From positions 1-64,000 of the forward strand of contig JANXYK010000013.1 of the NCBI GenBank assembly GCA_025350055.1: a stretch of 64,000 bases of DNA, read 5' to 3'. Source of the stretch: Gammaproteobacteria bacterium (lineage in GTDB: Bacteria > Pseudomonadota > Gammaproteobacteria > Steroidobacterales > Steroidobacteraceae). Positions 1 through 64,000 of the stretch are shown here, in pieces. The position numbers and the translations under genes are program-made. Position 1 is the stretch's first letter. Each line of letters opens with the position of its first letter. The notes below the pieces were generated by a model. It was not told where the DNA came from and searched no databases. It saw only the letters and a program-made list of their open reading frames with translations.

Positions 1-1011
1 CAGGCGCACATCGGCCATGAAGGCGCTGAACAGCGCCTCGAGCACGCGCCGCGCCTTGCTGGTCATGCGCAGCACGCGATGATGCCGATAGACGCGCTCG
101 CGCAGGAAACGCTTCAATTCGAGGTGTTGCTCGCGCACCGCTTCGCTCATGGCAATCAGCGGACCGCTGTGTGCGCGCACTGCGTCGATGTCCTGCGGCG
201 CTGCGGCCGCAAGCCGTTCACCGCTGGTGCGGATCACATCGACGACCACCTCGTTGATCATGCGACGCACGATCTCGTGGATGCTGCGGCGCGCGGTCAG
301 CGTGGGATACGCGGCGCGCACACTGTCGAAATGCCGGCGCACCAGCGTGACTTCACACAGGTCATCGAGCGTGATCAGGCCGGCGCGCAGGCCGTCGTCG
401 ACATCATGGTTGTTGTAGGCAATCTCATCGGCGAGATTGGCCAGCTGGGCTTCGAGTCCGGGCTGCTGGCGGTTGACGAAGCGCTGGCCCACGTCGCCGA
501 GTTCGCGCGCCTTGGGCAGGGCGCAGTGCTTGAGGATGCCCTCGCGACATTCGAAGCTGAGATTCAGACCGGGAAAGTCCGCATAGCGCTCCTCGAGTTC
601 ATCGACCACACGGAGCGATTGCAGGTTGTGCTCGAAGCCACCGTACTCGCGCATGCACTCGTTGAGCGCATCCTGGCCGGCGTGGCCGAAGGGCGTATGA
701 CCCAGATCGTGCGCCAGCGAGATGGCCTCGACCAGCGGCTCGTTGAGCGAGAGCGCGCGCGCGATGGAGCGGGCGATCTGCGCCACTTCGATCGAGTGCG
801 TGACGCGGGTGCGATACAGGTCGCCCTCGTGATTGACGAACACCTGCGTCTTGTAGGCCAGGCGACGAAAGGCGTTCGAGTGGATGATGCGATCGCGATC
901 GCGCTGGAATTCGCCGCGATACTCCGGCGGCGGCTCGACATGGCGGCGGCCGCGCGAGCTCGCGTCGTGCGCGGCGTAGGCAGCCAGCACGTTCACGGGC
1001 TGTGCGCTCAT
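1..1011 (-). CDS. dgt: dGTPase-like dNTP triphosphohydrolase (3' end cut by window edge)
   Basis: This is a deoxyguanosinetriphosphate triphosphohydrolase-like protein of the HD superfamily, expected to cleave dNTPs to deoxynucleosides and triphosphate in the cytoplasm. The 337 visible residues show the N-terminal block [13 protein letters not shown], the metal-site His in [10 protein letters not shown], the HD pair in [13 protein letters not shown] and a later Asp in [11 protein letters not shown]. The ATG at 1011 overlaps the aroB stop as ATGA, so it is coupled as the third gene of aroK-aroB-dgt. No stop codon is reached before base 1, so the C-terminus is missing. Family and fold are secure; the exact nucleotide preference is not readable from sequence. 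Confidence 0.93.
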
Positions 1012-2087
1012 GCGCCGAAGTACTCCTGCAGTGTGCTGCGCAGTGCGGCATCAGCGTAGTCGCCGGTGATGTACGCCTCGCCGAGGTGCGTGAGCAGCAC
1101 CAGGCGCACCCGGCCGCCCTGCACCTTCTTGTCGATGCGCATGTAGTCCGCCGCGGTGGCAGCGCCAATCTGCGGTGCGCTGGTACGCAGGCCCGCGCGC
1201 TCGAGCAGCGCGGCGACCCGGCGTACATCGGCCGCGCTCAGTGCGCCCAGGCGCTGCGACATGCTGGCGGCCAGCAGCAGGCCCACGCCCACGGCCTCGC
1301 CATGCAACCACTCCACATAGCCGGTCGCGGCCTCGATCGCGTGCCCGAAGGTGTGGCCGAGATTGAGCAGCGCGCGCTCGCCCTGCTCGCGCTCGTCGCG
1401 CTCGACGATCTGCGCCTTGATTTGGCAGGAGCGGTAGATCGCGTGTGCGAGCGCCTGGGGATCGCGCCGGCGCAGCGCTGGCATGTTCGCCTCCAGCCAT
1501 TCGAAGAAACTGCGATCGGCGAGCAAGCCGTACTTGATGATTTCAGCCAGGCCCGCGCTCAGTTCGCTATCGGGGAGTGTTGCCAGCACATCGGTATCGG
1601 CAAACACTTCGCGCGGCTGATGGAATGCGCCGATGAGATTCTTGCCGCCCGGATGATTGACCGCAGTCTTGCCGCCCACCGAGGAATCGACCTGCGCCAG
1701 CAGGGTCGTGGGCACCTGCACGTAGTCGATGCCGCGCTGGTAGCAGGCAGCGACGAAACCCGCGAGATCTCCCACCACGCCGCCACCGAGTGCGAGTACC
1801 AGGGCATCGCGGCCGAAGCGATTGGCGATCAGCACGTCGAACACACGACCCGCGGTGGCGAGCGACTTGTGCTGTTCGCCATCGGGCAGGATGACATCGA
1901 TGATGCGCCGATCGCCCAGCGACTGGCGCACGGCATCGGCGTACAGCGGCGCAACCGTGGTGTTGCTGACCAGCAGGATGTCGCGCGCCAGCACGGCCGC
2001 CTGGAGCAGCGATTCCTGGCGCAACAGGCCCGCACCGATGTTGATCGGGTATGAGCGATCGGCGAGTTCTACGGTGAGTGTCTGCAT
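1008..2087 (-). CDS. aroB: 3-dehydroquinate synthase
   Basis: AroB converts DAHP to 3-dehydroquinate, the second step of the shikimate pathway, in the cytoplasm using NAD and a divalent metal. The 359-residue protein has the usual family length. It shows DGEQHKS, the glycine-rich NAD-binding stretch [15 protein letters not shown], the [20 protein letters not shown] active-site block, and metal-binding His residues in [11 protein letters not shown] and WLHGEAV. It lies 60 bases downstream of aroK and shares an ATGA with dgt. The ATG at 2087 gives the canonical N-terminus with no extension. Confidence 0.97.
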
Positions 2088-2147
2088 GTGGCGGGCACTA
2101 TTGGGGCCGCAAGTATACTGTGGCCGGCGCGGGCCTGCGCCGCGCGC

Positions 2148-2678
2148 TTAACCTGCGTTGTGGGCCAAACGCCAGGCCTGAACGATCTGGCCGGCAACGG
2201 TCGGCACCCGTTTGCGGGTCGTGGTCATGGCGACATCCGCCACTTCCCGGTACAGCGGCTCCCGGATGACCATGAGTGCTTCGAGCCGGGCGCGCGGATC
2301 ACCGCCATTGAGCAGCGGGCGATGGCGGGTGCGCCCGGCACGCTCGGCTTGTTGCGCCACCGAGGTCTCAAGGTAGACCACCCAGCCGCGCGACTTCAGG
2401 TGCTGGCGGCTTTCGGGCGAGAGCACCGCGCCACCGCCGGTCGCCAGGACAATGCCGGTGCGGGTAGTCAGGTCGGCGATCACCTCCGCCTCGCGGCGGC
2501 GGAAACCGGCCTCGCCCTCGCGCTCGAAAATCAGCGGAATGTCGGCCCCGGTGCGCACTTCCATCTCGTGGTCGCTGTCGATGAAGGGCAGGTCGAGAAG
2601 TCGCGCGAGCCGGCGCCCGACCGCGGTCTTGCCCGAACCCATCGGGCCCACCAGGAAAATGTTCTGCGTGCCGATCAT
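2148..2678 (-). CDS. aroK: Shikimate kinase
   Basis: AroK phosphorylates shikimate with ATP in the cytoplasm. From the ATG at 2678 the protein has 176 residues, normal for the family. It has a Walker A loop GPMGSGKT at residues 11-18, the shikimate-binding DSDHEME, FRRREAEV and TGGGAV motifs, and the lid region GRTRHRPLL. An upstream in-frame ATG at 2741 would add 21 residues, but that stretch is encoded by an intrinsic terminator hairpin, so the 2678 start is preferred. No strong Shine-Dalgarno sequence is visible. In related genomes aroK directly follows pilQ; here an Ig-like lipoprotein gene and a terminator lie between them. Confidence 0.95.
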   Translation of the reverse strand: MIGTQNIFLVGPMGSGKTAVGRRLARLLDLPFIDSDHEMEVRTGADIPLIFEREGEAGFRRREAEVIADLTTRTGIVLATGGGAVLSPESRQHLKSRGWVVYLETSVAQQAERAGRTRHRPLLNGGDPRARLEALMVIREPLYREVADVAMTTTRKRVPTVAGQIVQAWRLAHNAG

Positions 2679-2702
2679 GGCCGCTAGCATGCCGCGACGG
2701 GC

Positions 2703-2738
2703 TCTGAAAACAAAGCGGCCGCCCGAAGGCGGCCGCTT
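2703..2738 (-). terminator. Intrinsic terminator downstream of the Ig-like lipoprotein gene
   Basis: On the minus strand an 11-bp perfect stem (2738-2728 pairing with 2723-2713) closes on a TTCG tetraloop and is followed by TTTGTTTTC. This is a classic rho-independent terminator. It lies 26 bases after the lipoprotein stop at 2764 and ends about 25 bases before the aroK start, so aroK needs read-through or a promoter inside this very short space. Confidence 0.85.
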
Positions 2739-2763
2739 CATAGCCGAACTCTGACCAATCAGT

Positions 2764-4911
2764 TCAGTTTGGGTTTGCGCACGTTACCGCCTGCCCATAG
2801 GGACTCGTGGGTCCGGGCGGACCAACACTGCAGGCATAGTCGGTAACAGCACCTTGCAGTACAAAGGTTGAAGTAGTGCTGCTCTGCGTGCCCGAAACTG
2901 TAGTTGAGGCTACCAGCGACACCATGACCCAGTACGAGTGATCGCGCGGATAGGTAATGGTCACATCGAGGCGCCCGTTGACATCAGTGACTCCGGAGCT
3001 TGGCGACACCACAGCGACGTTGCCCGGATCCAGCTTCTGGTTGTTGTTGTAGTCCTTGCCCGCGGTCGAATTGATGTTGCCGGTATAGTCCGTGTCCTCG
3101 TTCCTGCACATCTTCAGGCTGTTGTAGGCAAATGGGTCGTTCGTGGGCGTACTGTAATTCGGCGTCCAGTTCGTTGCGCAAGGCTGCAACATCTGCCCTT
3201 TGCCATACGCGACCGGCAACACGGCCAGCGTCACCGGGATATTGGCCAGCGCGGCGCCACCGCTATCCACCGCAAACACTGAATAGACAATCTGGTAGAC
3301 AGCCGGCCCCTTGCTGGTATCAATAGTATTTCCCGTTCCTAGCGAAAGGAACACAGTCTGACCACCGACGGTCAGGTTGGTCGAGCTGGTAATGGCCGTC
3401 AGGTGAACGGTTGCCTTGATAGTGACGCCATTGGCGCCGCTGCTGGAAGCGCCGGCCGTATAGACAGTCTGCGCGATACCCTGGGAGTTGGTCACCGCCG
3501 TGGCCACCGACAGTCCGCCGTTGGTGGGATCAGTCTGCACTTGGAAATCGACCGTAGCGCCTTCCACCAGATTGTTGGCCGCGTCGCGCACAGTGGCCGA
3601 GATCGTGCTGCTGCCACCGACGGCAACAGTAGCGGGTCCGGCCTGGACAGCAATCTGGCTCGGCGTTGTGGCCACGAAGTCCAGCGAAATCTGCGCCGAA
3701 ACCCCCGTACCACTAGCGCTGACAATCGACGGGCCCGCGCCGGTTGAACTAATCGACATGCTGGCGTTGCCATTGGCATCGGTGTTCACCGGAGTGTTGG
3801 GTACCAATGTGCCGCGCGTCGCCGCAAAGGTGACCGGTGCATTGACCACGGGCGCACCGCCGTTCAGCCAGGTGACGGTCACCGTCTGCGAGGTGCCAAG
3901 ATTTACCTTGGTGCCGTCGGCGGGTGAAGAAATACTGAAACTCTGGGTGCTTACGTCTACGCTCTTCTGTTGAGTCAGCCCGAGCGCCGTGGCCGTGATC
4001 GTGTCGGGTCCGCCCACGGAGGCAGTAAGCGTAAACGTCGCCCGGCCGCTACTATTCGTAGTCAGCATTGACGGCGCCAGTGCATTGCCAGCGCTGGAAG
4101 ACACTGCCACCGTTGCGCCCGAGATGCCTTGGCCCGAGGAATTCGTCAACAGCACATCATAGGAGCCATTGTTGGTGATGACCAGATTGGCGGGGCCGCT
4201 CAACGTCAACGAGGTGCCTGTGACGCTCACCGGAAGGTTGGCAGTGGCCGCACCAGCCGTCACCGTTACTGTAATCGTGCGATTGGTCGGATCGGTTCCC
4301 GCACCCAGAGTCGCCGTCGCCACGCCGCTGGAGTCAGTCGTGCCCTGCGTGACCGTCAACGCACCTGAGGTCGCCACAAAATTCACGCTAACACCCGGAA
4401 GCACATTGTTGTTGGCGTCGCGCACCAGCGCGGTGATGGTTGCCAACTTCGTGCCATCGGAGGGAATCTGCGCCTGGCTGGTTTGCAGGCTCACGGTACG
4501 CTGGGTGTTCACTACGGAAATCGCGACATTTGCCGAGGCGCTGCCGGTTGTAGCAGTGACCGAAATCGAACCTCCCGCCGCAACACCACTGGCGGACAGC
4601 GCAGCCTTGGCTATGCCGCTTGTGTCGGTGATCGCCTGGGATACCACGAGACTGCCGGCGTTGGATGAGAACGTGATGGTCACACCGGACACGGCATTGT
4701 TCTTGGCATCTTTGGCTAGCGCAGTGATATTGGCTGGCACCGAACCGTCGGCAGGTATGGACATCGTGTCAGCCGACAGCGTTATCTTGGCGACTGAGGA
4801 CCCCCCACTGCTGCCGCAGGTGTTCGCGAAAGAAGTGCCGCAATCGCTGCTGCCGCCGCAGGCCGCAAGTGCCAAAGTCGCGAGCACCGAGAACCATCTG
4901 AGTTTGCGCAT
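2764..4911 (-). CDS. Surface lipoprotein with tandem bacterial Ig-like (Big_1/invasin-type) domains
   Basis: This is an exported lipoprotein of 715 residues of unknown specific role. The start at 4911 is chosen because AGGTGAT precedes it at good spacing and it gives a clean signal peptide, MRKLRWFSVLATLALAAC, with the lipobox Cys at 18. After a Gly/Ser-rich linker come about five Ig-like repeats of roughly 90-95 residues, the first two very alike (SADTMSIPADGS.. and TSQAQIPSDGT..), each with the D(S/T)SG(I/V)A turn typical of Big_1/invasin domains. The last 200 residues differ: they contain a DTDYTGNINS stretch and four Cys. It sits between pilQ and aroK, which suggests a link to pili or the surface; that is inference. 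The sequence lacks a sortase or autotransporter signal. Confidence 0.85.
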   Translation of the reverse strand: MRKLRWFSVLATLALAACGGSSDCGTSFANTCGSSGGSSVAKITLSADTMSIPADGSVPANITALAKDAKNNAVSGVTITFSSNAGSLVVSQAITDTSGIAKAALSASGVAAGGSISVTATTGSASANVAISVVNTQRTVSLQTSQAQIPSDGTKLATITALVRDANNNVLPGVSVNFVATSGALTVTQGTTDSSGVATATLGAGTDPTNRTITVTVTAGAATANLPVSVTGTSLTLSGPANLVITNNGSYDVLLTNSSGQGISGATVAVSSSAGNALAPSMLTTNSSGRATFTLTASVGGPDTITATALGLTQQKSVDVSTQSFSISSPADGTKVNLGTSQTVTVTWLNGGAPVVNAPVTFAATRGTLVPNTPVNTDANGNASMSISSTGAGPSIVSASGTGVSAQISLDFVATTPSQIAVQAGPATVAVGGSSTISATVRDAANNLVEGATVDFQVQTDPTNGGLSVATAVTNSQGIAQTVYTAGASSSGANGVTIKATVHLTAITSSTNLTVGGQTVFLSLGTGNTIDTSKGPAVYQIVYSVFAVDSGGAALANIPVTLAVLPVAYGKGQMLQPCATNWTPNYSTPTNDPFAYNSLKMCRNEDTDYTGNINSTAGKDYNNNQKLDPGNVAVVSPSSGVTDVNGRLDVTITYPRDHSYWVMVSLVASTTVSGTQSSTTSTFVLQGAVTDYACSVGPPGPTSPYGQAVTCANPN

Positions 4912-4970
4912 CGTAATCACCTGAGCTATTGATCCTTGAGTTAAGCCTGCCAATTCCCTGTCACGACAGG

Positions 4971-7136
4971 TCAATTGACCTTGACCCCTTCACGCAGGAT
5001 CTTCGGAGTCACGAAGATCAACAGCTCATTCTTGTTGTTCACCTTGGTCGTGCTCTTGAACAGATGCCCAAGCACCGGGATGTCACCGATATAGGGCACT
5101 TTCTTTTCCGAGTCGCGGCGCACCGTCTCGAGGATGCCGCCGAGCACCACGGTCTGGCCGTCGCCGACCAGCACCTGCGTGGTCAGCGTGCGCGTGTCGA
5201 TCGCCGGCACGTTGACGCCACCGGAAGTCACCACCACCTGGCCGACGCTGTCCTTGGTGACCGCGAGGTCGAGGATGATGCGATTGTCGGGCGTGATCAG
5301 CGGCTTCACCTTCAGCGACAGCACCGCCTTCTTGAAGGAGATGGTGGTCGCGCCGCTCGAAGCCGACTGCTGGTACGGAATTTCCGTACCCTGCTCGATG
5401 GTCGCTTCCTTCTGGTTCGCCGTGATGATGCGCGGCGAGGAGACCACTTCGCCGCGGCCTTCGGCCTGGGCGGCCGAGAGCTCGAGATCCACGATGTAGT
5501 CGGAGCCGAGCAGCATGAAGGCCAGGCTGCCGGCCGGATTGCTGACCGGCAGGTTCACGTTGTAGCGATCAGGCGCGGTGGTGCCGGTGGGCACGCCGAC
5601 CGGATACACGGTGCCATGATTGGAGAGGTTGCTGAGCGCCGAGCCGAGGCCGGTATCGACCGAGTTCGCGGTGCCCGAGGTCATGAACAAGCCATTGTTG
5701 CCATTGCCACGCGTGCCAGTGAGTCCGGCGCGCACACCGAGGTCGCGCTCAAAATCGTCGTTGACGATGACCAGGCGCGACTCGATCAGTACCTGCTTGA
5801 CCGGGATGTCGAGCGTCGTCACCAGCTTGCGCACCGCGTCGATGTTCTCGGACGTGTCGGAGAGCAGCAGCGTGTTGGTGCGCTCATCGACCGCCACACT
5901 GCCGCGGCTCGAGAGCACCGAGCTGCCGGTGGAACTCTTGAGGAGCGAGGCGATGTCGGCGGCCTTGGCGTAGTTGACCTGCAGGAACTCGGTGCGCACC
6001 GGCGCCAGTTCCGAAATGTCTTTCTTCGAAGCGAGATCGGCCTTCTCGCGCGAGGCCAGCTCATCGGCCGGCGCCACGATGATCACGTTGCCGTCCTGGC
6101 GCTTGTCGAGGCCCTTGGTGCGCAACACGATGTCGAGCGCCTGATCCCAGGGCACGCTCTTGAGGCGCAGCGTCACGTTGCCCTTGACCGAGTCGCTGAC
6201 CACGATGTTCTGGCTGCTGGCGTCGGCGAGGATCTGCAGCACCGAGCGGGTTTCGATATCGAGGAAATCGAGCGAAATCTTCTCGCCCTTGTATTCCTTG
6301 TGATCATCCGTGACGACCGCGGCCTTCGCTGCCGGCTGCACTTCAACCACGTACTGGTCATCCGACTGGTAGGCGAGCTGCTGGAAGTCGCCGGTGGCGC
6401 TCAGCACGATGCGCGTATCGTTGTTCACACGCAGCGCATCGAAACCGGTGACCGGCGTGCCGAAATCACCCGTGTCATAGCGGCGCTGGAGTTTTCTCGG
6501 CAGGTCGGCGCCGCCGAAATCCACCAGGATCTGCGAGCCCTGCTGGACCACATTGATCGGCGTGCGCGGATCGGACAGGCGCACGATCAGGCGGCCCACG
6601 CCACCTTCACCGCGACGGAAATCGATGCTGCGGATCTCGCGCGCACCACTGGCAGCAGCAGCGCTCTGCTGGGCCGGCGCACTGCCGGCGCTGGCGGTCG
6701 CTGGGCCCTGCGCGGCGGCACCCACGGTGACGATGATGTCATTGCCGGCCACACGCGTCTGGTAGGGCAGCATCTGGTCGAGGTTCAGCACGATGCGCGA
6801 GCGGCCGTTGGCTTCGGCGGCGAGCACGGTGTCGACGCCAGCCGAGGCCACGTCGATGCGGCGTGAAGGCAGCGCGAGGCCGGTGCCCGGCAGGTCGAGG
6901 GAAATGCGCGCCGGCTTGTCGATGGTGAAGGACATCGGCTCGGGAGCCGGTGCAGAGAGGTGCAGCGTGAGCTGGACCTGCTTGCCGCCCAGGGTCTGCA
7001 CGTCGATCGACTGCAGCGTGTTGGCCGGGGCGTCAGCCGCCTGCGCGCCTGCCACGGCCAGCAGCGATGCGGCCACACAGGTGATTGCCAGCGCCAGGGC
7101 GCTGCACAGGTGGGTTACGGCATTTGCTCGCTTCAT
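4971..7136 (-). CDS. pilQ: Type IV pilus secretin PilQ
   Basis: PilQ forms the outer-membrane ring through which the type IV pilus leaves the cell. From the ATG at 7136 it has 721 residues: signal peptide (about 1-33), two AMIN domains (about 40-135 and 165-265) that bind peptidoglycan, a short STN domain (about 285-345), a secretin N domain, and the C-terminal secretin pore, which carries VPYIGDIPVLGHLFKS and ends in LLIFVTPKILRE. The 7136 start has GGAGAG seven bases upstream; ATGs at 7142 and 7157 are alternatives, the latter overlapping the pilP stop by one base (TGATG). It is the last gene of pilMNOPQ. Confidence 0.97.
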   Translation of the reverse strand: MKRANAVTHLCSALALAITCVAASLLAVAGAQAADAPANTLQSIDVQTLGGKQVQLTLHLSAPAPEPMSFTIDKPARISLDLPGTGLALPSRRIDVASAGVDTVLAAEANGRSRIVLNLDQMLPYQTRVAGNDIIVTVGAAAQGPATASAGSAPAQQSAAAASGAREIRSIDFRRGEGGVGRLIVRLSDPRTPINVVQQGSQILVDFGGADLPRKLQRRYDTGDFGTPVTGFDALRVNNDTRIVLSATGDFQQLAYQSDDQYVVEVQPAAKAAVVTDDHKEYKGEKISLDFLDIETRSVLQILADASSQNIVVSDSVKGNVTLRLKSVPWDQALDIVLRTKGLDKRQDGNVIIVAPADELASREKADLASKKDISELAPVRTEFLQVNYAKAADIASLLKSSTGSSVLSSRGSVAVDERTNTLLLSDTSENIDAVRKLVTTLDIPVKQVLIESRLVIVNDDFERDLGVRAGLTGTRGNGNNGLFMTSGTANSVDTGLGSALSNLSNHGTVYPVGVPTGTTAPDRYNVNLPVSNPAGSLAFMLLGSDYIVDLELSAAQAEGRGEVVSSPRIITANQKEATIEQGTEIPYQQSASSGATTISFKKAVLSLKVKPLITPDNRIILDLAVTKDSVGQVVVTSGGVNVPAIDTRTLTTQVLVGDGQTVVLGGILETVRRDSEKKVPYIGDIPVLGHLFKSTTKVNNKNELLIFVTPKILREGVKVN

Positions 7137-7156
7137 TCGCATGCTCTCCATATCCA

Positions 7157-7702
7157 TCACTCGTTCACGGCCATGGCCGCGGGTCTTTCGATGTACCCAC
7201 CCAGGCCGTCCGGTACGAGTTCGATCAGGCTGATCTTGTTGGGCGTGATCTCGGTGATCTTGCCGTCGTTCTGGCCAAGGCGATTGCCCACCAGCACCCG
7301 CTGCACGCGGCCGTCGGCCACGCGCACCAGGCCATAGCTCTGGCCCTTGAGATTGATGGTGCCCACCATCTTGAGTGTGTCGAGCGAGAACTGCTCGAGG
7401 AACTCGCGATTGCGCTGTGTCTCCGGCCGCGGCCCCGCGGTCGCACCGCGCGAACCACCAGGCACGAAGGGCGAGCGCAGTGCGCCACTGGCATAGGCGT
7501 AGCTGTCGTAAGGCTTGACCTCGGGCAGCGGCTCGACGCGACCACCCGGTTCCTTCTTGGTTGTCTCGATGAAACGGTTCAGGTCGGAATCGCGCCCCGA
7601 GCAGCCGGCCAGCAGCACGGCGCTCATGGCGAGCAGCGAAAGCGCGCGCCAGGAAGTGCGCAGGTTCAGCGTGGAATTTGCAGTGTGATTGGCCATGCTC
7701 AT
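7157..7702 (-). CDS. pilP: Type IV pilus assembly lipoprotein PilP
   Basis: PilP is an inner-membrane-anchored lipoprotein linking the PilNO dimer to the PilQ secretin. The 181-residue product has a lipobox LLAGC with Cys34, a disordered linker, and the family beta-domain with LDTLKMVGTINLKGQSYGLVR and RVLVGNRLGQNDGKI. Its ATG overlaps the pilO stop by one base (TAATG), and its own stop sits at the earliest pilQ start. Length and order match pilP of other Gammaproteobacteria. Confidence 0.96.
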   Translation of the reverse strand: MSMANHTANSTLNLRTSWRALSLLAMSAVLLAGCSGRDSDLNRFIETTKKEPGGRVEPLPEVKPYDSYAYASGALRSPFVPGGSRGATAGPRPETQRNREFLEQFSLDTLKMVGTINLKGQSYGLVRVADGRVQRVLVGNRLGQNDGKITEITPNKISLIELVPDGLGGYIERPAAMAVNE

Positions 7703-8364
7703 TATCCAGCACCGCCCGGACGCTTGGCCTTGTCGGCCTTGCGACGATCGGCCTCGGCCGAGGCGACTTCCTCGTCGTCAAGGTAACGGTAGGTCTTGGC
7801 GGTCAGGTCCATGGTCAGGTTGTCGAAGCCGCCGGACTTGTCCACCGTCGTGATCTGCACGTCGTGCAGCGTGACGATGCGCGGCAGCGCCGCGATGCCG
7901 CTGATGAACTGGCCGAATTCATGATAGCTGCCGACAAAGCGGATCTTGATCGGCCGCTCGGCGTAGAAATCTTTCTTCACCTCGGTGTCGGGCTGGAACA
8001 GCTTCTGCGTCAACGCCGAAGCGAGGCCGGTCTGCGAGATGTCGACCAGCAGGTTGTCGACCTCGGTCTTGCTGGGCAACTGGCGCAACATCGCACCGAA
8101 GGATTTCTCGATGTCGACCAGCTGCTGTTTGTAGACCTCGAGGTTGGTGGCCTTGGAATGCTTGGTGCGAAACTCGCTGCGCAGCGCCGTTTCCTGGTCT
8201 TCCAGCTGTTCGCGCTGCGGATTCAGGCCCTGCCACACGAGCACGTAACTGGCCACGCCGGCCAGCACCAGGAAGCACACGCCCACTGCACCGGCGCGCA
8301 CTGCGAACGGCCAACGACCCGGATCACGCGGGTCGAGTGAGCGCAGTTCTTCGAGCAGATTCAT
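7702..8364 (-). CDS. pilO: Type IV pilus inner-membrane alignment protein PilO
   Basis: PilO pairs with PilN to form the periplasmic part of the pilus alignment complex. The 220-residue protein has a short cytoplasmic N-terminus, one membrane segment (about residues 26-46), a coiled coil rich in Glu and Gln, and a ferredoxin-like periplasmic domain that includes KIRFVGSYHEFGQFISGIA, a stretch characteristic of PilO. The start ATG overlaps the pilN stop by one base (TGATG). A Lys/Arg-rich tail follows the domain. Confidence 0.96.
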   Translation of the reverse strand: MNLLEELRSLDPRDPGRWPFAVRAGAVGVCFLVLAGVASYVLVWQGLNPQREQLEDQETALRSEFRTKHSKATNLEVYKQQLVDIEKSFGAMLRQLPSKTEVDNLLVDISQTGLASALTQKLFQPDTEVKKDFYAERPIKIRFVGSYHEFGQFISGIAALPRIVTLHDVQITTVDKSGGFDNLTMDLTAKTYRYLDDEEVASAEADRRKADKAKRPGGAG

Positions 8365-8963
8365 CAGCTGCCTCCACTGCGCGCACGGCGCTTGGGTGCG
8401 GACGCGGCATCATCATCGCCAGCGGTGGTGACCTGCGCGGCATCGAGTACGAAACTGTCGCCGGCCGGGCCGGTGCCGGCCTTGCTCTCGACCACTTCCA
8501 GCTCGGGATCCTTCATCCACTGCGAAGCCGAGATGTTGCGCATCAGGGTCGAGACGCGCGTCGAGGACTGCGCCACGCCTTCGAACTTCAGCTTGCGGCC
8601 GGCCTGCTTCACCGAGGTGAGGTAGGTGCCATCAGGCATGGTCTTGGTGATCTCGTCGAACAGGTGCACTTCTTCCGAGCGCGAACGCTGCAGCTTGTCG
8701 ATGACCTGCATGCGCGAGATGAAACGCTGCTTCTGCGTCTCGAGATCGTTGATCTCCTCGATCTGCCGGTCGACGAACTTGATCTCGGCACGCAGCTGCT
8801 CGTTGCGACGCTCCTGCGCGCTAATCGTCGAGTTGAGCAGCACGTAGCCCGCGCCGGCGACCAGCAGGGCACCGACCGCCGCGACGCCGAGCCACACGAA
8901 GAACGCCAGCTTGCGCTCCTTGCGTTCCTGTTCGCGCCAGGGCAATAGATTTATGCGTGGCAT
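8364..8963 (-). CDS. pilN: Type IV pilus inner-membrane protein PilN
   Basis: PilN anchors PilM to the membrane and dimerises with PilO. The 199-residue protein starts with MPRINLLPWREQERKER, whose INLLPWR peptide is the known PilM-docking motif, followed by one membrane segment (about 23-45), a long coiled coil and a small periplasmic domain with MPDGTYLTSV. A low-complexity basic tail ends the protein. The start is one base after the pilM stop, so the genes are tightly coupled. Confidence 0.96.
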   Translation of the reverse strand: MPRINLLPWREQERKERKLAFFVWLGVAAVGALLVAGAGYVLLNSTISAQERRNEQLRAEIKFVDRQIEEINDLETQKQRFISRMQVIDKLQRSRSEEVHLFDEITKTMPDGTYLTSVKQAGRKLKFEGVAQSSTRVSTLMRNISASQWMKDPELEVVESKAGTGPAGDSFVLDAAQVTTAGDDDAASAPKRRARSGGS

Positions 8964-8964
8964 A

Positions 8965-10029
8965 TCAGTCGAAGCTCCGCAGGGCCAGGCCGCAGGCCGT
9001 CAGTAGCGCCGTGGCATCACGCTGCACCGCCTGGGCGCGCGCACGCGATGACAGTTTCATCTGGCCGAGCGGATCACCCTTCTCGGCGGTGATGCCCACG
9101 CGGCTCTGGATCACTTCGGCGACGCCCGGCACGTTGCCGCAGCCGCCGCAGATCAGGATCTTGTCGGGTTGCTCGCGACCGCTCCCCGAGGCGAGATAGA
9201 ACTGCAGCGAGCGACTCACCTGCTGCGTCATGTCGTCGATGAAGGGGTCGAGCACTTCGGCCTGGAAGTTGCCTGGCAGCCCGCCTTCTTTCTTGGCGCG
9301 CCCCGCCTCTTCCATGGTCAGGCCGTAGGTGCGCATGATTTCTTCGGTGAGCTGCTGGCCACCGAAGGCGAAATCGCGCGTGTACACGACCTTGAGATTG
9401 CGCAGCACGCTGAAAGTGGTGCTGCTGGCGCCGAAATCGCAGACCGCGATGGTGCGATCGATGCCGCCATCGGGCATCTGGTGCGTCATCAGTTTGCAGG
9501 CGTTTTCGAGCGCGAAGGCTTCGACGTCGACGATGCGCGCCGTCAGGCCCGCAGCCGCCACCGCGGCGCGGCGCTGTTCGACGTTGTCGGTGCGCGAGGC
9601 CACCAACAGCACGTCCACTGAATCGTTGTCCTTCTCCGAGGGGCCCAGCACTTCGAAGTCGTAGCTGACCTCATCCATCGGGAAGGGGATGTACTGATCG
9701 GCCTGCATTTCCACCTGTGCTTCCAGGTCGGAATCGCGCAAGCCGCGCGGCATCTGGATCACCTTGGTGATCGCCGCATCGCCGCTGATGGCGATGGCTA
9801 CCTCCGTGGCGGAAGCGCCTGCGCGCTTCACGGCACGGCGAATCGCCTCGCCGACCGCTTGCGGGTCGACCAGGGTCTTCTCATTCATGGAATTGGGCGG
9901 CGTAGGCTCGGCAGCATACGATTCCACGCGGTATTGACCGCCCGCTGTAGCCAGCTCGATCAGCTTGATCGAGGAGGTTGTGATGTCCAACCCCAGCAGC
10001 TGGCGGTTCTTACGCGAGAACAGGAACAC
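8965..10029 (-). CDS. pilM: Type IV pilus actin-like ATPase PilM
   Basis: PilM is the cytoplasmic actin-like component of the pilus alignment complex and binds the PilN N-terminus. The 354 residues show the FtsA/PilM phosphate-binding stretches LLGLDITTSSIKLIEL and CDFGASSTTFSVL, and ILICGGCGNVPGVAE near the end. The start is a GTG at 10029 preceded by GGAAGGG at five-base spacing. It is the first gene of pilMNOPQ and is divergent from mrcA, an arrangement common in Gammaproteobacteria. Confidence 0.97.
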   Translation of the reverse strand: MFLFSRKNRQLLGLDITTSSIKLIELATAGGQYRVESYAAEPTPPNSMNEKTLVDPQAVGEAIRRAVKRAGASATEVAIAISGDAAITKVIQMPRGLRDSDLEAQVEMQADQYIPFPMDEVSYDFEVLGPSEKDNDSVDVLLVASRTDNVEQRRAAVAAAGLTARIVDVEAFALENACKLMTHQMPDGGIDRTIAVCDFGASSTTFSVLRNLKVVYTRDFAFGGQQLTEEIMRTYGLTMEEAGRAKKEGGLPGNFQAEVLDPFIDDMTQQVSRSLQFYLASGSGREQPDKILICGGCGNVPGVAEVIQSRVGITAEKGDPLGQMKLSSRARAQAVQRDATALLTACGLALRSFD

Positions 10030-10272
10030 GTTTTCCCTTCCTTTTCAGTAAGATGCACGCCAAAGTGGTAATCCTATGACAATATCAGGCAAATATATAT
10101 CAGCCGTCGGTTAAATTGAACGTGAGTCGTCTCACGAATTTCGCCGCTGGCAGCCCCCCGGGCTAAATCAAGTGCCTGTGGAGCGCTCCAATCAACCGGT
10201 ACCGTAGCGCAACACAGCCTTGGCAGTTCACCATGGTCCCCTCGCCGGGCGCAACAAATGGAGTCTGAATAG
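10030..10272. promoter_or_regulatory. Divergent pilM-mrcA intergenic region
   Basis: This 243-base gap contains an AT-rich core at 10075-10120 that stands out from the GC-rich surroundings. On the minus strand TTCAAT and TATATT lie 17 bases apart within it and could serve pilM; the first hexamer is weak. Promoters for both divergent genes are expected here by position. No coding sequence was supported. Confidence 0.35.
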
Positions 10273-12786
10273 GTGAAGTCGAGCACGCTGCGCGTACTGA
10301 TTGGCCTTGGGGCTTTGGGTCTGGTGGGGGTCCTGGGGGTCGTATACGCCCTGCTGGCCAGCTACGTGTACCTGGCGCCCTCGCTCCCAAGCTCGGAAAG
10401 CATGCGCAACACCCCGTTGCAGGTGCCACTGCGCGTGTACACCCGCAGCGGCGCGCTGATCATGCAGATCGGCGAGCAGCGGCGCGTGCCGGTGGGCTAC
10501 GCGGAGATTCCGCAGTTGGTGCGCGAGGCTTTCCTCGCGGCCGAGGACGATCGCTTCTTCGAGCACGGCGGCGTCGACTACCTCAGCATGCTGCGCTCGC
10601 TCTGGGTCGACGTGCGCGGCGGCGAGTTCTCGCAGGGCGGCAGCACCATCACCATGCAGACCGCGCGCAACATGTTCCTCAACAAGGACAAGCACATCAA
10701 GCGCAAGCTCCAGGAAGTGTTCGTGACGCTGCGCATGGAGCGCGATTTCAGCAAGGAACAGATCCTCGAGACCTATCTGAACGTGATTTTCTTCGGCCAG
10801 CGCGCCTACGGTGTCGCGGCGGCGGCCGAAGTGTATTTCGGCAAACCGCTCAACGAACTTTCTGTTGCCGAGGCAGCGATGCTCGCGGGCTTACCGCAGG
10901 CGCCCTCGCGCTACAACCCGGTCACGAGCCCGCAGCGCGCGACCGATCGTCGTCGCTACGTGCTGCACCGGATGCAGGCCTTGCACTTCATCGATGCCGC
11001 CACGGCGAAGCGCGCGGGCGAGGAAGTCATCAACGCGCGCGAGTTCGCGCCGCACTACGACGTCGAAGCACCATACGTGGCGGAGATGGCGCGCCAGAAG
11101 GTCATCGAACATTTCGGCGAGGCGGCGATCAACCAGGGGTATCGCGCGATCACCACGATCGATGGCCGGCTGCAGACCGCCGCGAATCGCGCCTTGCGCC
11201 TGGGACTCATCGAGTATGACCGGCGCCATGGTTACCGCGGCGCCGTGCGCCAGGTGAAGCTCGAGACCAGCGTCGAACCGCATCAGCTCGAGGCGCTGCT
11301 GGCCGACCTGCCGCCGGTGGGCAACGTGCAATCGGCCGTGGTCGTGTCGGTGGCGCCGACCGCGGCGCGCGTCTATGTGCGTGGCAGCGGCTTCGGGCAG
11401 ATCGATGCCGATGGCGTTTCCTGGGCGCGCAGCAAGAGTGGCAGCAACAAAGTCGATGCCGTGCTCAAGCGCGGCGATCTGATCTACGTGCTGGGCAGCG
11501 TAGCCGGTGTGCTGCAGCTCGCGCAGATTCCCGAGGCGCAGGGCGCGCTGGTGGCGCTCGATCCGCAGGATGGCGCGATCGCCGCGCTGATCGGCGGCTT
11601 CGACTATTTCAGCAATGCCTACAACCGCGTCACGCAGGCGCACCGGCAACCGGGCTCGGGCTTCAAGCCCTTCCTTTATTCGGATGCGCTCGAACATGAG
11701 TTCACGCCCTCGAGCATCATCATGGATGCGCCTATAGTCGTTGCCGACCAGGGCGTGGAGCAGATCTGGCGCCCCGAGAATGACGGCGGCACCTTCAGCG
11801 GACCGACGCGCCTGCGCGAGGCGCTGGTGCACTCACGCAACCTGGTGTCGATCCGCCTGCTGCGCGCGATCGGCGCCAGTGATGTGATCGACTACGCCAC
11901 GCGCTTCGGCTTTGATCGCAGCGCGATGCCCAACAATCTCACGCTGGCGCTGGGCACGCTCACGGCCACGCCGCTGCAGGTGGCCACCGGCTACGCGACC
12001 TTTGCCAACGGCGGCTACAAGATCGAGCCCTATTTCATCGAGCGCATCGAGAACGCTGCGGGTGAAACCGTGTGGCGCGATACGCCGAAGATGGTGTGCG
12101 CGCCCTGCGAGAGCGCCGCACCGGCAACGGGAGCTGGCGCGCCGGACTCGCCGGCTGCCGCAGGTGCAACTGCCGGAGCGCCGACAATCGTCGCCGCAGC
12201 GGCGCCTGCGCCCACGACGCCGACCGTCGCGGCAGTCGCGAACGGCAAGCTCACGATGGCGCCGCCCGATGACCAGCGCTTAATGCCGATGGTGGCGCCG
12301 GCACAGCGCGCGCCGCGCGTGATCAGCGCTGCCAACGCCTGGCTGATGGATGACATCATGGCCGATGTGATCAAGCGTGGCACAGGCCGGCGCGCGCTGG
12401 TACTGGGTCGCAACGATCTCTCTGGCAAGACCGGTACGACCAATGAATCGCGCAATACCTGGTTCAATGGCTTCAACCAAAACCTTGAGGCCACCGTGTG
12501 GGTGGGCTTCGACCAGGAGCGACCGCTGGGCGAAGGCGAGGAAGGCGCGAGCGTCGCGGTACCGATCTGGGTACGCCTGATGCGCGAGGGCCTGCGTGGC
12601 GTGCCCGATGTGCCGCGGCCCATGCCCGGCGGACTCGTGAGCCAGCGCATCGATGTGACCACGGGCCTGCTGGCGCCTGAGGGCGATGCCAACGTCGTGA
12701 ACGAGTGGTTCTTCCCGGACAAGTTGCCTACGCAGGGCAACGCGAGCAATACGCCGACAAACGACAGCTCGGAACCGCTATTCTAG
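10273..12786 (+). CDS. mrcA: Penicillin-binding protein 1A (bifunctional peptidoglycan synthase)
   Basis: PBP1A polymerises glycan strands and cross-links peptides in the periplasm. The 837 residues comprise one N-terminal membrane anchor (about 8-35), a GT51 transglycosylase domain with catalytic Glu91 in EDDRFFEHGG and the QGGSTITMQ block, an OB-like insert typical of PBP1A, and a transpeptidase with SGFK at Ser462-Lys465, SRN at 521-523 and KTG at 719-721. An Ala/Pro-rich insertion of about 60 residues (about 608-668) interrupts the transpeptidase. The start is GTG with GGAG nine bases upstream. The gene diverges from pilM. Confidence 0.97.
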   Translation: MKSSTLRVLIGLGALGLVGVLGVVYALLASYVYLAPSLPSSESMRNTPLQVPLRVYTRSGALIMQIGEQRRVPVGYAEIPQLVREAFLAAEDDRFFEHGGVDYLSMLRSLWVDVRGGEFSQGGSTITMQTARNMFLNKDKHIKRKLQEVFVTLRMERDFSKEQILETYLNVIFFGQRAYGVAAAAEVYFGKPLNELSVAEAAMLAGLPQAPSRYNPVTSPQRATDRRRYVLHRMQALHFIDAATAKRAGEEVINAREFAPHYDVEAPYVAEMARQKVIEHFGEAAINQGYRAITTIDGRLQTAANRALRLGLIEYDRRHGYRGAVRQVKLETSVEPHQLEALLADLPPVGNVQSAVVVSVAPTAARVYVRGSGFGQIDADGVSWARSKSGSNKVDAVLKRGDLIYVLGSVAGVLQLAQIPEAQGALVALDPQDGAIAALIGGFDYFSNAYNRVTQAHRQPGSGFKPFLYSDALEHEFTPSSIIMDAPIVVADQGVEQIWRPENDGGTFSGPTRLREALVHSRNLVSIRLLRAIGASDVIDYATRFGFDRSAMPNNLTLALGTLTATPLQVATGYATFANGGYKIEPYFIERIENAAGETVWRDTPKMVCAPCESAAPATGAGAPDSPAAAGATAGAPTIVAAAAPAPTTPTVAAVANGKLTMAPPDDQRLMPMVAPAQRAPRVISAANAWLMDDIMADVIKRGTGRRALVLGRNDLSGKTGTTNESRNTWFNGFNQNLEATVWVGFDQERPLGEGEEGASVAVPIWVRLMREGLRGVPDVPRPMPGGLVSQRIDVTTGLLAPEGDANVVNEWFFPDKLPTQGNASNTPTNDSSEPLF

Positions 12787-12790
12787 CGGC

Positions 12791-13402
12791 GTGCCACGTC
12801 GAAACTCCCCGCGCAGCGGTAACCTGCGCCGCGCGCTCAGCCAGGAAGCAGCGCGCCTCATGTCCGAACACGGCATTCAGGACTACGGCACTGCCAAGCG
12901 CAAGGCCGCCGAACGGCTCGGCATCAGCAACGAGGGCGCGTTGCCGCGCAATACCGAGATCGAAGCCTCACTGGCCGAATACCAGCGCCTGTTCGCGGCC
13001 GACTCGCACGCGAGCTCACTGGGCGCGCAGCGTCGCGCGGCACTGCAGGCGATGCGCGCGCTGTCGCAGTTCTCGCCGCGCCTCGTAGGCCCGGTACTGG
13101 CCGGCACGGCCACGCGCCATGCCGATGTGCAGCTGCATGTGTTCGCGGACAACCCCGACGCTGTGGCACTCAGCCTGCTCGATCGCGGTGTGGAGCATGA
13201 GGCCGGCGAACACCGGCTGCGGCTCGACGCCGAACGTCTCGCAAGTTTTCCAAGCGTGCGCTTCCAGGTGGAGACGCAGGTGATCGATGCGACGGTGTTT
13301 CCGCTCGATGGCATCCGCCAGGCGCCGGTGAGCCCACTGGACGGGCGGCCGATGCGCCGCGCGGATGCGACGGAGCTGGCGGGGCTGGTCGAGCGCGGCT
13401 AG
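12791..13402 (+). CDS. Conserved protein of unknown function
   Basis: The product has 203 residues and begins with a GTG four bases after the mrcA stop, so it is probably cotranscribed with mrcA. The N-terminal helix region contains QEAARLMSEHGIQDYGTAKRK and a predicted DNA- or partner-binding helical character; the C-terminal half (VQLHVFADNPDAVALSLLDRG and QVIDATVFPLDG) resembles a small nucleotidyltransferase-like beta fold, but no catalytic motif can be pointed to. I recall small proteobacterial proteins of this type being mislabelled as UDP-N-acetylmuramate-alanine ligase; nothing here supports that activity. It is convergent with gltA, 10 bases apart. Confidence 0.75.
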   Translation: MPRRNSPRSGNLRRALSQEAARLMSEHGIQDYGTAKRKAAERLGISNEGALPRNTEIEASLAEYQRLFAADSHASSLGAQRRAALQAMRALSQFSPRLVGPVLAGTATRHADVQLHVFADNPDAVALSLLDRGVEHEAGEHRLRLDAERLASFPSVRFQVETQVIDATVFPLDGIRQAPVSPLDGRPMRRADATELAGLVERG

Positions 13403-13412
13403 CGCGGCGCGC

Positions 13413-14708
13413 TTAGCGCTTCGCGACCGCGACGTAGTCGCGCTGTGTGGGGCCGGTATAGAGCTGGCGCGGGCGGCCGATGCGCATCGCCGGATCGGAA
13501 ATCATCTCCAGCCAGTGCGCCACCCAGCCGACGGTGCGCGCGATCGCGAACATCACCGTGTACATCGAGCGCGGAATCTTCAGTGCGCTGTAGATTATCC
13601 CTGAGTAGAAATCGACGTTCGGATAGAGTTTGCGCGAGACGAAGTACTCGTCCTTGAGCGCGATTTCCTCGAGGCGCAACGCCAGCTCGAACAGCGGATT
13701 GTCGGTCTGCCCGAGCTTCGCCAGCACCTTGTGGCACATCTCGCGGATGATCTTGGCGCGCGGATCGAAATTCTTGTACACGCGATGGCCGAAGCCCATC
13801 AGCTTGAAGTGGCTGCTCTTGTCCTTGGCCATGTCGAGGAATTTCGGAATGTTCGCCGCCGAGCCGATCTCCTCGAGCATGTCAAGCACGGCCTCGTTGG
13901 CGCCGCCATGCGCCGGACCCCAGAGCGCGGAAACCCCGGCGGAAATAGCCGCATACGGGTTGGTGCCGGTGCTGCCGGCCAGGCGCACGGTCGAGGTGCT
14001 GGCGTTCTGCTCGTGATCGGCGTGCAGGATGAACAGCAGGTCGAGTGCCTGCGCCGCGACCGGATCGACTTCGTAGGGCTCGCAGGGCACGGCGAAGAAC
14101 ATGTTCAGCATGTTGGCGCAGTAGGCGAGATCGTTGCGCGGATAGATGAAGGGCTGCCCCAACGCATGCTTGTGCGCGGCCGCCGCGATGGTCGGAAGCT
14201 TGGCAATGATGCGATGCGAGAAGATCTCGCGATGGCGCGGATCGTGGATATCCATCGAGTCGTAATAGAACGCCGACATCGAGGCCACGACCGCCGAGAC
14301 CATCGCCATCGGATGCGCGTTGTGGTGAAAACCGTTGGTGAAGCGCAGCAACGACTCGTTGATCATCGTGTGGCGCGTGATGCTGCCACGATAGGTGTCG
14401 AGCTCTTTGGCGCTCGGCAGGTTGCCGTAGATCAGCAGGTAGGCCACTTCCATGAAGGAGCTGTGCGCGGCGAGTTGATCGACCGGGTAGCCGCGATAGA
14501 GCAGCACGCCGGCATCGCCATCGATGTAGGTGATCTTGCTCTCGCAGCTAGCCGTGGCACCGAAGGCCGGATCGAAGGTGAAGACCCCGTGATCCTTGGG
14601 CAGGCCGCTGATGTCGAGCACCTGCGGGCCGATGGTCCCTGCGCGTACCGGCAGGAGCGATTTGACCCCGGTGGCCGGGTTGGCGAGCTCAAAGGGCTTG
14701 TTGTCCAT
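13413..14708 (-). CDS. gltA: Citrate synthase (hexameric, type II)
   Basis: GltA condenses acetyl-CoA and oxaloacetate to citrate in the TCA cycle. From the ATG at 14708 (AGGAAG upstream) it has 431 residues, close to the E. coli enzyme. It shows [14 protein letters not shown], the catalytic His stretch [13 protein letters not shown], the [14 protein letters not shown] block and RPRQLYTG near the end. An upstream in-frame ATG would add 13 residues without family similarity. The 253 bases upstream carry two perfect palindromes described separately. Confidence 0.98.
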
Positions 14709-14780
14709 GCGGATCCGCTTCCTGAGGTGATGGTCTTCGCCGTGCACACGCTGCGACGCGCGCAGCGGGCCGCAGCGTTA

Positions 14781-14795
14781 CATGTGAGTCACATG
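14781..14795. promoter_or_regulatory. Perfect palindrome upstream of gltA (candidate operator)
   Basis: CATGTGAGTCACATG is a perfect inverted repeat with seven-base arms and a one-base centre, 72 bases upstream of the gltA start. A regulator binding site is a reasonable reading. It is not a CRP site, because the TGTGA and TCACA halves are one base apart rather than six. Confidence 0.4.
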
Positions 14796-14819
14796 GAATC
14801 AAGGTATCGGACAGACAAC

Positions 14820-14837
14820 GCGTCACTAAAGTGACGC
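14820..14837. promoter_or_regulatory. Second perfect palindrome upstream of gltA
   Basis: GCGTCACT-AA-AGTGACGC is a perfect eight-base inverted repeat with a two-base centre, 111 bases upstream of the gltA start and 24 bases from the first palindrome. The loop is too short for a terminator hairpin and no T-run follows on either strand, so a protein-binding site is more likely. Confidence 0.4.
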
Positions 14838-14961
14838 AGCCGACGGCTGTGCAATTTATTGGTGCGCCGGATGGCCCGGCTCAGCACGGCTTAAGATGCC
14901 GCAAGAGCGTGCGCTGGTCGCAGCGCGCTGTTCAGGCGCGCTTTCGACCGGTCGCGGTGCC

Positions 14962-15174
14962 TCAGCGCGCGGCAGCAGCCGCGTACTTCTTGCGGAACTT
15001 GTCGACGCGGCCGGCCGTGTCGACGATCTTCTGCTTGCCGGTGTAGAACGGGTGGCAATTCGAGCAGACGTCGACGCTCAGATCCTGACCAAGCGTGGAG
15101 CGCGTCTTGAAGGTGTTGCCGCAGCTGCAGACAACGCTGATTTCGGTGTAGTCCGGATGAGTGGCTGCTTTCAT
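14962..15174 (-). CDS. rpmE: 50S ribosomal protein L31 (zinc-binding form)
   Basis: L31 is a small protein of the large ribosomal subunit. The 70-residue product, MKAATHPDY onward, carries four Cys at 16, 18, 37 and 40 in the CSC...CSNC arrangement of the zinc-containing (C+) form, and the conserved [21 protein letters not shown] lies ten bases before the ATG at 15174. It has its own upstream promoter and is followed by gltA on the same strand. Confidence 0.97.
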
Positions 15175-15215
15175 GTTGATCAACCTCGCGTTTCCGGATC
15201 CAAAAAGGGGCGCGC

Positions 15216-15244
15216 AGTCTAGCTGTGCGGGCCTGGTGCGGCAA
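15216..15244 (-). promoter_or_regulatory. Sigma-70-type promoter for rpmE
   Basis: On the minus strand TTGCCG (15244-15239) and TAGACT (15221-15216) are separated by exactly 17 bases, placing the start of transcription near 15209, about 35 bases before the rpmE ATG. Confidence 0.6.
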
Positions 15245-15278
15245 GGGGCCAGCGGAAAGGCTTCCAGGACGGCTTTTC

Positions 15279-15492
15279 TTATCCACAATTTCTGTGGATA
15301 ACTCTGTGGGCAATTGCCAATCCTCAGGCCACGGAATACGCCATTTCTGCATTTCTGTCGGATTGGACAATAAATGACCAATACATTACAGCTTATATAA
15401 TCAATGGTTTATATGCACAAAATACCGCAAGGCCTGCGATGCGCACCGTAATTCCTTAATTTGTGGCTGGCAACCCCGGTGCTTGTGCATAA
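15279..15492. other. DnaA-box cluster with AT-rich core in the rpmE-hemW gap
   Basis: This lies in a 343-base gene-free gap (15175-15517). Two perfect TTATCCACA boxes face each other at 15279-15287 (plus) and 15293-15301 (minus), five bases apart. A third box matching TTATNCACA (TTATGCACA, minus) is at 15484-15492, and an eight-of-nine match (ATATGCACA, plus) is at 15411-15419. Between them, 15360-15425 is strikingly AT-rich for this genome. The layout resembles an origin-like or DnaA-titrating site. No dnaA, dnaN, rpmH or mnmG gene is nearby. Function is inference. Confidence 0.6.
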
Positions 15493-15517
15493 CAAGCGCA
15501 GCGCCGCAGCAAATGTT

Positions 15518-16801
15518 CTAAGCCCCCGGTCCTTCTGGATTTTTCCGATCAGCGCCTTGGCCGCGACTTTGCGCCGAGGCCGGTCCCGGCGGCAGGAACG
15601 CCGCGATCACATCGTTCAGGAAGCGCTGTCCCAGCGTGCTCGCACGCCAGTATTCACTGTTCCTTTCAACGAGTCCGCGCGCCTCGAGGCTGGTGAGCTG
15701 AGTGGCTACGGTCGACCAGGGCAGACCGGTGCGCGACTCGAAGCGTGCGCTCGTGACTCCATCGACCAGTCTGAGGCCATTCATCATGAACTCGAACGGC
15801 AGATCGGCGTCGGGGATGTCGCGCAGCGCCAGCGGTGCCTGCGCGCCACTTGCCAGGTAACGGCGCGGCTCGCGCTCGCGCTGCGTGCGGCCAATCGTAC
15901 CGTGCGCTTGGTCAGTGAGTTTGCCGTGCGCTCCGGCGCCGACACCGAAGTAGTCACCGAAGTTCCAGTAGTTGAGGTTGTGCGCACACCCGGCGCCGTC
16001 GCGCGCATAGGCCGAGACTTCGTACTGCCGGTAACCGCCGGCGGCAATCTCGGACTGGCAGTGCTGCTGCATCAGCGCCGCGAGGTCTTCATCGGGCAGG
16101 CCGGCGGGCGGCAGCGCACCGAAGAGCGTGCCCGGCTCGAGTGTCAGCTGGTAATGCGAGAGATGCGCGGGCTTGAGCGCCAGCGCGGCACGCACATCCT
16201 CGAGTGCGCCGGCAAGATCCTGGTCGGGCAAGGCGTACATCAGGTCCAGGTTGAAATTGGCGAGGCCCGCGGCGTGCAGCTCCGCAGCCGCCGTGCGCGT
16301 GTCGTCGCTGCTGTGAATGCGTCCGAGCCGCTCGAGCTGCGCGGACGCAAAGCTCTGCGCGCCAAGGGACACGCGGGTGATGCCGGCGGCGCGGTACTCG
16401 GCGAAGCGTCCGCGTTCGATCGTGCCGGGGTTGGCCTCGAGCGTGATTTCGGCCTGCGGCTGGAAGGGCACCAGCTGGCGCAGGGCTTCGAGCAAGCGGC
16501 CGATGGCCTCGGGCGCGAACAGGCTGGGCGTGCCGCCGCCCATGAAGATGCTGCTGATCTCGCGGCCGCCGGCCAGCGGCGCCTGCGCGGCCATGTCGGC
16601 CACGAGTGCATCGAGATAGTGCTGTTGCGGTAATTGTCCGTGCAGCGTGTGCGAGTTGAAATCGCAGTAGGGACATTTGCGCACGCACCAGGGGAAATGC
16701 AGGTACAACGCTAGCGGTGGCGCAGCGAGCGTGGGCACCGTCAGCGGCGGCGCGGTAGGCAGCGCGGGCCGGGTCTCGGGCTGGGCTTCGGGCCCGCTCA
16801 T
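15518..16801 (-). CDS. hemW: Radical SAM heme chaperone HemW
   Basis: HemW is a radical SAM family protein related to HemN that acts in heme trafficking rather than coproporphyrinogen oxidation. From the ATG at 16801, which overlaps the rdgB stop as ATGA, the protein has 427 residues. A Pro-rich leader of about 30 residues precedes LALYLHFPWCVRKCPYCDF, which holds the CxxxCxxC iron-sulfur motif. IFMGGGTPSLF, EANPGTIE and the C-terminal winged-helix HemN_C region follow. It is the last gene of the PP2C-rph-rdgB-hemW run. Confidence 0.95.
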   Translation of the reverse strand: MSGPEAQPETRPALPTAPPLTVPTLAAPPLALYLHFPWCVRKCPYCDFNSHTLHGQLPQQHYLDALVADMAAQAPLAGGREISSIFMGGGTPSLFAPEAIGRLLEALRQLVPFQPQAEITLEANPGTIERGRFAEYRAAGITRVSLGAQSFASAQLERLGRIHSSDDTRTAAAELHAAGLANFNLDLMYALPDQDLAGALEDVRAALALKPAHLSHYQLTLEPGTLFGALPPAGLPDEDLAALMQQHCQSEIAAGGYRQYEVSAYARDGAGCAHNLNYWNFGDYFGVGAGAHGKLTDQAHGTIGRTQREREPRRYLASGAQAPLALRDIPDADLPFEFMMNGLRLVDGVTSARFESRTGLPWSTVATQLTSLEARGLVERNSEYWRASTLGQRFLNDVIAAFLPPGPASAQSRGQGADRKNPEGPGA

Positions 16802-17391
16802 CGCCCGGCCTGCAGGGCCGCAACCAGCGCGCGCAATGCCTCGGCGCGATGGCTGAGCGCGTTCTTCTCGGCGAGTGGCAACTGTGCGGCCGTGCAAGCG
16901 AAGCCGCGCGCAATGAACCACGGGTCGTAGCCGAAGCCACCACTCCCGGCGGGCTCGCGCGCGATGCGGCCCTCCCAGCTGCCGTGGGTCACGAATGGCT
17001 TCGCGTCGTCACCGCTGCGTACCAGCGCCAGCACGCAGCGATAGCGTGCGGTGCGCTGCGCGTCAGGTACCTGTGCGAGTTCGCGGATCAAGAGCGCGTT
17101 GTTGTCTGCATCGCTCGCCGCGGCGCCGGCATAGCGCGCGGAATACACGCCCGGTCGGCCACCCAGGGCGTCGACTTCAAGGCCCGAATCATCGGCGAGC
17201 GCAGGCAATCCCGACACGGTGGCGGCGTGACGCGCCTTCAGCAGCGCATTGGCTTCAAAGGTAGTGCCGGTCTCCTCGATGCTGCTGATGCCGAACGTCG
17301 ATTGCAGCAGCAGTTCGATGTCGAGCGGCTGCAGGAGCGCCGCGAACTCGCGCTGCTTGCCAGCGTTGGCCGTGGCCAGCACAACACGCAT
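16798..17391 (-). CDS. rdgB: XTP/dITP pyrophosphatase (RdgB/HAM1)
   Basis: RdgB removes non-canonical purine nucleotides (ITP, XTP and deoxy forms) from the pool by hydrolysis to monophosphates. The 197 residues show the N-terminal LATANAGKQREF, the metal and substrate block ALADDSGLEVDALGGRPG, and GSGGFGYDPWFI near the C-terminus. The ATG at 17391 is three bases after the rph stop, and the gene end overlaps the hemW start, so it is inside an operon. Confidence 0.97.
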   Translation of the reverse strand: MRVVLATANAGKQREFAALLQPLDIELLLQSTFGISSIEETGTTFEANALLKARHAATVSGLPALADDSGLEVDALGGRPGVYSARYAGAAASDADNNALLIRELAQVPDAQRTARYRCVLALVRSGDDAKPFVTHGSWEGRIAREPAGSGGFGYDPWFIARGFACTAAQLPLAEKNALSHRAEALRALVAALQAGR

Positions 17392-17394
17392 GGC

Positions 17395-18117
17395 TCAGTC
17401 CGCGAGCGCCTGCGATTGCAGCGCGCACAGCTCGCCGATGCCGGTGGCGGCGAGATTCAGCAGCGCATCGAGTTCATTGCGCCGGAAGGCGTGACCCTCG
17501 GCCGTGCCCTGCACTTCGATGAAACCGCCGCCGTTGTTCATCACCACGTTCATGTCGGTCTCGGCCTCGGAATCTTCCTCGTAGTCGAGATCGAGCACCG
17601 GTATGCCCCCGACGATGCCCACCGACACTGCAGCCACCTGGCCATGCAACGGGCTGCCCTTGAGCACGCCGCGCCGACGCAGCGCATCGACGGCATCGGC
17701 GAGTGCCACGTAGCTGCCGGTGATCGATGCGGTGCGTGTGCCGCCATCGGCCTGCAACACATCGCAGTCGATGGTCACGGTGCGCTCACCGAGCGCGCGC
17801 ATGTCGACCACCGCGCGCAGCGAGCGCCCGATCAGGCGCTGGATTTCCTGCGTACGCCCGCTCTGCTTGCCGCGCGCCGCTTCGCGCGCCGAGCGCGTAT
17901 GGGTCGCACGCGGCAGCATGCCGTACTCGGCCGTGACCCATCCCTGGCCTTTGCCGCGCAGGAAGCCGGGCACACCCTCTTCGATGGTCGCCGTGCACAG
18001 CACGCGCGTATCGCCGAATTCCACCAGCACCGCGCCTTCCGCGTGGCGCGTGTAGTGACGCGTGAAGCGCACCGCGCGCAGCGCATCGGCGGCGCGTTCG
18101 TTACGACGTTTGCTCAT
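17395..18117 (-). CDS. rph: Ribonuclease PH
   Basis: RNase PH trims tRNA 3' ends by phosphorolysis. The 240-residue protein is full length and carries the RNase PH hallmarks: the arginine-rich [33 protein letters not shown], the [18 protein letters not shown] block and the [17 protein letters not shown] acidic metal-binding region. It starts five bases after the PP2C phosphatase stop. Its proximity to yicC on the other strand matches conserved gammaproteobacterial order. Confidence 0.97.
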
Positions 18118-18122
18118 CGGTA

Positions 18123-18866
18123 TTACTCCAGGAAACGCAGCACAACGGCCGAAGTGTTGTCGGCCGTGGGGCCACCCAGGGACACGGCGCGCTCGCCCAG
18201 GGCATTGAGTGCGGGGGCCAGCGGTGCCTGCGGATCGGCGAACGCGGTGCCGATGATCTCGTCATCGAGATTGGCCCACAGGCCATCGGTACACACCAGC
18301 AGCACATCGCCGGCCTGCAGCACCTGGCGCGTGCTGATGTCCATCTCGGGCAGCAGGGCCTCGCCGCCGAGACAGGACTCGACGAAATTGCGCATGGGGT
18401 GATGCTGCGCCTGATCGGCACCGATCACGCCCTCGCGCACCAGCAGCTCGACGTGCGAGTGATCGCGCGTGCGCGCGATCACCTTGCCACGACGCATGTG
18501 ATAGGCGCGACTGTCGCCCACATGCGCGAAGTAAGCCGAGGTCCGTTGCACCAGGCACAGTGCGATGGTGGCGCGCGGCCGGCTCTCCAGCGGGAAGTCG
18601 GCGCCGTGCTTGACGATCTGTTGATGCGCCGCGCCTAGGGAGAGATGCAGGAAACCCAGCGGATCGAGCAGCGGGCGCGCCACCGCGCGAAAGCGCTGCC
18701 CGATCAGCTCCTGTGCAATCTGCGCGGCACGCTCGCCCTCGGCATGCCCACCCATGCCATCGCAGGCAATCAGGAGCGAGGCCGCCTCGGTGACCTCGGC
18801 GCCAACACGGTCCTGATTACTCTCGCGCGCTCCCAGCAGGCTGAGATCGGCATGTTCAACGCGCAA
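18123..18866 (-). CDS. PP2C-family serine/threonine protein phosphatase
   Basis: This is a soluble metal-dependent (PPM/PP2C, Stp1/PrpC-like) phosphatase of 247 residues, likely acting on phosphoserine or phosphothreonine proteins in the cytoplasm. The metal-binding motifs are intact: [35 protein letters not shown] and DNTSAVVL. The start is TTG at 18866 with GGAG five bases upstream. It is first in a run with rph, rdgB and hemW. No partner protein kinase gene lies in this window, so the target is unknown. Confidence 0.92.
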
Positions 18867-18882
18867 GCGGGCTCCAGATCGT

Positions 18883-18910
18883 TTGAGTTAGACTAGCCGC
18901 GTCTTATAAC
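18883..18910 (+). promoter_or_regulatory. Sigma-70-type promoter for yicC
   Basis: TTGAGT (18883-18888) and TATAAC (18905-18910) are 16 bases apart, about 53 bases before the yicC ATG, in the divergent gap between the phosphatase gene and yicC. Confidence 0.5.
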
Positions 18911-18963
18911 ATTCTGCGCACAACGAAGTAAGCGCCCGCCCGTATCCGCCCCCAGGTTTACTT

Positions 18964-19827
18964 ATGATCTCGAGCATGACCGGTTTTGCGCGCCAGGAGT
19001 GTGCCGGCGCTTTTGGCACCCTGGTCTGCGAGATCCGCAGCGTCAATCACCGCTTTCTGGATGCTGCGGTGCGTTTACCAGAGAGCTGCCGAGCCCTGGA
19101 AACCGAACTGCGCCAGCTGTTGGCCCGCGACCTGCGCCGTGGCAAGGTGGACTGCACGCTGCTGCATCGGCCGGCCACGGCCGCGGGCGCGCTGCAGGTC
19201 GATGAAGCCACGCTTACGCAGCTCGTGGCCCGCAGCACCGAGCTCGCCCGCACGCTGCCCGAGCAGGGCCGCATCAACGTGCTCGAGCTGCTGCGCTGGC
19301 CTGGCGTGCTGCGCGATGAACAGCCGGATAGCGAGGCACTGTTCCATGCGGTGCGCGCGCTGTTCGCCGCGACGCTCAAGGACCTAAGCTCGGCGCGTCT
19401 GCGCGAAGGCCAGAGGCTCACGGATCTGATTGTGCAGCGCTGTGTCGTGCTCGAGGAGCTGGTCGCGCAGGTGCGTGCACGACTGCCTGAGGTGCTCGCG
19501 CGCGTGCGTACGCGACTCGAAGAGCGACTGCGCGAACTCGGTGGTGAGCTGAATCAGGAGCGCATCGAACAGGAAATCGTGCTGCTGTTGCATCGACTCG
19601 ATGTGGCAGAAGAACTCGATCGCCTCACCGGGCATATCGAAGAGACGCGCCGTACGATGGACGCGCCCGAAGCCGCGGGCCGGCGCCTGGATTTCCTGCT
19701 GCAGGAATTCAATCGCGAGGCGAACACGCTTTCATCGAAATCGCAGGATCTCGAGACCACGCGCGTGGCAGTGGAGATGAAAGTGGTGATCGAGCAGATG
19801 CGCGAGCAGGTGCAGAACATCGAGTGA
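18964..19827 (+). CDS. yicC: YicC family endoribonuclease
   Basis: YicC-family proteins are RNA endonucleases implicated in small-RNA turnover. The 287-residue product has the same length as E. coli YicC, the N-terminal SMTGFARQE, VCEIRSVNHRFLD, and the C-terminal LDFLLQEFNREANTLSSKS block with EMKVVIEQMREQVQNIE at the end. It starts with ATG at 18964 behind AGG. In most Gammaproteobacteria gmk follows at once; here a 16-kb accessory block intervenes. Confidence 0.95.
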   Translation: MISSMTGFARQECAGAFGTLVCEIRSVNHRFLDAAVRLPESCRALETELRQLLARDLRRGKVDCTLLHRPATAAGALQVDEATLTQLVARSTELARTLPEQGRINVLELLRWPGVLRDEQPDSEALFHAVRALFAATLKDLSSARLREGQRLTDLIVQRCVVLEELVAQVRARLPEVLARVRTRLEERLRELGGELNQERIEQEIVLLLHRLDVAEELDRLTGHIEETRRTMDAPEAAGRRLDFLLQEFNREANTLSSKSQDLETTRVAVEMKVVIEQMREQVQNIE

Positions 19828-19858
19828 GCCGCTGAAAACCCCTGTGAATAGAGGCGCT

Positions 19859-20778
19859 ATGAAAACTGGCTGTAGTCACCGTGCACTCGCCGCGCTGGCT
19901 GCCGCGCTGTTCGCGGTGAACGCTACTGCGCTGCTGGCCGACGAACTGCCCGCCGCGCTCTACCAGGATCCCGCCCTTGATTCCGTCCATCCCGCCAGAA
20001 CCCAGGCCGTGCAGTTCGAGAGTCACGGTGGGCTGCTGAACGCCGAAGTGTTCCGCCCCGCTGGCGCCGGCCCGCATCCCACTGCAATCCTGTTCCACGG
20101 ATTGCCCGGCAACGATCAAACCCTGGACATCGCCTACGTGATGCGCCGCGCAGGCTGGACCGTGGTTACGTTCCACTACACGGGCTCCTGGGGATCGGTC
20201 GGTCAGTTCACGCTGCGCCGTGGTGTTGAAGACACTGCGGCGCTGATTCGCACGCTGCAGCGACCAGAGATCGCTGCCGCCTGGGGTACGGACCCCAAGC
20301 GACTCATCCTGATCGGGCACAGTTACGGTGGTTACGTTGCTGCGTGCGCCGCGGACTATGCCCCAGGGCTGCAGGGCGTTGTGTTGCTTGCGCCGTGGGA
20401 CATCAGTACCGACTACCGACAATGGCACGCGCTGGATCACGCGGCGGCAATGAAGGCCGGCGCGGAGAACTACGACGACGTGGATGGCGCCTGGCCGGCA
20501 CGTACCACGAGCTGCTGACACGCGAGACACTGGAGCACGGCCTCGAGTTCGATCTCAGCAAACTGGCCGTTGCGCTTGCAGCGCATCCGGTGTTGGTCAT
20601 CACGGCCACCCGTGATACCGAAGACGATCAGACCGGTACCCTGCTGCAGGCACTGCATGCCATACCGTCGGTGCAGCTCACGGCGTAGGTGATGGAGACC
20701 GACCACTCATTCAGTGATCAAAGGATTGTGCTGCAGGCGGCGGTGGTGCGCTGGGTCGCGGCGCTTCGTATGAATTGA
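19859..20778 (+). pseudogene. Exported alpha/beta hydrolase, broken by a frameshift and a stop
   Basis: The reading frame from the ATG at 19859 (AGAGG upstream) encodes a signal peptide, the oxyanion HG in LFHGLPGNDQ and the nucleophile elbow GHSYGG, but terminates at 20516-20518. The homologous sequence continues in another frame from about 20495 (GTYHELLTRETLEHG, then VLVITATRDTEDDQ with a probable catalytic Asp), meets an in-frame TAG at 20686-20688, and goes on to METDHSFSDQR, the probable catalytic His, ending at a TGA at 20776. A one-base deletion near 20495 plus one nonsense change explain it. A sequencing error could cause one lesion but hardly both. Confidence 0.8.
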
Positions 20779-20799
20779 GGGCCGCGCGTAGCGGTCGAT

Positions 20800-21401
20800 T
20801 CAGTCAAGCGCTGACTTTGCCGAAGCGCACTGACACCAATCGCAATTCTCCGCTGACGGCGGCCGCACGCCACCGGTGAGCAACGCGGCGGCCTTGCGAA
20901 ACGCCTCATCGACTCAGCTGCGATCGCAATCGACCGAGATCATCCGCGTGCGGAACTTGAGCACGTCGTTGAACGCGCCAACGTCCTTGATGCCGTTGGC
21001 GTAGACCAGCCAGATGCGCGCGTCCGCGTTGAAGCCGGCCTTCTCGATCAGGAACTGGTACATCTCGAGCTGACGCTTGTAGCCGGGATAGATGTTCTGC
21101 GCGGTGATTTCATCGGCCTTGGCGGTGGCCTTGGTAGTCCACGACGATCCGGCTGCCATCGGGCTTGCGCCACAGATCGTCGATGGCCCCATAGAAGGTC
21201 CAGCCGGATTCGGGTTCCGTCCAGCGGACGCCCTTGAAGTTGCTGCGCCAGGTCTCCAATTCCGCATGCTGGAACGGAATGGCGGCCGCTGGGGCGACCG
21301 AGGCCGAGGACGATGTCATCGTAGAAGCAACGCGGGCATTCCAGCCAGAGATCCAGCTTGCTGCGGCTGAACTGGCGGCGGGTCATGGATCGGGTGGTCA
21401 T
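20800..21401 (-). pseudogene. PD-(D/E)XK nuclease-like protein, broken by frameshifts and a stop
   Basis: Pieces of one RecB/Cas4-like nuclease are spread over frames on the minus strand. From the ATG at 21401 or 21386 the first piece has FSRSKLDLWLECPRCFYDD. A second frame gives FKGVRWTEPESGWTFYGAIDD and GSRIVVDY. A one-base insertion near 21140 then shifts to KATAKADE (together the expected VDYKAT core) and YPGYKRQLEMYQFLIEKAG. A TGA at 20914-20916 replaces a likely Trp, after which the same frame continues VDEAFRKAAALL and NCDWCQC to a stop at 20800. Cys in CPRC and CDWCQC suggest a former iron-sulfur cluster as in Cas4/AddB-like nucleases. Confidence 0.75.
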
Positions 21402-21475
21402 GGTGCGCCTGGTGTGCACCGTAGGTGCCGGCGGTACGAGTGCGGTAACCTAATGGCAATTCAGGGGGAACTCCA

Positions 21476-21880
21476 ATGTCCAAACCCGTGAGACTCATCC
21501 TCGCCGTGGTCGCTGCGTTGGTGACCTGGGCTGTCGTGGCCACAGTCATCAATTTCGGTCTGCGCGCGGCAATTTCCGGCTATCGCGCTGAAGAAGTCAT
21601 GCTGTCGTTCTCGCTGGGCTCCCAGATCGCGCGGCTGGCGATGGGCCTCGTAGCGACAGCCGCGGCTGCGATCGCTGCGATGGTGGTAAACCGTGGTGTC
21701 ATGGCCGCGCCGGTCATCGCGGGTTTGCTGCTGCTGGCCATGTTCGTGCCAATGCACCTGAGGATCTGGTCACATTTCCCGGTGTGGTATCACCTGTTCT
21801 TCCTGGCCTCGCTCCCGATCGTGAGTTACGGAGCGGCGCGATGGTGGGCGAGCAGAACGCCATCGCAAAGCGCTCACTGA
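21476..21880 (+). CDS. Small integral membrane protein of unknown function
   Basis: The 134-residue product has about four hydrophobic segments (roughly 6-30, 45-68, 75-93 and 100-120) and no recognisable catalytic motif. AGGGGGA lies at good distance before the ATG. It stands between two decayed genes, so its own function is uncertain, though its frame is intact with a normal ribosome-binding site. Confidence 0.7.
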   Translation: MSKPVRLILAVVAALVTWAVVATVINFGLRAAISGYRAEEVMLSFSLGSQIARLAMGLVATAAAAIAAMVVNRGVMAAPVIAGLLLLAMFVPMHLRIWSHFPVWYHLFFLASLPIVSYGAARWWASRTPSQSAH

Positions 21881-21893
21881 ACGCGATCCCGCC

Positions 21894-22306
21894 ATGATGA
21901 CCGCTATCGATCCCAACACGCTGCCGTTCGTGGCACCGTGCCGGCCATTGTCTGCGGGGGCACCGCTCACGTGGTTGCGGCTCGGGTGGCGCGACCTGAG
22001 GCGCGGGCCGCGACGGTGATGAGTGTGTTCCGCCCGGTCGAAGCTTTCCCTGGTTGGCGCGATCTCATTCCCTATTTCGGCATCGGCTCGGTGGTGGGAG
22101 CGCTGTTCTCGGCGATCGTGTTCGCGGCGACAGCGTTCTCGCTGCCGATGCTGGTGTGGGGACTGCTGATCGCGCTTGCCGTCGCTATAGGGTTCTTCAC
22201 CGCGTTCATCGGCTTCATCGTACTGCTGCCACTGCTCGGGCACGCAACCTGGCATGCCTATCGCACCACGATCGATGCATCGGCGTGGCCGGAAACGCAC
22301 GACTAG
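21894..22306 (+). pseudogene. DUF2189/BPSS1780-type membrane protein, frameshifted and internally deleted
   Basis: The ATG at 21894 opens a frame with LPFVAPCRPLSAG and LTWLRLGWRDLRRGP, the N-terminal signature of this membrane family, but it stops at a double TGA at 22017-22022. The C-terminal family sequence then continues in another frame (SAIVFAATAFSLPMLV, LLPLLGHATWHAYR) to 22306. Most of the middle, including the usual segment between SLPML and the last membrane pair, is missing. An intact 122-residue frame covers the second part, but its first residues are out-of-frame noise, so I read the locus as a remnant. Confidence 0.65.
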
Positions 22307-22336
22307 GCCGGGCATTCGAAACCGGGGAGCGCACAC

Positions 22337-22819
22337 ATGAACAGCAACAAGGCCACGATCTGCCTTATGTATGACCACAACGCCGAGGATGCGGCACAGT
22401 TTTATGCGGCCACCTTCCCGAACAGCTCTGTCGGCCAGGTGCACCGCGCGCCCTCTGACTATCCCGACGGCAAGCAAGGCGGCGTGCTCGTGGTCGAGTT
22501 CACCGTGCTGGGCATTGCCTGCATCGGCGTGAATGGTGGGCCGCGCTTCACGCACAGCGAAGCCTTCTCGATCCAGGTCTCAACCGCGGACCAGGCCGAG
22601 ACCGATCGCTACTGGAACGCGGTCGTCAGCAACGGCGGCAAGGAAAGCCAGTGTGGCTGGTGCAAGGACAAATGGGGTGTGTCGTGGCAGATCACGCCGT
22701 CCGTGCTGACGCGTGCCATGGGCGATGCCGACCCTGCGGTGCGCAAGCGCGTGTTCGAGGCGATGATGCGCATGAAGAAGATCGACATTGCGGCGATCGA
22801 GGCCGCGCGGCAAAGCTAA
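22337..22819 (+). CDS. VOC (glyoxalase-fold) protein, PhnB-like
   Basis: This 160-residue protein belongs to the vicinal-oxygen-chelate superfamily, in the group often labelled PhnB or 3-demethylubiquinone methyltransferase-like. Visible family features are an N-terminal ICLMYDHNAEDAAQFY, VEFTVLGIACIGVNGG, FSIQVSTADQAETDRYW, and GGKESQCGWCKDKWGVSWQI. GGGAG lies eight bases before the ATG. It is an ordinary accessory enzyme; substrate unknown. Confidence 0.88.
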   Translation: MNSNKATICLMYDHNAEDAAQFYAATFPNSSVGQVHRAPSDYPDGKQGGVLVVEFTVLGIACIGVNGGPRFTHSEAFSIQVSTADQAETDRYWNAVVSNGGKESQCGWCKDKWGVSWQITPSVLTRAMGDADPAVRKRVFEAMMRMKKIDIAAIEAARQS

Positions 22820-22840
22820 GCGACGGCTCGCCGGTCCGGT

Positions 22841-23362
22841 TCAGGCGCGGCCGAGGCACCACGGATCAGGCTGCATGTCTTTGGGCGGATCACTGAATCC
22901 CGGGGCCGGGAAACGCGCCTTGAAAGTGAAGGCCTCGCGCGTCGGGCCGTAGCGATCGAGCCGCCACAGTCTCGAGAGCCCCTCATCCACGCTCGGCACA
23001 TGACCGGCAGGCACCCACCATAGCGCCTGGTACGCGGTTTCATAGCGCTCGAAATATTCGCGTCGCCGCGCCATCTCGGGTGTATGCGCGCTGCGGTAGA
23101 CGAATTCGAACAGCGATTCGGCATCGGCCCACACCGACATGTTCACGAGAAGCAGCGGGTCGGAGGTGGCCTGCACGTCAGTGGCATTGCCAGACTCGCT
23201 CTGCAGGCGCCAGATGAAGCCGGGTGATTGATCGGCGAGCGCATTGATGCGATCGAGCGCATCGAAGAAAGGTGCCACGCTTGCATCGCCGCGCGGCGCG
23301 ACCATGCGCCCGACGTTGATCTGCGCGTGATGCCAGGCGGCGCCGGCTGTGGATATATCCAT
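22841..23362 (-). CDS. DUF3291 domain protein
   Basis: The 173-residue product resembles DUF3291 proteins, which have a dimeric alpha/beta-barrel-like fold: AQINVGRMVAPRGD at the start, LADQSPGFIWRLQSESGNAT, LLLVNMSVWADAESLFEFVYRS and the WWVPAGHVPSVDEGLSRL block. No function is established for the family. The gene faces the VOC gene and is divergent from the exported protein that follows. Confidence 0.82.
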   Translation of the reverse strand: MDISTAGAAWHHAQINVGRMVAPRGDASVAPFFDALDRINALADQSPGFIWRLQSESGNATDVQATSDPLLLVNMSVWADAESLFEFVYRSAHTPEMARRREYFERYETAYQALWWVPAGHVPSVDEGLSRLWRLDRYGPTREAFTFKARFPAPGFSDPPKDMQPDPWCLGRA

Positions 23363-23471
23363 GATTTCTGCTCTTGATCTTAAGGTTTGAAACTATCTCA
23401 TGCCGGATGGTTGCGGGTATAGAATCTGGTCGCCAACCTCCACAACAACGCCAACGCAGGGAGTGCGCAAC

Positions 23472-24266
23472 ATGAAATTCAATTTTCGTCTCTTCACTGC
23501 CACCACACTGATCGCGCTGTTTCCGGCACTGACCCTGGCCGCCGCCAGCCCCTGGGATGGCACCTGGCAACTCAAGACGGGCAGCTACAAGACCACCGGC
23601 AAGCCGGACAAATACCTGCTGATCAACGGCCAGTACACCTGCGGTATCTGTAATCCAAGCTATACGGTCAAGGCCGATGGCACCGATCAGCCGATCACTG
23701 GCAGCGCCTATGCCGACACCGTGGCTGTCAAGATCGTTGATGCGCACACGGTCGATCAGGTCAATAAGCAGAAAGGCAAGGTGCTGGTGAAGTTTCGGCG
23801 CACGGTTTCGGCCGACGGCAAGAGCATGGTGCTCGAGGCCACGAACTACATGGGCGTGAAGGAAGTGCATTTCAGCAGTACCTCCGTGCGCACGGCGGCC
23901 GGCGCTCCGGGATCGCACGCGCTTTCGGGTGAATGGCAGGCAAGCACGGCCGATGACATCTCGGATGCGGGCCGGACGATGGGCATCGAATCCACTGCCA
24001 AGGGCATGAAGCTCTCATGGAATGGTAGCGTTGCCGATGCGCAGTTCGGTGGTCCGCCGGTGTTGCAGACCAACGATCCGGGTCACGTGATGGTGGCGCT
24101 GAAGAAGTCGGGCGAGCGCACGATCGAGGAGACCGACACGATCAAGGGCAAGGTGTCCGACGTGATCCGCTACGAGCTCTCAGCCGACGGCAAGGCCATC
24201 ACGGTCGCGGACGAGGACAAGCTGCACGAGCAGCACAACAGCTACCTGATGGAGAAGCTGCACTAG
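23472..24266 (+). CDS. Exported protein of unknown function
   Basis: From the ATG at 23472 (AGGGAG ten bases upstream) the product has 264 residues with a signal peptide ending near LTLAAA. The mature part begins SPWDGTWQLKTGSYK and repeats a similar pattern later (SGEWQAS), suggesting two related lipocalin-like or beta-sandwich halves of about 115 residues each. Two Cys in YTCGICNP could be a disulfide. No family is recognised with confidence. Confidence 0.75.
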   Translation: MKFNFRLFTATTLIALFPALTLAAASPWDGTWQLKTGSYKTTGKPDKYLLINGQYTCGICNPSYTVKADGTDQPITGSAYADTVAVKIVDAHTVDQVNKQKGKVLVKFRRTVSADGKSMVLEATNYMGVKEVHFSSTSVRTAAGAPGSHALSGEWQASTADDISDAGRTMGIESTAKGMKLSWNGSVADAQFGGPPVLQTNDPGHVMVALKKSGERTIEETDTIKGKVSDVIRYELSADGKAITVADEDKLHEQHNSYLMEKLH

Positions 24267-24274
24267 CCGGCGAC

Positions 24275-24294
24275 GGCGGTGCTATCTCACCGCC
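24275..24294. terminator. Hairpin between convergent genes
   Basis: GGCGGTG (24275-24281) pairs with CACCGCC (24288-24294) across a six-base loop, nine bases after the stop at 24266 and overlapping the stop of the facing gene. There is no T-run, so termination is only suggested. Confidence 0.3.
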
Positions 24295-25805
24295 AGCGCG
24301 TAGTGCGTCTCGCTCTTCGCCAGCTGGTACACGCCGAAATCGCAGCTGTAAACCGTCCAGGCCTGCGTCGTATCGCCCGCGTAAGTGGTCGAGGTCCAGT
24401 AGTACTCGGACACGATGTAGTTGTTGAAAATCACGGGCCCGATCACGGCGGGGCCGGCCTGCGGCTGGCCGTTGAAGTAGCTCGCCTGCGGAAAGGTGGG
24501 CGCACGATCGGACAGGCTCAAGAGTTCGTTGCGATTGGGCAGCCGCCATTGGCCAGCGCTTGAGCCATCGGCCAGGCCGCACTGGCCGGCGGCGAGCGCG
24601 TTCACGGCGTTCAACGCAGCGGACCAGGTCTGCTGGATGCAGTCAGCCTGCTTGAGCCACGTAAGGCCCGTGACCGTGTCGTGGAGCGTCCCATCGCCGT
24701 TGTCGATGAAGCGCGGTGATGTGAGCGGCGCGCCCAGTTGCAGGCTCGCGTCGGTGCCTGCTGCAGCGGTCGCATCGCCACCCTGGCCGTTGTAGACACC
24801 GGTGGCCAGCACGTGCACTGCACCCGGCGCGCCCGAGCGCACCGGCCACAAGGCATTCATGGAAGTCGTCTTGGCGTTGTTGAATGAGCCGTCGTTCGGA
24901 TCAATGCCATTGATCCAGCGGCCATCGGTGAAGCGGATCGCCATCGCGTTCGATGGCAAAGCCATATAGGTGGTCGAAGACCAGTAGGCATGAATGGCGT
25001 CGACGTTTGTGAACGGCGCACCCGATGACAGCGCGGGATTCGTCTGCGACACATCCACCAGGCTCTCGAGTTCGTTCGCGTTGGGCATGCGCCACTGCCC
25101 GGCGCTGGAGCCATCCGTGAGACCGCAGCTGCCGCTCGCCAGTTGATGTGCGGCGCTGAGGGCGCTTGACCAATCCGTGGCTGCGGTGCAGCCCGCGTCC
25201 TTCAACCAGATCAGGCCGCTCAGGTGATCGGTGACGGTGCCATCTGCATTGTCGGTGAAGCGTGTCGCGGGCCACGCGACTCCGGACTGATTGGCGTAGT
25301 CATCGCCGCTCGCAAAGCTCGACGCTTGCCCGGTGCGCGCCAGGCTCGCGACATGATCGCTGGGACCATACGCCGTGAAGTTCGCGCCCATCACCGTGTG
25401 TGTGGGCATCGAGGCGATACGGATGATCGTGCGATACAGTCCGTTGAAGTCGCTGCGCTCGATCGCGCTCGCCGGATCGCTCGTCGCGGGATAGAAGCCG
25501 AAGCCGGACTTCTGCACGTACAATGCGTAGTCCGAATTCGCACCAGTCTGAAGACCCGACAGCGAATAGTTGCCCTTGGCATCGGTCTGCGCGCTCACCG
25601 CCGCATTCGTGTTCAGGTGGTAGACGCTTACCGTGACACCTGCCACTGGCGCACCGGCCAGGTCGACGATTGCTCCGGACACCATGCTCGTCACGGGCCC
25701 GTTGTTACCTTGCAGGTTGCCCGAACCGCCCGAGGAACCGCCGCCACCACAGGCGTTGAGCAGCGCAATGCCTGCAATCAGGTGTAGCCGACTGATGAAT
25801 CGCAT
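24282..25805 (-). CDS. Lipoprotein with two DUF1566 (Lcl C-terminal) domains
   Basis: The 507-residue product has a signal peptide with lipobox LNAC (Cys19) and a Gly/Ser linker. A carboxypeptidase-regulatory-like beta-sandwich follows (SGAIVDLAGAPVAGVTVSVYH), then two DUF1566 repeats with the same landmarks: RFTDNADGTVTDHLSGLIWL, GQWRMPNANELESLVD and YWSSTTY, then RFIDNGDGTLHDTVTGLTWL, GQWRLPNRNELLSLSD and YWTSTTY. The domain is known from the Legionella collagen-like adhesin and many surface proteins. Role here is unknown; surface display is likely. Confidence 0.88.
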   Translation of the reverse strand: MRFISRLHLIAGIALLNACGGGGSSGGSGNLQGNNGPVTSMVSGAIVDLAGAPVAGVTVSVYHLNTNAAVSAQTDAKGNYSLSGLQTGANSDYALYVQKSGFGFYPATSDPASAIERSDFNGLYRTIIRIASMPTHTVMGANFTAYGPSDHVASLARTGQASSFASGDDYANQSGVAWPATRFTDNADGTVTDHLSGLIWLKDAGCTAATDWSSALSAAHQLASGSCGLTDGSSAGQWRMPNANELESLVDVSQTNPALSSGAPFTNVDAIHAYWSSTTYMALPSNAMAIRFTDGRWINGIDPNDGSFNNAKTTSMNALWPVRSGAPGAVHVLATGVYNGQGGDATAAAGTDASLQLGAPLTSPRFIDNGDGTLHDTVTGLTWLKQADCIQQTWSAALNAVNALAAGQCGLADGSSAGQWRLPNRNELLSLSDRAPTFPQASYFNGQPQAGPAVIGPVIFNNYIVSEYYWTSTTYAGDTTQAWTVYSCDFGVYQLAKSETHYALAVR

Positions 25806-25981
25806 AGTTGAGTTTCCATAGAATGTCTCAACGGTTAACGGCGGCTGCGGACGAAGGCTTTACCGTTCAGTTCACACTTTTCACAGCGGCTAAAGGGGTT
25901 TTGATTGCTGACATAACCACTGCGCATGCCGCCGGTGGCCTAGAATCAGCACCCCACGCGCCCAACCAGGATCACCGCCCC

Positions 25982-26581
25982 ATGATCACTCTCTATTACC
26001 GCCCCAAGACCCGCGCCACGCGCTTCATCTTCCTGCTGGAGGAACTGGGTGCACCGTATGAGCTGAATCTGGTGACGATCCGCGGACGCGAAGGCGGCGC
26101 GATCGATCCGGCCAATCCGCATCCGCATGGCAAGGTGCCGGCGATATCGGATGATGGTGAACTGGTGTTTGAATCACCCGCGATCGCGCTCTACCTCACC
26201 GACAAGTACCCCAAGAACAAGCTCGGCCCGCTGGTCGGCGAACGCGAGCGCGGTGCGTATCTCTCGTGGCTCAGTTATTACACCGGCGTGCTCGAGCCCG
26301 CCTTCATGTCGAAGTTCATGAACACCGAGGTGCCGCGCGGCACGGCGGGCTGGGTGCCCGTGGACGAAGCGATGCCGGCGGTGCTGAAGCAATTGGGCGC
26401 GGGCCCCTGGATGCTCGGCGAGCGCTTCAGTGCGGTAGACGTGCTCTACGGCACCACCTTCGCAATGTTCGCGCAGAGCCCGATGATGCCCAAGTCGGCG
26501 GCGATCGACACTTATATACAGCGCGTGGTGGCGCGGCCGGGGTTCAAGCTGGCGCAGGAGCGCGAACAGGCGACTTGCTAA
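25982..26581 (+). CDS. Glutathione S-transferase
   Basis: The ATG at 25982 gives a 199-residue GST with a thioredoxin-like N-terminal domain (MITLYYRPKTRATRFIFLLEELG, the GKVPAI cis-Pro loop, and LVFESPAIALYLTDKYP) and an all-helical C-terminal domain with WMLGERFSAVDVLYG, the usual N-capping region. An upstream in-frame start would add 58 residues without family match. It converges with the CPXCG gene, and the two stop codons overlap. Confidence 0.92.
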   Translation: MITLYYRPKTRATRFIFLLEELGAPYELNLVTIRGREGGAIDPANPHPHGKVPAISDDGELVFESPAIALYLTDKYPKNKLGPLVGERERGAYLSWLSYYTGVLEPAFMSKFMNTEVPRGTAGWVPVDEAMPAVLKQLGAGPWMLGERFSAVDVLYGTTFAMFAQSPMMPKSAAIDTYIQRVVARPGFKLAQEREQATC

Positions 26582-26844
26582 CCGCGCCCTGCCTCGACGC
26601 CCTCGAGTTCGCCGCTGTCGTTCACCTGGACTGATAGCTGGATAGGCTGGCAGCACACCTGGCAATCCTCGATGTATGACTGCGGCCCGGCAGAGAGATC
26701 GAGCTGCACGCCGATGTGTTCACCGCAATAGGGGCACTCGATGTCCACGTGGCGCTGCAGCGCATCGTTGCCAGCTTCCGGGCCCGGTTCCAAGACCGGG
26801 TCCAGGCCGTACAGGCGATCGATGTCTGTAGTCTTGCCGTTCAT
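26578..26844 (-). CDS. CPXCG-motif cysteine-rich protein
   Basis: This 88-residue protein carries two Cys pairs, ECPYCGEHIG and DCQVCCQPIQL, the arrangement that defines the CPXCG-motif family, probably a small zinc ribbon. GGGGAA precedes the ATG at 26844 by four bases. The family is common in Proteobacteria; its function is unknown. Confidence 0.85.
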   Translation of the reverse strand: MNGKTTDIDRLYGLDPVLEPGPEAGNDALQRHVDIECPYCGEHIGVQLDLSAGPQSYIEDCQVCCQPIQLSVQVNDSGELEGVEAGRG

Positions 26845-26985
26845 GATTCCCCGTGGGAGTCATTCTAGGCCAGTGGCCGCGCGCCATGAACTCGGCCTGC
26901 GACGCTCATTGGCGCATGGTGAAGCGCAGCGCTCCACGCCAACGTTCGCCTTTGTGGCGATATTGCCCAGAATTGCAGGCGGGTA

Positions 26986-27702
26986 CTACTTCCTGCGCCG
27001 CACTGTCACCAGCTTATCCTGCCGCTTAACTTCAAACCGCGGCGTTGCCTCAAGCAGGTCACTGAGTTTCGAATAACCGTAGTTGCGCGAGTCGAAGTCG
27101 GGCCGCTTTTTAGTGAGTATGCTCCCCACCTCTCCCAAGTGCGCCCAGCCGCTGTCGTCGGAGGCGGCGTCCACCGCACCGTCCACCAGCTCCAGGAATT
27201 CCTTGTCGCCGTCGAGCTCCGCCGCAACCTTGGGGCGCGGCGCCTGGCCTTCGACGCGCGTGAACACCTCGGTGTAGATGAAGCGATCGCAGGCCGCCAC
27301 GAAGGGTTGTGGTGTTTTCTTTTCACCGAAACCGTAGACGTGCTTGCCCGATTCCTTCAGGCGCGAGGCCAGTCGCGTGAAGTCGCTGTCGCTCGAGACG
27401 ATGCAAAAGCCATCGACATTGCCCGCGTACAGCGGATCCATCGCATCGATGATCATCGTGCTGTCGGTCGCGTTCTTGCCCTTGGTGTAGGCGAACTGCT
27501 GGATGGGCGTGATGGAATGCTCCAGCAGCACGCCCTTCCACGACCCCAGGTTGGGTGTGGTCCAATCGCCGAAGATGCGGCGCACCGTGGCGCGGCCGAG
27601 CTTGGCCACTTCATCGATCAGGCCTGTGACGATGGCGGGGTTGGCGTTGTCGGCGTCGATGAGAACGGCGAGGGTAGAACTGGACTCGGTGGCAGTAGGC
27701 AT
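26986..27702 (-). CDS. NYN-domain putative ribonuclease with C-terminal OST-HTH/LOTUS domain
   Basis: From the ATG at 27702 the protein has 238 residues. The N-terminal NYN (PIN-like, LabA/DUF88) domain shows acidic residues in VLIDADNANP, DSTMIIDAMDPLY and IVSSDSDFTRLASRL, which together would form a metal-dependent nuclease site. The C-terminal segment, WAHLGEVGSILTKKRPDF and YSKLSDLLEATPRFEVKR, matches the OST-HTH/LOTUS RNA-binding fold. The combination suggests an RNA endonuclease; no target is known. It is divergent from the cyclophilin gene. Confidence 0.88.
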   Translation of the reverse strand: MPTATESSSTLAVLIDADNANPAIVTGLIDEVAKLGRATVRRIFGDWTTPNLGSWKGVLLEHSITPIQQFAYTKGKNATDSTMIIDAMDPLYAGNVDGFCIVSSDSDFTRLASRLKESGKHVYGFGEKKTPQPFVAACDRFIYTEVFTRVEGQAPRPKVAAELDGDKEFLELVDGAVDAASDDSGWAHLGEVGSILTKKRPDFDSRNYGYSKLSDLLEATPRFEVKRQDKLVTVRRRK

Positions 27703-27832
27703 GGGCTGGAGAGTTACTGCTTTCGCACGCCAACATCTAGCGCGCCAAGCTTCGGGCATTGGCCTCCAAACCACCGGTTCGCCACCATTTGCTAGGATTC
27801 ACCGACACTAACGGCCCGTTACAGGAGCGCTC

Positions 27833-28492
27833 ATGCCAACGATTGCGAGAGTTCACCAGTTTGTCGGGGGCCTGACTCATCTTGCTGTAACCATGGTGTT
27901 GGCGCTCGGTGCGGCCACTAGCCGCGCGGCAGAACCCGCTCCTGTCGAGCCAGTACCGCCGATTGCTGCCACAGGCCCAAGAGTCGTACTGCACCTCCAG
28001 ACCGGCGACATCGTGATCGCCCTCGACCCCGAGCACGCACCCATCTCCACCGCCAACTTCCTCCACTACGTCGACCATAAGCGCTACGACAACGCCCGCT
28101 TCTACCGCGCGCTGAAAGTCGACGACGCCGGCCAGTACGGCCTGCTGCAGGGCGGGCTGCGCGGCGGCCGCGTCCAGGAGTTCAAGCCGATTGCGCACGA
28201 GTCGCCAACGGTGACAGGGCTACGTCACGTCGAGGGTGCGGTATCGATGGCGCGCAACGCACCGGGCACTGCCACCTCCGAATTCTTCATCGTGGTGGGC
28301 GACCTGCCCTCGCTCGATGGCGGGCCCGACGACCGGGGATACGCGGTGTTCGGCCATGTGGAATCGGGGATGCCGCTGGTCCATGACATGCTCAGCCTGC
28401 CGCGTTCCCAGGATGTGGGCGATGGTTCCATGAGCGGGCAGATTCTCGCCGAGCCCGTGAAGATCCTGACCGCACGGCGGGTGGCGCCGTAG
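27833..28492 (+). CDS. Periplasmic cyclophilin-type peptidyl-prolyl isomerase
   Basis: The 219-residue product has a signal peptide (through about residue 33) and a cyclophilin domain with VVLHLQTGDIVIALDPEHAP, TANFLHYV, RFYRAL, VSMARNAPGTATSEFFI and YAVFGHVESGM. Some core residues differ from classical cyclophilins (for example SEFFI in place of SQFFI), so isomerase efficiency is uncertain. AGGAG precedes the ATG. It likely assists folding in the periplasm. Confidence 0.9.
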   Translation: MPTIARVHQFVGGLTHLAVTMVLALGAATSRAAEPAPVEPVPPIAATGPRVVLHLQTGDIVIALDPEHAPISTANFLHYVDHKRYDNARFYRALKVDDAGQYGLLQGGLRGGRVQEFKPIAHESPTVTGLRHVEGAVSMARNAPGTATSEFFIVVGDLPSLDGGPDDRGYAVFGHVESGMPLVHDMLSLPRSQDVGDGSMSGQILAEPVKILTARRVAP

Positions 28493-28610
28493 GTCCCGCC
28501 GGTTCCAGGCCACGCATTCGCGTGGACGCCCAACTGCGTCTACGCTAACGTTGCGGCCCTGCGGTGGCCAGAACAACAACAGCACCGTAAACAAAACCAA
28601 GGGGGAATCT

Positions 28611-30230
28611 ATGCCCAGTTACAGACACGTGGTCGCGCTGGTAGGAACCGCGCTCGTTGCAACGTTGGCTGCGGAAAGTGCCGTCGCCGTGGATCACTAT
28701 GCGAAACCATTGGCGCACCCGGTTGGCGCGCCGCAGTCACTCGCGCAGAGAATGTCGGTCGCGGCCCTCGCTGCCACACGCAGCGCCTGGACGCCGCTGA
28801 CCAACCAGCAGAGCTTCATCGATGGCGCGGCGAATCCGATCCTGCTCACCGATGGTTCGGTGCTGGTGCAGGACGCGGGCTTTCCCGACTGGTGGAAACT
28901 GACGCCCGATCAGAGCGGCAGCTACATCAACGGCACCTGGTCGCAGGTCGCCTCCACGCCCGCTTTCTACAGCCCGCTCTATCACTCCACCGCGGTGCTG
29001 CCGGATGGCCGCATGATCATCGAGGGTGGCGAATATCTCTTGAGCCTCGATCAGACGCAGCTGGTGCCGAGCTGGACCGCGCAAGGCGCAATCTACGATC
29101 CGGTCGCGGATAGCTGGACGATGGTGGCGCCGCCAACCTTCTTCCCCTACCTCGGCACCGAGCAGACCATTGGCGATGCGCAGAGCGTCGTACTCGCCGA
29201 TGGCACCTTCATGCAGGCCAACTGCTGCACCAACCAGGCGGCGCTGCTCGATCCGCTCACGCTCACCTGGACTTCGGCGGGCACCGGCAAGTTCGACATC
29301 AATGATGAAGAAGGCTGGACACTGCTGCCGAATCGCAAGGTGCTCGCGGTCGATGCCTACGTCGGCTCTTATGAGCCGGCGGGCACGGGCTCCGAGCTTT
29401 ACAACGCGCGCACCAAGACCTGGAGCAGCGCGGGCAGCACCGTGACGCAACTCTGGGATTCCTCCGCCGACTGTGGCGGCAGTGCCGTGGCAACCTATGA
29501 AGTGGGTCCTGGCGTACTGCGGCCCGATGGCACGGTGTTCTACACCGGCGCCAATGCCTGCGCCGCGGCGCACACGGCAATCTACAACTCGCGCAAAGGT
29601 ACCTGGTCCGCGGGTCCCGATTTTCCGGATGGCCTCGGCATTGCCGATGGCCCGGCCGCGCTCGAGCCCAACGGCAAGGTGCTGATGATGGCCAGCCCCG
29701 GCGTGTTCAGCACGCCCTCAGTATTCCTCGAGTGGGACGGCCGCAACCTGAAAGAGATTGCCGGCCCGCCCAATGCGGCGATCGACTCCTCTTTCTTCGG
29801 CAACATGCTGGTACTGCCGACCGGGCAGATCCTGCTGACGGATATCTCGAACGACATCGAGATCTACACGCCCGCCAGCGGCGAACAGGAATCGGAGAAT
29901 GATCCGAGGATCTATGCGGCGCCTTCGCAGGTACGCCGTGGCAACAGTTATCGCGTGATCGGCCGCGGCTTCAACGGCATGTCGCAGGGCGCCTCCTACG
30001 GCGACGATGCACAGGCCGCCACCAACTTCCCACTGGTGCGCATCACCAACAATCGCACCGGACACGTGTCCTACGCGCGCACGCATGATCACAGCAGCAT
30101 GGCTGTGGCCAGCGAGGAGACGGTGTCGACCACCTTCGATGTGTCAGCTGCGCAGGAGCGCGGCGCCAGCGTGCTTCAGGTGATCGTGAACGGCCACGCT
30201 TCGCAGAAGTTGCCGATCACGGTGCAGTGA
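28611..30230 (+). CDS. Exported kelch-like beta-propeller protein
   Basis: The 539-residue product begins at an ATG with GGGGGA upstream and carries a signal peptide. The mature protein contains repeated propeller blades of the kelch/galactose-oxidase type (TAVLPDGRMIIEGG, LDPLTLTWTSAG, LLPNRKVLAVDAY, PGVLRPDGTVFYTGA, AALEPNGKVLMMA, LVLPTGQILLTD), followed by a C-terminal Ig-like domain of the galactose-oxidase C type (DPRIYAAPSQVRRGNSYRVIG). The copper-radical ligands of galactose oxidase cannot be assigned, so enzymatic activity is not claimed. Confidence 0.82.
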   Translation: MPSYRHVVALVGTALVATLAAESAVAVDHYAKPLAHPVGAPQSLAQRMSVAALAATRSAWTPLTNQQSFIDGAANPILLTDGSVLVQDAGFPDWWKLTPDQSGSYINGTWSQVASTPAFYSPLYHSTAVLPDGRMIIEGGEYLLSLDQTQLVPSWTAQGAIYDPVADSWTMVAPPTFFPYLGTEQTIGDAQSVVLADGTFMQANCCTNQAALLDPLTLTWTSAGTGKFDINDEEGWTLLPNRKVLAVDAYVGSYEPAGTGSELYNARTKTWSSAGSTVTQLWDSSADCGGSAVATYEVGPGVLRPDGTVFYTGANACAAAHTAIYNSRKGTWSAGPDFPDGLGIADGPAALEPNGKVLMMASPGVFSTPSVFLEWDGRNLKEIAGPPNAAIDSSFFGNMLVLPTGQILLTDISNDIEIYTPASGEQESENDPRIYAAPSQVRRGNSYRVIGRGFNGMSQGASYGDDAQAATNFPLVRITNNRTGHVSYARTHDHSSMAVASEETVSTTFDVSAAQERGASVLQVIVNGHASQKLPITVQ

Positions 30231-30250
30231 TCGCGACGCGGTGATTGAAG

Positions 30251-30282
30251 CGGGCGCGCGGGCCAGAAGACTCGCGCGCCCG
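30251..30282 (+). terminator. Strong GC hairpin after the kelch-like gene
   Basis: CGGGCGCGCG (30251-30260) pairs perfectly with CGCGCGCCCG (30273-30282) across a 12-base loop, 21 bases after the stop. It is followed by TTGACTGCGTTG, a poor T-run, so it may end or only slow transcription before the next gene. Confidence 0.4.
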
Positions 30283-30334
30283 TTGACTGCGTTGTACTCT
30301 GCATGCCCGATCAGGCAGATCCAGGAGTACACGC

Positions 30335-32269
30335 GTGAAGACAATCCTCCCGGCCCTGCTCTCGTGCCTGCTCGCCACCACGGTGAGTGCGGCCGTATCG
30401 CCTGATACGCAGTGGAGCGCCTACGGCGGCGACGCCGGCGGCACGCGCTACTCGCCACTCACGCAGATCACGCCGGCGAATGTCGACAAGCTCCAGGTCG
30501 CCTGGACCTTCCGCACCGGTGAGCTCGGCCAAGGCGTCAAGGACTGGAGTCGCTCGGCCTTCGAGGCCACGCCAATTCTCTATGACGGCACGCTGTACCT
30601 GACCACCAGCAGCACGGATGTGGTCGCGGTGTATGCCGTGACCGGCAAACTTCGCTGGCATCACGACAGCGCCAGCCGCAAGGACCTGCACTACTCCGAT
30701 GGCGTGTCGCGCGGTGTATCGCTGTGGGTGGATGAGGCCAGCGCACGCAACGCCGTGTGCCATGCGCGCATCTACGCGCCGACTCTCGATGGGCGCTTGC
30801 TGGCGCTCGACGCCGCCACCGGCAAGGCCTGCACGGATTTCGGCGAGCAGGGCGCGGTGAACCTGCTGAAGGACATCCGCTCGCAGTATGAAACGGGTGA
30901 CGAGTGGCGCGACTATCTCGTGACTTCACCGCCCGCGATTCTCGATGGCAAGGTGATCGTGGGTTCCTCCATCGGCGACAACCGCGCGGTGCTGGAGGAA
31001 CTCGGCACCGTGCGTGCTTTCGATGCGCGCAGCGGCAAACTGGTGTGGAGCTGGGACCCGATTCCGCGCGACCCCTCCAACCCCGCATATAGGGAGTGGA
31101 GTGCGGAGAGCCTGAAGACTGCAAGTGCCGCCAACGCCTGGGCGCCATTGTCGGTGGATGCCGTACGCCACCTGGTGTTCGTGCCCACGGGCTCGGCGAG
31201 TCCCGATTTTTTCGGCGGCGAGCGGCCGGGCGACAATCGTTGGGCGAATGCCGTGGTGGCACTCGATGGCAACACCGGCGCGCTCAAGTGGGGCCAGCAG
31301 CTGGTGCATCACGACCTCTGGGACTACGACGTCGCTTCGCAACCGACGCTCGCCGTGCTGATGCACGACGGTCGACAGGTGCCGGCCGTGATCCAGGCGA
31401 CCAAGACCGGATTCCTTTATACCTTCGATCGCGACAGCGGCGCAGCGCTGTTCCCGATCGTCGAAAGGCCGGTACCGCAGGATGCGGTGGCTGGCGAACA
31501 TCCCTCGCCCACGCAACCCTTTCCAGTGGCGCCGCCGGCGCTGACGCGCCAGTCGAAGATCACTGCGGATGATGCCTGGGGCATCGCCTGGTTCGACACG
31601 CGCAGTTGCCGCAAGCGCATCGAGAGCAATCGGTCCGAGGGCATGTTCCAGCCACCCTCGCTCAAGGATTCGCTGATGCAGCCGGGCAATGCAGGCGGCT
31701 CCAACTGGGGTGGCATTGCCTTCGATCCGCAGCGGCAGATCGCGGTGGCCAATACGATGACGCTGCCGTTCCTGGTAGCGCTCGTTCCGCGTGCGCAGCT
31801 TAAAGAACAGAAGGAATCAGCGGCGTACAAGGATTTTGAGTTCGCGCGCCAGACTGGTACGCCCTATGCGATGCGTCGCACTGCCTTCAAGTCCTCGCTC
31901 GGCATTCCCTGCGTGAAGCCGCCATGGGGTCAGCTTACTGCGGTCGACATGCAGCACGGCACCATCAAGTGGCAGGTGCCACTGGGCGACACGCCCTACA
32001 TTCATATGAACCTGGGCATGCCGGGCCTCGGTGGCCCCATCGTCTCGGCGAGCGGGCTCATCTTCATAGCCGCGAGTCTCGATGACCGGCTGCGTGCCTA
32101 CTCGACCGACAGCGGCAAGTTGCTGTGGGAAGTAAAACTGCCGGCGGGCGGCCAGGCCACGCCGATGACTTACGCCATCAACGGCAGGCAATACTTGGTG
32201 ATTGCGGCGGGTGGATACAAAGGTGACAGTACGCGTGGCGACTATGTGCTCGCCTACGCGTTAAAGTGA
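30335..32269 (+). CDS. Exported PQQ-type quinoprotein dehydrogenase
   Basis: This 644-residue protein has a signal peptide and an eight-bladed propeller of the quinoprotein glucose/alcohol dehydrogenase family: WSAYGGDAGGTRYSPLTQI, VAWTFRTGE, the tryptophan-docking blades (GTVRAFDARSGKLVWSWD, NAVVALDGNTGALKWG, YSTDSGKLLWEVKLPAGGQA) and VHHDLWDYDVASQPTL, the stretch seen in membrane-type glucose dehydrogenases. It lacks the five-helix membrane anchor of Gcd and has no CxxCH. The start is GTG with AGGAG upstream. No pqq biosynthesis genes lie in this window. Substrate unknown. Confidence 0.9.
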   Translation: MKTILPALLSCLLATTVSAAVSPDTQWSAYGGDAGGTRYSPLTQITPANVDKLQVAWTFRTGELGQGVKDWSRSAFEATPILYDGTLYLTTSSTDVVAVYAVTGKLRWHHDSASRKDLHYSDGVSRGVSLWVDEASARNAVCHARIYAPTLDGRLLALDAATGKACTDFGEQGAVNLLKDIRSQYETGDEWRDYLVTSPPAILDGKVIVGSSIGDNRAVLEELGTVRAFDARSGKLVWSWDPIPRDPSNPAYREWSAESLKTASAANAWAPLSVDAVRHLVFVPTGSASPDFFGGERPGDNRWANAVVALDGNTGALKWGQQLVHHDLWDYDVASQPTLAVLMHDGRQVPAVIQATKTGFLYTFDRDSGAALFPIVERPVPQDAVAGEHPSPTQPFPVAPPALTRQSKITADDAWGIAWFDTRSCRKRIESNRSEGMFQPPSLKDSLMQPGNAGGSNWGGIAFDPQRQIAVANTMTLPFLVALVPRAQLKEQKESAAYKDFEFARQTGTPYAMRRTAFKSSLGIPCVKPPWGQLTAVDMQHGTIKWQVPLGDTPYIHMNLGMPGLGGPIVSASGLIFIAASLDDRLRAYSTDSGKLLWEVKLPAGGQATPMTYAINGRQYLVIAAGGYKGDSTRGDYVLAYALK

Positions 32270-32301
32270 GAGCCGGGGTCAGGCGCCTGGGAGGGAATGC
32301 C

Positions 32302-33516
32302 ATGTCAGTGAACCGGCGGTTGCTGGCTTTATTCGTGTCTGTGGGGTTGGCCAGTATTGCCAGCGGCGCCAGCAACGAGTTGCTGCCGCCCGGCAAATCG
32401 CTTTCCAAAGACCTGAAGTTGCCGAGCAACGCCATCATCGCGGTGTATCTGCCCGCGGCGAAGCGCGAGTTCAGATTGTCGACCTCGGTCGGTGGGTTGT
32501 GGGGCATGTCCGGTCATTCTTTCGAGGCCAACATTAAGGGCGTACTGCAAGGATATTTTGCGCCCGGTTTCGTCATCGACGCGGGCGCTGATACCCCCTT
32601 CGGCCTGCTGCTGGCGATCCACCCGGAACTGAAAGCCGAGAGCGGCAAGTTCCGCACCACGCTCAGCTATCGCGTGATCGATCCCGCGGGCAAGGTGCTG
32701 CTGACCGATCAGCAGGTGGATCTCGCGCCGATGCGGCAGCTCAATATCAACGACCTGTCCAAGTCGTGGCAACGTGCGGCGCGCCTGGTGATGTACGACG
32801 TATTGACCCGACTGCAGCCTGACGCCGGGAAATATCCCGCTGTCGGCCTGTTGAAGAACCTCAAGCCCATTCAATATGTGGATCACGACAAGGATACGGC
32901 CAGTGGTACCGGTTTCTATATCAACGCCGCGGGCCAGGTGTTGACGGCGGCGCACGTGCTCGACGACTGCGCGCTTGTCGAGGTGCAGCGCGATGAGCAG
33001 ATTCTGGCCGCGACGCCAGTGGCGCAGAGCCACCTGGTGGATCTGGCGGTACTCGATACGGCGACGCCCGCGCCGCATTTTCTCCCGCTACGCAAGGGCT
33101 ATGAAATCACGCTGGGTGAAGCGGTCACCAATGTCGGGTTTCCGCTGCAGAAAATTCTGGCTGCCACGCCGAACCTGACGCGCGGCAATGTCAGTTCGCG
33201 CGGCGCGCTGGCCGGTTCGGTCGGCCAGTTCCAGTTTTCGGCGCCGATCCAGCCCGGCTCCAGCGGTGGACCGGTGGTTTCTGACGGCGGCGAGTTGCTG
33301 GGCATTACCGTCAGCACGCTGGCCACCAACAAGTTCATCCCCGCTGGAGCCTTGCCGCAGAACGTGAACTTCGCGCTCGACGCGCGCTACGCGGCGATGT
33401 TCCTGCAGCGTAACAACATTGCCTTTACCGAGGTCGAGCCCAATGCGCAGGGCAACATCCACATCGCCAACGATGCGGCGCTGGGTTCGGTGGTTGGCAT
33501 TTCATGTTTTCAATAG
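32302..33516 (+). CDS. Exported trypsin-like serine peptidase with an extra N-terminal domain
   Basis: The 404-residue protein has a signal peptide (to about residue 23), an N-terminal domain of about 165 residues that I do not recognise, and a trypsin/DegP-like peptidase domain with a complete triad: His218 in TAAHVLDDC, Asp247 in HLVDLAVLDT and Ser321 in GSSGGPVV. No PDZ domain follows, so it is not a typical DegP. GAGGGAA precedes the ATG at 32302. The next gene starts ten bases downstream and is probably its partner. Confidence 0.88.
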   Translation: MSVNRRLLALFVSVGLASIASGASNELLPPGKSLSKDLKLPSNAIIAVYLPAAKREFRLSTSVGGLWGMSGHSFEANIKGVLQGYFAPGFVIDAGADTPFGLLLAIHPELKAESGKFRTTLSYRVIDPAGKVLLTDQQVDLAPMRQLNINDLSKSWQRAARLVMYDVLTRLQPDAGKYPAVGLLKNLKPIQYVDHDKDTASGTGFYINAAGQVLTAAHVLDDCALVEVQRDEQILAATPVAQSHLVDLAVLDTATPAPHFLPLRKGYEITLGEAVTNVGFPLQKILAATPNLTRGNVSSRGALAGSVGQFQFSAPIQPGSSGGPVVSDGGELLGITVSTLATNKFIPAGALPQNVNFALDARYAAMFLQRNNIAFTEVEPNAQGNIHIANDAALGSVVGISCFQ

Positions 33517-33526
33517 GGAGTCAGCA

Positions 33527-34096
33527 ATGAAGAGCTTCCTTGCCTGCGGGCTGTTGCTGTGTGCGCTCGCGGTTTCGGCGGAGCAGGTCGAAGTGCCAGC
33601 TACGGCACTGCCAGCTATCCAGTACCGGGGCGACGTCGCCGGCGACGAACTCTACACGCTGATCAAGGCCGATGCGCACTTTGCAAAACTGGGCAAGGAG
33701 ATCTTCGGCTGCCCAATCGTGTTGCACGTCTGGCACACCTTCGAGTTGACTGGCGGCGGCAAAGCTTCGACCCTGGCCTCGGCAATCTTTGCCGGCGGCA
33801 CACTCGGGCTTTTGCCGGTGGTGACCAACGGCGATTCGTCGATCTACTATGAGATTGAGGTCAACGGCACGCCGCTCGCGATCTACAGCTACAAGAAGAA
33901 TTTCACGCGCTCGCAGAACATCTATACCAACGACACCACTTATGGCATGGGCAAGGAAGGCCTGGAGTGGGCCAAGGGCACAGTGAGTCAGTTCCTGGCT
34001 GATTCTGCCAAGGATGAGCGGCTTGCTGCGCTGATCAAGGAATATGAGTTTTACTTCAGCACACCCGCTGCTGCGGCTGATGCGGTTAAGCACTAG
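33527..34096 (+). CDS. Small exported protein, probable partner of the upstream peptidase
   Basis: The 189-residue product has a signal peptide (MKSFLACGLLLCALAVSAEQ) and a mature part with one hydrophobic Gly-rich segment (STLASAIFAGGTLGLLPVV) that may be a membrane hairpin. The rest is rich in Tyr, Thr and Asn. AGGGAG precedes the ATG, and the gene follows the peptidase at ten bases, so they form a two-gene unit. Family not recognised; inhibitor, substrate or membrane anchor of the peptidase are guesses. Confidence 0.75.
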   Translation: MKSFLACGLLLCALAVSAEQVEVPATALPAIQYRGDVAGDELYTLIKADAHFAKLGKEIFGCPIVLHVWHTFELTGGGKASTLASAIFAGGTLGLLPVVTNGDSSIYYEIEVNGTPLAIYSYKKNFTRSQNIYTNDTTYGMGKEGLEWAKGTVSQFLADSAKDERLAALIKEYEFYFSTPAAAADAVKH

Positions 34097-34109
34097 TCGC
34101 GACGATCGT

Positions 34110-35957
34110 TCAGTTCACGACGACCTGGAAGCGCACCCGGAAGCTCGGCTGCCCCGCCGCAGTCGCGCCGGCCATCGTGCCGGTAGGTGCAATGCGAATG
34201 CCCGTGACGCGTGAATCCACACCGTTGGCATTCGCGACCGGCGTGTAGGTGAAGGGCGCACCGCCACCCACCTGACTCGAGTACGTAACGTTCGCGGCAA
34301 CTAAGCTCATGCCGCTCGCGGGCGCACCATCGAAGAACTGCACCGGCGTACCACCGACCACCATCGCGGTGTTGACCGGAATCACATCAGTGATCACGAG
34401 CGAATTTGCATCCACCGGCGCAGTACCGGTGTTCGCCACCGTGATGTCGTAGGCCGAGGTGCCGCCGGGAATGCGTTTCGGATTCACGGCGTTGTTAAAG
34501 GGATCGGCCGTGGCGGTTGTGGTCTTGGTCACCAGCAACGCCACGGTGGGTGGCTTCGGTGTGTTGTTGATCGTGCAGCGGATGTCATCGCCATTGCGCG
34601 GCGTGACCGAGCCGCCGACAGTGGTCGGCAAGGTGGTGGCTGAGCCCGCCATGTTGTTGGTGCAGGCGATCGTCGCGCTGTAGTAACCCAGCACCGTGGT
34701 GCCGGCGCCGCTCTCGCTCAGCGTATAGGCCACGGTCGGCGGCACCACCGTGGTCGCGGTGCTGCTCACGGTCAGCGTGCTGCCACTGCCCGCGGTGGTG
34801 GCGGTGGCATCCACGGTTGCGCCATGCGCGATGGTCAGCGTGAATTGATCGCCGGCGAACACGCGCGTCGCGGCGAGCGCCTTCGTAAGCGTGATGCGTG
34901 GCTGCGCGATGTTGGTGAACACGCAAGTGATGCCATCGCCATAGGCGAGCGTGGCAAAGTTGTAGGAGCTCACTGCGGCCGCGGTGGGCAACGCGGTCGC
35001 CGAGCCCGCATTCACATTGCTGCAGGTGAGGCTGGGCACATATTTAGTGAGTGCGCTGGCGCTGCCGGTGGCCATCACTTCATTCACGGTGACGGGATAC
35101 CCCGAAGCCACGGTGGCCACTGCGGGAGTGAAGCCGCTGGTGCCCGCGCCACTCGTCGTGGCGGTAGCGAGCGACGCGGAGTTCTGCGTGGCCACCACGG
35201 AATACTGGAACTGGTCGGTCGGGTCGATGCGCGTGCCGGTCAACGTCTTGTTCACCGACACCCAGGCATAACGCACTGCGATCATCACACCTTGCAATCC
35301 GCCGGCCACGAGTTTCGTGGTCACGGTGGTGGGCGTCGAGCTGCCGAAGATATATCCGCCCACCGTGCCGGCAACACCGGTCTCGGTGACGGTGAGTCCA
35401 CCGCCCGAGGTTGCTACAGTCGGATAGGTGGCGCCCGAGATCGGCGGAATCTGATCGAGCGTGATCCAGGCGCTGCCGTTGGTCGTGAAGGCCAGCGACT
35501 CGCCGCCGTTGGACGATTCTCCATCGGCGACCACGATCGCGTAGGCAGCATTGGTGCTGAGGCCCGATGGCGGCGTCACCAAGATGTTGCTCAAGGTCAC
35601 CGTGACCGTGCCGGCTGCAGAGGTGTAGAGCACCGGGCTGCCCGGAATGCCGATGAAGGCCGAATTGCCCACGGCCGAGCCACTCCAGGAGGGCGAGGCG
35701 ATGGCGTTCATCGCCGCCGTCGACTTGAGCGTGAACTGCAGGCTGGCGCCGTCGGCCAGCGTGAAGCTGAAATTCTGGCCAGCGGCCGAGCGCGCGGTCG
35801 CGTCGTTGTAATTGCCAAGGTTGAGCCAGCAGTAGCTGCGCCAGTCGGCGGGAGCACTACCGGCGGAAGTCGCTGGCGCGCAGGTGTCGGCCCGGCTGGT
35901 AGCGATAAGGCCGAACAGCAGGCAGGGCATAAGCCATAGCAGGCGTGCATTGTTCAT
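34110..35957 (-). CDS. CshA-like surface protein with DUF11-type C-terminal repeat
   Basis: The 615-residue product has a signal peptide (MNNARLLWLMPCLLFGLIAT) followed by a region like the CshA non-repetitive domain 2: WRSYCWLNLGNYNDATARSAAG, NFSFTLADGASLQFTLK and SNILVTPPSGLSTNAAYAIVVADGES. Two prealbumin-like repeats with paired Cys follow (CSNVNAGSATALP and CTNNMAGSATTLP). The last 140 residues form a DUF11-like domain (YDITVANTGTAPVDANSLVITD). It resembles a cell-surface adhesin; no anchor motif is visible. It is divergent from gmk. Confidence 0.83.
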   Translation of the reverse strand: MNNARLLWLMPCLLFGLIATSRADTCAPATSAGSAPADWRSYCWLNLGNYNDATARSAAGQNFSFTLADGASLQFTLKSTAAMNAIASPSWSGSAVGNSAFIGIPGSPVLYTSAAGTVTVTLSNILVTPPSGLSTNAAYAIVVADGESSNGGESLAFTTNGSAWITLDQIPPISGATYPTVATSGGGLTVTETGVAGTVGGYIFGSSTPTTVTTKLVAGGLQGVMIAVRYAWVSVNKTLTGTRIDPTDQFQYSVVATQNSASLATATTSGAGTSGFTPAVATVASGYPVTVNEVMATGSASALTKYVPSLTCSNVNAGSATALPTAAAVSSYNFATLAYGDGITCVFTNIAQPRITLTKALAATRVFAGDQFTLTIAHGATVDATATTAGSGSTLTVSSTATTVVPPTVAYTLSESGAGTTVLGYYSATIACTNNMAGSATTLPTTVGGSVTPRNGDDIRCTINNTPKPPTVALLVTKTTTATADPFNNAVNPKRIPGGTSAYDITVANTGTAPVDANSLVITDVIPVNTAMVVGGTPVQFFDGAPASGMSLVAANVTYSSQVGGGAPFTYTPVANANGVDSRVTGIRIAPTGTMAGATAAGQPSFRVRFQVVVN

Positions 35958-36011
35958 GGCGCGGATTGTATGCGATGGCGGGCCACGCGCGATCGGGCCA
36001 GAATAGCGTTC

Positions 36012-36638
36012 ATGACCGCCGTCACAAGACCACGTCGTCTGTACATACTTTCTGCCCCTTCGGGCGCCGGTAAAACCAGTCTCGTGAAGGCGTTGCTGGC
36101 GGCGCGCCCGGGCCTGGTGGTGTCGGTCTCGCACACCACGCGCACGCCGCGCGCGCATGAGGTGGATGGGCGCGACTACCACTTCGTAAACACCAAGCGC
36201 TTTGCGGGGCTGGTCGCGGATGGCGCCTTTCTCGAACACGCGCGCGTGTTCGACAATCACTACGGCACGGGGCGCGAGCAGGTCGAGGCCAAGCTCGCGA
36301 GCGGCCACGATGTGCTGCTCGAGATCGACTGGCAGGGCGCACAGCAGGTGCGCAAAGCGAGCCCGAAATGCACCTCCATATTCATTCTGCCGCCCTCGCG
36401 CGCCACGCTTGAGCAGCGGTTGCGCGTGCGCGGCACCGACAGCGATGCGGTGATCGCGCGGCGTCTGGCCGATGCGGCCGCCGACATGTCGCACTGCCGG
36501 GAATTCGATTTTGCGGTGGTCAACGACCGCTTCGAGCAGGCGGTGGCCGATTTGCTGTCGATCATCGACGGCCACGGGGCCCAATTGAGGGCAAACAGGC
36601 CAGAAATCGAGGCTTTACTGCAGACTTTAGTGGCCTGA
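36012..36638 (+). CDS. gmk: Guanylate kinase
   Basis: Gmk phosphorylates GMP and dGMP to the diphosphates. From the ATG at 36012 it has 208 residues, normal length, with the P-loop SAPSGAGKTSLVKAL, SVSHTTRTPRAHEVDGRDYHF, GTGREQVEAKLASGHDVLLEIDWQG (GMP and metal sites, quoted as two joined stretches) and IFILPPS. It opens the conserved gmk-rpoZ-spoT-ridA-recG run. An upstream in-frame start would overlap the divergent promoter region and has no family match. Confidence 0.97.
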   Translation: MTAVTRPRRLYILSAPSGAGKTSLVKALLAARPGLVVSVSHTTRTPRAHEVDGRDYHFVNTKRFAGLVADGAFLEHARVFDNHYGTGREQVEAKLASGHDVLLEIDWQGAQQVRKASPKCTSIFILPPSRATLEQRLRVRGTDSDAVIARRLADAAADMSHCREFDFAVVNDRFEQAVADLLSIIDGHGAQLRANRPEIEALLQTLVA

Positions 36639-36702
36639 GACGGGGCGGATGCCGTAGACTACCGGGGCTATTCCCCCCGAGCTTTAAAGGTCGAACGGCA
36701 TC

Positions 36703-36990
36703 ATGGCCCGAGTCACTGTCGAAGATTGCCTGGAAAACGTCGATAACCTGTTCCAGCTGGTGCTGCTGGCCTCGCAGCGTGCACGCCGCCTGGCCAACGG
36801 GGCCGAGGCCACTGTGCCCGTGGACAACGACAAGCCCACGGTGCTGGCGCTGCGCGAAATCGCCGCCGGCAACATCACGCCCGAGATGCTGAAAGAACCC
36901 GATCCGCCGCCAGAACCGGCGGTTGTCCCCGAGGCGGACAACGACTCCACCTTCCGCGCGCCGCAGTTCGGTCTGATCGATCGCGACTGA
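36703..36990 (+). CDS. rpoZ: RNA polymerase omega subunit
   Basis: Omega stabilises the beta-prime subunit of RNA polymerase. The 95-residue protein carries the family N-terminus [20 protein letters not shown], the [11 protein letters not shown] helix and [13 protein letters not shown]. The C-terminal third is Pro/Glu-rich. It lies 64 bases after gmk and 33 bases before spoT, the usual order. A short GC hairpin just upstream (around 36660-36680) has no assigned role. Confidence 0.97.
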
Positions 36991-37023
36991 CGGGGTTCGA
37001 CTAACCCGACACCTAAGGAAGCC

Positions 37024-39210
37024 ATGGACTATGCGTCGTCGCTACTGGGACTGCTCCCCGGCGCCCGACGCACTCCGGGCCTCAAGGAGCTGCTGAGCAA
37101 AGTCAGCAGCTACCTGCCTAGCGATCAGGTCGAGCGCATCCGCGCAGCAGCGGAATTTGGCGCCGAAGCACACCAGGGCCAGAAGCGACTCAGCGGCGAG
37201 CCCTACATCACCCATCCCGTGGCAGCGGCCGAGATCTTGGCCGACCTGCATCTTGATGCGGACACGATCGTCGCGGCGATCCTGCACGATGTCATTGAAG
37301 ACACGCCGACTCCTAAGGAAGAGATCGCCACGCGCTTCGGCAAGGACGTTGCCGAGATTGTCGATGGCGTAACCAAGCTCGATCAGATCCAGTTCAAGAG
37401 CCGGCAGGAAGCGCAGGCCGAGAGCTTCCGCAAGATGCTGCTGGCGATGGTGCGCGACCTGCGCGTGATCCTGGTGAAGCTGGCCGATCGCACCCACAAC
37501 TTGCGCACGATGGATGCGGTGGGGCCGGCCAAGCGCCGCCAGGTGGCACGCGAGACACTCGACATCTACGCGCCGGTCGCCGAGCGGCTCGGGCTCTACA
37601 GCATCAAGCTCGAACTCGAAGAGCTAGGCTTTCGCACGCTGTATCCGCAGCGCTATCGCGTGATCGAACGCGCGCTGCGGCGTGCGCGCGGCAACCAGAA
37701 GGAATTCCTCGGCAAGATCCATGTACAGCTCGAGGCGGCGCTGCAAAAGGCCGGCATCAGCGCCAAGGTCGAGGCGCGCGAGAAGCATCTCTATAGCATC
37801 TATCGCAAGATGCAGCGCAAGCGTGCGCCGCTGGCCGAGATCGTGGATGTGTATGGCGTGCGTATCATCGTCGATGCCGTAGACACCTGTTATCGTGCGG
37901 TCGGCGTGGTGCACAGCGTGTACAAGCCGATGCCGGGGCGCTTCAAGGATTACGTGGCGATTCCGCGCGTGAATGGCTATCAGTCATTGCACACCACCTT
38001 GTTCGGGCCCAATGCGGTGCCGATCGAAGTGCAGATCCGCACGGCGGACATGGATAGCGTCGCAGAGTCTGGCATCGCTGCGCACTGGAAATACAAGGAA
38101 AGCGCGAAGGAAGGCTCGGCGCAGCAGGAGCGTGCGCGGGCCTGGCTCTCGAACCTGATGCAGATGCAGGAAGGCGGCAACTCCGAGGAGTTCATCGAGA
38201 GCGTCAAGGTCGATCTGTATCCGGACAAGGTGTACGTGTTCACGCCGCGCGGCGAGATCCTGCGGCTGCCACGCGGCGCGACGGTGGTGGATTTCGCATA
38301 CGCGGTGCACACCGACATCGGCAACCGCTGCGTCGCGGCCAAGGTGGATCGGCGGTTAATTCCGCTGCGCACGGTGCTGCGCAATGGGCAGACGGTGCAC
38401 ATCATTACTGCGAAGGGCGCGCGCCCGAATCCGGCCTGGGTGAACTTCGTGGTGTCGGCGAAGGCGCGCAGCGGCATTCGCCACTACCTGAAGAGCCTGA
38501 AGCGCAGCGAGGCCGTGGAGCTGGGCCGCCGGCTGCTGACCCAGGCGCTGGCCGAGTTCAACGTGAAGCTCGAGGACATCGCGCCCGCGGTGATCGAGTC
38601 CACACTGCATGACCTGGCGCTGAAAGAAGCGGACGAGCTGTACGAGAAAATCGGTCTCGGCGAGCGGCTCGCGCCCCTGGTGGCGCGCCGCATGCTGCCC
38701 GCTGAACAGCCCGAAACGCGCGACGGCAAACTGGCACCGCTGTCGGTAGCTGGCGCCGAAGGCCTGCTGGTCACCTATGCACACTGCTGCTATCCGTTGC
38801 CTGGCGATCAGATCGTCGCCTTCCTGAGCACCGGCCGTGGCATCGTGATTCATCGCGGCACCTGCGCCAATGTGGCCGACAGCCACAAGCATCCCGAGAA
38901 CTGGCTGTCGGTGAACTGGCAGAACACCGAAGGGAAGCTCTTCAAGTCGGAGATCCGCATCGAGGCGATGAACCGCGTCGGCCTGCTGGCTGCCGTTTCG
39001 GCCGCGATCAGCGGCACGCAGACCAACATCAGCAGCGTGAACCTTGAGCAACACGAGGCCGAGACCGCGACCATCAGCTTCGTGCTCGAGATCAGCGATC
39101 GCGCGCATCTGGCGCGCGCGGTGCGCGTGGTGCGAAGGATGAGCGAAGTGCTGCGCGTCGTGCGTACAATTGCCGGACAGAACCGTAAGAGGAGCGGGCC
39201 CACACCATGA
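37024..39210 (+). CDS. spoT: Bifunctional (p)ppGpp synthetase/hydrolase SpoT
   Basis: SpoT both makes and degrades the alarmone (p)ppGpp. The 728 residues contain an intact HD hydrolase domain ([11 protein letters not shown] near residue 88 and the [13 protein letters not shown] block), the synthetase domain ([12 protein letters not shown] near 317), a TGS domain (about 390-450, with [15 protein letters not shown]), a helical and zinc-finger-like region ([13 protein letters not shown]) and a C-terminal ACT domain. AGGA precedes the ATG. Its stop overlaps the ATG of a six-codon ORF described separately. Confidence 0.97.
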
Positions 39211-39235
39211 GCATCGTTACACCATGAGCATAGTC
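39202..39235 (+). repeat. 17-base imperfect tandem duplication at the spoT-ridA junction
   Basis: Bases 39202-39218 and 39219-39235 are copies (15 of 17 identical, the first 13 exact), each containing ACACCATGAGCAT. The first copy supplies an ATG at 39207 that overlaps the spoT stop; the second supplies the ridA start at 39224. Confidence 0.85.
39207..39227 (+). CDS. Six-codon relay ORF between spoT and ridA
   Basis: This minimal ORF encodes MSIVTP and a TGA. Its ATG overlaps the spoT stop (ATGA) and its stop overlaps the ridA start (ATGA). The only good ribosome-binding site, AGGAG at 39190-39194, is 12 bases before this ATG and 29 before ridA. It repeats the MSIV start of RidA, so it is a by-product of the duplication that may pass ribosomes to ridA. 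Translation is unproven. Confidence 0.4.
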
Positions 39236-39604
39236 ATCCACACCAAGAACGCGCCACAGGCGATCGGCACTTACTCGCAAGCGATGCGCGCCGGCGACCT
39301 GGTGTTTGTCTCGGGCCAGATCCCGCTCGATCCGGCCACCGGCACTTTGATCACCGGCGACATCGAGGCCGAGATCCGCCGCGTGTTCGACAACCTGAAG
39401 TCCATCGCCGAGGCGGCGGGCACCACGCTCGCGGCCTGCGTGAAGCTGTCAGTGTTCCTCACGGATCTCTCGCACTTCGCCAAGGTCAACGAGATCATGG
39501 CCACGTATTTCTCCATGCCCTATCCGGCGCGCGCGGCCATCGGCGTCGCGGCCCTCCCCCGCGGTGCGCGGGTCGAGATGGAGTGCATACTCAGCCTCGC
39601 CTGA
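39224..39604 (+). CDS. ridA: RidA family reactive intermediate/imine deaminase
   Basis: RidA hydrolyses reactive enamine/imine intermediates such as 2-aminoacrylate. The 126-residue protein ([15 protein letters not shown]) has the family signature: [21 protein letters not shown], the invariant Arg in [23 protein letters not shown], and normal length. The ATG at 39224 is followed by the second duplication copy; an upstream ATG at 39207 is out of frame and belongs to the relay ORF. Its end overlaps recG by 22 bases. Confidence 0.96.
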
Positions 39605-41670
39605 AGCGCAATGCGGCACTGGCGCCCGGCATCGGCCCGGCGCTCGCGGCGAAGCTGGCGCGCTTAGGGGTGCAGGAACTGGCCGACCTGCTGTTCGTGT
39701 TGCCGTTGCGCTATGAGGACCGTACGCATGTGGTGCCGCTCGGCGCGCTGCAGTCGGGCGCGCATGCGGTGGCCGAAGGCGAGGTGCTGCTCTCCGAGGT
39801 GGTGTTCCGGCGCCGGCGCCAGTTGCTGGTACGCCTGAGCGATGGCACGGGCTCGCTCACGCTGCGGTTTTTCCATTTCTCGAATTCACAACGCGAAGGC
39901 CTGAGCCGCGGCACGCGGTTGCGCTGCCACGGCGAAGTACGGCGCGGGCCGCTCGGGCTCGAGATCGTGCATCCGGAATATCGCCAGCTGCAGCGACAGC
40001 GCGAAGACGATGAGCCGCTGCCGCAAACGCTGACGCCCATCTACCCCGCGACGGAAGGACTTACTCAAGGTCGGCTACGCATGCTGGTCCAGAAGGCCTT
40101 CGCGGCCAGCCAGCGCGCACCGCTGATCGATCTGCTACCTGCGCAATTGCGCGCGTCGATGAAGCTGGCCGATTTGCGCGAGGCTCTCGAGTTCCTGCAT
40201 CAGCCGCCGGTCGGAACCGCTCTCGATACCTTGCGTGCCGGTCGTCACCCGGCGCAGCGGCGCCTGGCACTCGAAGAGCTGCTTGCGCATCAGCTCTCGC
40301 TGATGGCATTGCGGCGCGCGACCAAGACCGAGGGTGCCGTGCGACTTGCTGATGAACAGCAGCTCGAGCCGCGCCTGCTCGCAGCGCTGCCCTTTCGCAT
40401 GACGCGTGCCCAGCAGCGCGTGCTGGCCGAGATCGACGCCGACCTCGCGCTCACGCAACCGATGACACGCCTGATCCAGGGCGATGTGGGCTGCGGCAAG
40501 ACCGCCGTCGCCGCGGCCGCCGCCGCTCGCGCGATCGGCAGCGGCGGTCAGGTGGCGCTGATGGCGCCCACCGAGCTACTGGCCGAGCAGCACGCGCGTA
40601 CACTGGGCACATGGTTCAAACCCTTGGGTGTCGAGGTCGTGTTGGTCACCGGTTCGCAGACCGCGCGTGCACGCCGCACGGCGCGCGCGGCGATCGCCGC
40701 CGGCCAGCTGCCGCTGGTGGTAGGCACGCACGCGCTGTTCCAGGAGAGCATGCAGTTCCAGTCGCTGGCGCTGGCGATCATCGACGAGCAGCATCGCTTC
40801 GGCGTGCAGCAACGCCTGTTGCTGCGTGAGAAGGGTCGAGGCACCATGCCACACCAGCTCATCATGACCGCCACACCCATACCGCGCACCCTTGCCATGA
40901 CAGTCTACGCCGACCTCGATGTTTCGGTGATCGACGAGTTGCCACCGGGCCGCACGCCAGTGCGCACGGTCGTGATCCCGGAAGAGCGTCGCGCCGATGT
41001 GGTCGCGCGCATCGACGAGGCCTGTCGCGGCGGCCGGCAGGCCTATTGGGTGTGCGCGCTGATCGAGGAATCCGAGGAACTGCGCTGCCAGGCCGCCGAG
41101 GAATCGGCCGCCGCACTCACCGAAGCGCTTCCGCAGATCAAGGTCGGCCTGGTGCACGGTCGCATGAGCGGTGCGGAGAAAGAGCAGGTGATGCACGCCT
41201 TCAGTGCCGGCACGATCCAGCTGCTGGTCGCGACCACCGTAATAGAAGTGGGTGTCGATGTTGCCAACGCCAGCGTGATGGTGGTCGACAATGCCGAGCG
41301 CATGGGTCTCGCGCAGCTGCACCAGCTGCGCGGTCGGGTCGGCCGCGGCACGCATGAGAGCACCTGTGTGTTGCTGTATCGCGCTCCGCTGTCGGAGATG
41401 GCGCGCGCTCGACTCGCCGCGTTGCGCGACAGCAATGACGGTTTTGTGATCGCACAACGCGATCTCGAATTGCGAGGCCCTGGCGAGCTGCTCGGCACCC
41501 GCCAGACCGGCCTCGCGCAGCTGCGCGTCGCCGACCTGGTGCGCGATGCCGACCTGTTGCCGCAGGTGCGCGCCGCAGCGGCAAAGCTGGAGAGCGCGCA
41601 TCCCACCGCTTGCACTGCACTGATTGCGCGCTGGATCGGCGCCGGGGAGCAGTATGGCCGCGTCGGGTGA
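39583..41670 (+). CDS. recG: ATP-dependent DNA helicase RecG
   Basis: RecG reverses stalled replication forks and branch-migrates Holliday junctions. The 695 residues contain the N-terminal wedge with an OB fold ([20 protein letters not shown]), helicase motif [13 protein letters not shown] near residue 300, motif II DEQHRFG, motif [15 protein letters not shown] and motifs IV-VI ([32 protein letters not shown]), plus the C-terminal RecG-specific region. The start is GTG at 39583 inside the end of ridA; the first residues before NAALAPGIG vary in the family. Confidence 0.97.
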
Positions 41671-42691
41671 ACCCGCGCCGACGCAGGCGTCGCTGCCCTT
41701 CGCGGTGTCGCCACCGTCGGAGCCTTCAGCGCCAGCGCCTGAAGTAACGGCGCCGGCACCCGTACCCGTACCCGCGGCGCTGACGCCGCAACCGCCACTG
41801 TCGAGCGCGCTGGCAGTGCAACGGCACTGGCTCGTGTCGCGTCTCGCGGACTTCGCGAAACTGATGCGACTCGACCGCCCCATCGGCATCTGGTTGCTGC
41901 TCTGGCCCACGCTCTGGGCGCTGTGGACAGCCTCCGGCGGACATCCGCAGCGCGGCGTGTTGCTGATCTTCGTGCTTGGCACCGTGCTGATGCGCTCTGC
42001 GGGCTGTGTGATCAACGACTTCATCGATCGCAACATCGACCCGCATGTGCGCCGCACGCGCGATCGCCCGCTGGCCGCGCGGCGCGTGAGTCCGGTGGAA
42101 GCGCTGCTGCTGTTCCTGGCATTGCTGACCTGCGCACTTGCGCTGGTACTGCAATTGAATTCGGCGGCCATACGCCTCTCGTTCATCGGCGCCGCACTGA
42201 CGGCGACTTATCCGCTGCTTAAACGCTTCTTTGCACTGCCACAGCTGTACCTTGGAGTGTGCTTCGGCTGGGGAGTACCGATGGCTTTTGCCGCCGAACT
42301 CGGGGCCGTGCCACGCGTGGGCTGGGTGATGCTGCTGGCGGCGATCGTCTGGGCCTGCGTCTACGACACCTTCTATGCGATCGCCGACCGGCCGGACGAC
42401 CTGCGTATCGGCATCAAGTCGAGCGCCATCACTTTCGGCGATATGGACCTGCTGATGATCGGTGCAATGCAGCTGATGGTGCTGGTGGCGCTAGGGTTGA
42501 TAGGCCGGCTGCTGGAACTCGGCGCGCCGTACTACATATCGCTGGGGGTCGGCGCCGTGCTGTTTGCCTGGCAGCAATGGTCGGCGCGCAATCGCGACTC
42601 TGCAGGCTGTCTGGCCGCATTCCACAACAACAACTATTTCGGTCTGGTCGTGCTGTCTGGATTGATCATTGACTACACCAGCAAGAGCTAG
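41654..42691 (+). CDS. ubiA: 4-Hydroxybenzoate polyprenyltransferase
   Basis: UbiA attaches the polyprenyl tail to 4-hydroxybenzoate in ubiquinone synthesis, in the inner membrane. The 345-residue protein has eight or nine membrane segments and both Asp-rich motifs, NDFIDRNIDPHV and YAIADRPDDLRIGIKS. It carries a Pro/Ala-rich N-terminal extension of about 50 residues compared with the roughly 290-residue E. coli enzyme. GGGGAG precedes the ATG at 41654, which lies inside the end of recG, so the two genes are coupled. Confidence 0.96.
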   Translation: MAASGEPAPTQASLPFAVSPPSEPSAPAPEVTAPAPVPVPAALTPQPPLSSALAVQRHWLVSRLADFAKLMRLDRPIGIWLLLWPTLWALWTASGGHPQRGVLLIFVLGTVLMRSAGCVINDFIDRNIDPHVRRTRDRPLAARRVSPVEALLLFLALLTCALALVLQLNSAAIRLSFIGAALTATYPLLKRFFALPQLYLGVCFGWGVPMAFAAELGAVPRVGWVMLLAAIVWACVYDTFYAIADRPDDLRIGIKSSAITFGDMDLLMIGAMQLMVLVALGLIGRLLELGAPYYISLGVGAVLFAWQQWSARNRDSAGCLAAFHNNNYFGLVVLSGLIIDYTSKS

Positions 42692-42704
42692 AGGTCCTGT
42701 CATC

Positions 42705-43139
42705 ATGAGAACGTCATCGTTCACGGTTGCAGCTGCACTACTGTACGCGCTGTTTGCCGCGCCGCTTGCAGTTGCGCACGTGCACCTGGTCTCTTCAGCT
42801 CCTGCCAACGGCAGCGCGGTGGCGAACGCGCCGACTACATTGGTGTTGAATTTCTCCGAAGCAGCGCGCGTCACGGCGCTGAGCATACGCAAGTCGGGCG
42901 AGGCCGCAGTGCAGAAAATCGCGCCGCTTCCGGATCGGGTGCTCACACGGTTGTCGATTGCGGCGCCCACGCTGGGCCCGGGTGCGTACCTGGTGAGCTT
43001 TCGCGCACTCGATCCGGGTGATGGCCACATCTCGGGCGGCACATTCAGGTTCAGCATATTGCCCAATGGTGCGCAGCCCATACGCAAGGATGCGATGCGC
43101 GACACCGGCAAGCGGCCCGCGCCAGACACGATCAAATAG
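42705..43139 (+). CDS. copC: CopC-family periplasmic copper-binding protein
   Basis: CopC proteins bind copper in the periplasm and often deliver it to CopD. The 144-residue precursor has a signal peptide ending at VAHVHLVSSAPANG; cleavage before a His would provide the family Cu(II) site. The DPGDGHISGGTFRFSI block near the C-terminus supplies the other conserved Asp and His. It lies 13 bases after ubiA and is followed by copD. Confidence 0.93.
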   Translation: MRTSSFTVAAALLYALFAAPLAVAHVHLVSSAPANGSAVANAPTTLVLNFSEAARVTALSIRKSGEAAVQKIAPLPDRVLTRLSIAAPTLGPGAYLVSFRALDPGDGHISGGTFRFSILPNGAQPIRKDAMRDTGKRPAPDTIK

Positions 43140-43182
43140 CGGCACAGCTCAATACCGCAAGCACTGACGCAGGAATCCACCG

Positions 43183-44145
43183 GTGTCACCTGATGCCTTG
43201 TCGATCGCAGCGCGCGCACTAGCGTTTATGCTGCTGTTCCAGGCTGTCGGCGCGGCGTTCTTCATTTACCTGTTCGCACCACTCTTGCGGGCATCCTGGC
43301 ACCCGATCCGCCTGCTGGGGATTGCGAGCGCTGCTTGCGCCGTGTTGCTCGCGCTCCTGCATCATGGCCTCGAGGCGGCACGCATGGCCGGTGAATTCAG
43401 CGGACTGTGGGATATGAGCCTGCAGACGCTCGCCTGGGGCTCGCGATCAGTACTGGCAACCGCGTTGCTGGTGGCAGGTTTGCTGCAATTGATGTGGTCG
43501 ATGCAGCGCCGGTCAGCGAGCCCTGCCCATGAACTATCGGCGCATAACGCACCGCTGTTGGCGTGTATCGGCGGAGCAATTGCGCTGTGCGCGTTTCTGA
43601 GCACCGGACACACCAGTGAGCATGAGGCACGCACACTGCTGGCATCGCTGCTGATGCTGCATCTGTTGATCGTTGCGTTCTGGTACGGCGCACTGTGGCC
43701 ACTGATTCTGGTGACACGGGTCGAATCTGCACCCATCGCTGCGCACATCGTCTCGCGCTACTCGTCGATTGCCGGCTACCTCGTGCCAGTCATTGCTGTG
43801 GCCGGCGTGATGATGGGCAGGATACTCACTGGCGAGTGGCCAGGCGCATGGACCGCGGCGCAGCCCTATGGCCAGCTGCTGCTGCTCAAATTGTTGTTGT
43901 TCGCGCTGCTGATGGTGCCTGCGGCAGCAAACAAGTGGTGGCTGGTACCGGCACTGCGTACCGCAGCAGCTACCGTACCGGCATCTCCCACAGGCGCGGC
44001 CAGTGCGCTGCGACGTAGCATCGTGCTGGAGATGCTGCTGATCGCCATCGTGCTGACAGTTACAGCGACACTGACAACACTGTATTCTCCGCGGCAACAT
44101 GAAATCACGCGGGCTACGGCCTCCACGATGACGGCACTCGCATGA
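43183..44145 (+). CDS. copD: CopD-family inner-membrane copper protein
   Basis: The 320-residue protein has about eight membrane segments and the CopD-domain layout, including conserved His in LLLFQ..., STGHTSEHEA and LLMLHLLIVAFWYGALWPL. Members of the family take up or move copper across the inner membrane with CopC. The start is GTG at 43183 with AGGA upstream. Its stop overlaps the CDF transporter start as ATGA, so the three metal genes are a unit. Confidence 0.88.
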   Translation: MSPDALSIAARALAFMLLFQAVGAAFFIYLFAPLLRASWHPIRLLGIASAACAVLLALLHHGLEAARMAGEFSGLWDMSLQTLAWGSRSVLATALLVAGLLQLMWSMQRRSASPAHELSAHNAPLLACIGGAIALCAFLSTGHTSEHEARTLLASLLMLHLLIVAFWYGALWPLILVTRVESAPIAAHIVSRYSSIAGYLVPVIAVAGVMMGRILTGEWPGAWTAAQPYGQLLLLKLLLFALLMVPAAANKWWLVPALRTAAATVPASPTGAASALRRSIVLEMLLIAIVLTVTATLTTLYSPRQHEITRATASTMTALA

Positions 44146-45086
44146 GCGCGCACTCGCACGACGATCATCGCGATCACGACGGGCACGATCACGGCGCGCA
44201 CTCCCATGCACCGCATGACTTCGGCACTGCCTTCATGATCGGCATCGCGCTGAACCTGGGCTTTGTGCTCATCGAGGCCTTCTACGGCCTGGTCGCGCAC
44301 TCCGTGGCGCTGGTGGCTGATGCCGGCCACAACCTGGGCGACGTGCTGGGCCTGGCGATGGCATGGATCGCCTCGATCCTCGCGCGCCGCGTGCCGTCGG
44401 CCACGCATACCTATGGACTGCGGCGCGGGACGATCCTGGCGGCGCTGCTCAATGCGATGTTGCTGCTGGTGGCGGTGGGCGCGATTGCCGTAGAAGGTGT
44501 ACGGCGACTGATCGAGCCAGAGTCCATCGCCAGCCGCACCGTGATGGTGGTGGCGGCGATCGGCATCCTGGTCAATGGCATCACGGCCTGGTTGTTCGCG
44601 GCTGGCCGCAAAGGCGATATCAATGTGCGCGCCGCCTTTCTGCACATGTGCTACGACGCGCTGATATCACTCGGGGTGGTGGTGAGTGCGGGAGTCATCC
44701 TGCTCACGGGCTGGCAGCGGCTCGATCCGCTGGTGAGCCTCGCAATTGCGGCGATCATCCTGGCCGGCACCTGGTCACTGCTGCGCGATTCGCTGGGCAT
44801 GAGCATGGATGCGGTGCCACCCGGCCTGAAGAAGGACGAGGTTGCGACATTCCTGCGCGGCTGGCCTGGCGTCAGCGCGATCCACGATCTGCACATCTGG
44901 TCGATGAGCACGACCGAGACGGCATTGACCTGTCACCTGTTGATGCCGGGCGGGCATCCGGGCGATGCGACGCTGGCGAGTCTCTCGCGGCAACTGCATG
45001 AGCGCTATCGCATCGGGCATGTGACGGTGCAGATCGAGACCGATGCGCACAATGCCTGTGCGCTGGAACCAGATCACGTGGTCTGA
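44142..45086 (+). CDS. Cation diffusion facilitator (CDF) metal exporter
   Basis: This 314-residue CDF transporter (CzcD/ZitB-like) exports zinc or a similar divalent metal by proton antiport. It has a His-rich N-terminus (SAHSHDDHRDHDGHDHG), six membrane segments, the site-A HxxxD pairs in DAGHNLGDVLG and HMCYDALISLGVV, and a C-terminal cytoplasmic domain with IHDLHIWSMSTTE. The start ATG overlaps the copD stop. Genetic linkage to copCD points to metal homeostasis; zinc is the usual substrate for this sequence type. Confidence 0.92.
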   Translation: MSAHSHDDHRDHDGHDHGAHSHAPHDFGTAFMIGIALNLGFVLIEAFYGLVAHSVALVADAGHNLGDVLGLAMAWIASILARRVPSATHTYGLRRGTILAALLNAMLLLVAVGAIAVEGVRRLIEPESIASRTVMVVAAIGILVNGITAWLFAAGRKGDINVRAAFLHMCYDALISLGVVVSAGVILLTGWQRLDPLVSLAIAAIILAGTWSLLRDSLGMSMDAVPPGLKKDEVATFLRGWPGVSAIHDLHIWSMSTTETALTCHLLMPGGHPGDATLASLSRQLHERYRIGHVTVQIETDAHNACALEPDHVV

Positions 45087-45331
45087 ATGAGATCGCGGCG
45101 CTGTGCCTGCTCGCGCAGCCGCAACGGACGCAGTGGCACGGGCACGACCCATTGCGGCAGCGGGTACATCGCATTCCAGCCGGGGGCGCGCTGCAGCCCC
45201 ACGCTGTTGCGCGGCAGAGCGGCCAGGCACCCGGCGCACAGGTCTATGGGCCCCGGCAGCCCGGGCGCATCGCACAGCACGCACTGGGGTGGCGCCAGGA
45301 GCGTGGCCAGCCCGGCACGCAGCCGGGCCAT
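45074..45331 (-). pseudogene. comF remnant with internal deletion
   Basis: The 85-residue frame starts with a ComF-type N-terminus: CVLCDAPGLPGPIDLCAGCLAALPRN, cited here as the zinc-finger Cys pairs CVLC and CAGC. After a short tract it jumps to WVVPVPLRPLRLREQAQR, which corresponds to the PRTase-domain VPVPLHRxRLRERG motif located far downstream in intact ComF proteins (about 240 residues). The linker and the nucleotide-binding C-terminus are missing. Position divergent from bioB matches intact comF genes elsewhere. A functional mini-protein cannot be excluded. Confidence 0.6.
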
Positions 45332-45363
45332 TGTCGACTTCCGGACGTACTTTTGGTTGACAT
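45331..45363. promoter_or_regulatory. Candidate BirA operator of the biotin operon
   Basis: TTGTCGACT (45331-45339) and GGTTGACAT (45355-45363) form an imperfect inverted repeat with a 15-base spacer, the architecture of the proteobacterial BirA site (TTGTAAACC-N14/15-GGTTTACAA). A TTGACA, a perfect -35 hexamer pointing at bioB, lies inside the right half (45357-45362). It is 92 bases before bioB, in the comF-bioB divergent gap. Confidence 0.5.
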
Positions 45364-45455
45364 GAGGCGTCGGCGCTTGGAACATCGCCCCATTCTCGGC
45401 TCGCCGCCGCCGGTGGCGCAGCCGGCATTTCTGGCGCGGGCAGGGAGCAACACAC

Positions 45456-46505
45456 ATGATTGAAGCGCGGCACGACTGGACGCTGGCCCAAGCCGAGGCG
45501 CTGTTCGCGCTGCCCTTCCCCGAGCTGATGTTCCGTGCCCAGCAGGTACACCAGCAGTGCCACGATGTCACGCGCGTGCAGATGAGCACCTTGCTGTCGA
45601 TCAAGACCGGCGCCTGCCCTGAGGACTGCGCTTACTGCCCGCAGAGCGTGCGCTTCGAGACGGGCCTCGAGAACGAGCCGCTGCTGCCGCTGGAAGTGGT
45701 GGTGGCACGCGCGCAGGCGGCGCGCGCGGCCGGCGCGACGCGCTTCTGTATGGGCGCGGCCTTCCGCTCGCCCAAGCGGCGCGACCTGGAGAAGATCTCG
45801 GCGATGGTGCGCGAGGTCAGCAAGCTCGGCATGGAAACCTGCGTGACCGCCGGCATGCTCGAGCCCGAACAGGCGCAGGAACTGAAGGCCGCCGGCCTCG
45901 ACTACTACAACCACAATCTCGACACTTCGCCCGAGTTCTACAGCCAGATCATCAGCACGCGTTGCTACCAGGATCGTCTCGACACACTCGCTGCCGTGCG
46001 CGCTGCCGATCTGAAGGTGTGTTGCGGCGGCATCGTCGGCATGGGCGAGAGCCAGCGCGATCGTGCCCAGTTGCTGGTGGTGCTGGCGCAGTTGCCAGTG
46101 CATCCCGAGAGTGTGCCGATCAACCAGCTGGTGCGCGTGCCGGGCACGCCGCTCGAGAATGCGGCGCCGGTGGATCCCTTTGATTTCATCCGCACCATTG
46201 CCGTGGCGCGCATCATGCTGCCGCAGGCGCAGGTGCGGCTCTCGGCGGGGCGTGAGAGCATGAGCGATGAGTTGCAGGCACTGGCCTTCCTGGCCGGCGC
46301 CAACTCTATCTTCTACGGCGAGAAACTGCTGACCACCGGCAATCCCGATGTGGCGCGCGACCAGGCTTTGCTGCGCAGGCTCGGCATGCAGCCGGAGGAC
46401 CTGCCGCAGGCTGTCGCCAGCGATCCAGCGGCGAATGGCGCAACGGCCAATGCCGCGCCGATAGTACACAGCCCTGCCGCGCGTCCCACTGCGGCGAGCG
46501 CCTGA
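45456..46505 (+). CDS. bioB: Biotin synthase
   Basis: BioB inserts sulfur into dethiobiotin. The 349 residues contain the radical SAM motif CPEDCAYC (Cys54, 58, 61), [12 protein letters not shown], and RLSAGRESM with the Arg and Cys ligand region for the second cluster ([12 protein letters not shown]). An Ala-rich tail of about 30 residues follows the family C-terminus. AGGGAG precedes the ATG. It is the first gene of bioBFHCD. Confidence 0.98.
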
Positions 46506-46534
46506 TCGCGGGCGCGCCGCTCGCATCGGCAGTC

Positions 46535-47722
46535 GTGCACCGGGATTCGCTGGCGGTTGGAGGCAGGCTCGCTGCGCTGGGCGCGCGCGACCTGTTGCGC
46601 CAGCGTCGCACCATCGATGCCTGGCCGCGCAGCGGTGATGGCACGCAGGCCGAAGTCGCCGGACAGACCCTGCGCGTGTTCTGCAGCAACGACTACCTCG
46701 GACTCGCTCACCACCCGGCCCTCGCGAGCGCACAGCAGGCCGCGAGCGCGCAACTGGGCGCTGGCAGTGGCGCCTCGCACCTGATCAGCGGTCACAGCAG
46801 TGAACATCATGCACTCGAGGAAGAGCTCGCCGCCTACACCGGCCGCGAGCGCACCCTGCTGTTCTCGACCGGCTACATGGCCAATCTCGGCGTGCTGGGT
46901 GCATTGGTGGCGCGCGGCGAGATCGTGCTCGAGGATCGCCTCAATCACGCCTCGCTGATCGATGGCGCGCGCCTCAGTGGCGCGCGGCTGCTGCGCTACG
47001 CCCACGCCGATGCCGCTGACGCGGCCGAACGCCTCGCTGCGCACCCGAACTGCACAATGCTGGCGAGCGATGGCCTGTTCAGCATGGATGGCGATGTGGC
47101 GCCGCTGCGCGAGCTTGCTGCCGCGGCCCTCGCACAGCGCGCGTGGTTGCTGGTCGACGACGCGCATGGCCTCGGTGTGCTGGGCGCCAGCGGTCGCGGC
47201 GCGCTCGAACTCGCTGGCCTCGATGCCGCGTCGGTGCCGCTGCTGATGGGTACGCTGGGCAAGGCCTTCGGCAGCTTCGGCGCCTTCGTCGCTGGCGATC
47301 GCGAGGTGATCGAACTGCTGCAGCAGCAGGCGCGCACCTACATCTACACCACAGCGCTGCCGCCTGGAGTCGCGGCCGCGGCGCGCGCCGCGCTGGCGCT
47401 CTCGCAGCGCGAGAGCTGGCGGCGTGTACAGTTGCAGCAACGCGTGGATCATTTTCGCAACGGCGCTGCCGCGCTGGGCTTGCCGCTGTGCGCATCGACG
47501 AGCCCGATCCAGCCATTGATCGTCGGTGAGGATGCGCGCTGCGCACGCCTGGGCGCAGCATTGTTCGCGCACGGCTTCTGGGTCGGCGCGATCCGTGCGC
47601 CAACGGTACCGGCCGGCGCCGCGCGGCTGCGGATCACCTTCAGCGCGAATCACCGCGTGGCCGACATTGATGCGCTGCTCGAGGCGCTTGCCTCAGAGTG
47701 GCGAGCCGAGTTCGCGTCATGA
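46535..47722 (+). CDS. bioF: 8-Amino-7-oxononanoate synthase
   Basis: BioF joins pimeloyl-ACP (or -CoA) and alanine with PLP to make 7-keto-8-aminopelargonate. The 395-residue protein has the CSNDYLGLAHHPAL start of the core, the HLISGHSSEHHALEEELA block, DDAHGLGVLG, and the PLP Lys in TLGKAFGSFGAF. The start is taken as GTG at 46535; no clear ribosome-binding site is seen, and translation probably depends on bioB. Its stop overlaps bioH as ATGA. Confidence 0.96.
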   Translation: MHRDSLAVGGRLAALGARDLLRQRRTIDAWPRSGDGTQAEVAGQTLRVFCSNDYLGLAHHPALASAQQAASAQLGAGSGASHLISGHSSEHHALEEELAAYTGRERTLLFSTGYMANLGVLGALVARGEIVLEDRLNHASLIDGARLSGARLLRYAHADAADAAERLAAHPNCTMLASDGLFSMDGDVAPLRELAAAALAQRAWLLVDDAHGLGVLGASGRGALELAGLDAASVPLLMGTLGKAFGSFGAFVAGDREVIELLQQQARTYIYTTALPPGVAAAARAALALSQRESWRRVQLQQRVDHFRNGAAALGLPLCASTSPIQPLIVGEDARCARLGAALFAHGFWVGAIRAPTVPAGAARLRITFSANHRVADIDALLEALASEWRAEFAS

Positions 47723-48558
47723 GCGCAGCAGCAGCCACGCCATGCGGCGATGCGAGAGCATTGTACGTAGAGCGCAGTGGCCGGGGCGCTCCTGTGGTTT
47801 TCTGGCACGGCTGGGCCATGAACCTGCGCGTGTTCGACGCGTTGCGCGCGAATCTGCAGGCGGACTTTCAGACCATCGCGGTCGACCTGCCCGGCCACGG
47901 GCGCAGCGACTGGCGGGACACCGTACCTGCCGCGGCAGCCGCGCAGCTCGCGGCCCTCGACAGCCTGCTGCAACCACTGCTGGCCACATTGCCGAAAGAC
48001 TCCACGCTGGTCGGTTGGTCGCTGGGCGGTCAGCTCGCGCTGCGCGCGGCCATGCTGGCACCCGACCGTGTTGCGCGCCTGGTGCTGATCGCCACCACAC
48101 CGCGGCTGCTGCGTGCCGATGACTGGCCGCACGGTGTCGATGCCGCTTTGTTGACGGGCATGCGTGCGCGTGTGCACGAAGACAGCCAGGCGATGGTTGA
48201 TGATTTCCTGGAGCTGCAGTTGCGCGGCTGTCGCAATGCACAGCCGCTGTTGCACTCGCTCCGTACGGCATTGCGAATGCATGGTGCTGCGTTGCCGCCT
48301 GCACTACTGAATGGGCTCGACCTGCTCACGCACACGGATCTGCGCCCGCTACTGGCGCAGGTGCATCAACCTGCGCTGGTGGTGGGCGGTCAATACGATC
48401 GCATCACCCCGCCACGCGCTGCCGAGGCGCTGGCGCGCGGCTTGAGCGCGGGCCGTTACCACGAGTTCGTGCGCAGCGCGCATGCACCGTTCCTGTCGCA
48501 TGCCGATGAGTTCATGGCCCTGCTGCGCGAGTTCATCGCGACCAGCGGCGCGTCGTGA
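47719..48558 (+). CDS. bioH: Pimeloyl-ACP methyl ester carboxylesterase
   Basis: BioH removes the methyl ester from pimeloyl-ACP, releasing the substrate for BioF. The 279-residue alpha/beta hydrolase has the oxyanion WHGWAMN, nucleophile in GWSLGGQ, Asp in GGQYDRITP and catalytic His in SAHAPFLSH. The ATG at 47719 overlaps the bioF stop (ATGA), and the gene end overlaps bioC (GTGA). Assignment to BioH rather than a generic hydrolase rests on this operon context plus matching motifs. Confidence 0.93.
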   Translation: MSAAAATPCGDARALYVERSGRGAPVVFWHGWAMNLRVFDALRANLQADFQTIAVDLPGHGRSDWRDTVPAAAAAQLAALDSLLQPLLATLPKDSTLVGWSLGGQLALRAAMLAPDRVARLVLIATTPRLLRADDWPHGVDAALLTGMRARVHEDSQAMVDDFLELQLRGCRNAQPLLHSLRTALRMHGAALPPALLNGLDLLTHTDLRPLLAQVHQPALVVGGQYDRITPPRAAEALARGLSAGRYHEFVRSAHAPFLSHADEFMALLREFIATSGAS

Positions 48559-49478
48559 GTACCCACCCCGATCATTTCCGCGTTGACCAGCGCGCGCTCG
48601 CGCGTGCCTTCGGTCGTGCCGGCGCACGCTATGACCATGCCGCGCTGCTGCAGGCCGAGGTGCGCACCGAGCTGCTCAGTCGCCTGCAATATTTTCCACT
48701 GCAACCCAAGCTGATCGTCGACCTGGGATGCGGCACGGCGCGCGGCGCGCACGAGCTGCGCCGCCGCTTTCGGCGCGCGCGCGTGCTCGCGATCGATATC
48801 GCGCCCGGCATGCTGCGTGCGGCACAGCGTGGCAGCTGGCCGTGGCGACGCTACACCTGCCTGTGTGCCGATGCGCTTGCGCTGCCATTGGCCTCGCAAT
48901 CGGTCGATCTCGTGTACAGCAACCTGATGCTGCAATGGTGCGACGACCTGCCGCGGGTATTTACCGAGGTGCGCCGCGTATTGCGGCCGGGCGGCCTGCT
49001 GCTGTTCAGTACCTTTGGTACCGACACGCTGCAGGAGTTGCGCGCCGCCTGGGCCGGCACCGATGCCATGCCACACGTGAGCGCGTTTGCCGACATGCCG
49101 CTGCTGGCGCAGGCGCTGCAGCAGGCCGGCATGTCCGAGCCCGTGATGGACCGCGATCTGCGCCTGGACCATCACACCGATGTTCACGCGCTTATGAACA
49201 ACCTGCGCGCGATCGGTGCCGGCAACGCGGCTGCCGATCGGCGCCGCACACTCACGGGCCGTGGGCGATTGGAGCGCATGCGCTTGAACTACGAGCGCTG
49301 GCGCGAGCCCGCCGGATTGCCGGCGACCTGGGAGATCATATGCGGGGCGGCCTTCGCGCCAGCCAAGTCCCAGGCTGCACATGCGCACGTAGGCATGAAC
49401 GCGTTCGGTGAAGCGCATGTGCCGGTCACCGCCATCGGGCGGCGAATGGCCCCGCCGTCGGACGAATCCGGGAGTTGA
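48555..49478 (+). CDS. bioC: Malonyl-ACP O-methyltransferase
   Basis: BioC methylates malonyl-ACP to prime pimelate synthesis through the fatty-acid pathway. The 307 residues hold the SAM-binding VDLGCGTARGAHELRRRF, the acidic strand end VLAIDIAPGMLRAAQ, and YSNLMLQWCDDLP with VLRPGGLLLFSTFG, all typical of BioC. The start is GTG at 48555 overlapping the bioH stop. An Arg-rich region (RRRTLTGRGRLERMR) near residue 230 is the known BioC insertion. Confidence 0.95.
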   Translation: MSTHPDHFRVDQRALARAFGRAGARYDHAALLQAEVRTELLSRLQYFPLQPKLIVDLGCGTARGAHELRRRFRRARVLAIDIAPGMLRAAQRGSWPWRRYTCLCADALALPLASQSVDLVYSNLMLQWCDDLPRVFTEVRRVLRPGGLLLFSTFGTDTLQELRAAWAGTDAMPHVSAFADMPLLAQALQQAGMSEPVMDRDLRLDHHTDVHALMNNLRAIGAGNAAADRRRTLTGRGRLERMRLNYERWREPAGLPATWEIICGAAFAPAKSQAAHAHVGMNAFGEAHVPVTAIGRRMAPPSDESGS

Positions 49479-49486
49479 GCCGCCCC

Positions 49487-50203
49487 GTGACCACTCCATT
49501 TGAGTGTCCTACCTTCTTTATCGCCGGAACCGACACCGGGGTGGGCAAGACCCGTGTATCCGGGGGCCTGCTGAAGGCCGCCCGGGCCCTCAGGGCACCG
49601 GTTGCCGGCATGAAGCCGGTTGCGGCGGGCTCGATCCTGAAGGATGGACGCCAGATCAGCGAAGATGCGCTATATATCGAACATAATAGCGGCCAGATCT
49701 CGCCATATGAGCTGCTCAATCCCTACTGCCTGCCCGACCCGCTCTCCCCGCATATCGCGGCAAAGCGGGCCGGAATCCGCATCGACGTCCCCAGGATCGT
49801 CAGTGCCGCGCAGACACTGGCCGCGGGCCACAACCTGCTGTTGATCGAGGGCGCCGGGGGCTGGTATGCCCCCATCAGCGCCACCGAAACCATGGCCGAT
49901 GTGGCCCGGGCGCTGGGCGTTCCGGTGCTGCTGGTGGTGGGCCTGCGCATCGGCTGCCTCAATCATGCGCTGCTCAGCGCGCAGGCCATCGAGCGCCGCG
50001 GCTGCAGGCTGCACGGCTGGATCGGCAGCCATATCGACCCGGAATTTGTAGCGCGGGACGAGAACATCGCCATGTTGACGCAGCTGCTGGGCGCAGCGCC
50101 GCTGGCACTGCTGCCCCATACGCCGGATTCGAGCTGCGATGCGCTCGCATTGCGCGCGGCAGCGGAAAACCTGCTCGCCGCGCAGCCCGGTAGCGCCAAC
50201 TGA
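49487..50203 (+). CDS. bioD: Dethiobiotin synthetase
   Basis: BioD closes the ureido ring of dethiobiotin using CO2 and ATP. From the GTG at 49487 it has 238 residues with the P-loop FFIAGTDTGVGKTRVSGG, KPVAAGS, the catalytic LLIEGAGGWYAPIS and LLVVGLRIGCLNHALLSAQA. A TTG at 49475 that overlaps the bioC stop (TTGA) is the alternative start and would add four residues; GGGAG lies just before it. It ends the bio operon; bioA is not in this window. Confidence 0.96.
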   Translation: MTTPFECPTFFIAGTDTGVGKTRVSGGLLKAARALRAPVAGMKPVAAGSILKDGRQISEDALYIEHNSGQISPYELLNPYCLPDPLSPHIAAKRAGIRIDVPRIVSAAQTLAAGHNLLLIEGAGGWYAPISATETMADVARALGVPVLLVVGLRIGCLNHALLSAQAIERRGCRLHGWIGSHIDPEFVARDENIAMLTQLLGAAPLALLPHTPDSSCDALALRAAAENLLAAQPGSAN

Positions 50204-50391
50204 TCGCTGTCAATTTCTCCTAGTGAGCAATCACTGTTTCCGCCATCGCGGTCACAGGTTAAACTGCGCCGCGCCGCAAGCTCCGCGATCCCGATTTGCC
50301 CGCTGTAGTGGCGCCGGATCAGTGCGGCTCGTTCGAAAAGGAAACATGGCGCCGTTGAGGCGAGTTAAGCCTGCAATTCTTAAGGCCTGAA

Positions 50392-51309
50392 ATGAAGATG
50401 AAAAAATCTGGACTCCTGCTCTCGGGTCTCGCTGCGGCCCTGCTGACGATGGTCGCACCCACGGCGCAAGCCGCCTGGGCGTTGAACATGACGCAGGGCA
50501 TCTCCGCGATCTCTCGCAACATCTACTCACTGCACATGATGGTGTTCTGGGTGTGCGTGGTGCTGGCGGTGCTGGTGTTCGGCGTGATGATCTATTCGCT
50601 GGTGCGCTTCCGCAAATCGCAGGGCGCGGTGCCCGACACCAGCCTGGTGCACAACACCAAGGCCGAGATCATCTGGACGGCGATTCCGATCGCGATCCTG
50701 GTAGTGATGGCCGTGCCCGCCACGCGCACGCTGATCGAGACCGACGATGCGACCAAGACCGAACTCACGATCCGCGTCACCGGTTACCAGTGGAAGTGGG
50801 GCTACGAATACGTGGGCAGTGGCGTCACCGTGCTCTCGACGCTCGATCGCGACAGCAACTTCGCGCGTCAGCTGGGTTCGGGCATCGATCCGAACAGCGT
50901 CCCGAACTACCTGCTCAATGTCGATCACGCGCTGGTTGTGCCGGCGGACACGAAGGTACGGCTGCTGATCAGTGCGCAGGATGTGATCCACTCCTGGTGG
51001 GTGCCGGCGCTGGCGATCAAGAAGGATGCGATTCCTGGCTTCGTGAACGAGGCCTGGTTCAAGATCGATGCGGCCAACACCGGCCTGTTTCGCGGCCAGT
51101 GCGCCGAACTGTGCGGCCGCGACCACGGCTTCATGCCGATCGTGATCGATGTGCGCAGCAAGGCTGATTTCGAAGCCTGGCTACGCACGCAAAAGGCGCT
51201 GCAGCAGCCGGCCGATGCAGCCGCTCCCGCAGCGGCGCCGGCGACTGCCGCGCCGGCGAGTGCCGCGAACGCTGCCGCCACCGTGCGCGCCGCTCCGGCG
51301 CGCAGCTGA
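50392..51309 (+). CDS. coxB: Cytochrome c oxidase subunit II
   Basis: Subunit II accepts electrons from cytochrome c through the CuA centre. The 305-residue precursor has a signal peptide, two membrane segments (about 45-68 and 90-112) and a cupredoxin domain with all CuA ligands: His200, Cys237, Glu239, Cys241, His245 and Met248 (GQCAELCGRDHGFM). It lacks a fused cytochrome c domain and ends in an Ala/Pro-rich tail of about 40 residues. AAGG lies before the ATG; it is the first gene of the cta cluster. Confidence 0.98.
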   Translation: MKMKKSGLLLSGLAAALLTMVAPTAQAAWALNMTQGISAISRNIYSLHMMVFWVCVVLAVLVFGVMIYSLVRFRKSQGAVPDTSLVHNTKAEIIWTAIPIAILVVMAVPATRTLIETDDATKTELTIRVTGYQWKWGYEYVGSGVTVLSTLDRDSNFARQLGSGIDPNSVPNYLLNVDHALVVPADTKVRLLISAQDVIHSWWVPALAIKKDAIPGFVNEAWFKIDAANTGLFRGQCAELCGRDHGFMPIVIDVRSKADFEAWLRTQKALQQPADAAAPAAAPATAAPASAANAAATVRAAPARS

Positions 51310-51354
51310 TCGGCCAGCACCACCCACAACGAATACCTGTCGCGAGTACCCATC

Positions 51355-52959
51355 ATGGCCTATACCGAAACCGTCGACGCCCACGACCACCACGATCATC
51401 CGCCCGCGGGTATCTGGCGCTGGCTGTCGACCACCAATCACAAGGACATCGGCACGCTGTACCTGGTCTTCTCCGGGATCATGTTCTTCGTCGGCGGCGC
51501 AATGGCGATGGTGATCCGCCTGGAGCTGTTCAAGCCCGGCATGCAGTTCGTCGATCCGGCGTTCTTCAATTCGATGACCACGGTGCACGGGCTGGCAATG
51601 ATCTTCGGCGCGGTGATGCCAGCCTGGGTGGGCCTTGCGAACTGGATGATCCCGCTGCAGGTGGGCGCGCCCGACATGGCGCTGCCGCGCATGAACAATT
51701 TCAGCTTCTGGCTGCTGCCCTTCGCCTTCACGCTGCTGCTGATCGGCTTCTTCGTGCCGGGCGGCGCGCCGGCCGGCGGCTGGACGCTGTATCCGCCGCT
51801 GGTACTGCAGGGCGGCGACAGCTTCCCGATGGCGATCTTCGCGATCCACCTGATGGGTGCTTCCTCGATCATGGGCGCGATCAACGTGATCGTGACCATC
51901 ATGAACATGCGCGCCCCGGGCATCACGCTGCTGCGCATGCCGCTGTTCGTGTGGACCTGGCTGATCACCGCGTACCTGCTGATCCTGGTGATGCCAGTGC
52001 TCGCGGGCTCGGTGACCATGCTGCTCACCGATCACTTCTTCGGCACCAGCTTCTTCAGCGCTTCGGGCGGTGGCGATCCGGTGATGTTCCAGCACATCTT
52101 CTGGTTCTTCGGTCACCCCGAGGTGTACATCCTGATTCTGCCGGCCTTCGGCATCGTGTCGGAAGTGATCCCGACCTTCTCGCGCAAGCCGCTGTTCGGC
52201 TATGAAGCAATGGTGTACGCCACGGCTTCGATCGCGTTCCTCTCGTTCATCGTCTGGGCGCACCACATGTTCACGGTGGGCATGCCGCTCGCCGGCGAGC
52301 TGTTCTTCATGCTCTCGACGATGCTGATCGCGATTCCCACCGGCGTGAAGGTGTTCAACTGGACGGCGACGATGTGGCGCGGGTCGCTGAGCTTCGAGCC
52401 GCCGATGCTATTCGCGCTCGCCTTCCTGTTCCTGTTCACGATCGGCGGCTTCTCGGGCTTGATGCTCGCGATCGCGCCGGCCGACTTCCAGTACCAGGAC
52501 ACCTACTTCGTGGTCGCGCACTTTCACTACGTGCTGGTGCCGGGCGCGATCTTCAGCATCATGGCCGGCGTGTACTACTGGCTGCCGAAGTGGACCGGCC
52601 ACCTGTACAGCATGGCGCTGGGCAAGTGGCACTTCTGGCTCTCGGCGATCTTCGTCAACGTGCTGTTCTTCCCGCAGCACTTTTTGGGTCTGGCCGGCAT
52701 GCCGCGCCGCATCCCCGATTACGCCACGCAGTTCGCCGACTGGAACATGGTCTCCTCGCTCGGCGGCTTTGGCTTCGGCCTCTCGCAACTGCTGTTCCCG
52801 ATCCTGATCTGGAAGTGCGTGCGCGGTGGCGAGAAAGCGCCGGCGCAGGTGTGGGAAGGCGCGCATGGCCTCGAGTGGGAAGTGCCCTCGCCAGCGCCAT
52901 ACCACACCTGGCAGGATCCGCCGAGCGAAGCGCAGATTGCGCACGGCGCCGAGCATTGA
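51355..52959 (+). CDS. ctaD: Cytochrome c oxidase subunit I (A1 type)
   Basis: Subunit I holds heme a and the heme a3-CuB centre and pumps protons. The 534 residues have 12 membrane segments and the invariant ligands: His78 (TVHGLAM), the cross-linked His254-Tyr258 with Glu256 in [10 protein letters not shown], His303-His304, His389 and His391 (AHFHYVL). Glu256 in GHPEV marks the A1 family. A His-rich N-terminus (DAHDHHDH) precedes the first helix. Its stop overlaps a small ORF as TTGA. Confidence 0.98.
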
Positions 52960-53075
52960 GCGCGCGCAGCGATCAGCGCCGAGGCGCGCGTCGCACCGCG
53001 CTGCTGCTGGGCCTGGTGGCGCTCGCGATGTACGCCGGTTTCATCCTGTTGACGGTCTACAGGTCGCACGGATGA
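52956..53075 (+). CDS. Small cytochrome oxidase assembly-type membrane protein
   Basis: This 39-residue ORF has a basic N-terminus ([13 protein letters not shown]) and one membrane segment ([18 protein letters not shown]). It starts at TTG overlapping the ctaD stop and ends inside the ctaG start (ATGA). Small single-span proteins at this position between ctaD and ctaG are annotated as cytochrome oxidase small assembly proteins in related bacteria. Its position and shape support that; the sequence is too short to confirm. Confidence 0.75.
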
Positions 53076-53635
53076 ATGCCGGGGAGGAACTGCGCCGGGC
53101 GAATCGCAGCCTGACGGCAAAGCTCCTGCTGTGCGTTGCGGGTAGCGCGCTGTTCGGTTTTGCGCTGGTGCCACTGTATCGCGTGCTGTGCGAAATCACA
53201 GGCATCGGCGATCAACAGACGCTGCGCTCGGCAGTGCAGGTGCGCGAAGTCGCGCAACAGGGCACCGACATGACGCGCACCGTCACGGTGGAATTCATGA
53301 CCAGCCTGCCGACGGTCGGCAACTGGCAGTTCCGGCCCGCGCAGGAAACGATGGCAGTGCATCCCGGCAAGCTATATGAAGCGCACTTCATTGCCCGCAA
53401 CCTCACCGGCCACGATACGGTGGCGCAGGCGATTCCGAATATCGCACCCAGCCAGGCTGCCAGCTGGTTCCACAAGACCGAGTGCTTCTGCTTTTCGCCG
53501 CAGTCATTCAAGAAGGGCGAGGAGCGCGTGTTGCCGGTACGGTTTTTTGTCGATCGTGCGTTGCCGGGCAACCTCGATCGCCTGACGCTCAGTTACACTT
53601 TTTACGATTTGTCCACGCATGTCGCGGCGCGCTAG
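53072..53635 (+). CDS. ctaG: Cytochrome c oxidase assembly protein CtaG (Cox11)
   Basis: CtaG/Cox11 delivers copper to the CuB site of subunit I. The 187-residue protein has an N-terminal membrane anchor (about 15-37), [16 protein letters not shown] with the conserved Cys, and the copper-binding CFCF pair in [17 protein letters not shown]. The ATG at 53072 overlaps the preceding small ORF. Length and motif agree with the Cox11 family. Confidence 0.97.
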
Positions 53636-53663
53636 CGCCGGCCAGTAGTCCAGAGGGAAGCAT

Positions 53664-54554
53664 ATGTCGCAGTCGCACAGCCAGGCCGATTCGGGCAAGT
53701 ACTACATTCCGCACGGCACGCCCTGGCCGATCATCGGCTCGGTGGCTCTGTTCACCACCATGTTTGGCATGGTCGCGTGGCTGAATGAATGGTTCAGTCC
53801 GGTGATGTTCTTTGCGGGTCTGGCCCTGCTGGCCGTGATGTTCATCGGGTGGTTTCGCACCGTGATCAACGAGAGCGAAGCGGGCACCTACAACCTCGCG
53901 GTCGACCGCTCGTTCCGCATGGGCATGGTGTGGTTCATCATCTCGGAAGTGCTGTTCTTCTCGGCCTTCTTCGGCGCGCTGTTCTATGCGCGCGAACTGT
54001 CGGTGCCGTGGATCGGCGGCGAGGGCGTCAAGGTCTTCAACCACATTTTCCTGTGGCAGAACTACGATGCCGGCTGGCCGACCAATGGCCCGGCGAAACT
54101 CGGCCCGCGTGCGGATGGCAGCTTCGAGGTGATTCCGGCCTTTGGCGTGCCGGCGCTCAATACGCTGATCCTGCTGACTTCGGGTGTGACGATCACGATC
54201 GCGCACCACGCGCTGAAAGCGGGCAACCGCAATGTGCTGAAGATCTTCCTGGCGCTGACCTTCCTACTCGGCTTCCTGTTCGTGGCCTTCCAGGCCAACG
54301 AATACGGCGAGGCCTACATGCACAAGGGCCTGCAGCTCTCCACCGGCATCTACGGTTCCACGTTCTTCATGCTCACCGGTTTCCACGGCCTGCACGTGAC
54401 GATCGGGGCGATCATGCTGACGATCATCTGGTTTCGTACGCTCAAGGGGCATTTCACGCCTAGCCGTCATTTCGGATTCGAGGCGGTCGCGTGGTACTGG
54501 CACTTCGTGGACGTGGTGTGGCTCGGACTATTCATATTCGTCTACTGGGTGTAG
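53664..54554 (+). CDS. ctaE: Cytochrome c oxidase subunit III
   Basis: Subunit III stabilises the oxidase core. The 296 residues have seven membrane segments, the N-terminal YYIPHGTPWPIIGS, FIISEVLFFSAFFGALFYA, and the conserved GLHVTIGAIMLTIIWFRTLKG and FEAVAWYWHFVDVVWLGLFIFVYW at the C-terminus (each a family block). An extra loop follows GVKVFNHIFLWQN. It follows ctaG by 28 bases. Confidence 0.97.
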   Translation: MSQSHSQADSGKYYIPHGTPWPIIGSVALFTTMFGMVAWLNEWFSPVMFFAGLALLAVMFIGWFRTVINESEAGTYNLAVDRSFRMGMVWFIISEVLFFSAFFGALFYARELSVPWIGGEGVKVFNHIFLWQNYDAGWPTNGPAKLGPRADGSFEVIPAFGVPALNTLILLTSGVTITIAHHALKAGNRNVLKIFLALTFLLGFLFVAFQANEYGEAYMHKGLQLSTGIYGSTFFMLTGFHGLHVTIGAIMLTIIWFRTLKGHFTPSRHFGFEAVAWYWHFVDVVWLGLFIFVYWV

Positions 54555-54613
54555 TTGGCAGGCGCGCGAACCGCGCGCTAGCCGATTACGGCGGACTTGC
54601 GATCACGCGCCGG

Positions 54614-54997
54614 CTAGATCAGTTCTACGCGCTCTACGTCTGGAACTGCCGGATCATGCAGTTCAGTATTGAATGACACCAGAACAAACGGCCGAGTTCC
54701 CGTGTTGCGGAATGCATGCGCAACTCCCGGCGGAAATCTGAAGCGCCACACTTCGCCTGCTGGAACTGCTTCGTCGCGGATTGTGCCGCCTTCACGAAAA
54801 CGTACGAGTGCCGGCCCGACGACGGCGCTGATTTCGGTGCCACGCAGATGGGCGTGATTGCCACGCACGGCACCGGGTTCGCTGATCACCGCGTGTACGT
54901 TTCGCCAACCTGAAAGCAGCTGGAGCTCGAGCGGTTCGAACACGGCGCCGCGGGCGTCGGCGTGCACCTTGAGCTTGACGATCTCTACGCTGGGCAT
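54614..54997 (-). CDS. Cupin-fold protein, sugar epimerase-like
   Basis: The 127-residue product resembles the WxcM-like/dTDP-4-dehydrorhamnose 3,5-epimerase-like cupins: KLKVHADARGAVFEPLE at the start, GAVRGNHAHLRGTEIS with the HxH metal pair, and FPPGVAHAFRNTGTRPFVLVSF. It may be a sugar-nucleotide isomerase or a small-molecule binding cupin. It faces ctaE and is unrelated to the oxidase in function as far as can be told. Confidence 0.82.
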   Translation of the reverse strand: MPSVEIVKLKVHADARGAVFEPLELQLLSGWRNVHAVISEPGAVRGNHAHLRGTEISAVVGPALVRFREGGTIRDEAVPAGEVWRFRFPPGVAHAFRNTGTRPFVLVSFNTELHDPAVPDVERVELI

Positions 54998-55040
54998 GAA
55001 ATGAGTTCCTCGTGCGCGAGGTTGCGCAAAGCGGCTGGCT

Positions 55041-55934
55041 TCATTGTGTCACGGCGGCGAGACGCACGCCGATGATCACGAGCAGTGCACCGAATATCTG
55101 CATTGCGCCTAGCGGTTCACTCAGGAATGCCCAGGCCAACAGCATGGTCAGCACCGGGCCGAGCGAGCCGATGATCGCGGTGGTGCCTGCGCCGAGTCGG
55201 CGGATCGCTTCGGAGACCAACCAGATCGGCAGGACCGTGGAAAATACGGCCATCGCGATGCTGCAGGCGTGCACGGGCCAGGGCTGGCTGAGCAGTGCAC
55301 CGGGCGGTCGCAGCGCAAAGAACTGCAGCAGCGCGAGCACGCTGGCGATCGAAGTCGCACCGGCGGCGACGCGCGCCGAGCCCAGCTGTTGCAACAGTGG
55401 TGCGGCGCGCAGCAGATAGACCGCGTAGGCAATCGCGCTGCCGAGTACCAGCGCGCCGCCGATCCACACCTGGCCCTGCTGATGCTGCAGGTCGTGCAGC
55501 ATCGCGAGCACCACGCCCACGTAACACAGCAATAGCGAAAGTCGCTGCGGCGCTGTGGGCCAGCGACGCTGCTGCCAGGCCGTGAACAGCACCACAATGG
55601 TGGGATAGATGAACAGGATCACGCGCTCGAGCGCGGCCGAGATGTACCGCAGTCCCAGGAAATCCAGGTAACTCGCGGCGTAGTAGCCGAGCACGCCGAG
55701 CAGGAACAGTTCGCGCCAGTCGCTGCGGCCCAGCGGCCGCGGCCGTGGCTCGGCGCGCGTGGCGTGCAGGCCCAGCAGCAGGAACAGCGGCAGCGAGTAG
55801 AGCATGCGCAGCGCCATCAGCGTCTCGGCATCCACGCCGTAGCGATAGGCCGCCTTGATGAACACCGCCTTGAAGGAAAAGCCGGCAGCGCCCAGCAGCG
55901 CCCAGGCGACGCCCGTGGAACGCGAGCGCGACAC
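55041..55934 (-). CDS. EamA-family (DMT) transporter
   Basis: This 297-residue inner-membrane protein has ten predicted membrane segments in two EamA repeats, ending AWAFLSEPLGAMQIFGALLVI, the usual DMT signature. The family exports amino acids and other metabolites; substrate unknown. The start is GTG at 55934, four bases after the DUF2909 stop, so the two minus-strand genes may be cotranscribed. Confidence 0.93.
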   Translation of the reverse strand: MSRSRSTGVAWALLGAAGFSFKAVFIKAAYRYGVDAETLMALRMLYSLPLFLLLGLHATRAEPRPRPLGRSDWRELFLLGVLGYYAASYLDFLGLRYISAALERVILFIYPTIVVLFTAWQQRRWPTAPQRLSLLLCYVGVVLAMLHDLQHQQGQVWIGGALVLGSAIAYAVYLLRAAPLLQQLGSARVAAGATSIASVLALLQFFALRPPGALLSQPWPVHACSIAMAVFSTVLPIWLVSEAIRRLGAGTTAIIGSLGPVLTMLLAWAFLSEPLGAMQIFGALLVIIGVRLAAVTQ

Positions 55935-55938
55935 GCAG

Positions 55939-56151
55939 CTAGTGGGCGAGCCCGTGCGGGCGGATCAGGCCGACGCGCCAGGCGATCATCAGCAGCACGA
56001 ACAGCAGCACCGAGAGCCCCACGCGGATGGTCAGCGAGCGCAGCAGTTTGTCGGAACTGCCTTTGCTCGAGGCCAGGTGGAACAACGCCACGCCCAGACT
56101 CAGGAGCACGCCGGCGAGCACCACGAAAACGACTATCCGCATCGGTCCCAT
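55939..56151 (-). CDS. DUF2909 twin-transmembrane protein
   Basis: The 70-residue product has two membrane segments (about 4-24 and 43-63) joined by FHLASSKGSSDKLLRSLTIRV, which is the hallmark of the DUF2909 twin-transmembrane family. It sits opposite and just upstream of surf1, its usual place in Gammaproteobacteria, hinting at a link to oxidase assembly. AGG precedes the ATG at 56151; an ATG at 56142 is an alternative. Confidence 0.85.
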   Translation of the reverse strand: MGPMRIVVFVVLAGVLLSLGVALFHLASSKGSSDKLLRSLTIRVGLSVLLFVLLMIAWRVGLIRPHGLAH

Positions 56152-56263
56152 AAGTGCCTCATCCTGCCCTGCAGCGGCTGCCAAGTACAGCGCGCACCTG
56201 TACTCGCCGGGCGCGGGTCGGCACAATGCCTGCCCGCTTTTCCGCTGCTGGAGACCGAAGATT

Positions 56264-57028
56264 TTGCTGCAACTGCGCCTGGGCAATCGCGAGCTGCGTG
56301 CCTCCTGGGGCATGGCCGTGCTGGCCCTGGCCGGCGCGCTGCTGTTCACGCAGCTCGGGCGCTGGCAGTGGCATCGCGCCGCACAGAAGCGGGCGCTGGC
56401 GGCGGCCTTTGCCACTGGCAGCCTCTCATCCACGCCGCTGGGCAGCCGCTCCACGAGCGCCCTGCCGCGCTATGCGCGGGTGAGCGTGCGCGGCATTTAC
56501 GATGGTGCGCACCAGTTCCTGCTCGACAACATCATCCACGTTGGTCGGGCGGGCTATGAAGCGCTGACGCCGCTGAAGCTCGAGGATGGGCGCACGCTGC
56601 TCGTGAACCGCGGCTGGCTGCCGTTGCCACAGGGACTGCGCGATACGCTGCCCGATCTGGCGCTGGCAGCCGCTGGTCAAATTGACGGCAACGCCAGCAC
56701 CAGCCTCGAGGTCAGTGGGCGACTCGATGCACTGCCAGTCGCGGCGCTGGCCGCGGGCAATGTGCCACCTGCGAGTGATGCGAGCTGGCCCAAACGCAGC
56801 AGCTTTCCGACCAGCGCGCAGTTGGGCACTGCACTGCGGGCCGCTGTGGAACCGCAGCAATTGCTGCTGGATGCGAATCAGCCGCAAGGGTTCCTGCGCG
56901 ACTGGCAACCCGCGAGCGCCGGCTTCGGGCCCGAGCGGCACCTGGCCTACGCCATCCAATGGTGGAGCCTGGCCGCGCTCAGCCTGTTCCTGTTCTTCTT
57001 CCTCAACCTGAAACGCAAGGCATCATGA
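56264..57028 (+). CDS. Surf1-family cytochrome oxidase assembly protein
   Basis: Surf1 helps insert heme a into subunit I. The 254-residue protein has two membrane segments at its ends (about 18-36 and 229-247) and Surf1 blocks: LGRWQWHRAAQKRALAAAF, YARVSVRGIYDGAHQFLLDN, LLVNRGWLPLP and ERHLAYAIQWWSLAALSLFLF. No ATG opens the frame before it; TTG at 56264 with GGAG ten bases upstream is the best start. It overlaps the next gene as ATGA. Confidence 0.93.
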   Translation: MLQLRLGNRELRASWGMAVLALAGALLFTQLGRWQWHRAAQKRALAAAFATGSLSSTPLGSRSTSALPRYARVSVRGIYDGAHQFLLDNIIHVGRAGYEALTPLKLEDGRTLLVNRGWLPLPQGLRDTLPDLALAAAGQIDGNASTSLEVSGRLDALPVAALAAGNVPPASDASWPKRSSFPTSAQLGTALRAAVEPQQLLLDANQPQGFLRDWQPASAGFGPERHLAYAIQWWSLAALSLFLFFFLNLKRKAS

Positions 57029-57588
57029 CTTCATCCAAGAGCACTGCCGGCCCCGGCCGGCGGCAGATCCTGCTGTTGCTGCTGTTGTTCGCCGCGCCGC
57101 TGGCGCTGGCTTTCTGGCTGTATTACGGCTCGTCCTGGCGGCCGCTCACGCACACCAATCACGGCACGCTGATCGAGCCCGCGCGCCCGCTGTCGCAGCC
57201 CGGAGTGCTGGCCGGCAAATGGTCGCTGGTGGTCATCGGCAGCGGCGAGCAGGGGTGTGACGCTGCGTGTCGCGAGACCCTGATCTACGCCCGCCAGACC
57301 TGGCTGTCGCTCGGCAAGCTCGCTTCGCGGGCGCAGCGCGTACTCATCCCCGGCGAGGGCTGTTGCGATGACGCGTACCTGCAGCATGAGCACCAAGGAC
57401 TGGTGCTGCTACGCGCTACGACGCCCGACACGCAGGCCTGGTTGCCGGCTTTTCCGGCGCCCCTGGAACGCAGCATTTTCATTGTCGATCCGCTGGGCAA
57501 TCTGATGATGCGTTACGATGTGCGGGCCGACCCGAAGGGTCTGCGCGAAGACCTCAAAAAACTATTGGACCTCTCCCACATCGGCTGA
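57025..57588 (+). CDS. Membrane-anchored SCO-like protein of the oxidase cluster
   Basis: This 187-residue protein has one N-terminal membrane segment (about 15-32) and a periplasmic thioredoxin-fold-like domain: GKWSLVVIGSGEQGCDAACRE, IYARQTWLSLGK, and IFIVDPLGNLMMRYD with PKGLREDLKKLL. The CDAAC motif recalls the CxxxC copper motif of SCO proteins, and the protein always sits between surf1 and ctaA in related clusters. A role in copper or redox steps of oxidase assembly is inferred. Confidence 0.82.
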   Translation: MTSSKSTAGPGRRQILLLLLLFAAPLALAFWLYYGSSWRPLTHTNHGTLIEPARPLSQPGVLAGKWSLVVIGSGEQGCDAACRETLIYARQTWLSLGKLASRAQRVLIPGEGCCDDAYLQHEHQGLVLLRATTPDTQAWLPAFPAPLERSIFIVDPLGNLMMRYDVRADPKGLREDLKKLLDLSHIG

Positions 57589-57603
57589 AGGTGCCTCGCT
57601 GCG

Positions 57604-58623
57604 ATGACTTCCAGAGCCCGCCTATTACGTTCCCTGGTGGTGGCCGCCTTCGCGCTGGCCTTCATCGTGGTCGTGCTTGGTGCTTACGTGCGACTCTCGA
57701 ACGCAGGCCTTGGCTGCCCCGACTGGCCGGGTTGCTACGGTCACCTGACGCCCAGTGGAGCCCAGCAGGCAGCCACAGACGGCACGCTGAATGGCGCCAC
57801 GGTCGAGGTCGGCAAAGCCTGGAAGGAGATGACCCATCGCTACGCAGCGGAAACATTGGGTCTGATAATCTTCGTAATTGCTGCATTAGCGATACAATAT
57901 CGACGTGAACGGGTGGTACCGGTGCCCTACGCACTGGGCCTGCTCGCCTTGGTGATTACCCAGGGCATACTCGGCATGCTGACCGTCACCTGGCAGCTCA
58001 AGCCCCTGATCGTCACCGCACATCTGGTATTCGGATTGGCCACGCTCTCATTGCTGTGGTGGCTGGCGATGACGCTCTGGCGGCGGCGCGCCAGTGCCTG
58101 GCGTGCAGCCACACCCTTCCTGGGCTCGAGCCTGCCGCGCACCCGACGCTTCGCGCTGATCGCGCTCGTGGCACTGGCGCTGCAGATCGCACTCGGCGGC
58201 TGGACCAGCAGCAACTACGCCGCCGTGGCCTGTCCCGACGTACCCAAATGCCAGGGCGCCTGGTGGCCAACGATGGATGGCAGCAACGCCTTCGTACTGT
58301 GGCGTGGACAAGGCGTGAACTACGAGGGCGGAGTGCTGCAACAGGAGGCGCGTGTCGCGATCCATTTCACGCATCGGCTCGGGGCACTGCTGGCCACGGC
58401 CTTGCTACTGCTGGCCGCCATCCGCGTGATGCGCATCCGGAGCGATCGTTTCGCGCGCCGCGCGGCGCAATGCGTGCTGGCTGCGCTCGTGTTGCAACTG
58501 GTGATCGGTATCAGCATGGTGCACTACGGCTTTCCGCTGTGGCTCGCGACCGCGCATAGCGCAGGGGCCGCACTGCTGCTGCTGACGGTGGCCGCACTCA
58601 ATCGCGCGCTGAGGCCGGCTTGA
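57604..58623 (+). CDS. ctaA: Heme A synthase
   Basis: CtaA (Cox15) oxidises heme O to heme A in the inner membrane. The 339-residue protein has eight membrane segments and the conserved His in [33 protein letters not shown] and [11 protein letters not shown], which bind the two hemes. Paired Cys in [12 protein letters not shown] and [12 protein letters not shown] are also typical. Its stop overlaps a TTG start of ctaB. Confidence 0.96.
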
Positions 58624-59591
58624 CCGTGGCGACCGAGTTGAACCGGGGTATCGCAATTGCTGGTGGCACTGTGCAAGCCGATGCCGGGCATGACGCCGCG
58701 GGGCATGCCGGGGCGGCCCAGGGCCATGCACGCTGGCGCGACTACCTCGAACTCACCAAGCCCAAGGTCGTGGCGCTGATCGTGCTGACTGCGGTCGTGG
58801 GCACCCTGCTTGCGACACCTGGCCTGCCGCCTTGGCGTGCGCTGGTGTTCGGGAACCTGGGCATTGCGATGGCCGCAGCTTCGGCCGCCGCGATCAATCA
58901 CGTGCTCGATCGGCGCATCGATGCGCACATGGCGCGTACGCGCAGACGCCCGCTGCCCACCGGGCATCTCGACTATCGTCATGCGCTGCTGTTCGCCTTG
59001 ACGCTGGGTGCGCTCTCGATGGCCGTGCTGGTATTGCTGGTCAACGCACTGACCGCGGCGCTGACTTTCGCCTCGCTGATCGGTTACGCCGTGATCTACA
59101 CGGTGTGGCTCAAGCGCGCGACCCCGCAAAACATCGTGATTGGCGGCGCGGCCGGCGCGGCGCCCCCGGTGCTGGGTTGGGCCGCCGTCACTGGCACCGT
59201 GCATCCGCATGCGCTGCTGCTGTTCCTGATCATCTTTGCGTGGACGCCGCCGCATTTCTGGGCGCTGGCGATCGCGCGGCGCAACGACTACGCAAAAGTC
59301 GATATCCCCATGCTGCCGGTCACGCACGGCGCGGAATTCACGCGCCTGCATGTACTGCTCTACACGCTGATCCTGGTGCTGGTGACGCTGCTGCCTTACC
59401 TCACCGGCATGAGCGGGCTGATCTACCTGGTCGCGGCGATCGGCCTGAATGCGCGCTTCCTGTGGCACAGCGTGGCGCTGAAGCTCACGCGGCGCGACGA
59501 GCTGCCGATGCGCCTGTTCCGCTTCTCGATCAGCTACCTGATGTGGCTGTTCCTGGCGCTGCTGGTCGATCACTACCTGCTGCTACACTAA
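58620..59591 (+). CDS. ctaB: Protoheme IX farnesyltransferase (heme O synthase)
   Basis: CtaB (CyoE) farnesylates heme b to heme O, the step before CtaA. The 323-residue protein has nine membrane segments and the Asp-rich motifs [19 protein letters not shown] and [14 protein letters not shown], plus [13 protein letters not shown]. The start is TTG at 58620 overlapping the ctaA stop; GTG at 58626 is an alternative. A His/Ala/Gly-rich N-terminal stretch ([17 protein letters not shown]) precedes the core. Confidence 0.96.
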
Positions 59592-59595
59592 TCGC

Positions 59596-60387
59596 ATGCT
59601 CGTCGAACGCATCTGGGCGGCAAATCCGCTACGCAACTACCATTACCTGATCGGCTGCGCCGAGACCGGCGAGGCGCTGGTGATCGATCCTCTGAATGCC
59701 GGCGCCTGCCTGCAGCGCGCGAAGCAGCGCGGCTGGACGATCACGCAGATCGTCAACACGCACGAACACAACGATCACACGGACGGCAATGCCGAGGTGG
59801 TGCGCGCTACCGGCGCGAAGGTGCTGGCGCATGCCGGCGCCGCGAAGCGCATCGGCGGCGTCGATCGCGGATTGGTAGCGGGCGATGTGATCCGCGTCGG
59901 CCGCAGTGTCGAGCTCGAATCACTCGACACGCCGGGCCATACGATGACGCACGTGTGCCTGCTGGCGCACGGGAGCGAGGCCGCGTTGTTCTCCGGCGAC
60001 ACGCTGTTCAATGCAGGTGTCGGCAATTGCCGCAATGGTGGCGACCCGGAACTGCTCTATAGCACCTGCCACACGCTGCTGCAGCGGCTGCCCGCGAGCA
60101 CGAAGGTCTATCCCGGGCACGACTACCTGATGAACAACCTGCGCTTCACGCAGCATGTGGAGCCGACCAATCCGACGGTGGGTGCCTGGCTCGAGCGCTA
60201 CAAGACCACGGCGGCCGAAGAAATGCCCGTGGTGACTTTGCAGGACGAGCTGCGCATCAACAGTTTTTTCAGACTCGCCGAACCGGGGTTGCGCGAGGGC
60301 CTGCGCCAGCGCGTAGCGGAGCTCGGCACGCAGGTGGGCGAGCGGGAAGTGTTCCTGAGGCTGCGCGAACTAAGAAACAGCTGGTAG
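59596..60387 (+). CDS. gloB: Hydroxyacylglutathione hydrolase (glyoxalase II)
   Basis: GloB hydrolyses S-lactoylglutathione to lactate and glutathione, ending methylglyoxal detoxification. The 263-residue metallo-beta-lactamase-fold enzyme has the metal motif THEHNDHTDGN, DTPGHTMTHVCLL, FSGDTLFNAGVGNCRNG and VYPGHDYLMNNLRF, then the C-terminal glutathione-binding domain. It starts four bases after ctaB, so it shares that transcript, though the function is unrelated. Confidence 0.96.
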   Translation: MLVERIWAANPLRNYHYLIGCAETGEALVIDPLNAGACLQRAKQRGWTITQIVNTHEHNDHTDGNAEVVRATGAKVLAHAGAAKRIGGVDRGLVAGDVIRVGRSVELESLDTPGHTMTHVCLLAHGSEAALFSGDTLFNAGVGNCRNGGDPELLYSTCHTLLQRLPASTKVYPGHDYLMNNLRFTQHVEPTNPTVGAWLERYKTTAAEEMPVVTLQDELRINSFFRLAEPGLREGLRQRVAELGTQVGEREVFLRLRELRNSW

Positions 60388-60440
60388 TGCACCAGCGCGA
60401 TTCGCTCGCGCCTTGCGTTTCGTTTTGGGGGAGATACGAG

Positions 60441-62156
60441 ATGCGGACTTGCTTCGTAACTGCGGCCATTGCCGCGATCGTGTCATCGTTCCTCGCAACG
60501 GCGGGGGCTGTGGAAGCAGCGGGAGCCGCGCCCGAGTCGCGACCCGCGGCGGACTTGATCGTCCACAACGCGCACATCTACACGGTCAATCCCGCGCAGC
60601 CCGAGGCGGCCGCGGTGGCGGTGCTGGGTGGCCGCATTGTCGCCGTGGGCTCCGATGCGGCGGCGCTGCGCTGGCGCGGTCCGGCCACCAAGGTCGTGGA
60701 CGCGCACGGCCAACGCCTGCTGCCGGGCTTCAACGATGCGCACGTGCACCTGATGGATGGCGGCGTGCTGCTGGCTTCGGTGCAGCTTAAAGACGCGAGC
60801 AGCCCGGAGGAGTTCGCGCGCCGCATCGGTGCCTTCGCGGCCACGCGGCCCTCGGGCGAATGGCTGCTGCAGGGCAATTGGGACGAGACCAAGTTCAATC
60901 CGGTGGCGTTGCCGACGCGCCAGCTCATCGACGCGGTCTCAGGCGATCATCCGGTGGCGCTGTGGCGCTACGACGGTCATGTGGTCGTCGGCAATACGCT
61001 GGCGCTGAAGCTCGCGGGCATCAGCGCGGCGACGCAGGATCCGCCCGGCGGTGTGATCGTCCGCGACGCGAACGGAGAACCCACGGGCGTACTCAAGGAT
61101 GCCGCGACCCCGCTGCTCGAGCGCGCGATCCCGGAGCCGAACCCGGAGCAGCGCCGCGCGATCATCGAGCGCGCGATGCGCGAGGCGGCCGCGCGCGGCG
61201 TGACCAGCGTGCAGGCCATGTCGATCGACTATGCGACCATCGCTGCGCTCGCCGATCTGCAACGCGAAGGCAAGCTCACGATGCGCGTGTACGCGGCGCC
61301 GGCGATCTCCGGCGTCGAGGACCTGGCGAAGCTTGGCATCGGCCGCACTTTCGGCAGCCCGATGCTGCGCATTGGCGCGCTCAAGTCATTTGCCGACGGG
61401 TCGCTGGGCGCACGCACGGCCTATTTCTTCGAAGCATTCGATGACCAACCCGGCAATCGCGGCCTGCTGTCCGCCGACATGCAGCCGCTCTCCAAGATGC
61501 GCGACTGGATGCTGCGCGCCGATGCCACCCACCTGCAGCTGTGCACGCACGCAATCGGCGATGCGGGCATCAGCGCGATCCTCGATCTTTACCAGGACAT
61601 CGAAGCCGCGCACGGCCAGCGCGATCGGCGCTGGCGCATAGAACACGCGCAGCATCTGGCGGCCAAGGATTTCGAGCGCTTCGCGAAACTCGGCGTGATC
61701 GCCTCCGTGCAGCCTTATCACGCCATCGACGATGGTCGCTGGGCCGAGGGGCGCATCGGGCATGATCGCTCCAGTCGCACCTACGCGTTCCGCACGTTGC
61801 TCGACCATGGCGTACGCCTGGCCCTCGGCACCGACTGGCCCGTGGCGCCGCTCGATCCCATGCAGACGCTGTATGCCGCGACCACGCGCGCCACGCTCGA
61901 TGGCAAACGGCCGGAGGGCTGGTTTCCGGAGCAGAAACTGACCGCCGCCGAGGCGATCACGGGGTACACGATGGGCTCGGCCTATGCCGAGTTCCAGGAT
62001 CACGAGAAGGGTTCGATAGAGACGGGCAAGCTGGCCGACTTCGTGCTGCTGAGCGCGGATCCCTTGAAGATTCCGGCCGTGGCCATTCGCGACATACACG
62101 TGCTGAATACCTGGGTGGGTGGCGTCGAGGTCTACGACGCGGCACACCCGCAATAA
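60441..62156 (+). CDS. Exported amidohydrolase (YtcJ-like)
   Basis: The ATG at 60441, preceded by GGGGGAG, gives a 571-residue protein with a signal peptide. The mature enzyme is an amidohydrolase-3 family member: ADLIVHNAHIYTVNPAQPEAA, the metal HxH in FNDAHVHLMDGG, GVTSVQAMSIDYATI, LRIGALKSFADGSLGA, THAIGDAGISAI, WRIEHAQHLAAKDF and LALGTDWPVAPLDP. The substrate is unknown. It precedes the FMN oxidoreductase by eight bases, so the two may form an exported catabolic pair. Confidence 0.9.
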   Translation: MRTCFVTAAIAAIVSSFLATAGAVEAAGAAPESRPAADLIVHNAHIYTVNPAQPEAAAVAVLGGRIVAVGSDAAALRWRGPATKVVDAHGQRLLPGFNDAHVHLMDGGVLLASVQLKDASSPEEFARRIGAFAATRPSGEWLLQGNWDETKFNPVALPTRQLIDAVSGDHPVALWRYDGHVVVGNTLALKLAGISAATQDPPGGVIVRDANGEPTGVLKDAATPLLERAIPEPNPEQRRAIIERAMREAAARGVTSVQAMSIDYATIAALADLQREGKLTMRVYAAPAISGVEDLAKLGIGRTFGSPMLRIGALKSFADGSLGARTAYFFEAFDDQPGNRGLLSADMQPLSKMRDWMLRADATHLQLCTHAIGDAGISAILDLYQDIEAAHGQRDRRWRIEHAQHLAAKDFERFAKLGVIASVQPYHAIDDGRWAEGRIGHDRSSRTYAFRTLLDHGVRLALGTDWPVAPLDPMQTLYAATTRATLDGKRPEGWFPEQKLTAAEAITGYTMGSAYAEFQDHEKGSIETGKLADFVLLSADPLKIPAVAIRDIHVLNTWVGGVEVYDAAHPQ

Positions 62157-62164
62157 GGATCGCC

Positions 62165-63415
62165 ATGGACAAAAAGAATGGGCAGCTGCGCATGGTGTCG
62201 CGCCGCAGCGTGTTGGGTGGTCTCGCGGTTCTGCCAGCCGCTGCTGCGTATGCGCTGGATGCTGCGCAGTCGCCATCGCAGCTCTTTCTGCGCGACGCGC
62301 CGCCGATCACCAGCGCCGACCAGGTGCTCAATGTGATGGAGTTCGAGGCGCTGGCGCGCACGGCGCTGCCGCCCGCACATTTCGGCTACATCGCCACGGG
62401 CACCGATGACGATCGCACCGTCGCGCGCAATCACGATGCCTACTTGCACTACGAGATCCGCGCACACCGCTTCGTCGATGTGAGCGGCGTGACCGCTGAA
62501 CGCACGGTGTTCGGCGCGAAGTGGCCGAGCCCGATCTATCTCTCGGCAGTTTCCGGCCAGCGCGCGTTTCATCCGGATGCCGAGCTGGGCACCGCGCAGG
62601 CCGCGCGCAGCCGCTCGATGCAGATGATGCTCTCCTGCGTGGCCTCGACACCGGTCGAGCCGGTGATCCAGGCGCGCGGCGCGCCGATCTGGCAGCAACT
62701 GTATCCGACCGATGACTGGAACGTCACCGAGGGCGTGGTGCGGCGTGCGGAACGTGCCGGCGCCACTGCGATTGTGCTCACCGTCGACAGCCAGGTTGGC
62801 CGCGGCTACACGCGCAACAACGAAACGCTGGCGCGTGCGATGCGGATCGACAACCGTACCTGCACCGATTGCCACGTGAACAACTCGCATGACCCGGTGC
62901 ATCGGGCGCCGATGTTCGAGGGGCTGGATGTCTCGCACGTCGATGCACTGGCACCGCCCAACATCACACCGCAGTACCTCGACCGCCTGCGCAAGCTGGT
63001 CACGGTGAAGTTCATGGTCAAGGGCGTGGTCGAGGGCGAGGATGCCGCGCTGGCAGTCAATCACGGCGTCGATGGCGTGATCGTTTCCAACCACGGTGGC
63101 CGCAATGAGGAAACGCTGCGCGCCACGCTCGACTGCCTGCCAGGGGTTGCGGCCGCTGTCGGCAAGCGCGTGCCGGTGCTGCTCGATGGTGGGGTACGGC
63201 GAGGCACTGATGTCTTCAAGGCGATTGCGCTCGGTGCTACCGGCGTAGGTATCGGCCGACCGCAGGTGTGGGGACTTGCAGCCTTCGGTCAGAGCGGCGT
63301 GGAGCGTGTGATCGACCTGCTGAATCGCGAGCTGCTGCAGATCATGCGCCAGGCCGGCACGCCGACATTGGCGGATATCAAGCCCACGCATGTGATGGCC
63401 TCGACCTGGCGCTGA
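62165..63415 (+). CDS. Exported FMN alpha-hydroxy acid oxidoreductase with a CxxCH motif
   Basis: This 416-residue protein belongs to the FMN-dependent alpha-hydroxy acid oxidase/dehydrogenase family (lactate, glycolate, mandelate). SRRSVLGGLAVLPAAAA at the N-terminus looks like a Tat signal, fitting export of a folded flavoprotein. Core motifs are YIATGTDDDRTVARNHDAY, AIVLTVDSQVGRG, the catalytic His in VIVSNHGGRN, and VLLDGGVRRGTDVFKAIALG. The variable loop 4 region contains a c-type heme motif CTDCH (Cys233, Cys236, His237), absent from lactate and glycolate oxidases I know. A periplasmic flavocytochrome is plausible. Confidence 0.9.
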   Translation: MDKKNGQLRMVSRRSVLGGLAVLPAAAAYALDAAQSPSQLFLRDAPPITSADQVLNVMEFEALARTALPPAHFGYIATGTDDDRTVARNHDAYLHYEIRAHRFVDVSGVTAERTVFGAKWPSPIYLSAVSGQRAFHPDAELGTAQAARSRSMQMMLSCVASTPVEPVIQARGAPIWQQLYPTDDWNVTEGVVRRAERAGATAIVLTVDSQVGRGYTRNNETLARAMRIDNRTCTDCHVNNSHDPVHRAPMFEGLDVSHVDALAPPNITPQYLDRLRKLVTVKFMVKGVVEGEDAALAVNHGVDGVIVSNHGGRNEETLRATLDCLPGVAAAVGKRVPVLLDGGVRRGTDVFKAIALGATGVGIGRPQVWGLAAFGQSGVERVIDLLNRELLQIMRQAGTPTLADIKPTHVMASTWR

Positions 63416-63434
63416 TCGGTGCGCCCGGAAAGCG

Positions 63435-63854
63435 CTAGCGCGCGGGCGCCGGCGCAGGACAGGGTTTCAATTCCACTGACAGCGCATGCATCTCGGTAGT
63501 GCCGGTATTCTCGAGCGCGTGCAGCGTTGCCTCGCGCCAGGACAGATCGCCGGCCTTGAGATCATGGTCGCTGGCCTCGCCCTCGGGCGTGACGCTGCGC
63601 ATCTTGCCGCCGGCCAGCACATAGACCAGCCCGTGCGGATGCGCGTGCATCGGGTCATTCACGCCGGGCTTGATGCGATATTCGTAGACGCGCACGTAGT
63701 CATTCTCGAAGCGCGGGGTGTATAGCTGCGGTGAGAGCTTTAGCGGGTCGAGCTCAATCACGGCAGGGGCAGCGCTGGCCAGGGTGCTCATGGTGGCGAC
63801 GGTCGCCGTGATGCCGCAGAGCGTTCCACAGATGAATAGCGTAGTTCGGGTCAT
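63435..63854 (-). CDS. Exported cupin-domain protein
   Basis: The 139-residue product has a signal peptide (to about residue 28) and a single cupin barrel: VRVYEYRIKPGVNDPMHAHP with the HxH metal pair, LVYVLAGGKMRSVTPEG, and HALENTGTTEMHALSVELK with further His. It converges with the FMN oxidoreductase gene at 20 bases. Role unknown; it could bind a small ligand in the periplasm. Confidence 0.85.
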   Translation of the reverse strand: MTRTTLFICGTLCGITATVATMSTLASAAPAVIELDPLKLSPQLYTPRFENDYVRVYEYRIKPGVNDPMHAHPHGLVYVLAGGKMRSVTPEGEASDHDLKAGDLSWREATLHALENTGTTEMHALSVELKPCPAPAPAR

Positions 63855-63926
63855 GTGGGCTCCTGAAATTGGCGCGCCGGATGCGCGAGGCGATAAGATG
63901 GGCTCACAAGTACGGGGGAGTCAATC

Positions 63927-64000
63927 ATGCAGCATGCCTACGCGGCCAGATTTGCCGCACTGCTGTGCTCATTTACGCTCGCGGGCGCCTGCCAGGCGGC
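63927..64000 (+). CDS. Start of an exported protein (cut by the window edge)
   Basis: An ATG at 63927 follows GGGGGAG at good spacing and opens a frame, MQHAYAARFAALLCSFTLAG, that runs off the right edge after 24 full codons. It looks like a signal peptide. Nothing else can be said. Confidence 0.6.
   Translation, partial: MQHAYAARFAALLCSFTLAGACQA

Follow-up and report, generated by a model that had tools for sequence, protein, structure and literature searches.

An exported FMN-dependent hydroxy-acid oxidoreductase with a clade-specific CxxCH motif in its active-site loop: a proposed c heme

An open reading frame in the window, the 64,000-nucleotide stretch of gammaproteobacterial DNA analyzed here, likely encodes an exported FMN-dependent (S)-2-hydroxy-acid dehydrogenase that carries its own c heme in loop 4, the lid of the active site. 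The gene (positions 62165–63415, forward strand) starts with ATG and codes for 416 amino acids. Its CxxCH motif, CTDCH at residues 233–237 (62861–62875, forward strand), is the proposed site of covalent heme attachment, with His237 as the proximal ligand. Together with a second histidine, His72 (62378–62380, forward strand), this motif defines a conserved clade. Judged from the patterns of conservation described below, covalent attachment of a heme c in loop 4 is very likely. The enzyme family is already known, whereas the proposed outlet for its electrons would be new.

The gene codes for an FMN alpha-hydroxy-acid oxidoreductase in which the catalytic residues of the family are kept. The best Pfam family by far is FMN_dh (PF01070; E 1.4e-103, residues 64–410, 347 bits vs. 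a cut-off of 24.9). A short Glu_synthase match barely exceeds its cut-off (20.8 vs. 20.4 bits) and is explained by the barrel common to both families. All NCBIfam matches are far under their curated cut-offs, including the top one to the MftD model (201 vs. 471 bits). A phmmer search matched 48 distinct sequences of solved relatives, and the window protein retains the active-site residues of glycolate oxidase. An Rfam search over positions 60000–64000 gave no match at the gathering score.

Alignment with glycolate oxidase reveals that the catalytic His, Arg, Lys, and Asp and two Tyr residues of the PF01070 family are all present. We take Tyr75, Tyr180, Asp208, Lys286, His310, and Arg313 of the window protein to be the equivalents of Tyr24, Tyr129, Asp157, Lys230, His254, and Arg257 of the spinach enzyme. 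His310 and Arg313 (63092–63103, forward strand), by homology the catalytic base and the substrate-carboxylate arginine, are found in 112/112 and 111/112 CxxCH-containing proteins, respectively. The active-site tyrosine (Tyr75; 62387–62389, forward strand) is Tyr in 50 and Phe in two of the 52 CxxCH members that cover the position. An AlphaFold2 model (mean pLDDT 72.5, but <50 at residues 210–240 in loop 4) has a glycolate oxidase-like barrel fold, and the PDB structures most like this barrel are glycolate oxidases (1gox, TM 0.73/0.86). The full FMN oxidase core with SNHGGRN, noticed in a sequence-only reading of the same DNA, is therefore borne out by the Pfam match and the conserved catalytic residues.

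Translation and alignment also agree with the earlier placement of CTDCH in loop 4. The motif follows Asp208 and lies between beta-strand 4 and helix 4, in the stretch that the alignments delimit as residues 209–262 (62789–62950, forward strand). When the mature protein was shuffled 20,000 times, CxxCH arose in 0.165% of the shuffles. The motif alone is thus only mildly improbable by chance, and it is conservation that carries the weight.

Cys233, Cys236, and His237 occur in 112/112 members of the clade, which are 37–100% identical to the window protein (itself included), and the two residues in the middle of the motif form 40 different pairs across these proteins, as is typical of a heme c site. 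The collection holds 157 distinct entries: the 112 with CxxCH, 40 relatives without it, three fragments missing the region, L173 with a single Cys, and L054, which is the window again. The conservation counts omit L054, L173, and the fragments L212, L117, and L116. Among the first relatives, every protein of at least 42% identity had CxxCH, and the three less similar ones lacked it. Identity fails to separate the groups in the wide set, where CxxCH members reach down to 37% and motif-less relatives up to 44%.

Relatives were drawn from sets of genomes, with plasmids and viral contigs also sampled. The first draw comprised 60 genomes, 11 of which matched at E 1e-60, plus one MAG. Matches were present in five of 369 genomes of the class draw (with CxxCH only in the window's own), in 40 of 200 of the family draw, in seven of 398 of the phylum draw (six of them with CxxCH), in eight of 149 of the second-family draw, and in 89 of 296 of the order draw (not all with CxxCH). 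Only the top few first-look candidates per genome were scored in the larger draws, so that the member counts are lower bounds. Identical copies (five pairs) were merged before counting.

Members of the clade span eight families (f1, f6, f7, f11, f15, f219, f229, and f242) and at least two classes. Most come from one bacterial order, and the rows are therefore not independent. One member is carried by the alphaproteobacterium Methylobacterium bullatum, and its protein matches that of G607. None of the 14 genomes searched from the same genus has a match at E 1e-60, which indicates that the gene is accessory. Some genomes (G030, G1182, and G1191) hold three paralogues that are 43–49% identical to the window protein. 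Two IMG/VR viral contigs (L112 and L113) have clade members near the contig end, and these possibly represent host flanks of proviruses. A scan of viral contigs with the own-genome paralogue as the query gave no match.

Four alignment columns are at least 98% conserved inside the clade and at most 30% outside: His72, Cys233, Cys236, and His237. The column of Tyr215 also passed this filter but is filled in two rows only. His72 is present in 110/110 CxxCH members that cover the position and in 0/40 relatives without the motif, which have Ala, Thr, Val, Met, Phe, Leu, or Ile instead. This residue sits in PPAHFGY, three residues or one helical turn ahead of Tyr75, in a helix that spans residues 70–78 of the model. 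The only other histidines conserved as highly are His237 and the catalytic His310. By elimination, His72 is the sole clade-wide histidine candidate for the second axial ligand, and its strict co-conservation with CxxCH makes it somewhat more likely than not that this residue is the distal heme ligand.

Other candidates for this ligand fare less well. The sequence-only reading had favored the methionine in RAPMFEG (residues 247–253), a choice that the wider alignment contradicts. Position 250 is Met in 94/112 members and otherwise Leu, Asn, Val, Ile, Ala, or Ser, which rules out Met250 as a general distal ligand and leaves His72 as the better candidate. His242, part of an HD motif in the nearest subclade, is likewise ruled out, as position 242 is His in 25/112 members. 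Met394 is invariant in the clade but is common to 35/40 motif-less relatives. No invariant Cys exists in the clade beyond Cys233 and Cys236.

Loop 4 and column 72 were left out of the alignments from which phylogenetic trees were computed; these are quick trees with no bootstrap and with long outer branches. On a tree of 66 rows, CxxCH requires one change (SH-aLRT 97). On a tree of 150 rows, which also omits the fragments L211, L171, and L169, CxxCH requires two changes and His72 two. The clade including L173 has an SH-aLRT value of 99 on the larger tree, and a constraint that groups the 109 CxxCH rows to the exclusion of L173 was not rejected (p 0.226).

L173 carries SSFCH, with Ser in place of Cys233, and it has Arg for His72 and Ala for Tyr75. 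This protein is nested in the clade, within a set of 12 rows of which 11 have CxxCH (SH-aLRT 100). The putative heme site and His72 are thus lost together in L173, and catalysis is perhaps lost as well. As a separate matter, this gene (G1256, contig 23) may be decaying or may have acquired a new role.

The sister of the clade on the 150-row tree is a group of 27 proteins (SH-aLRT 98) that is joined to the clade with a value of 100. These proteins (L143–L163, L165–L168, L105, and L170) come from family f15 of the same order and offer a natural comparison for the proposed heme enzyme. A twin Arg is present in 27/27 of them, CxxCH in 0/27, and His72 in 0/27, and loop 4 is short in those inspected. 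Since the export signal is common to the clade and its sister, and the motif is found in the clade only, export probably predates the heme site, which would have been added later.

The signal of the window protein itself, VSRRSVLGGLAVLPAAAAYA, contains Arg13–Arg14 (62201–62206). The Tat-like region as a whole (MVSRRSVLGGLAVLPAAAAYAL; 62195–62260, forward strand) combines the twin Arg with a hydrophobic stretch, just as had been read from the sequence. The same arrangement is seen in 108/112 CxxCH members, and the four without it are the fragments L171 and L211, L093, which is cut at a contig end, and L081, which has no in-frame signal. An alignment of the family, suggested at the outset as a check, was therefore positive: CxxCH is kept throughout a clade that has the Tat signal almost throughout. 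TatC (PF00902) is present in four of five genomes tested, and none was found in the window's own assembly (G000). This absence may reflect an assembly gap, given 76 contigs and 96% completeness.

The sequence of loop 4 bears some likeness to cytochromes c. Class I cytochromes c, such as that of horse, have P-x-L-x-G after CxxCH with the same spacing as that found most often here. The pattern P-x-[FYLW]-x-G occurs downstream of CxxCH in 75/112 members when strictly applied, and the commonest His-to-Pro spacing is 12 (39 of these 75). The window protein fits the strict pattern with PMFEG at residues 249–253 (62909–62923, forward strand), which we take to resemble the P-x-L-x-G of class I cytochromes c. 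Four motif variants (CSACH, CAACH, CLACH, and CASCH) are common to the clade and the cytochromes of the window's own genome, where PF13442 cytochromes are found above the cut-off at nine places.

Profile searches yield a hint of the same kind. When 10 of the 112 loops were compared alone with Pfam, the matches were weak, all below the cut-off, and chiefly to c-cytochrome families; one segment matched a RING finger (E 0.12) and one had no match. The loop of the window protein alone matched only Tll0287-like (E 0.17, below the cut-off). Pfam profiles detect no cytochrome c domain in the whole window protein, and the loop segments give sub-cut-off matches only. Because any CxxCH attracts such matches, they are only a hint, and we do not accept a cytochrome origin of the loop as established: sub-cut-off matches and similar spacing are suggestive at most. 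We consider the chances to be about even that the protein is a flavocytochrome c of one domain, produced by a single insertion of a short cytochrome c-like piece (CxxCH and then P-x-F-x-G) into the lid of a Tat-exported FMN enzyme, with a histidine of the barrel as the second ligand.

The genes needed for heme attachment are widespread among the hosts. CcmF and CcmE are both present in the window's own genome. Among 46 other member genomes tested, which come from the draws before the second-family and order draws, 40 have CcmF. The six without a CcmF match are drafts (82–92% complete), with CcmE present in two. At least one of the two genes is therefore found in 43/47 genomes tested, the window's own included, and both are missing in 4/47 (drafts, 82–91% complete).

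Three other explanations for the conserved residues were weighed. If the heme c were five-coordinate, with no distal ligand, it could serve as a peroxidase or ligand-sensing site at the entrance to the active site in place of a simple electron relay, and His72 would bind the substrate or a heme propionate. The variability of positions 250 and 242 (Met in 94/112 and His in 25/112) agrees with this arrangement, and the distal role of His72 is itself a proposal drawn from conservation. We nevertheless regard a five-coordinate heme as unlikely, since His72 is the sole extra invariant residue and tracks CxxCH in both gain and loss. In addition, flavocytochrome b2 has a His/His heme according to the accessible part of a survey (PMC6472588). 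A Tyr143–heme propionate contact in flavocytochrome b2 was looked for in the literature and was not found.

Another explanation, and the main rival to a heme, is that Cys233, Cys236, His237, and His72 form a structural or regulatory site for Zn or another metal, by which loop 4 would be fastened to the barrel of an ordinary exported hydroxy-acid oxidase or quinone-linked dehydrogenase. The four clade-specific invariants make up a Cys2His2 set, His72 is lost along with Cys233 in L173, and one of the ten loop segments resembles a RING finger, albeit weakly (E 0.12). The sister group is also exported without the motif, and export alone is thus no argument for heme. Against a metal site, His is adjacent to the second Cys in 112/112 members, which is the heme c signature. 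Adjacent residues seldom bind the same zinc. The middle residues of the motif are also those of cytochromes c, as the four pairs shared with the genome's own cytochromes illustrate. For these reasons, we judge a metal site to be quite improbable. A disulfide between Cys233 and Cys236, redox-active or structural, that locks loop 4 or senses redox there, with the His coincidental or electrostatic, would fit the fact that no further invariant Cys is available for either to pair with, and yet is hardly credible because it leaves both the 112/112 conservation of His237 and the strict gain and loss of His72 with the motif unexplained.

A heme c in loop 4, as we prefer to read these data, suggests the following sequence of events. 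The FMN barrel would fold and load FMN in the cytoplasm and then leave by the Tat system, as its twin-Arg signal implies. Once the protein is in the periplasm, heme would be linked by the Ccm heme lyase to two cysteines of the still-flexible loop, Cys233 and Cys236. Loop 4 is described as flexible in the FMN hydroxy-acid family in the available part of PMC10153336, so Ccm could reach it in the folded protein with no unfolding of the remainder, which may be why Tat export and heme c go together.

The proximal ligand would be His237, as usual for a CxxCH motif, and the distal one His72, which lies on the helix just ahead of Tyr75. By homology, oxidation of a 2-hydroxy acid by His310 and Arg313 would yield the corresponding 2-keto acid and reduced FMN. 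FMN could then hand over its electrons singly to the heme, which would pass them to a soluble cytochrome c or an oxidase and so into the respiratory chain; that one of these is the electron acceptor is reasonably probable. The compact flavocytochrome c envisaged in the sequence-only reading thus stands in part: a motif-bearing clade with a Tat signal exists (112/112 and 108/112), and the proposals of Met250 as a ligand and of an amidohydrolase as the source of substrate (see below) are set aside.

The FMN hydroxy-acid family is the standard case of one flavin core wired to different acceptors. Glycolate and hydroxy-acid oxidases and L-lactate oxidases share the fold and the catalytic residues with the window protein; they use O2 and are not known to carry an export signal. 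The five of the 48 solved relatives whose alignments were inspected, unlike the window protein, lack both CxxCH in loop 4 and the histidine that corresponds to His72. (S)-Mandelate dehydrogenase is similar in that loop 4 has been given a second job, which in that enzyme is insertion in the membrane; it is not known to contain heme. Flavocytochrome c sulfide dehydrogenase, Fcc3, and p-cresol methylhydroxylase differ in that they use FAD, carry their cytochromes in separate domains or subunits, and have other folds.

The acceptors listed for the family in the accessible part of PMC8491902 are O2, cytochrome c via a fused b5 domain, or quinone, and the loop 4 of (S)-mandelate dehydrogenase is given there as longer. 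The portion available of PMC6472588 sorts cytochrome-bearing flavoenzymes into those with b-type domains, c-type subunits, and several hemes; its examples include the three FAD enzymes, which like the proposed protein combine flavin with heme c, and flavocytochrome b2, whose heme b has His/His ligation of the type that we propose for the window protein. Flavocytochrome b2 (yeast L-lactate:cytochrome c oxidoreductase, EC 1.1.2.3) belongs with the window protein by its FMN barrel (phmmer matches to 1kbj and 1fcb) and uses the route from FMN through heme to cytochrome c that is proposed here. In contrast, its non-covalent heme b is held by a separate N-terminal cytochrome b5 domain, whereas the proposed heme of the window protein is covalent and lies in loop 4. 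Pfam finds no Cyt-b5 domain in the window protein at a threshold of E 0.001, which rules out membership in the flavocytochrome b2 group. A Cache domain with heme c (DUF3365/Tll0287), the family behind the one weak Pfam match of the window protein's loop, as presented in the accessible part of PMC12889525, offers a parallel in that a CxxCH-bearing fragment derived from cytochrome c lies within an unrelated fold; it is a sensor domain and, in this fold and function, unlike the enzyme. A literature search that reached few subscription papers found no description of heme c in the FMN hydroxy-acid family.

If the proposal is correct, a c heme grafted into the active-site loop represents a further wiring of the flavin core, achieved with four residues and a short loop. 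The lid that gates substrate would double as the electron outlet. In this protein, heme would be joined to a Tat substrate that is already folded, and a heme c motif would, as in the heme Cache domain, have been recruited into another fold. As a natural fused-heme biocatalyst, the protein might find use on electrodes.

The gene directly upstream encodes an exported Amidohydro_3 protein (60444–62156, forward strand; PF07969, E 3.5e-113). Its stop codon ends at 62156, and a gap of eight bases separates it from the ATG of the FMN enzyme, as had been noted earlier; the two genes are perhaps co-transcribed. Further upstream are a glyoxalase II-like gene and then a cytochrome c oxidase cluster with COX1, Cox11, COX3, SURF1, and CtaA/COX15, in which a UbiA-type prenyltransferase occupies the place of CtaB.

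The neighborhood was surveyed at L004, L051, and L053–L110, less L074, L075, L077, L108, and L109. Among the loci listed, the arrangement in the window is not conserved, and no conserved operon partner emerged. A homologous amidohydrolase lies directly upstream only in the window, L084, L086, and L087 among these loci, and this distribution fails to support the suggestion that it supplies the substrate. The latter three are close relatives whose amidohydrolases are 28–30% identical to that of the window. L081 has an amidohydrolase at −3. At L083 and L093, we read the downstream gene as presumably a PQQ-type dehydrogenase, accompanied by a small CxxCH protein.

Two observations concern the surroundings of the gene. 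Two exported Amidohydro_3 proteins (60444–62156 and L054:9928–11619), about 37% identical to each other, flank the FMN enzyme and a small exported cupin. Beyond the window, L054:11734–15045 (about 65733–69044 of contig C42) encodes a UvrD-type helicase of 1104 amino acids with an internal Pfam intein-splicing match (E 3.4e-12).
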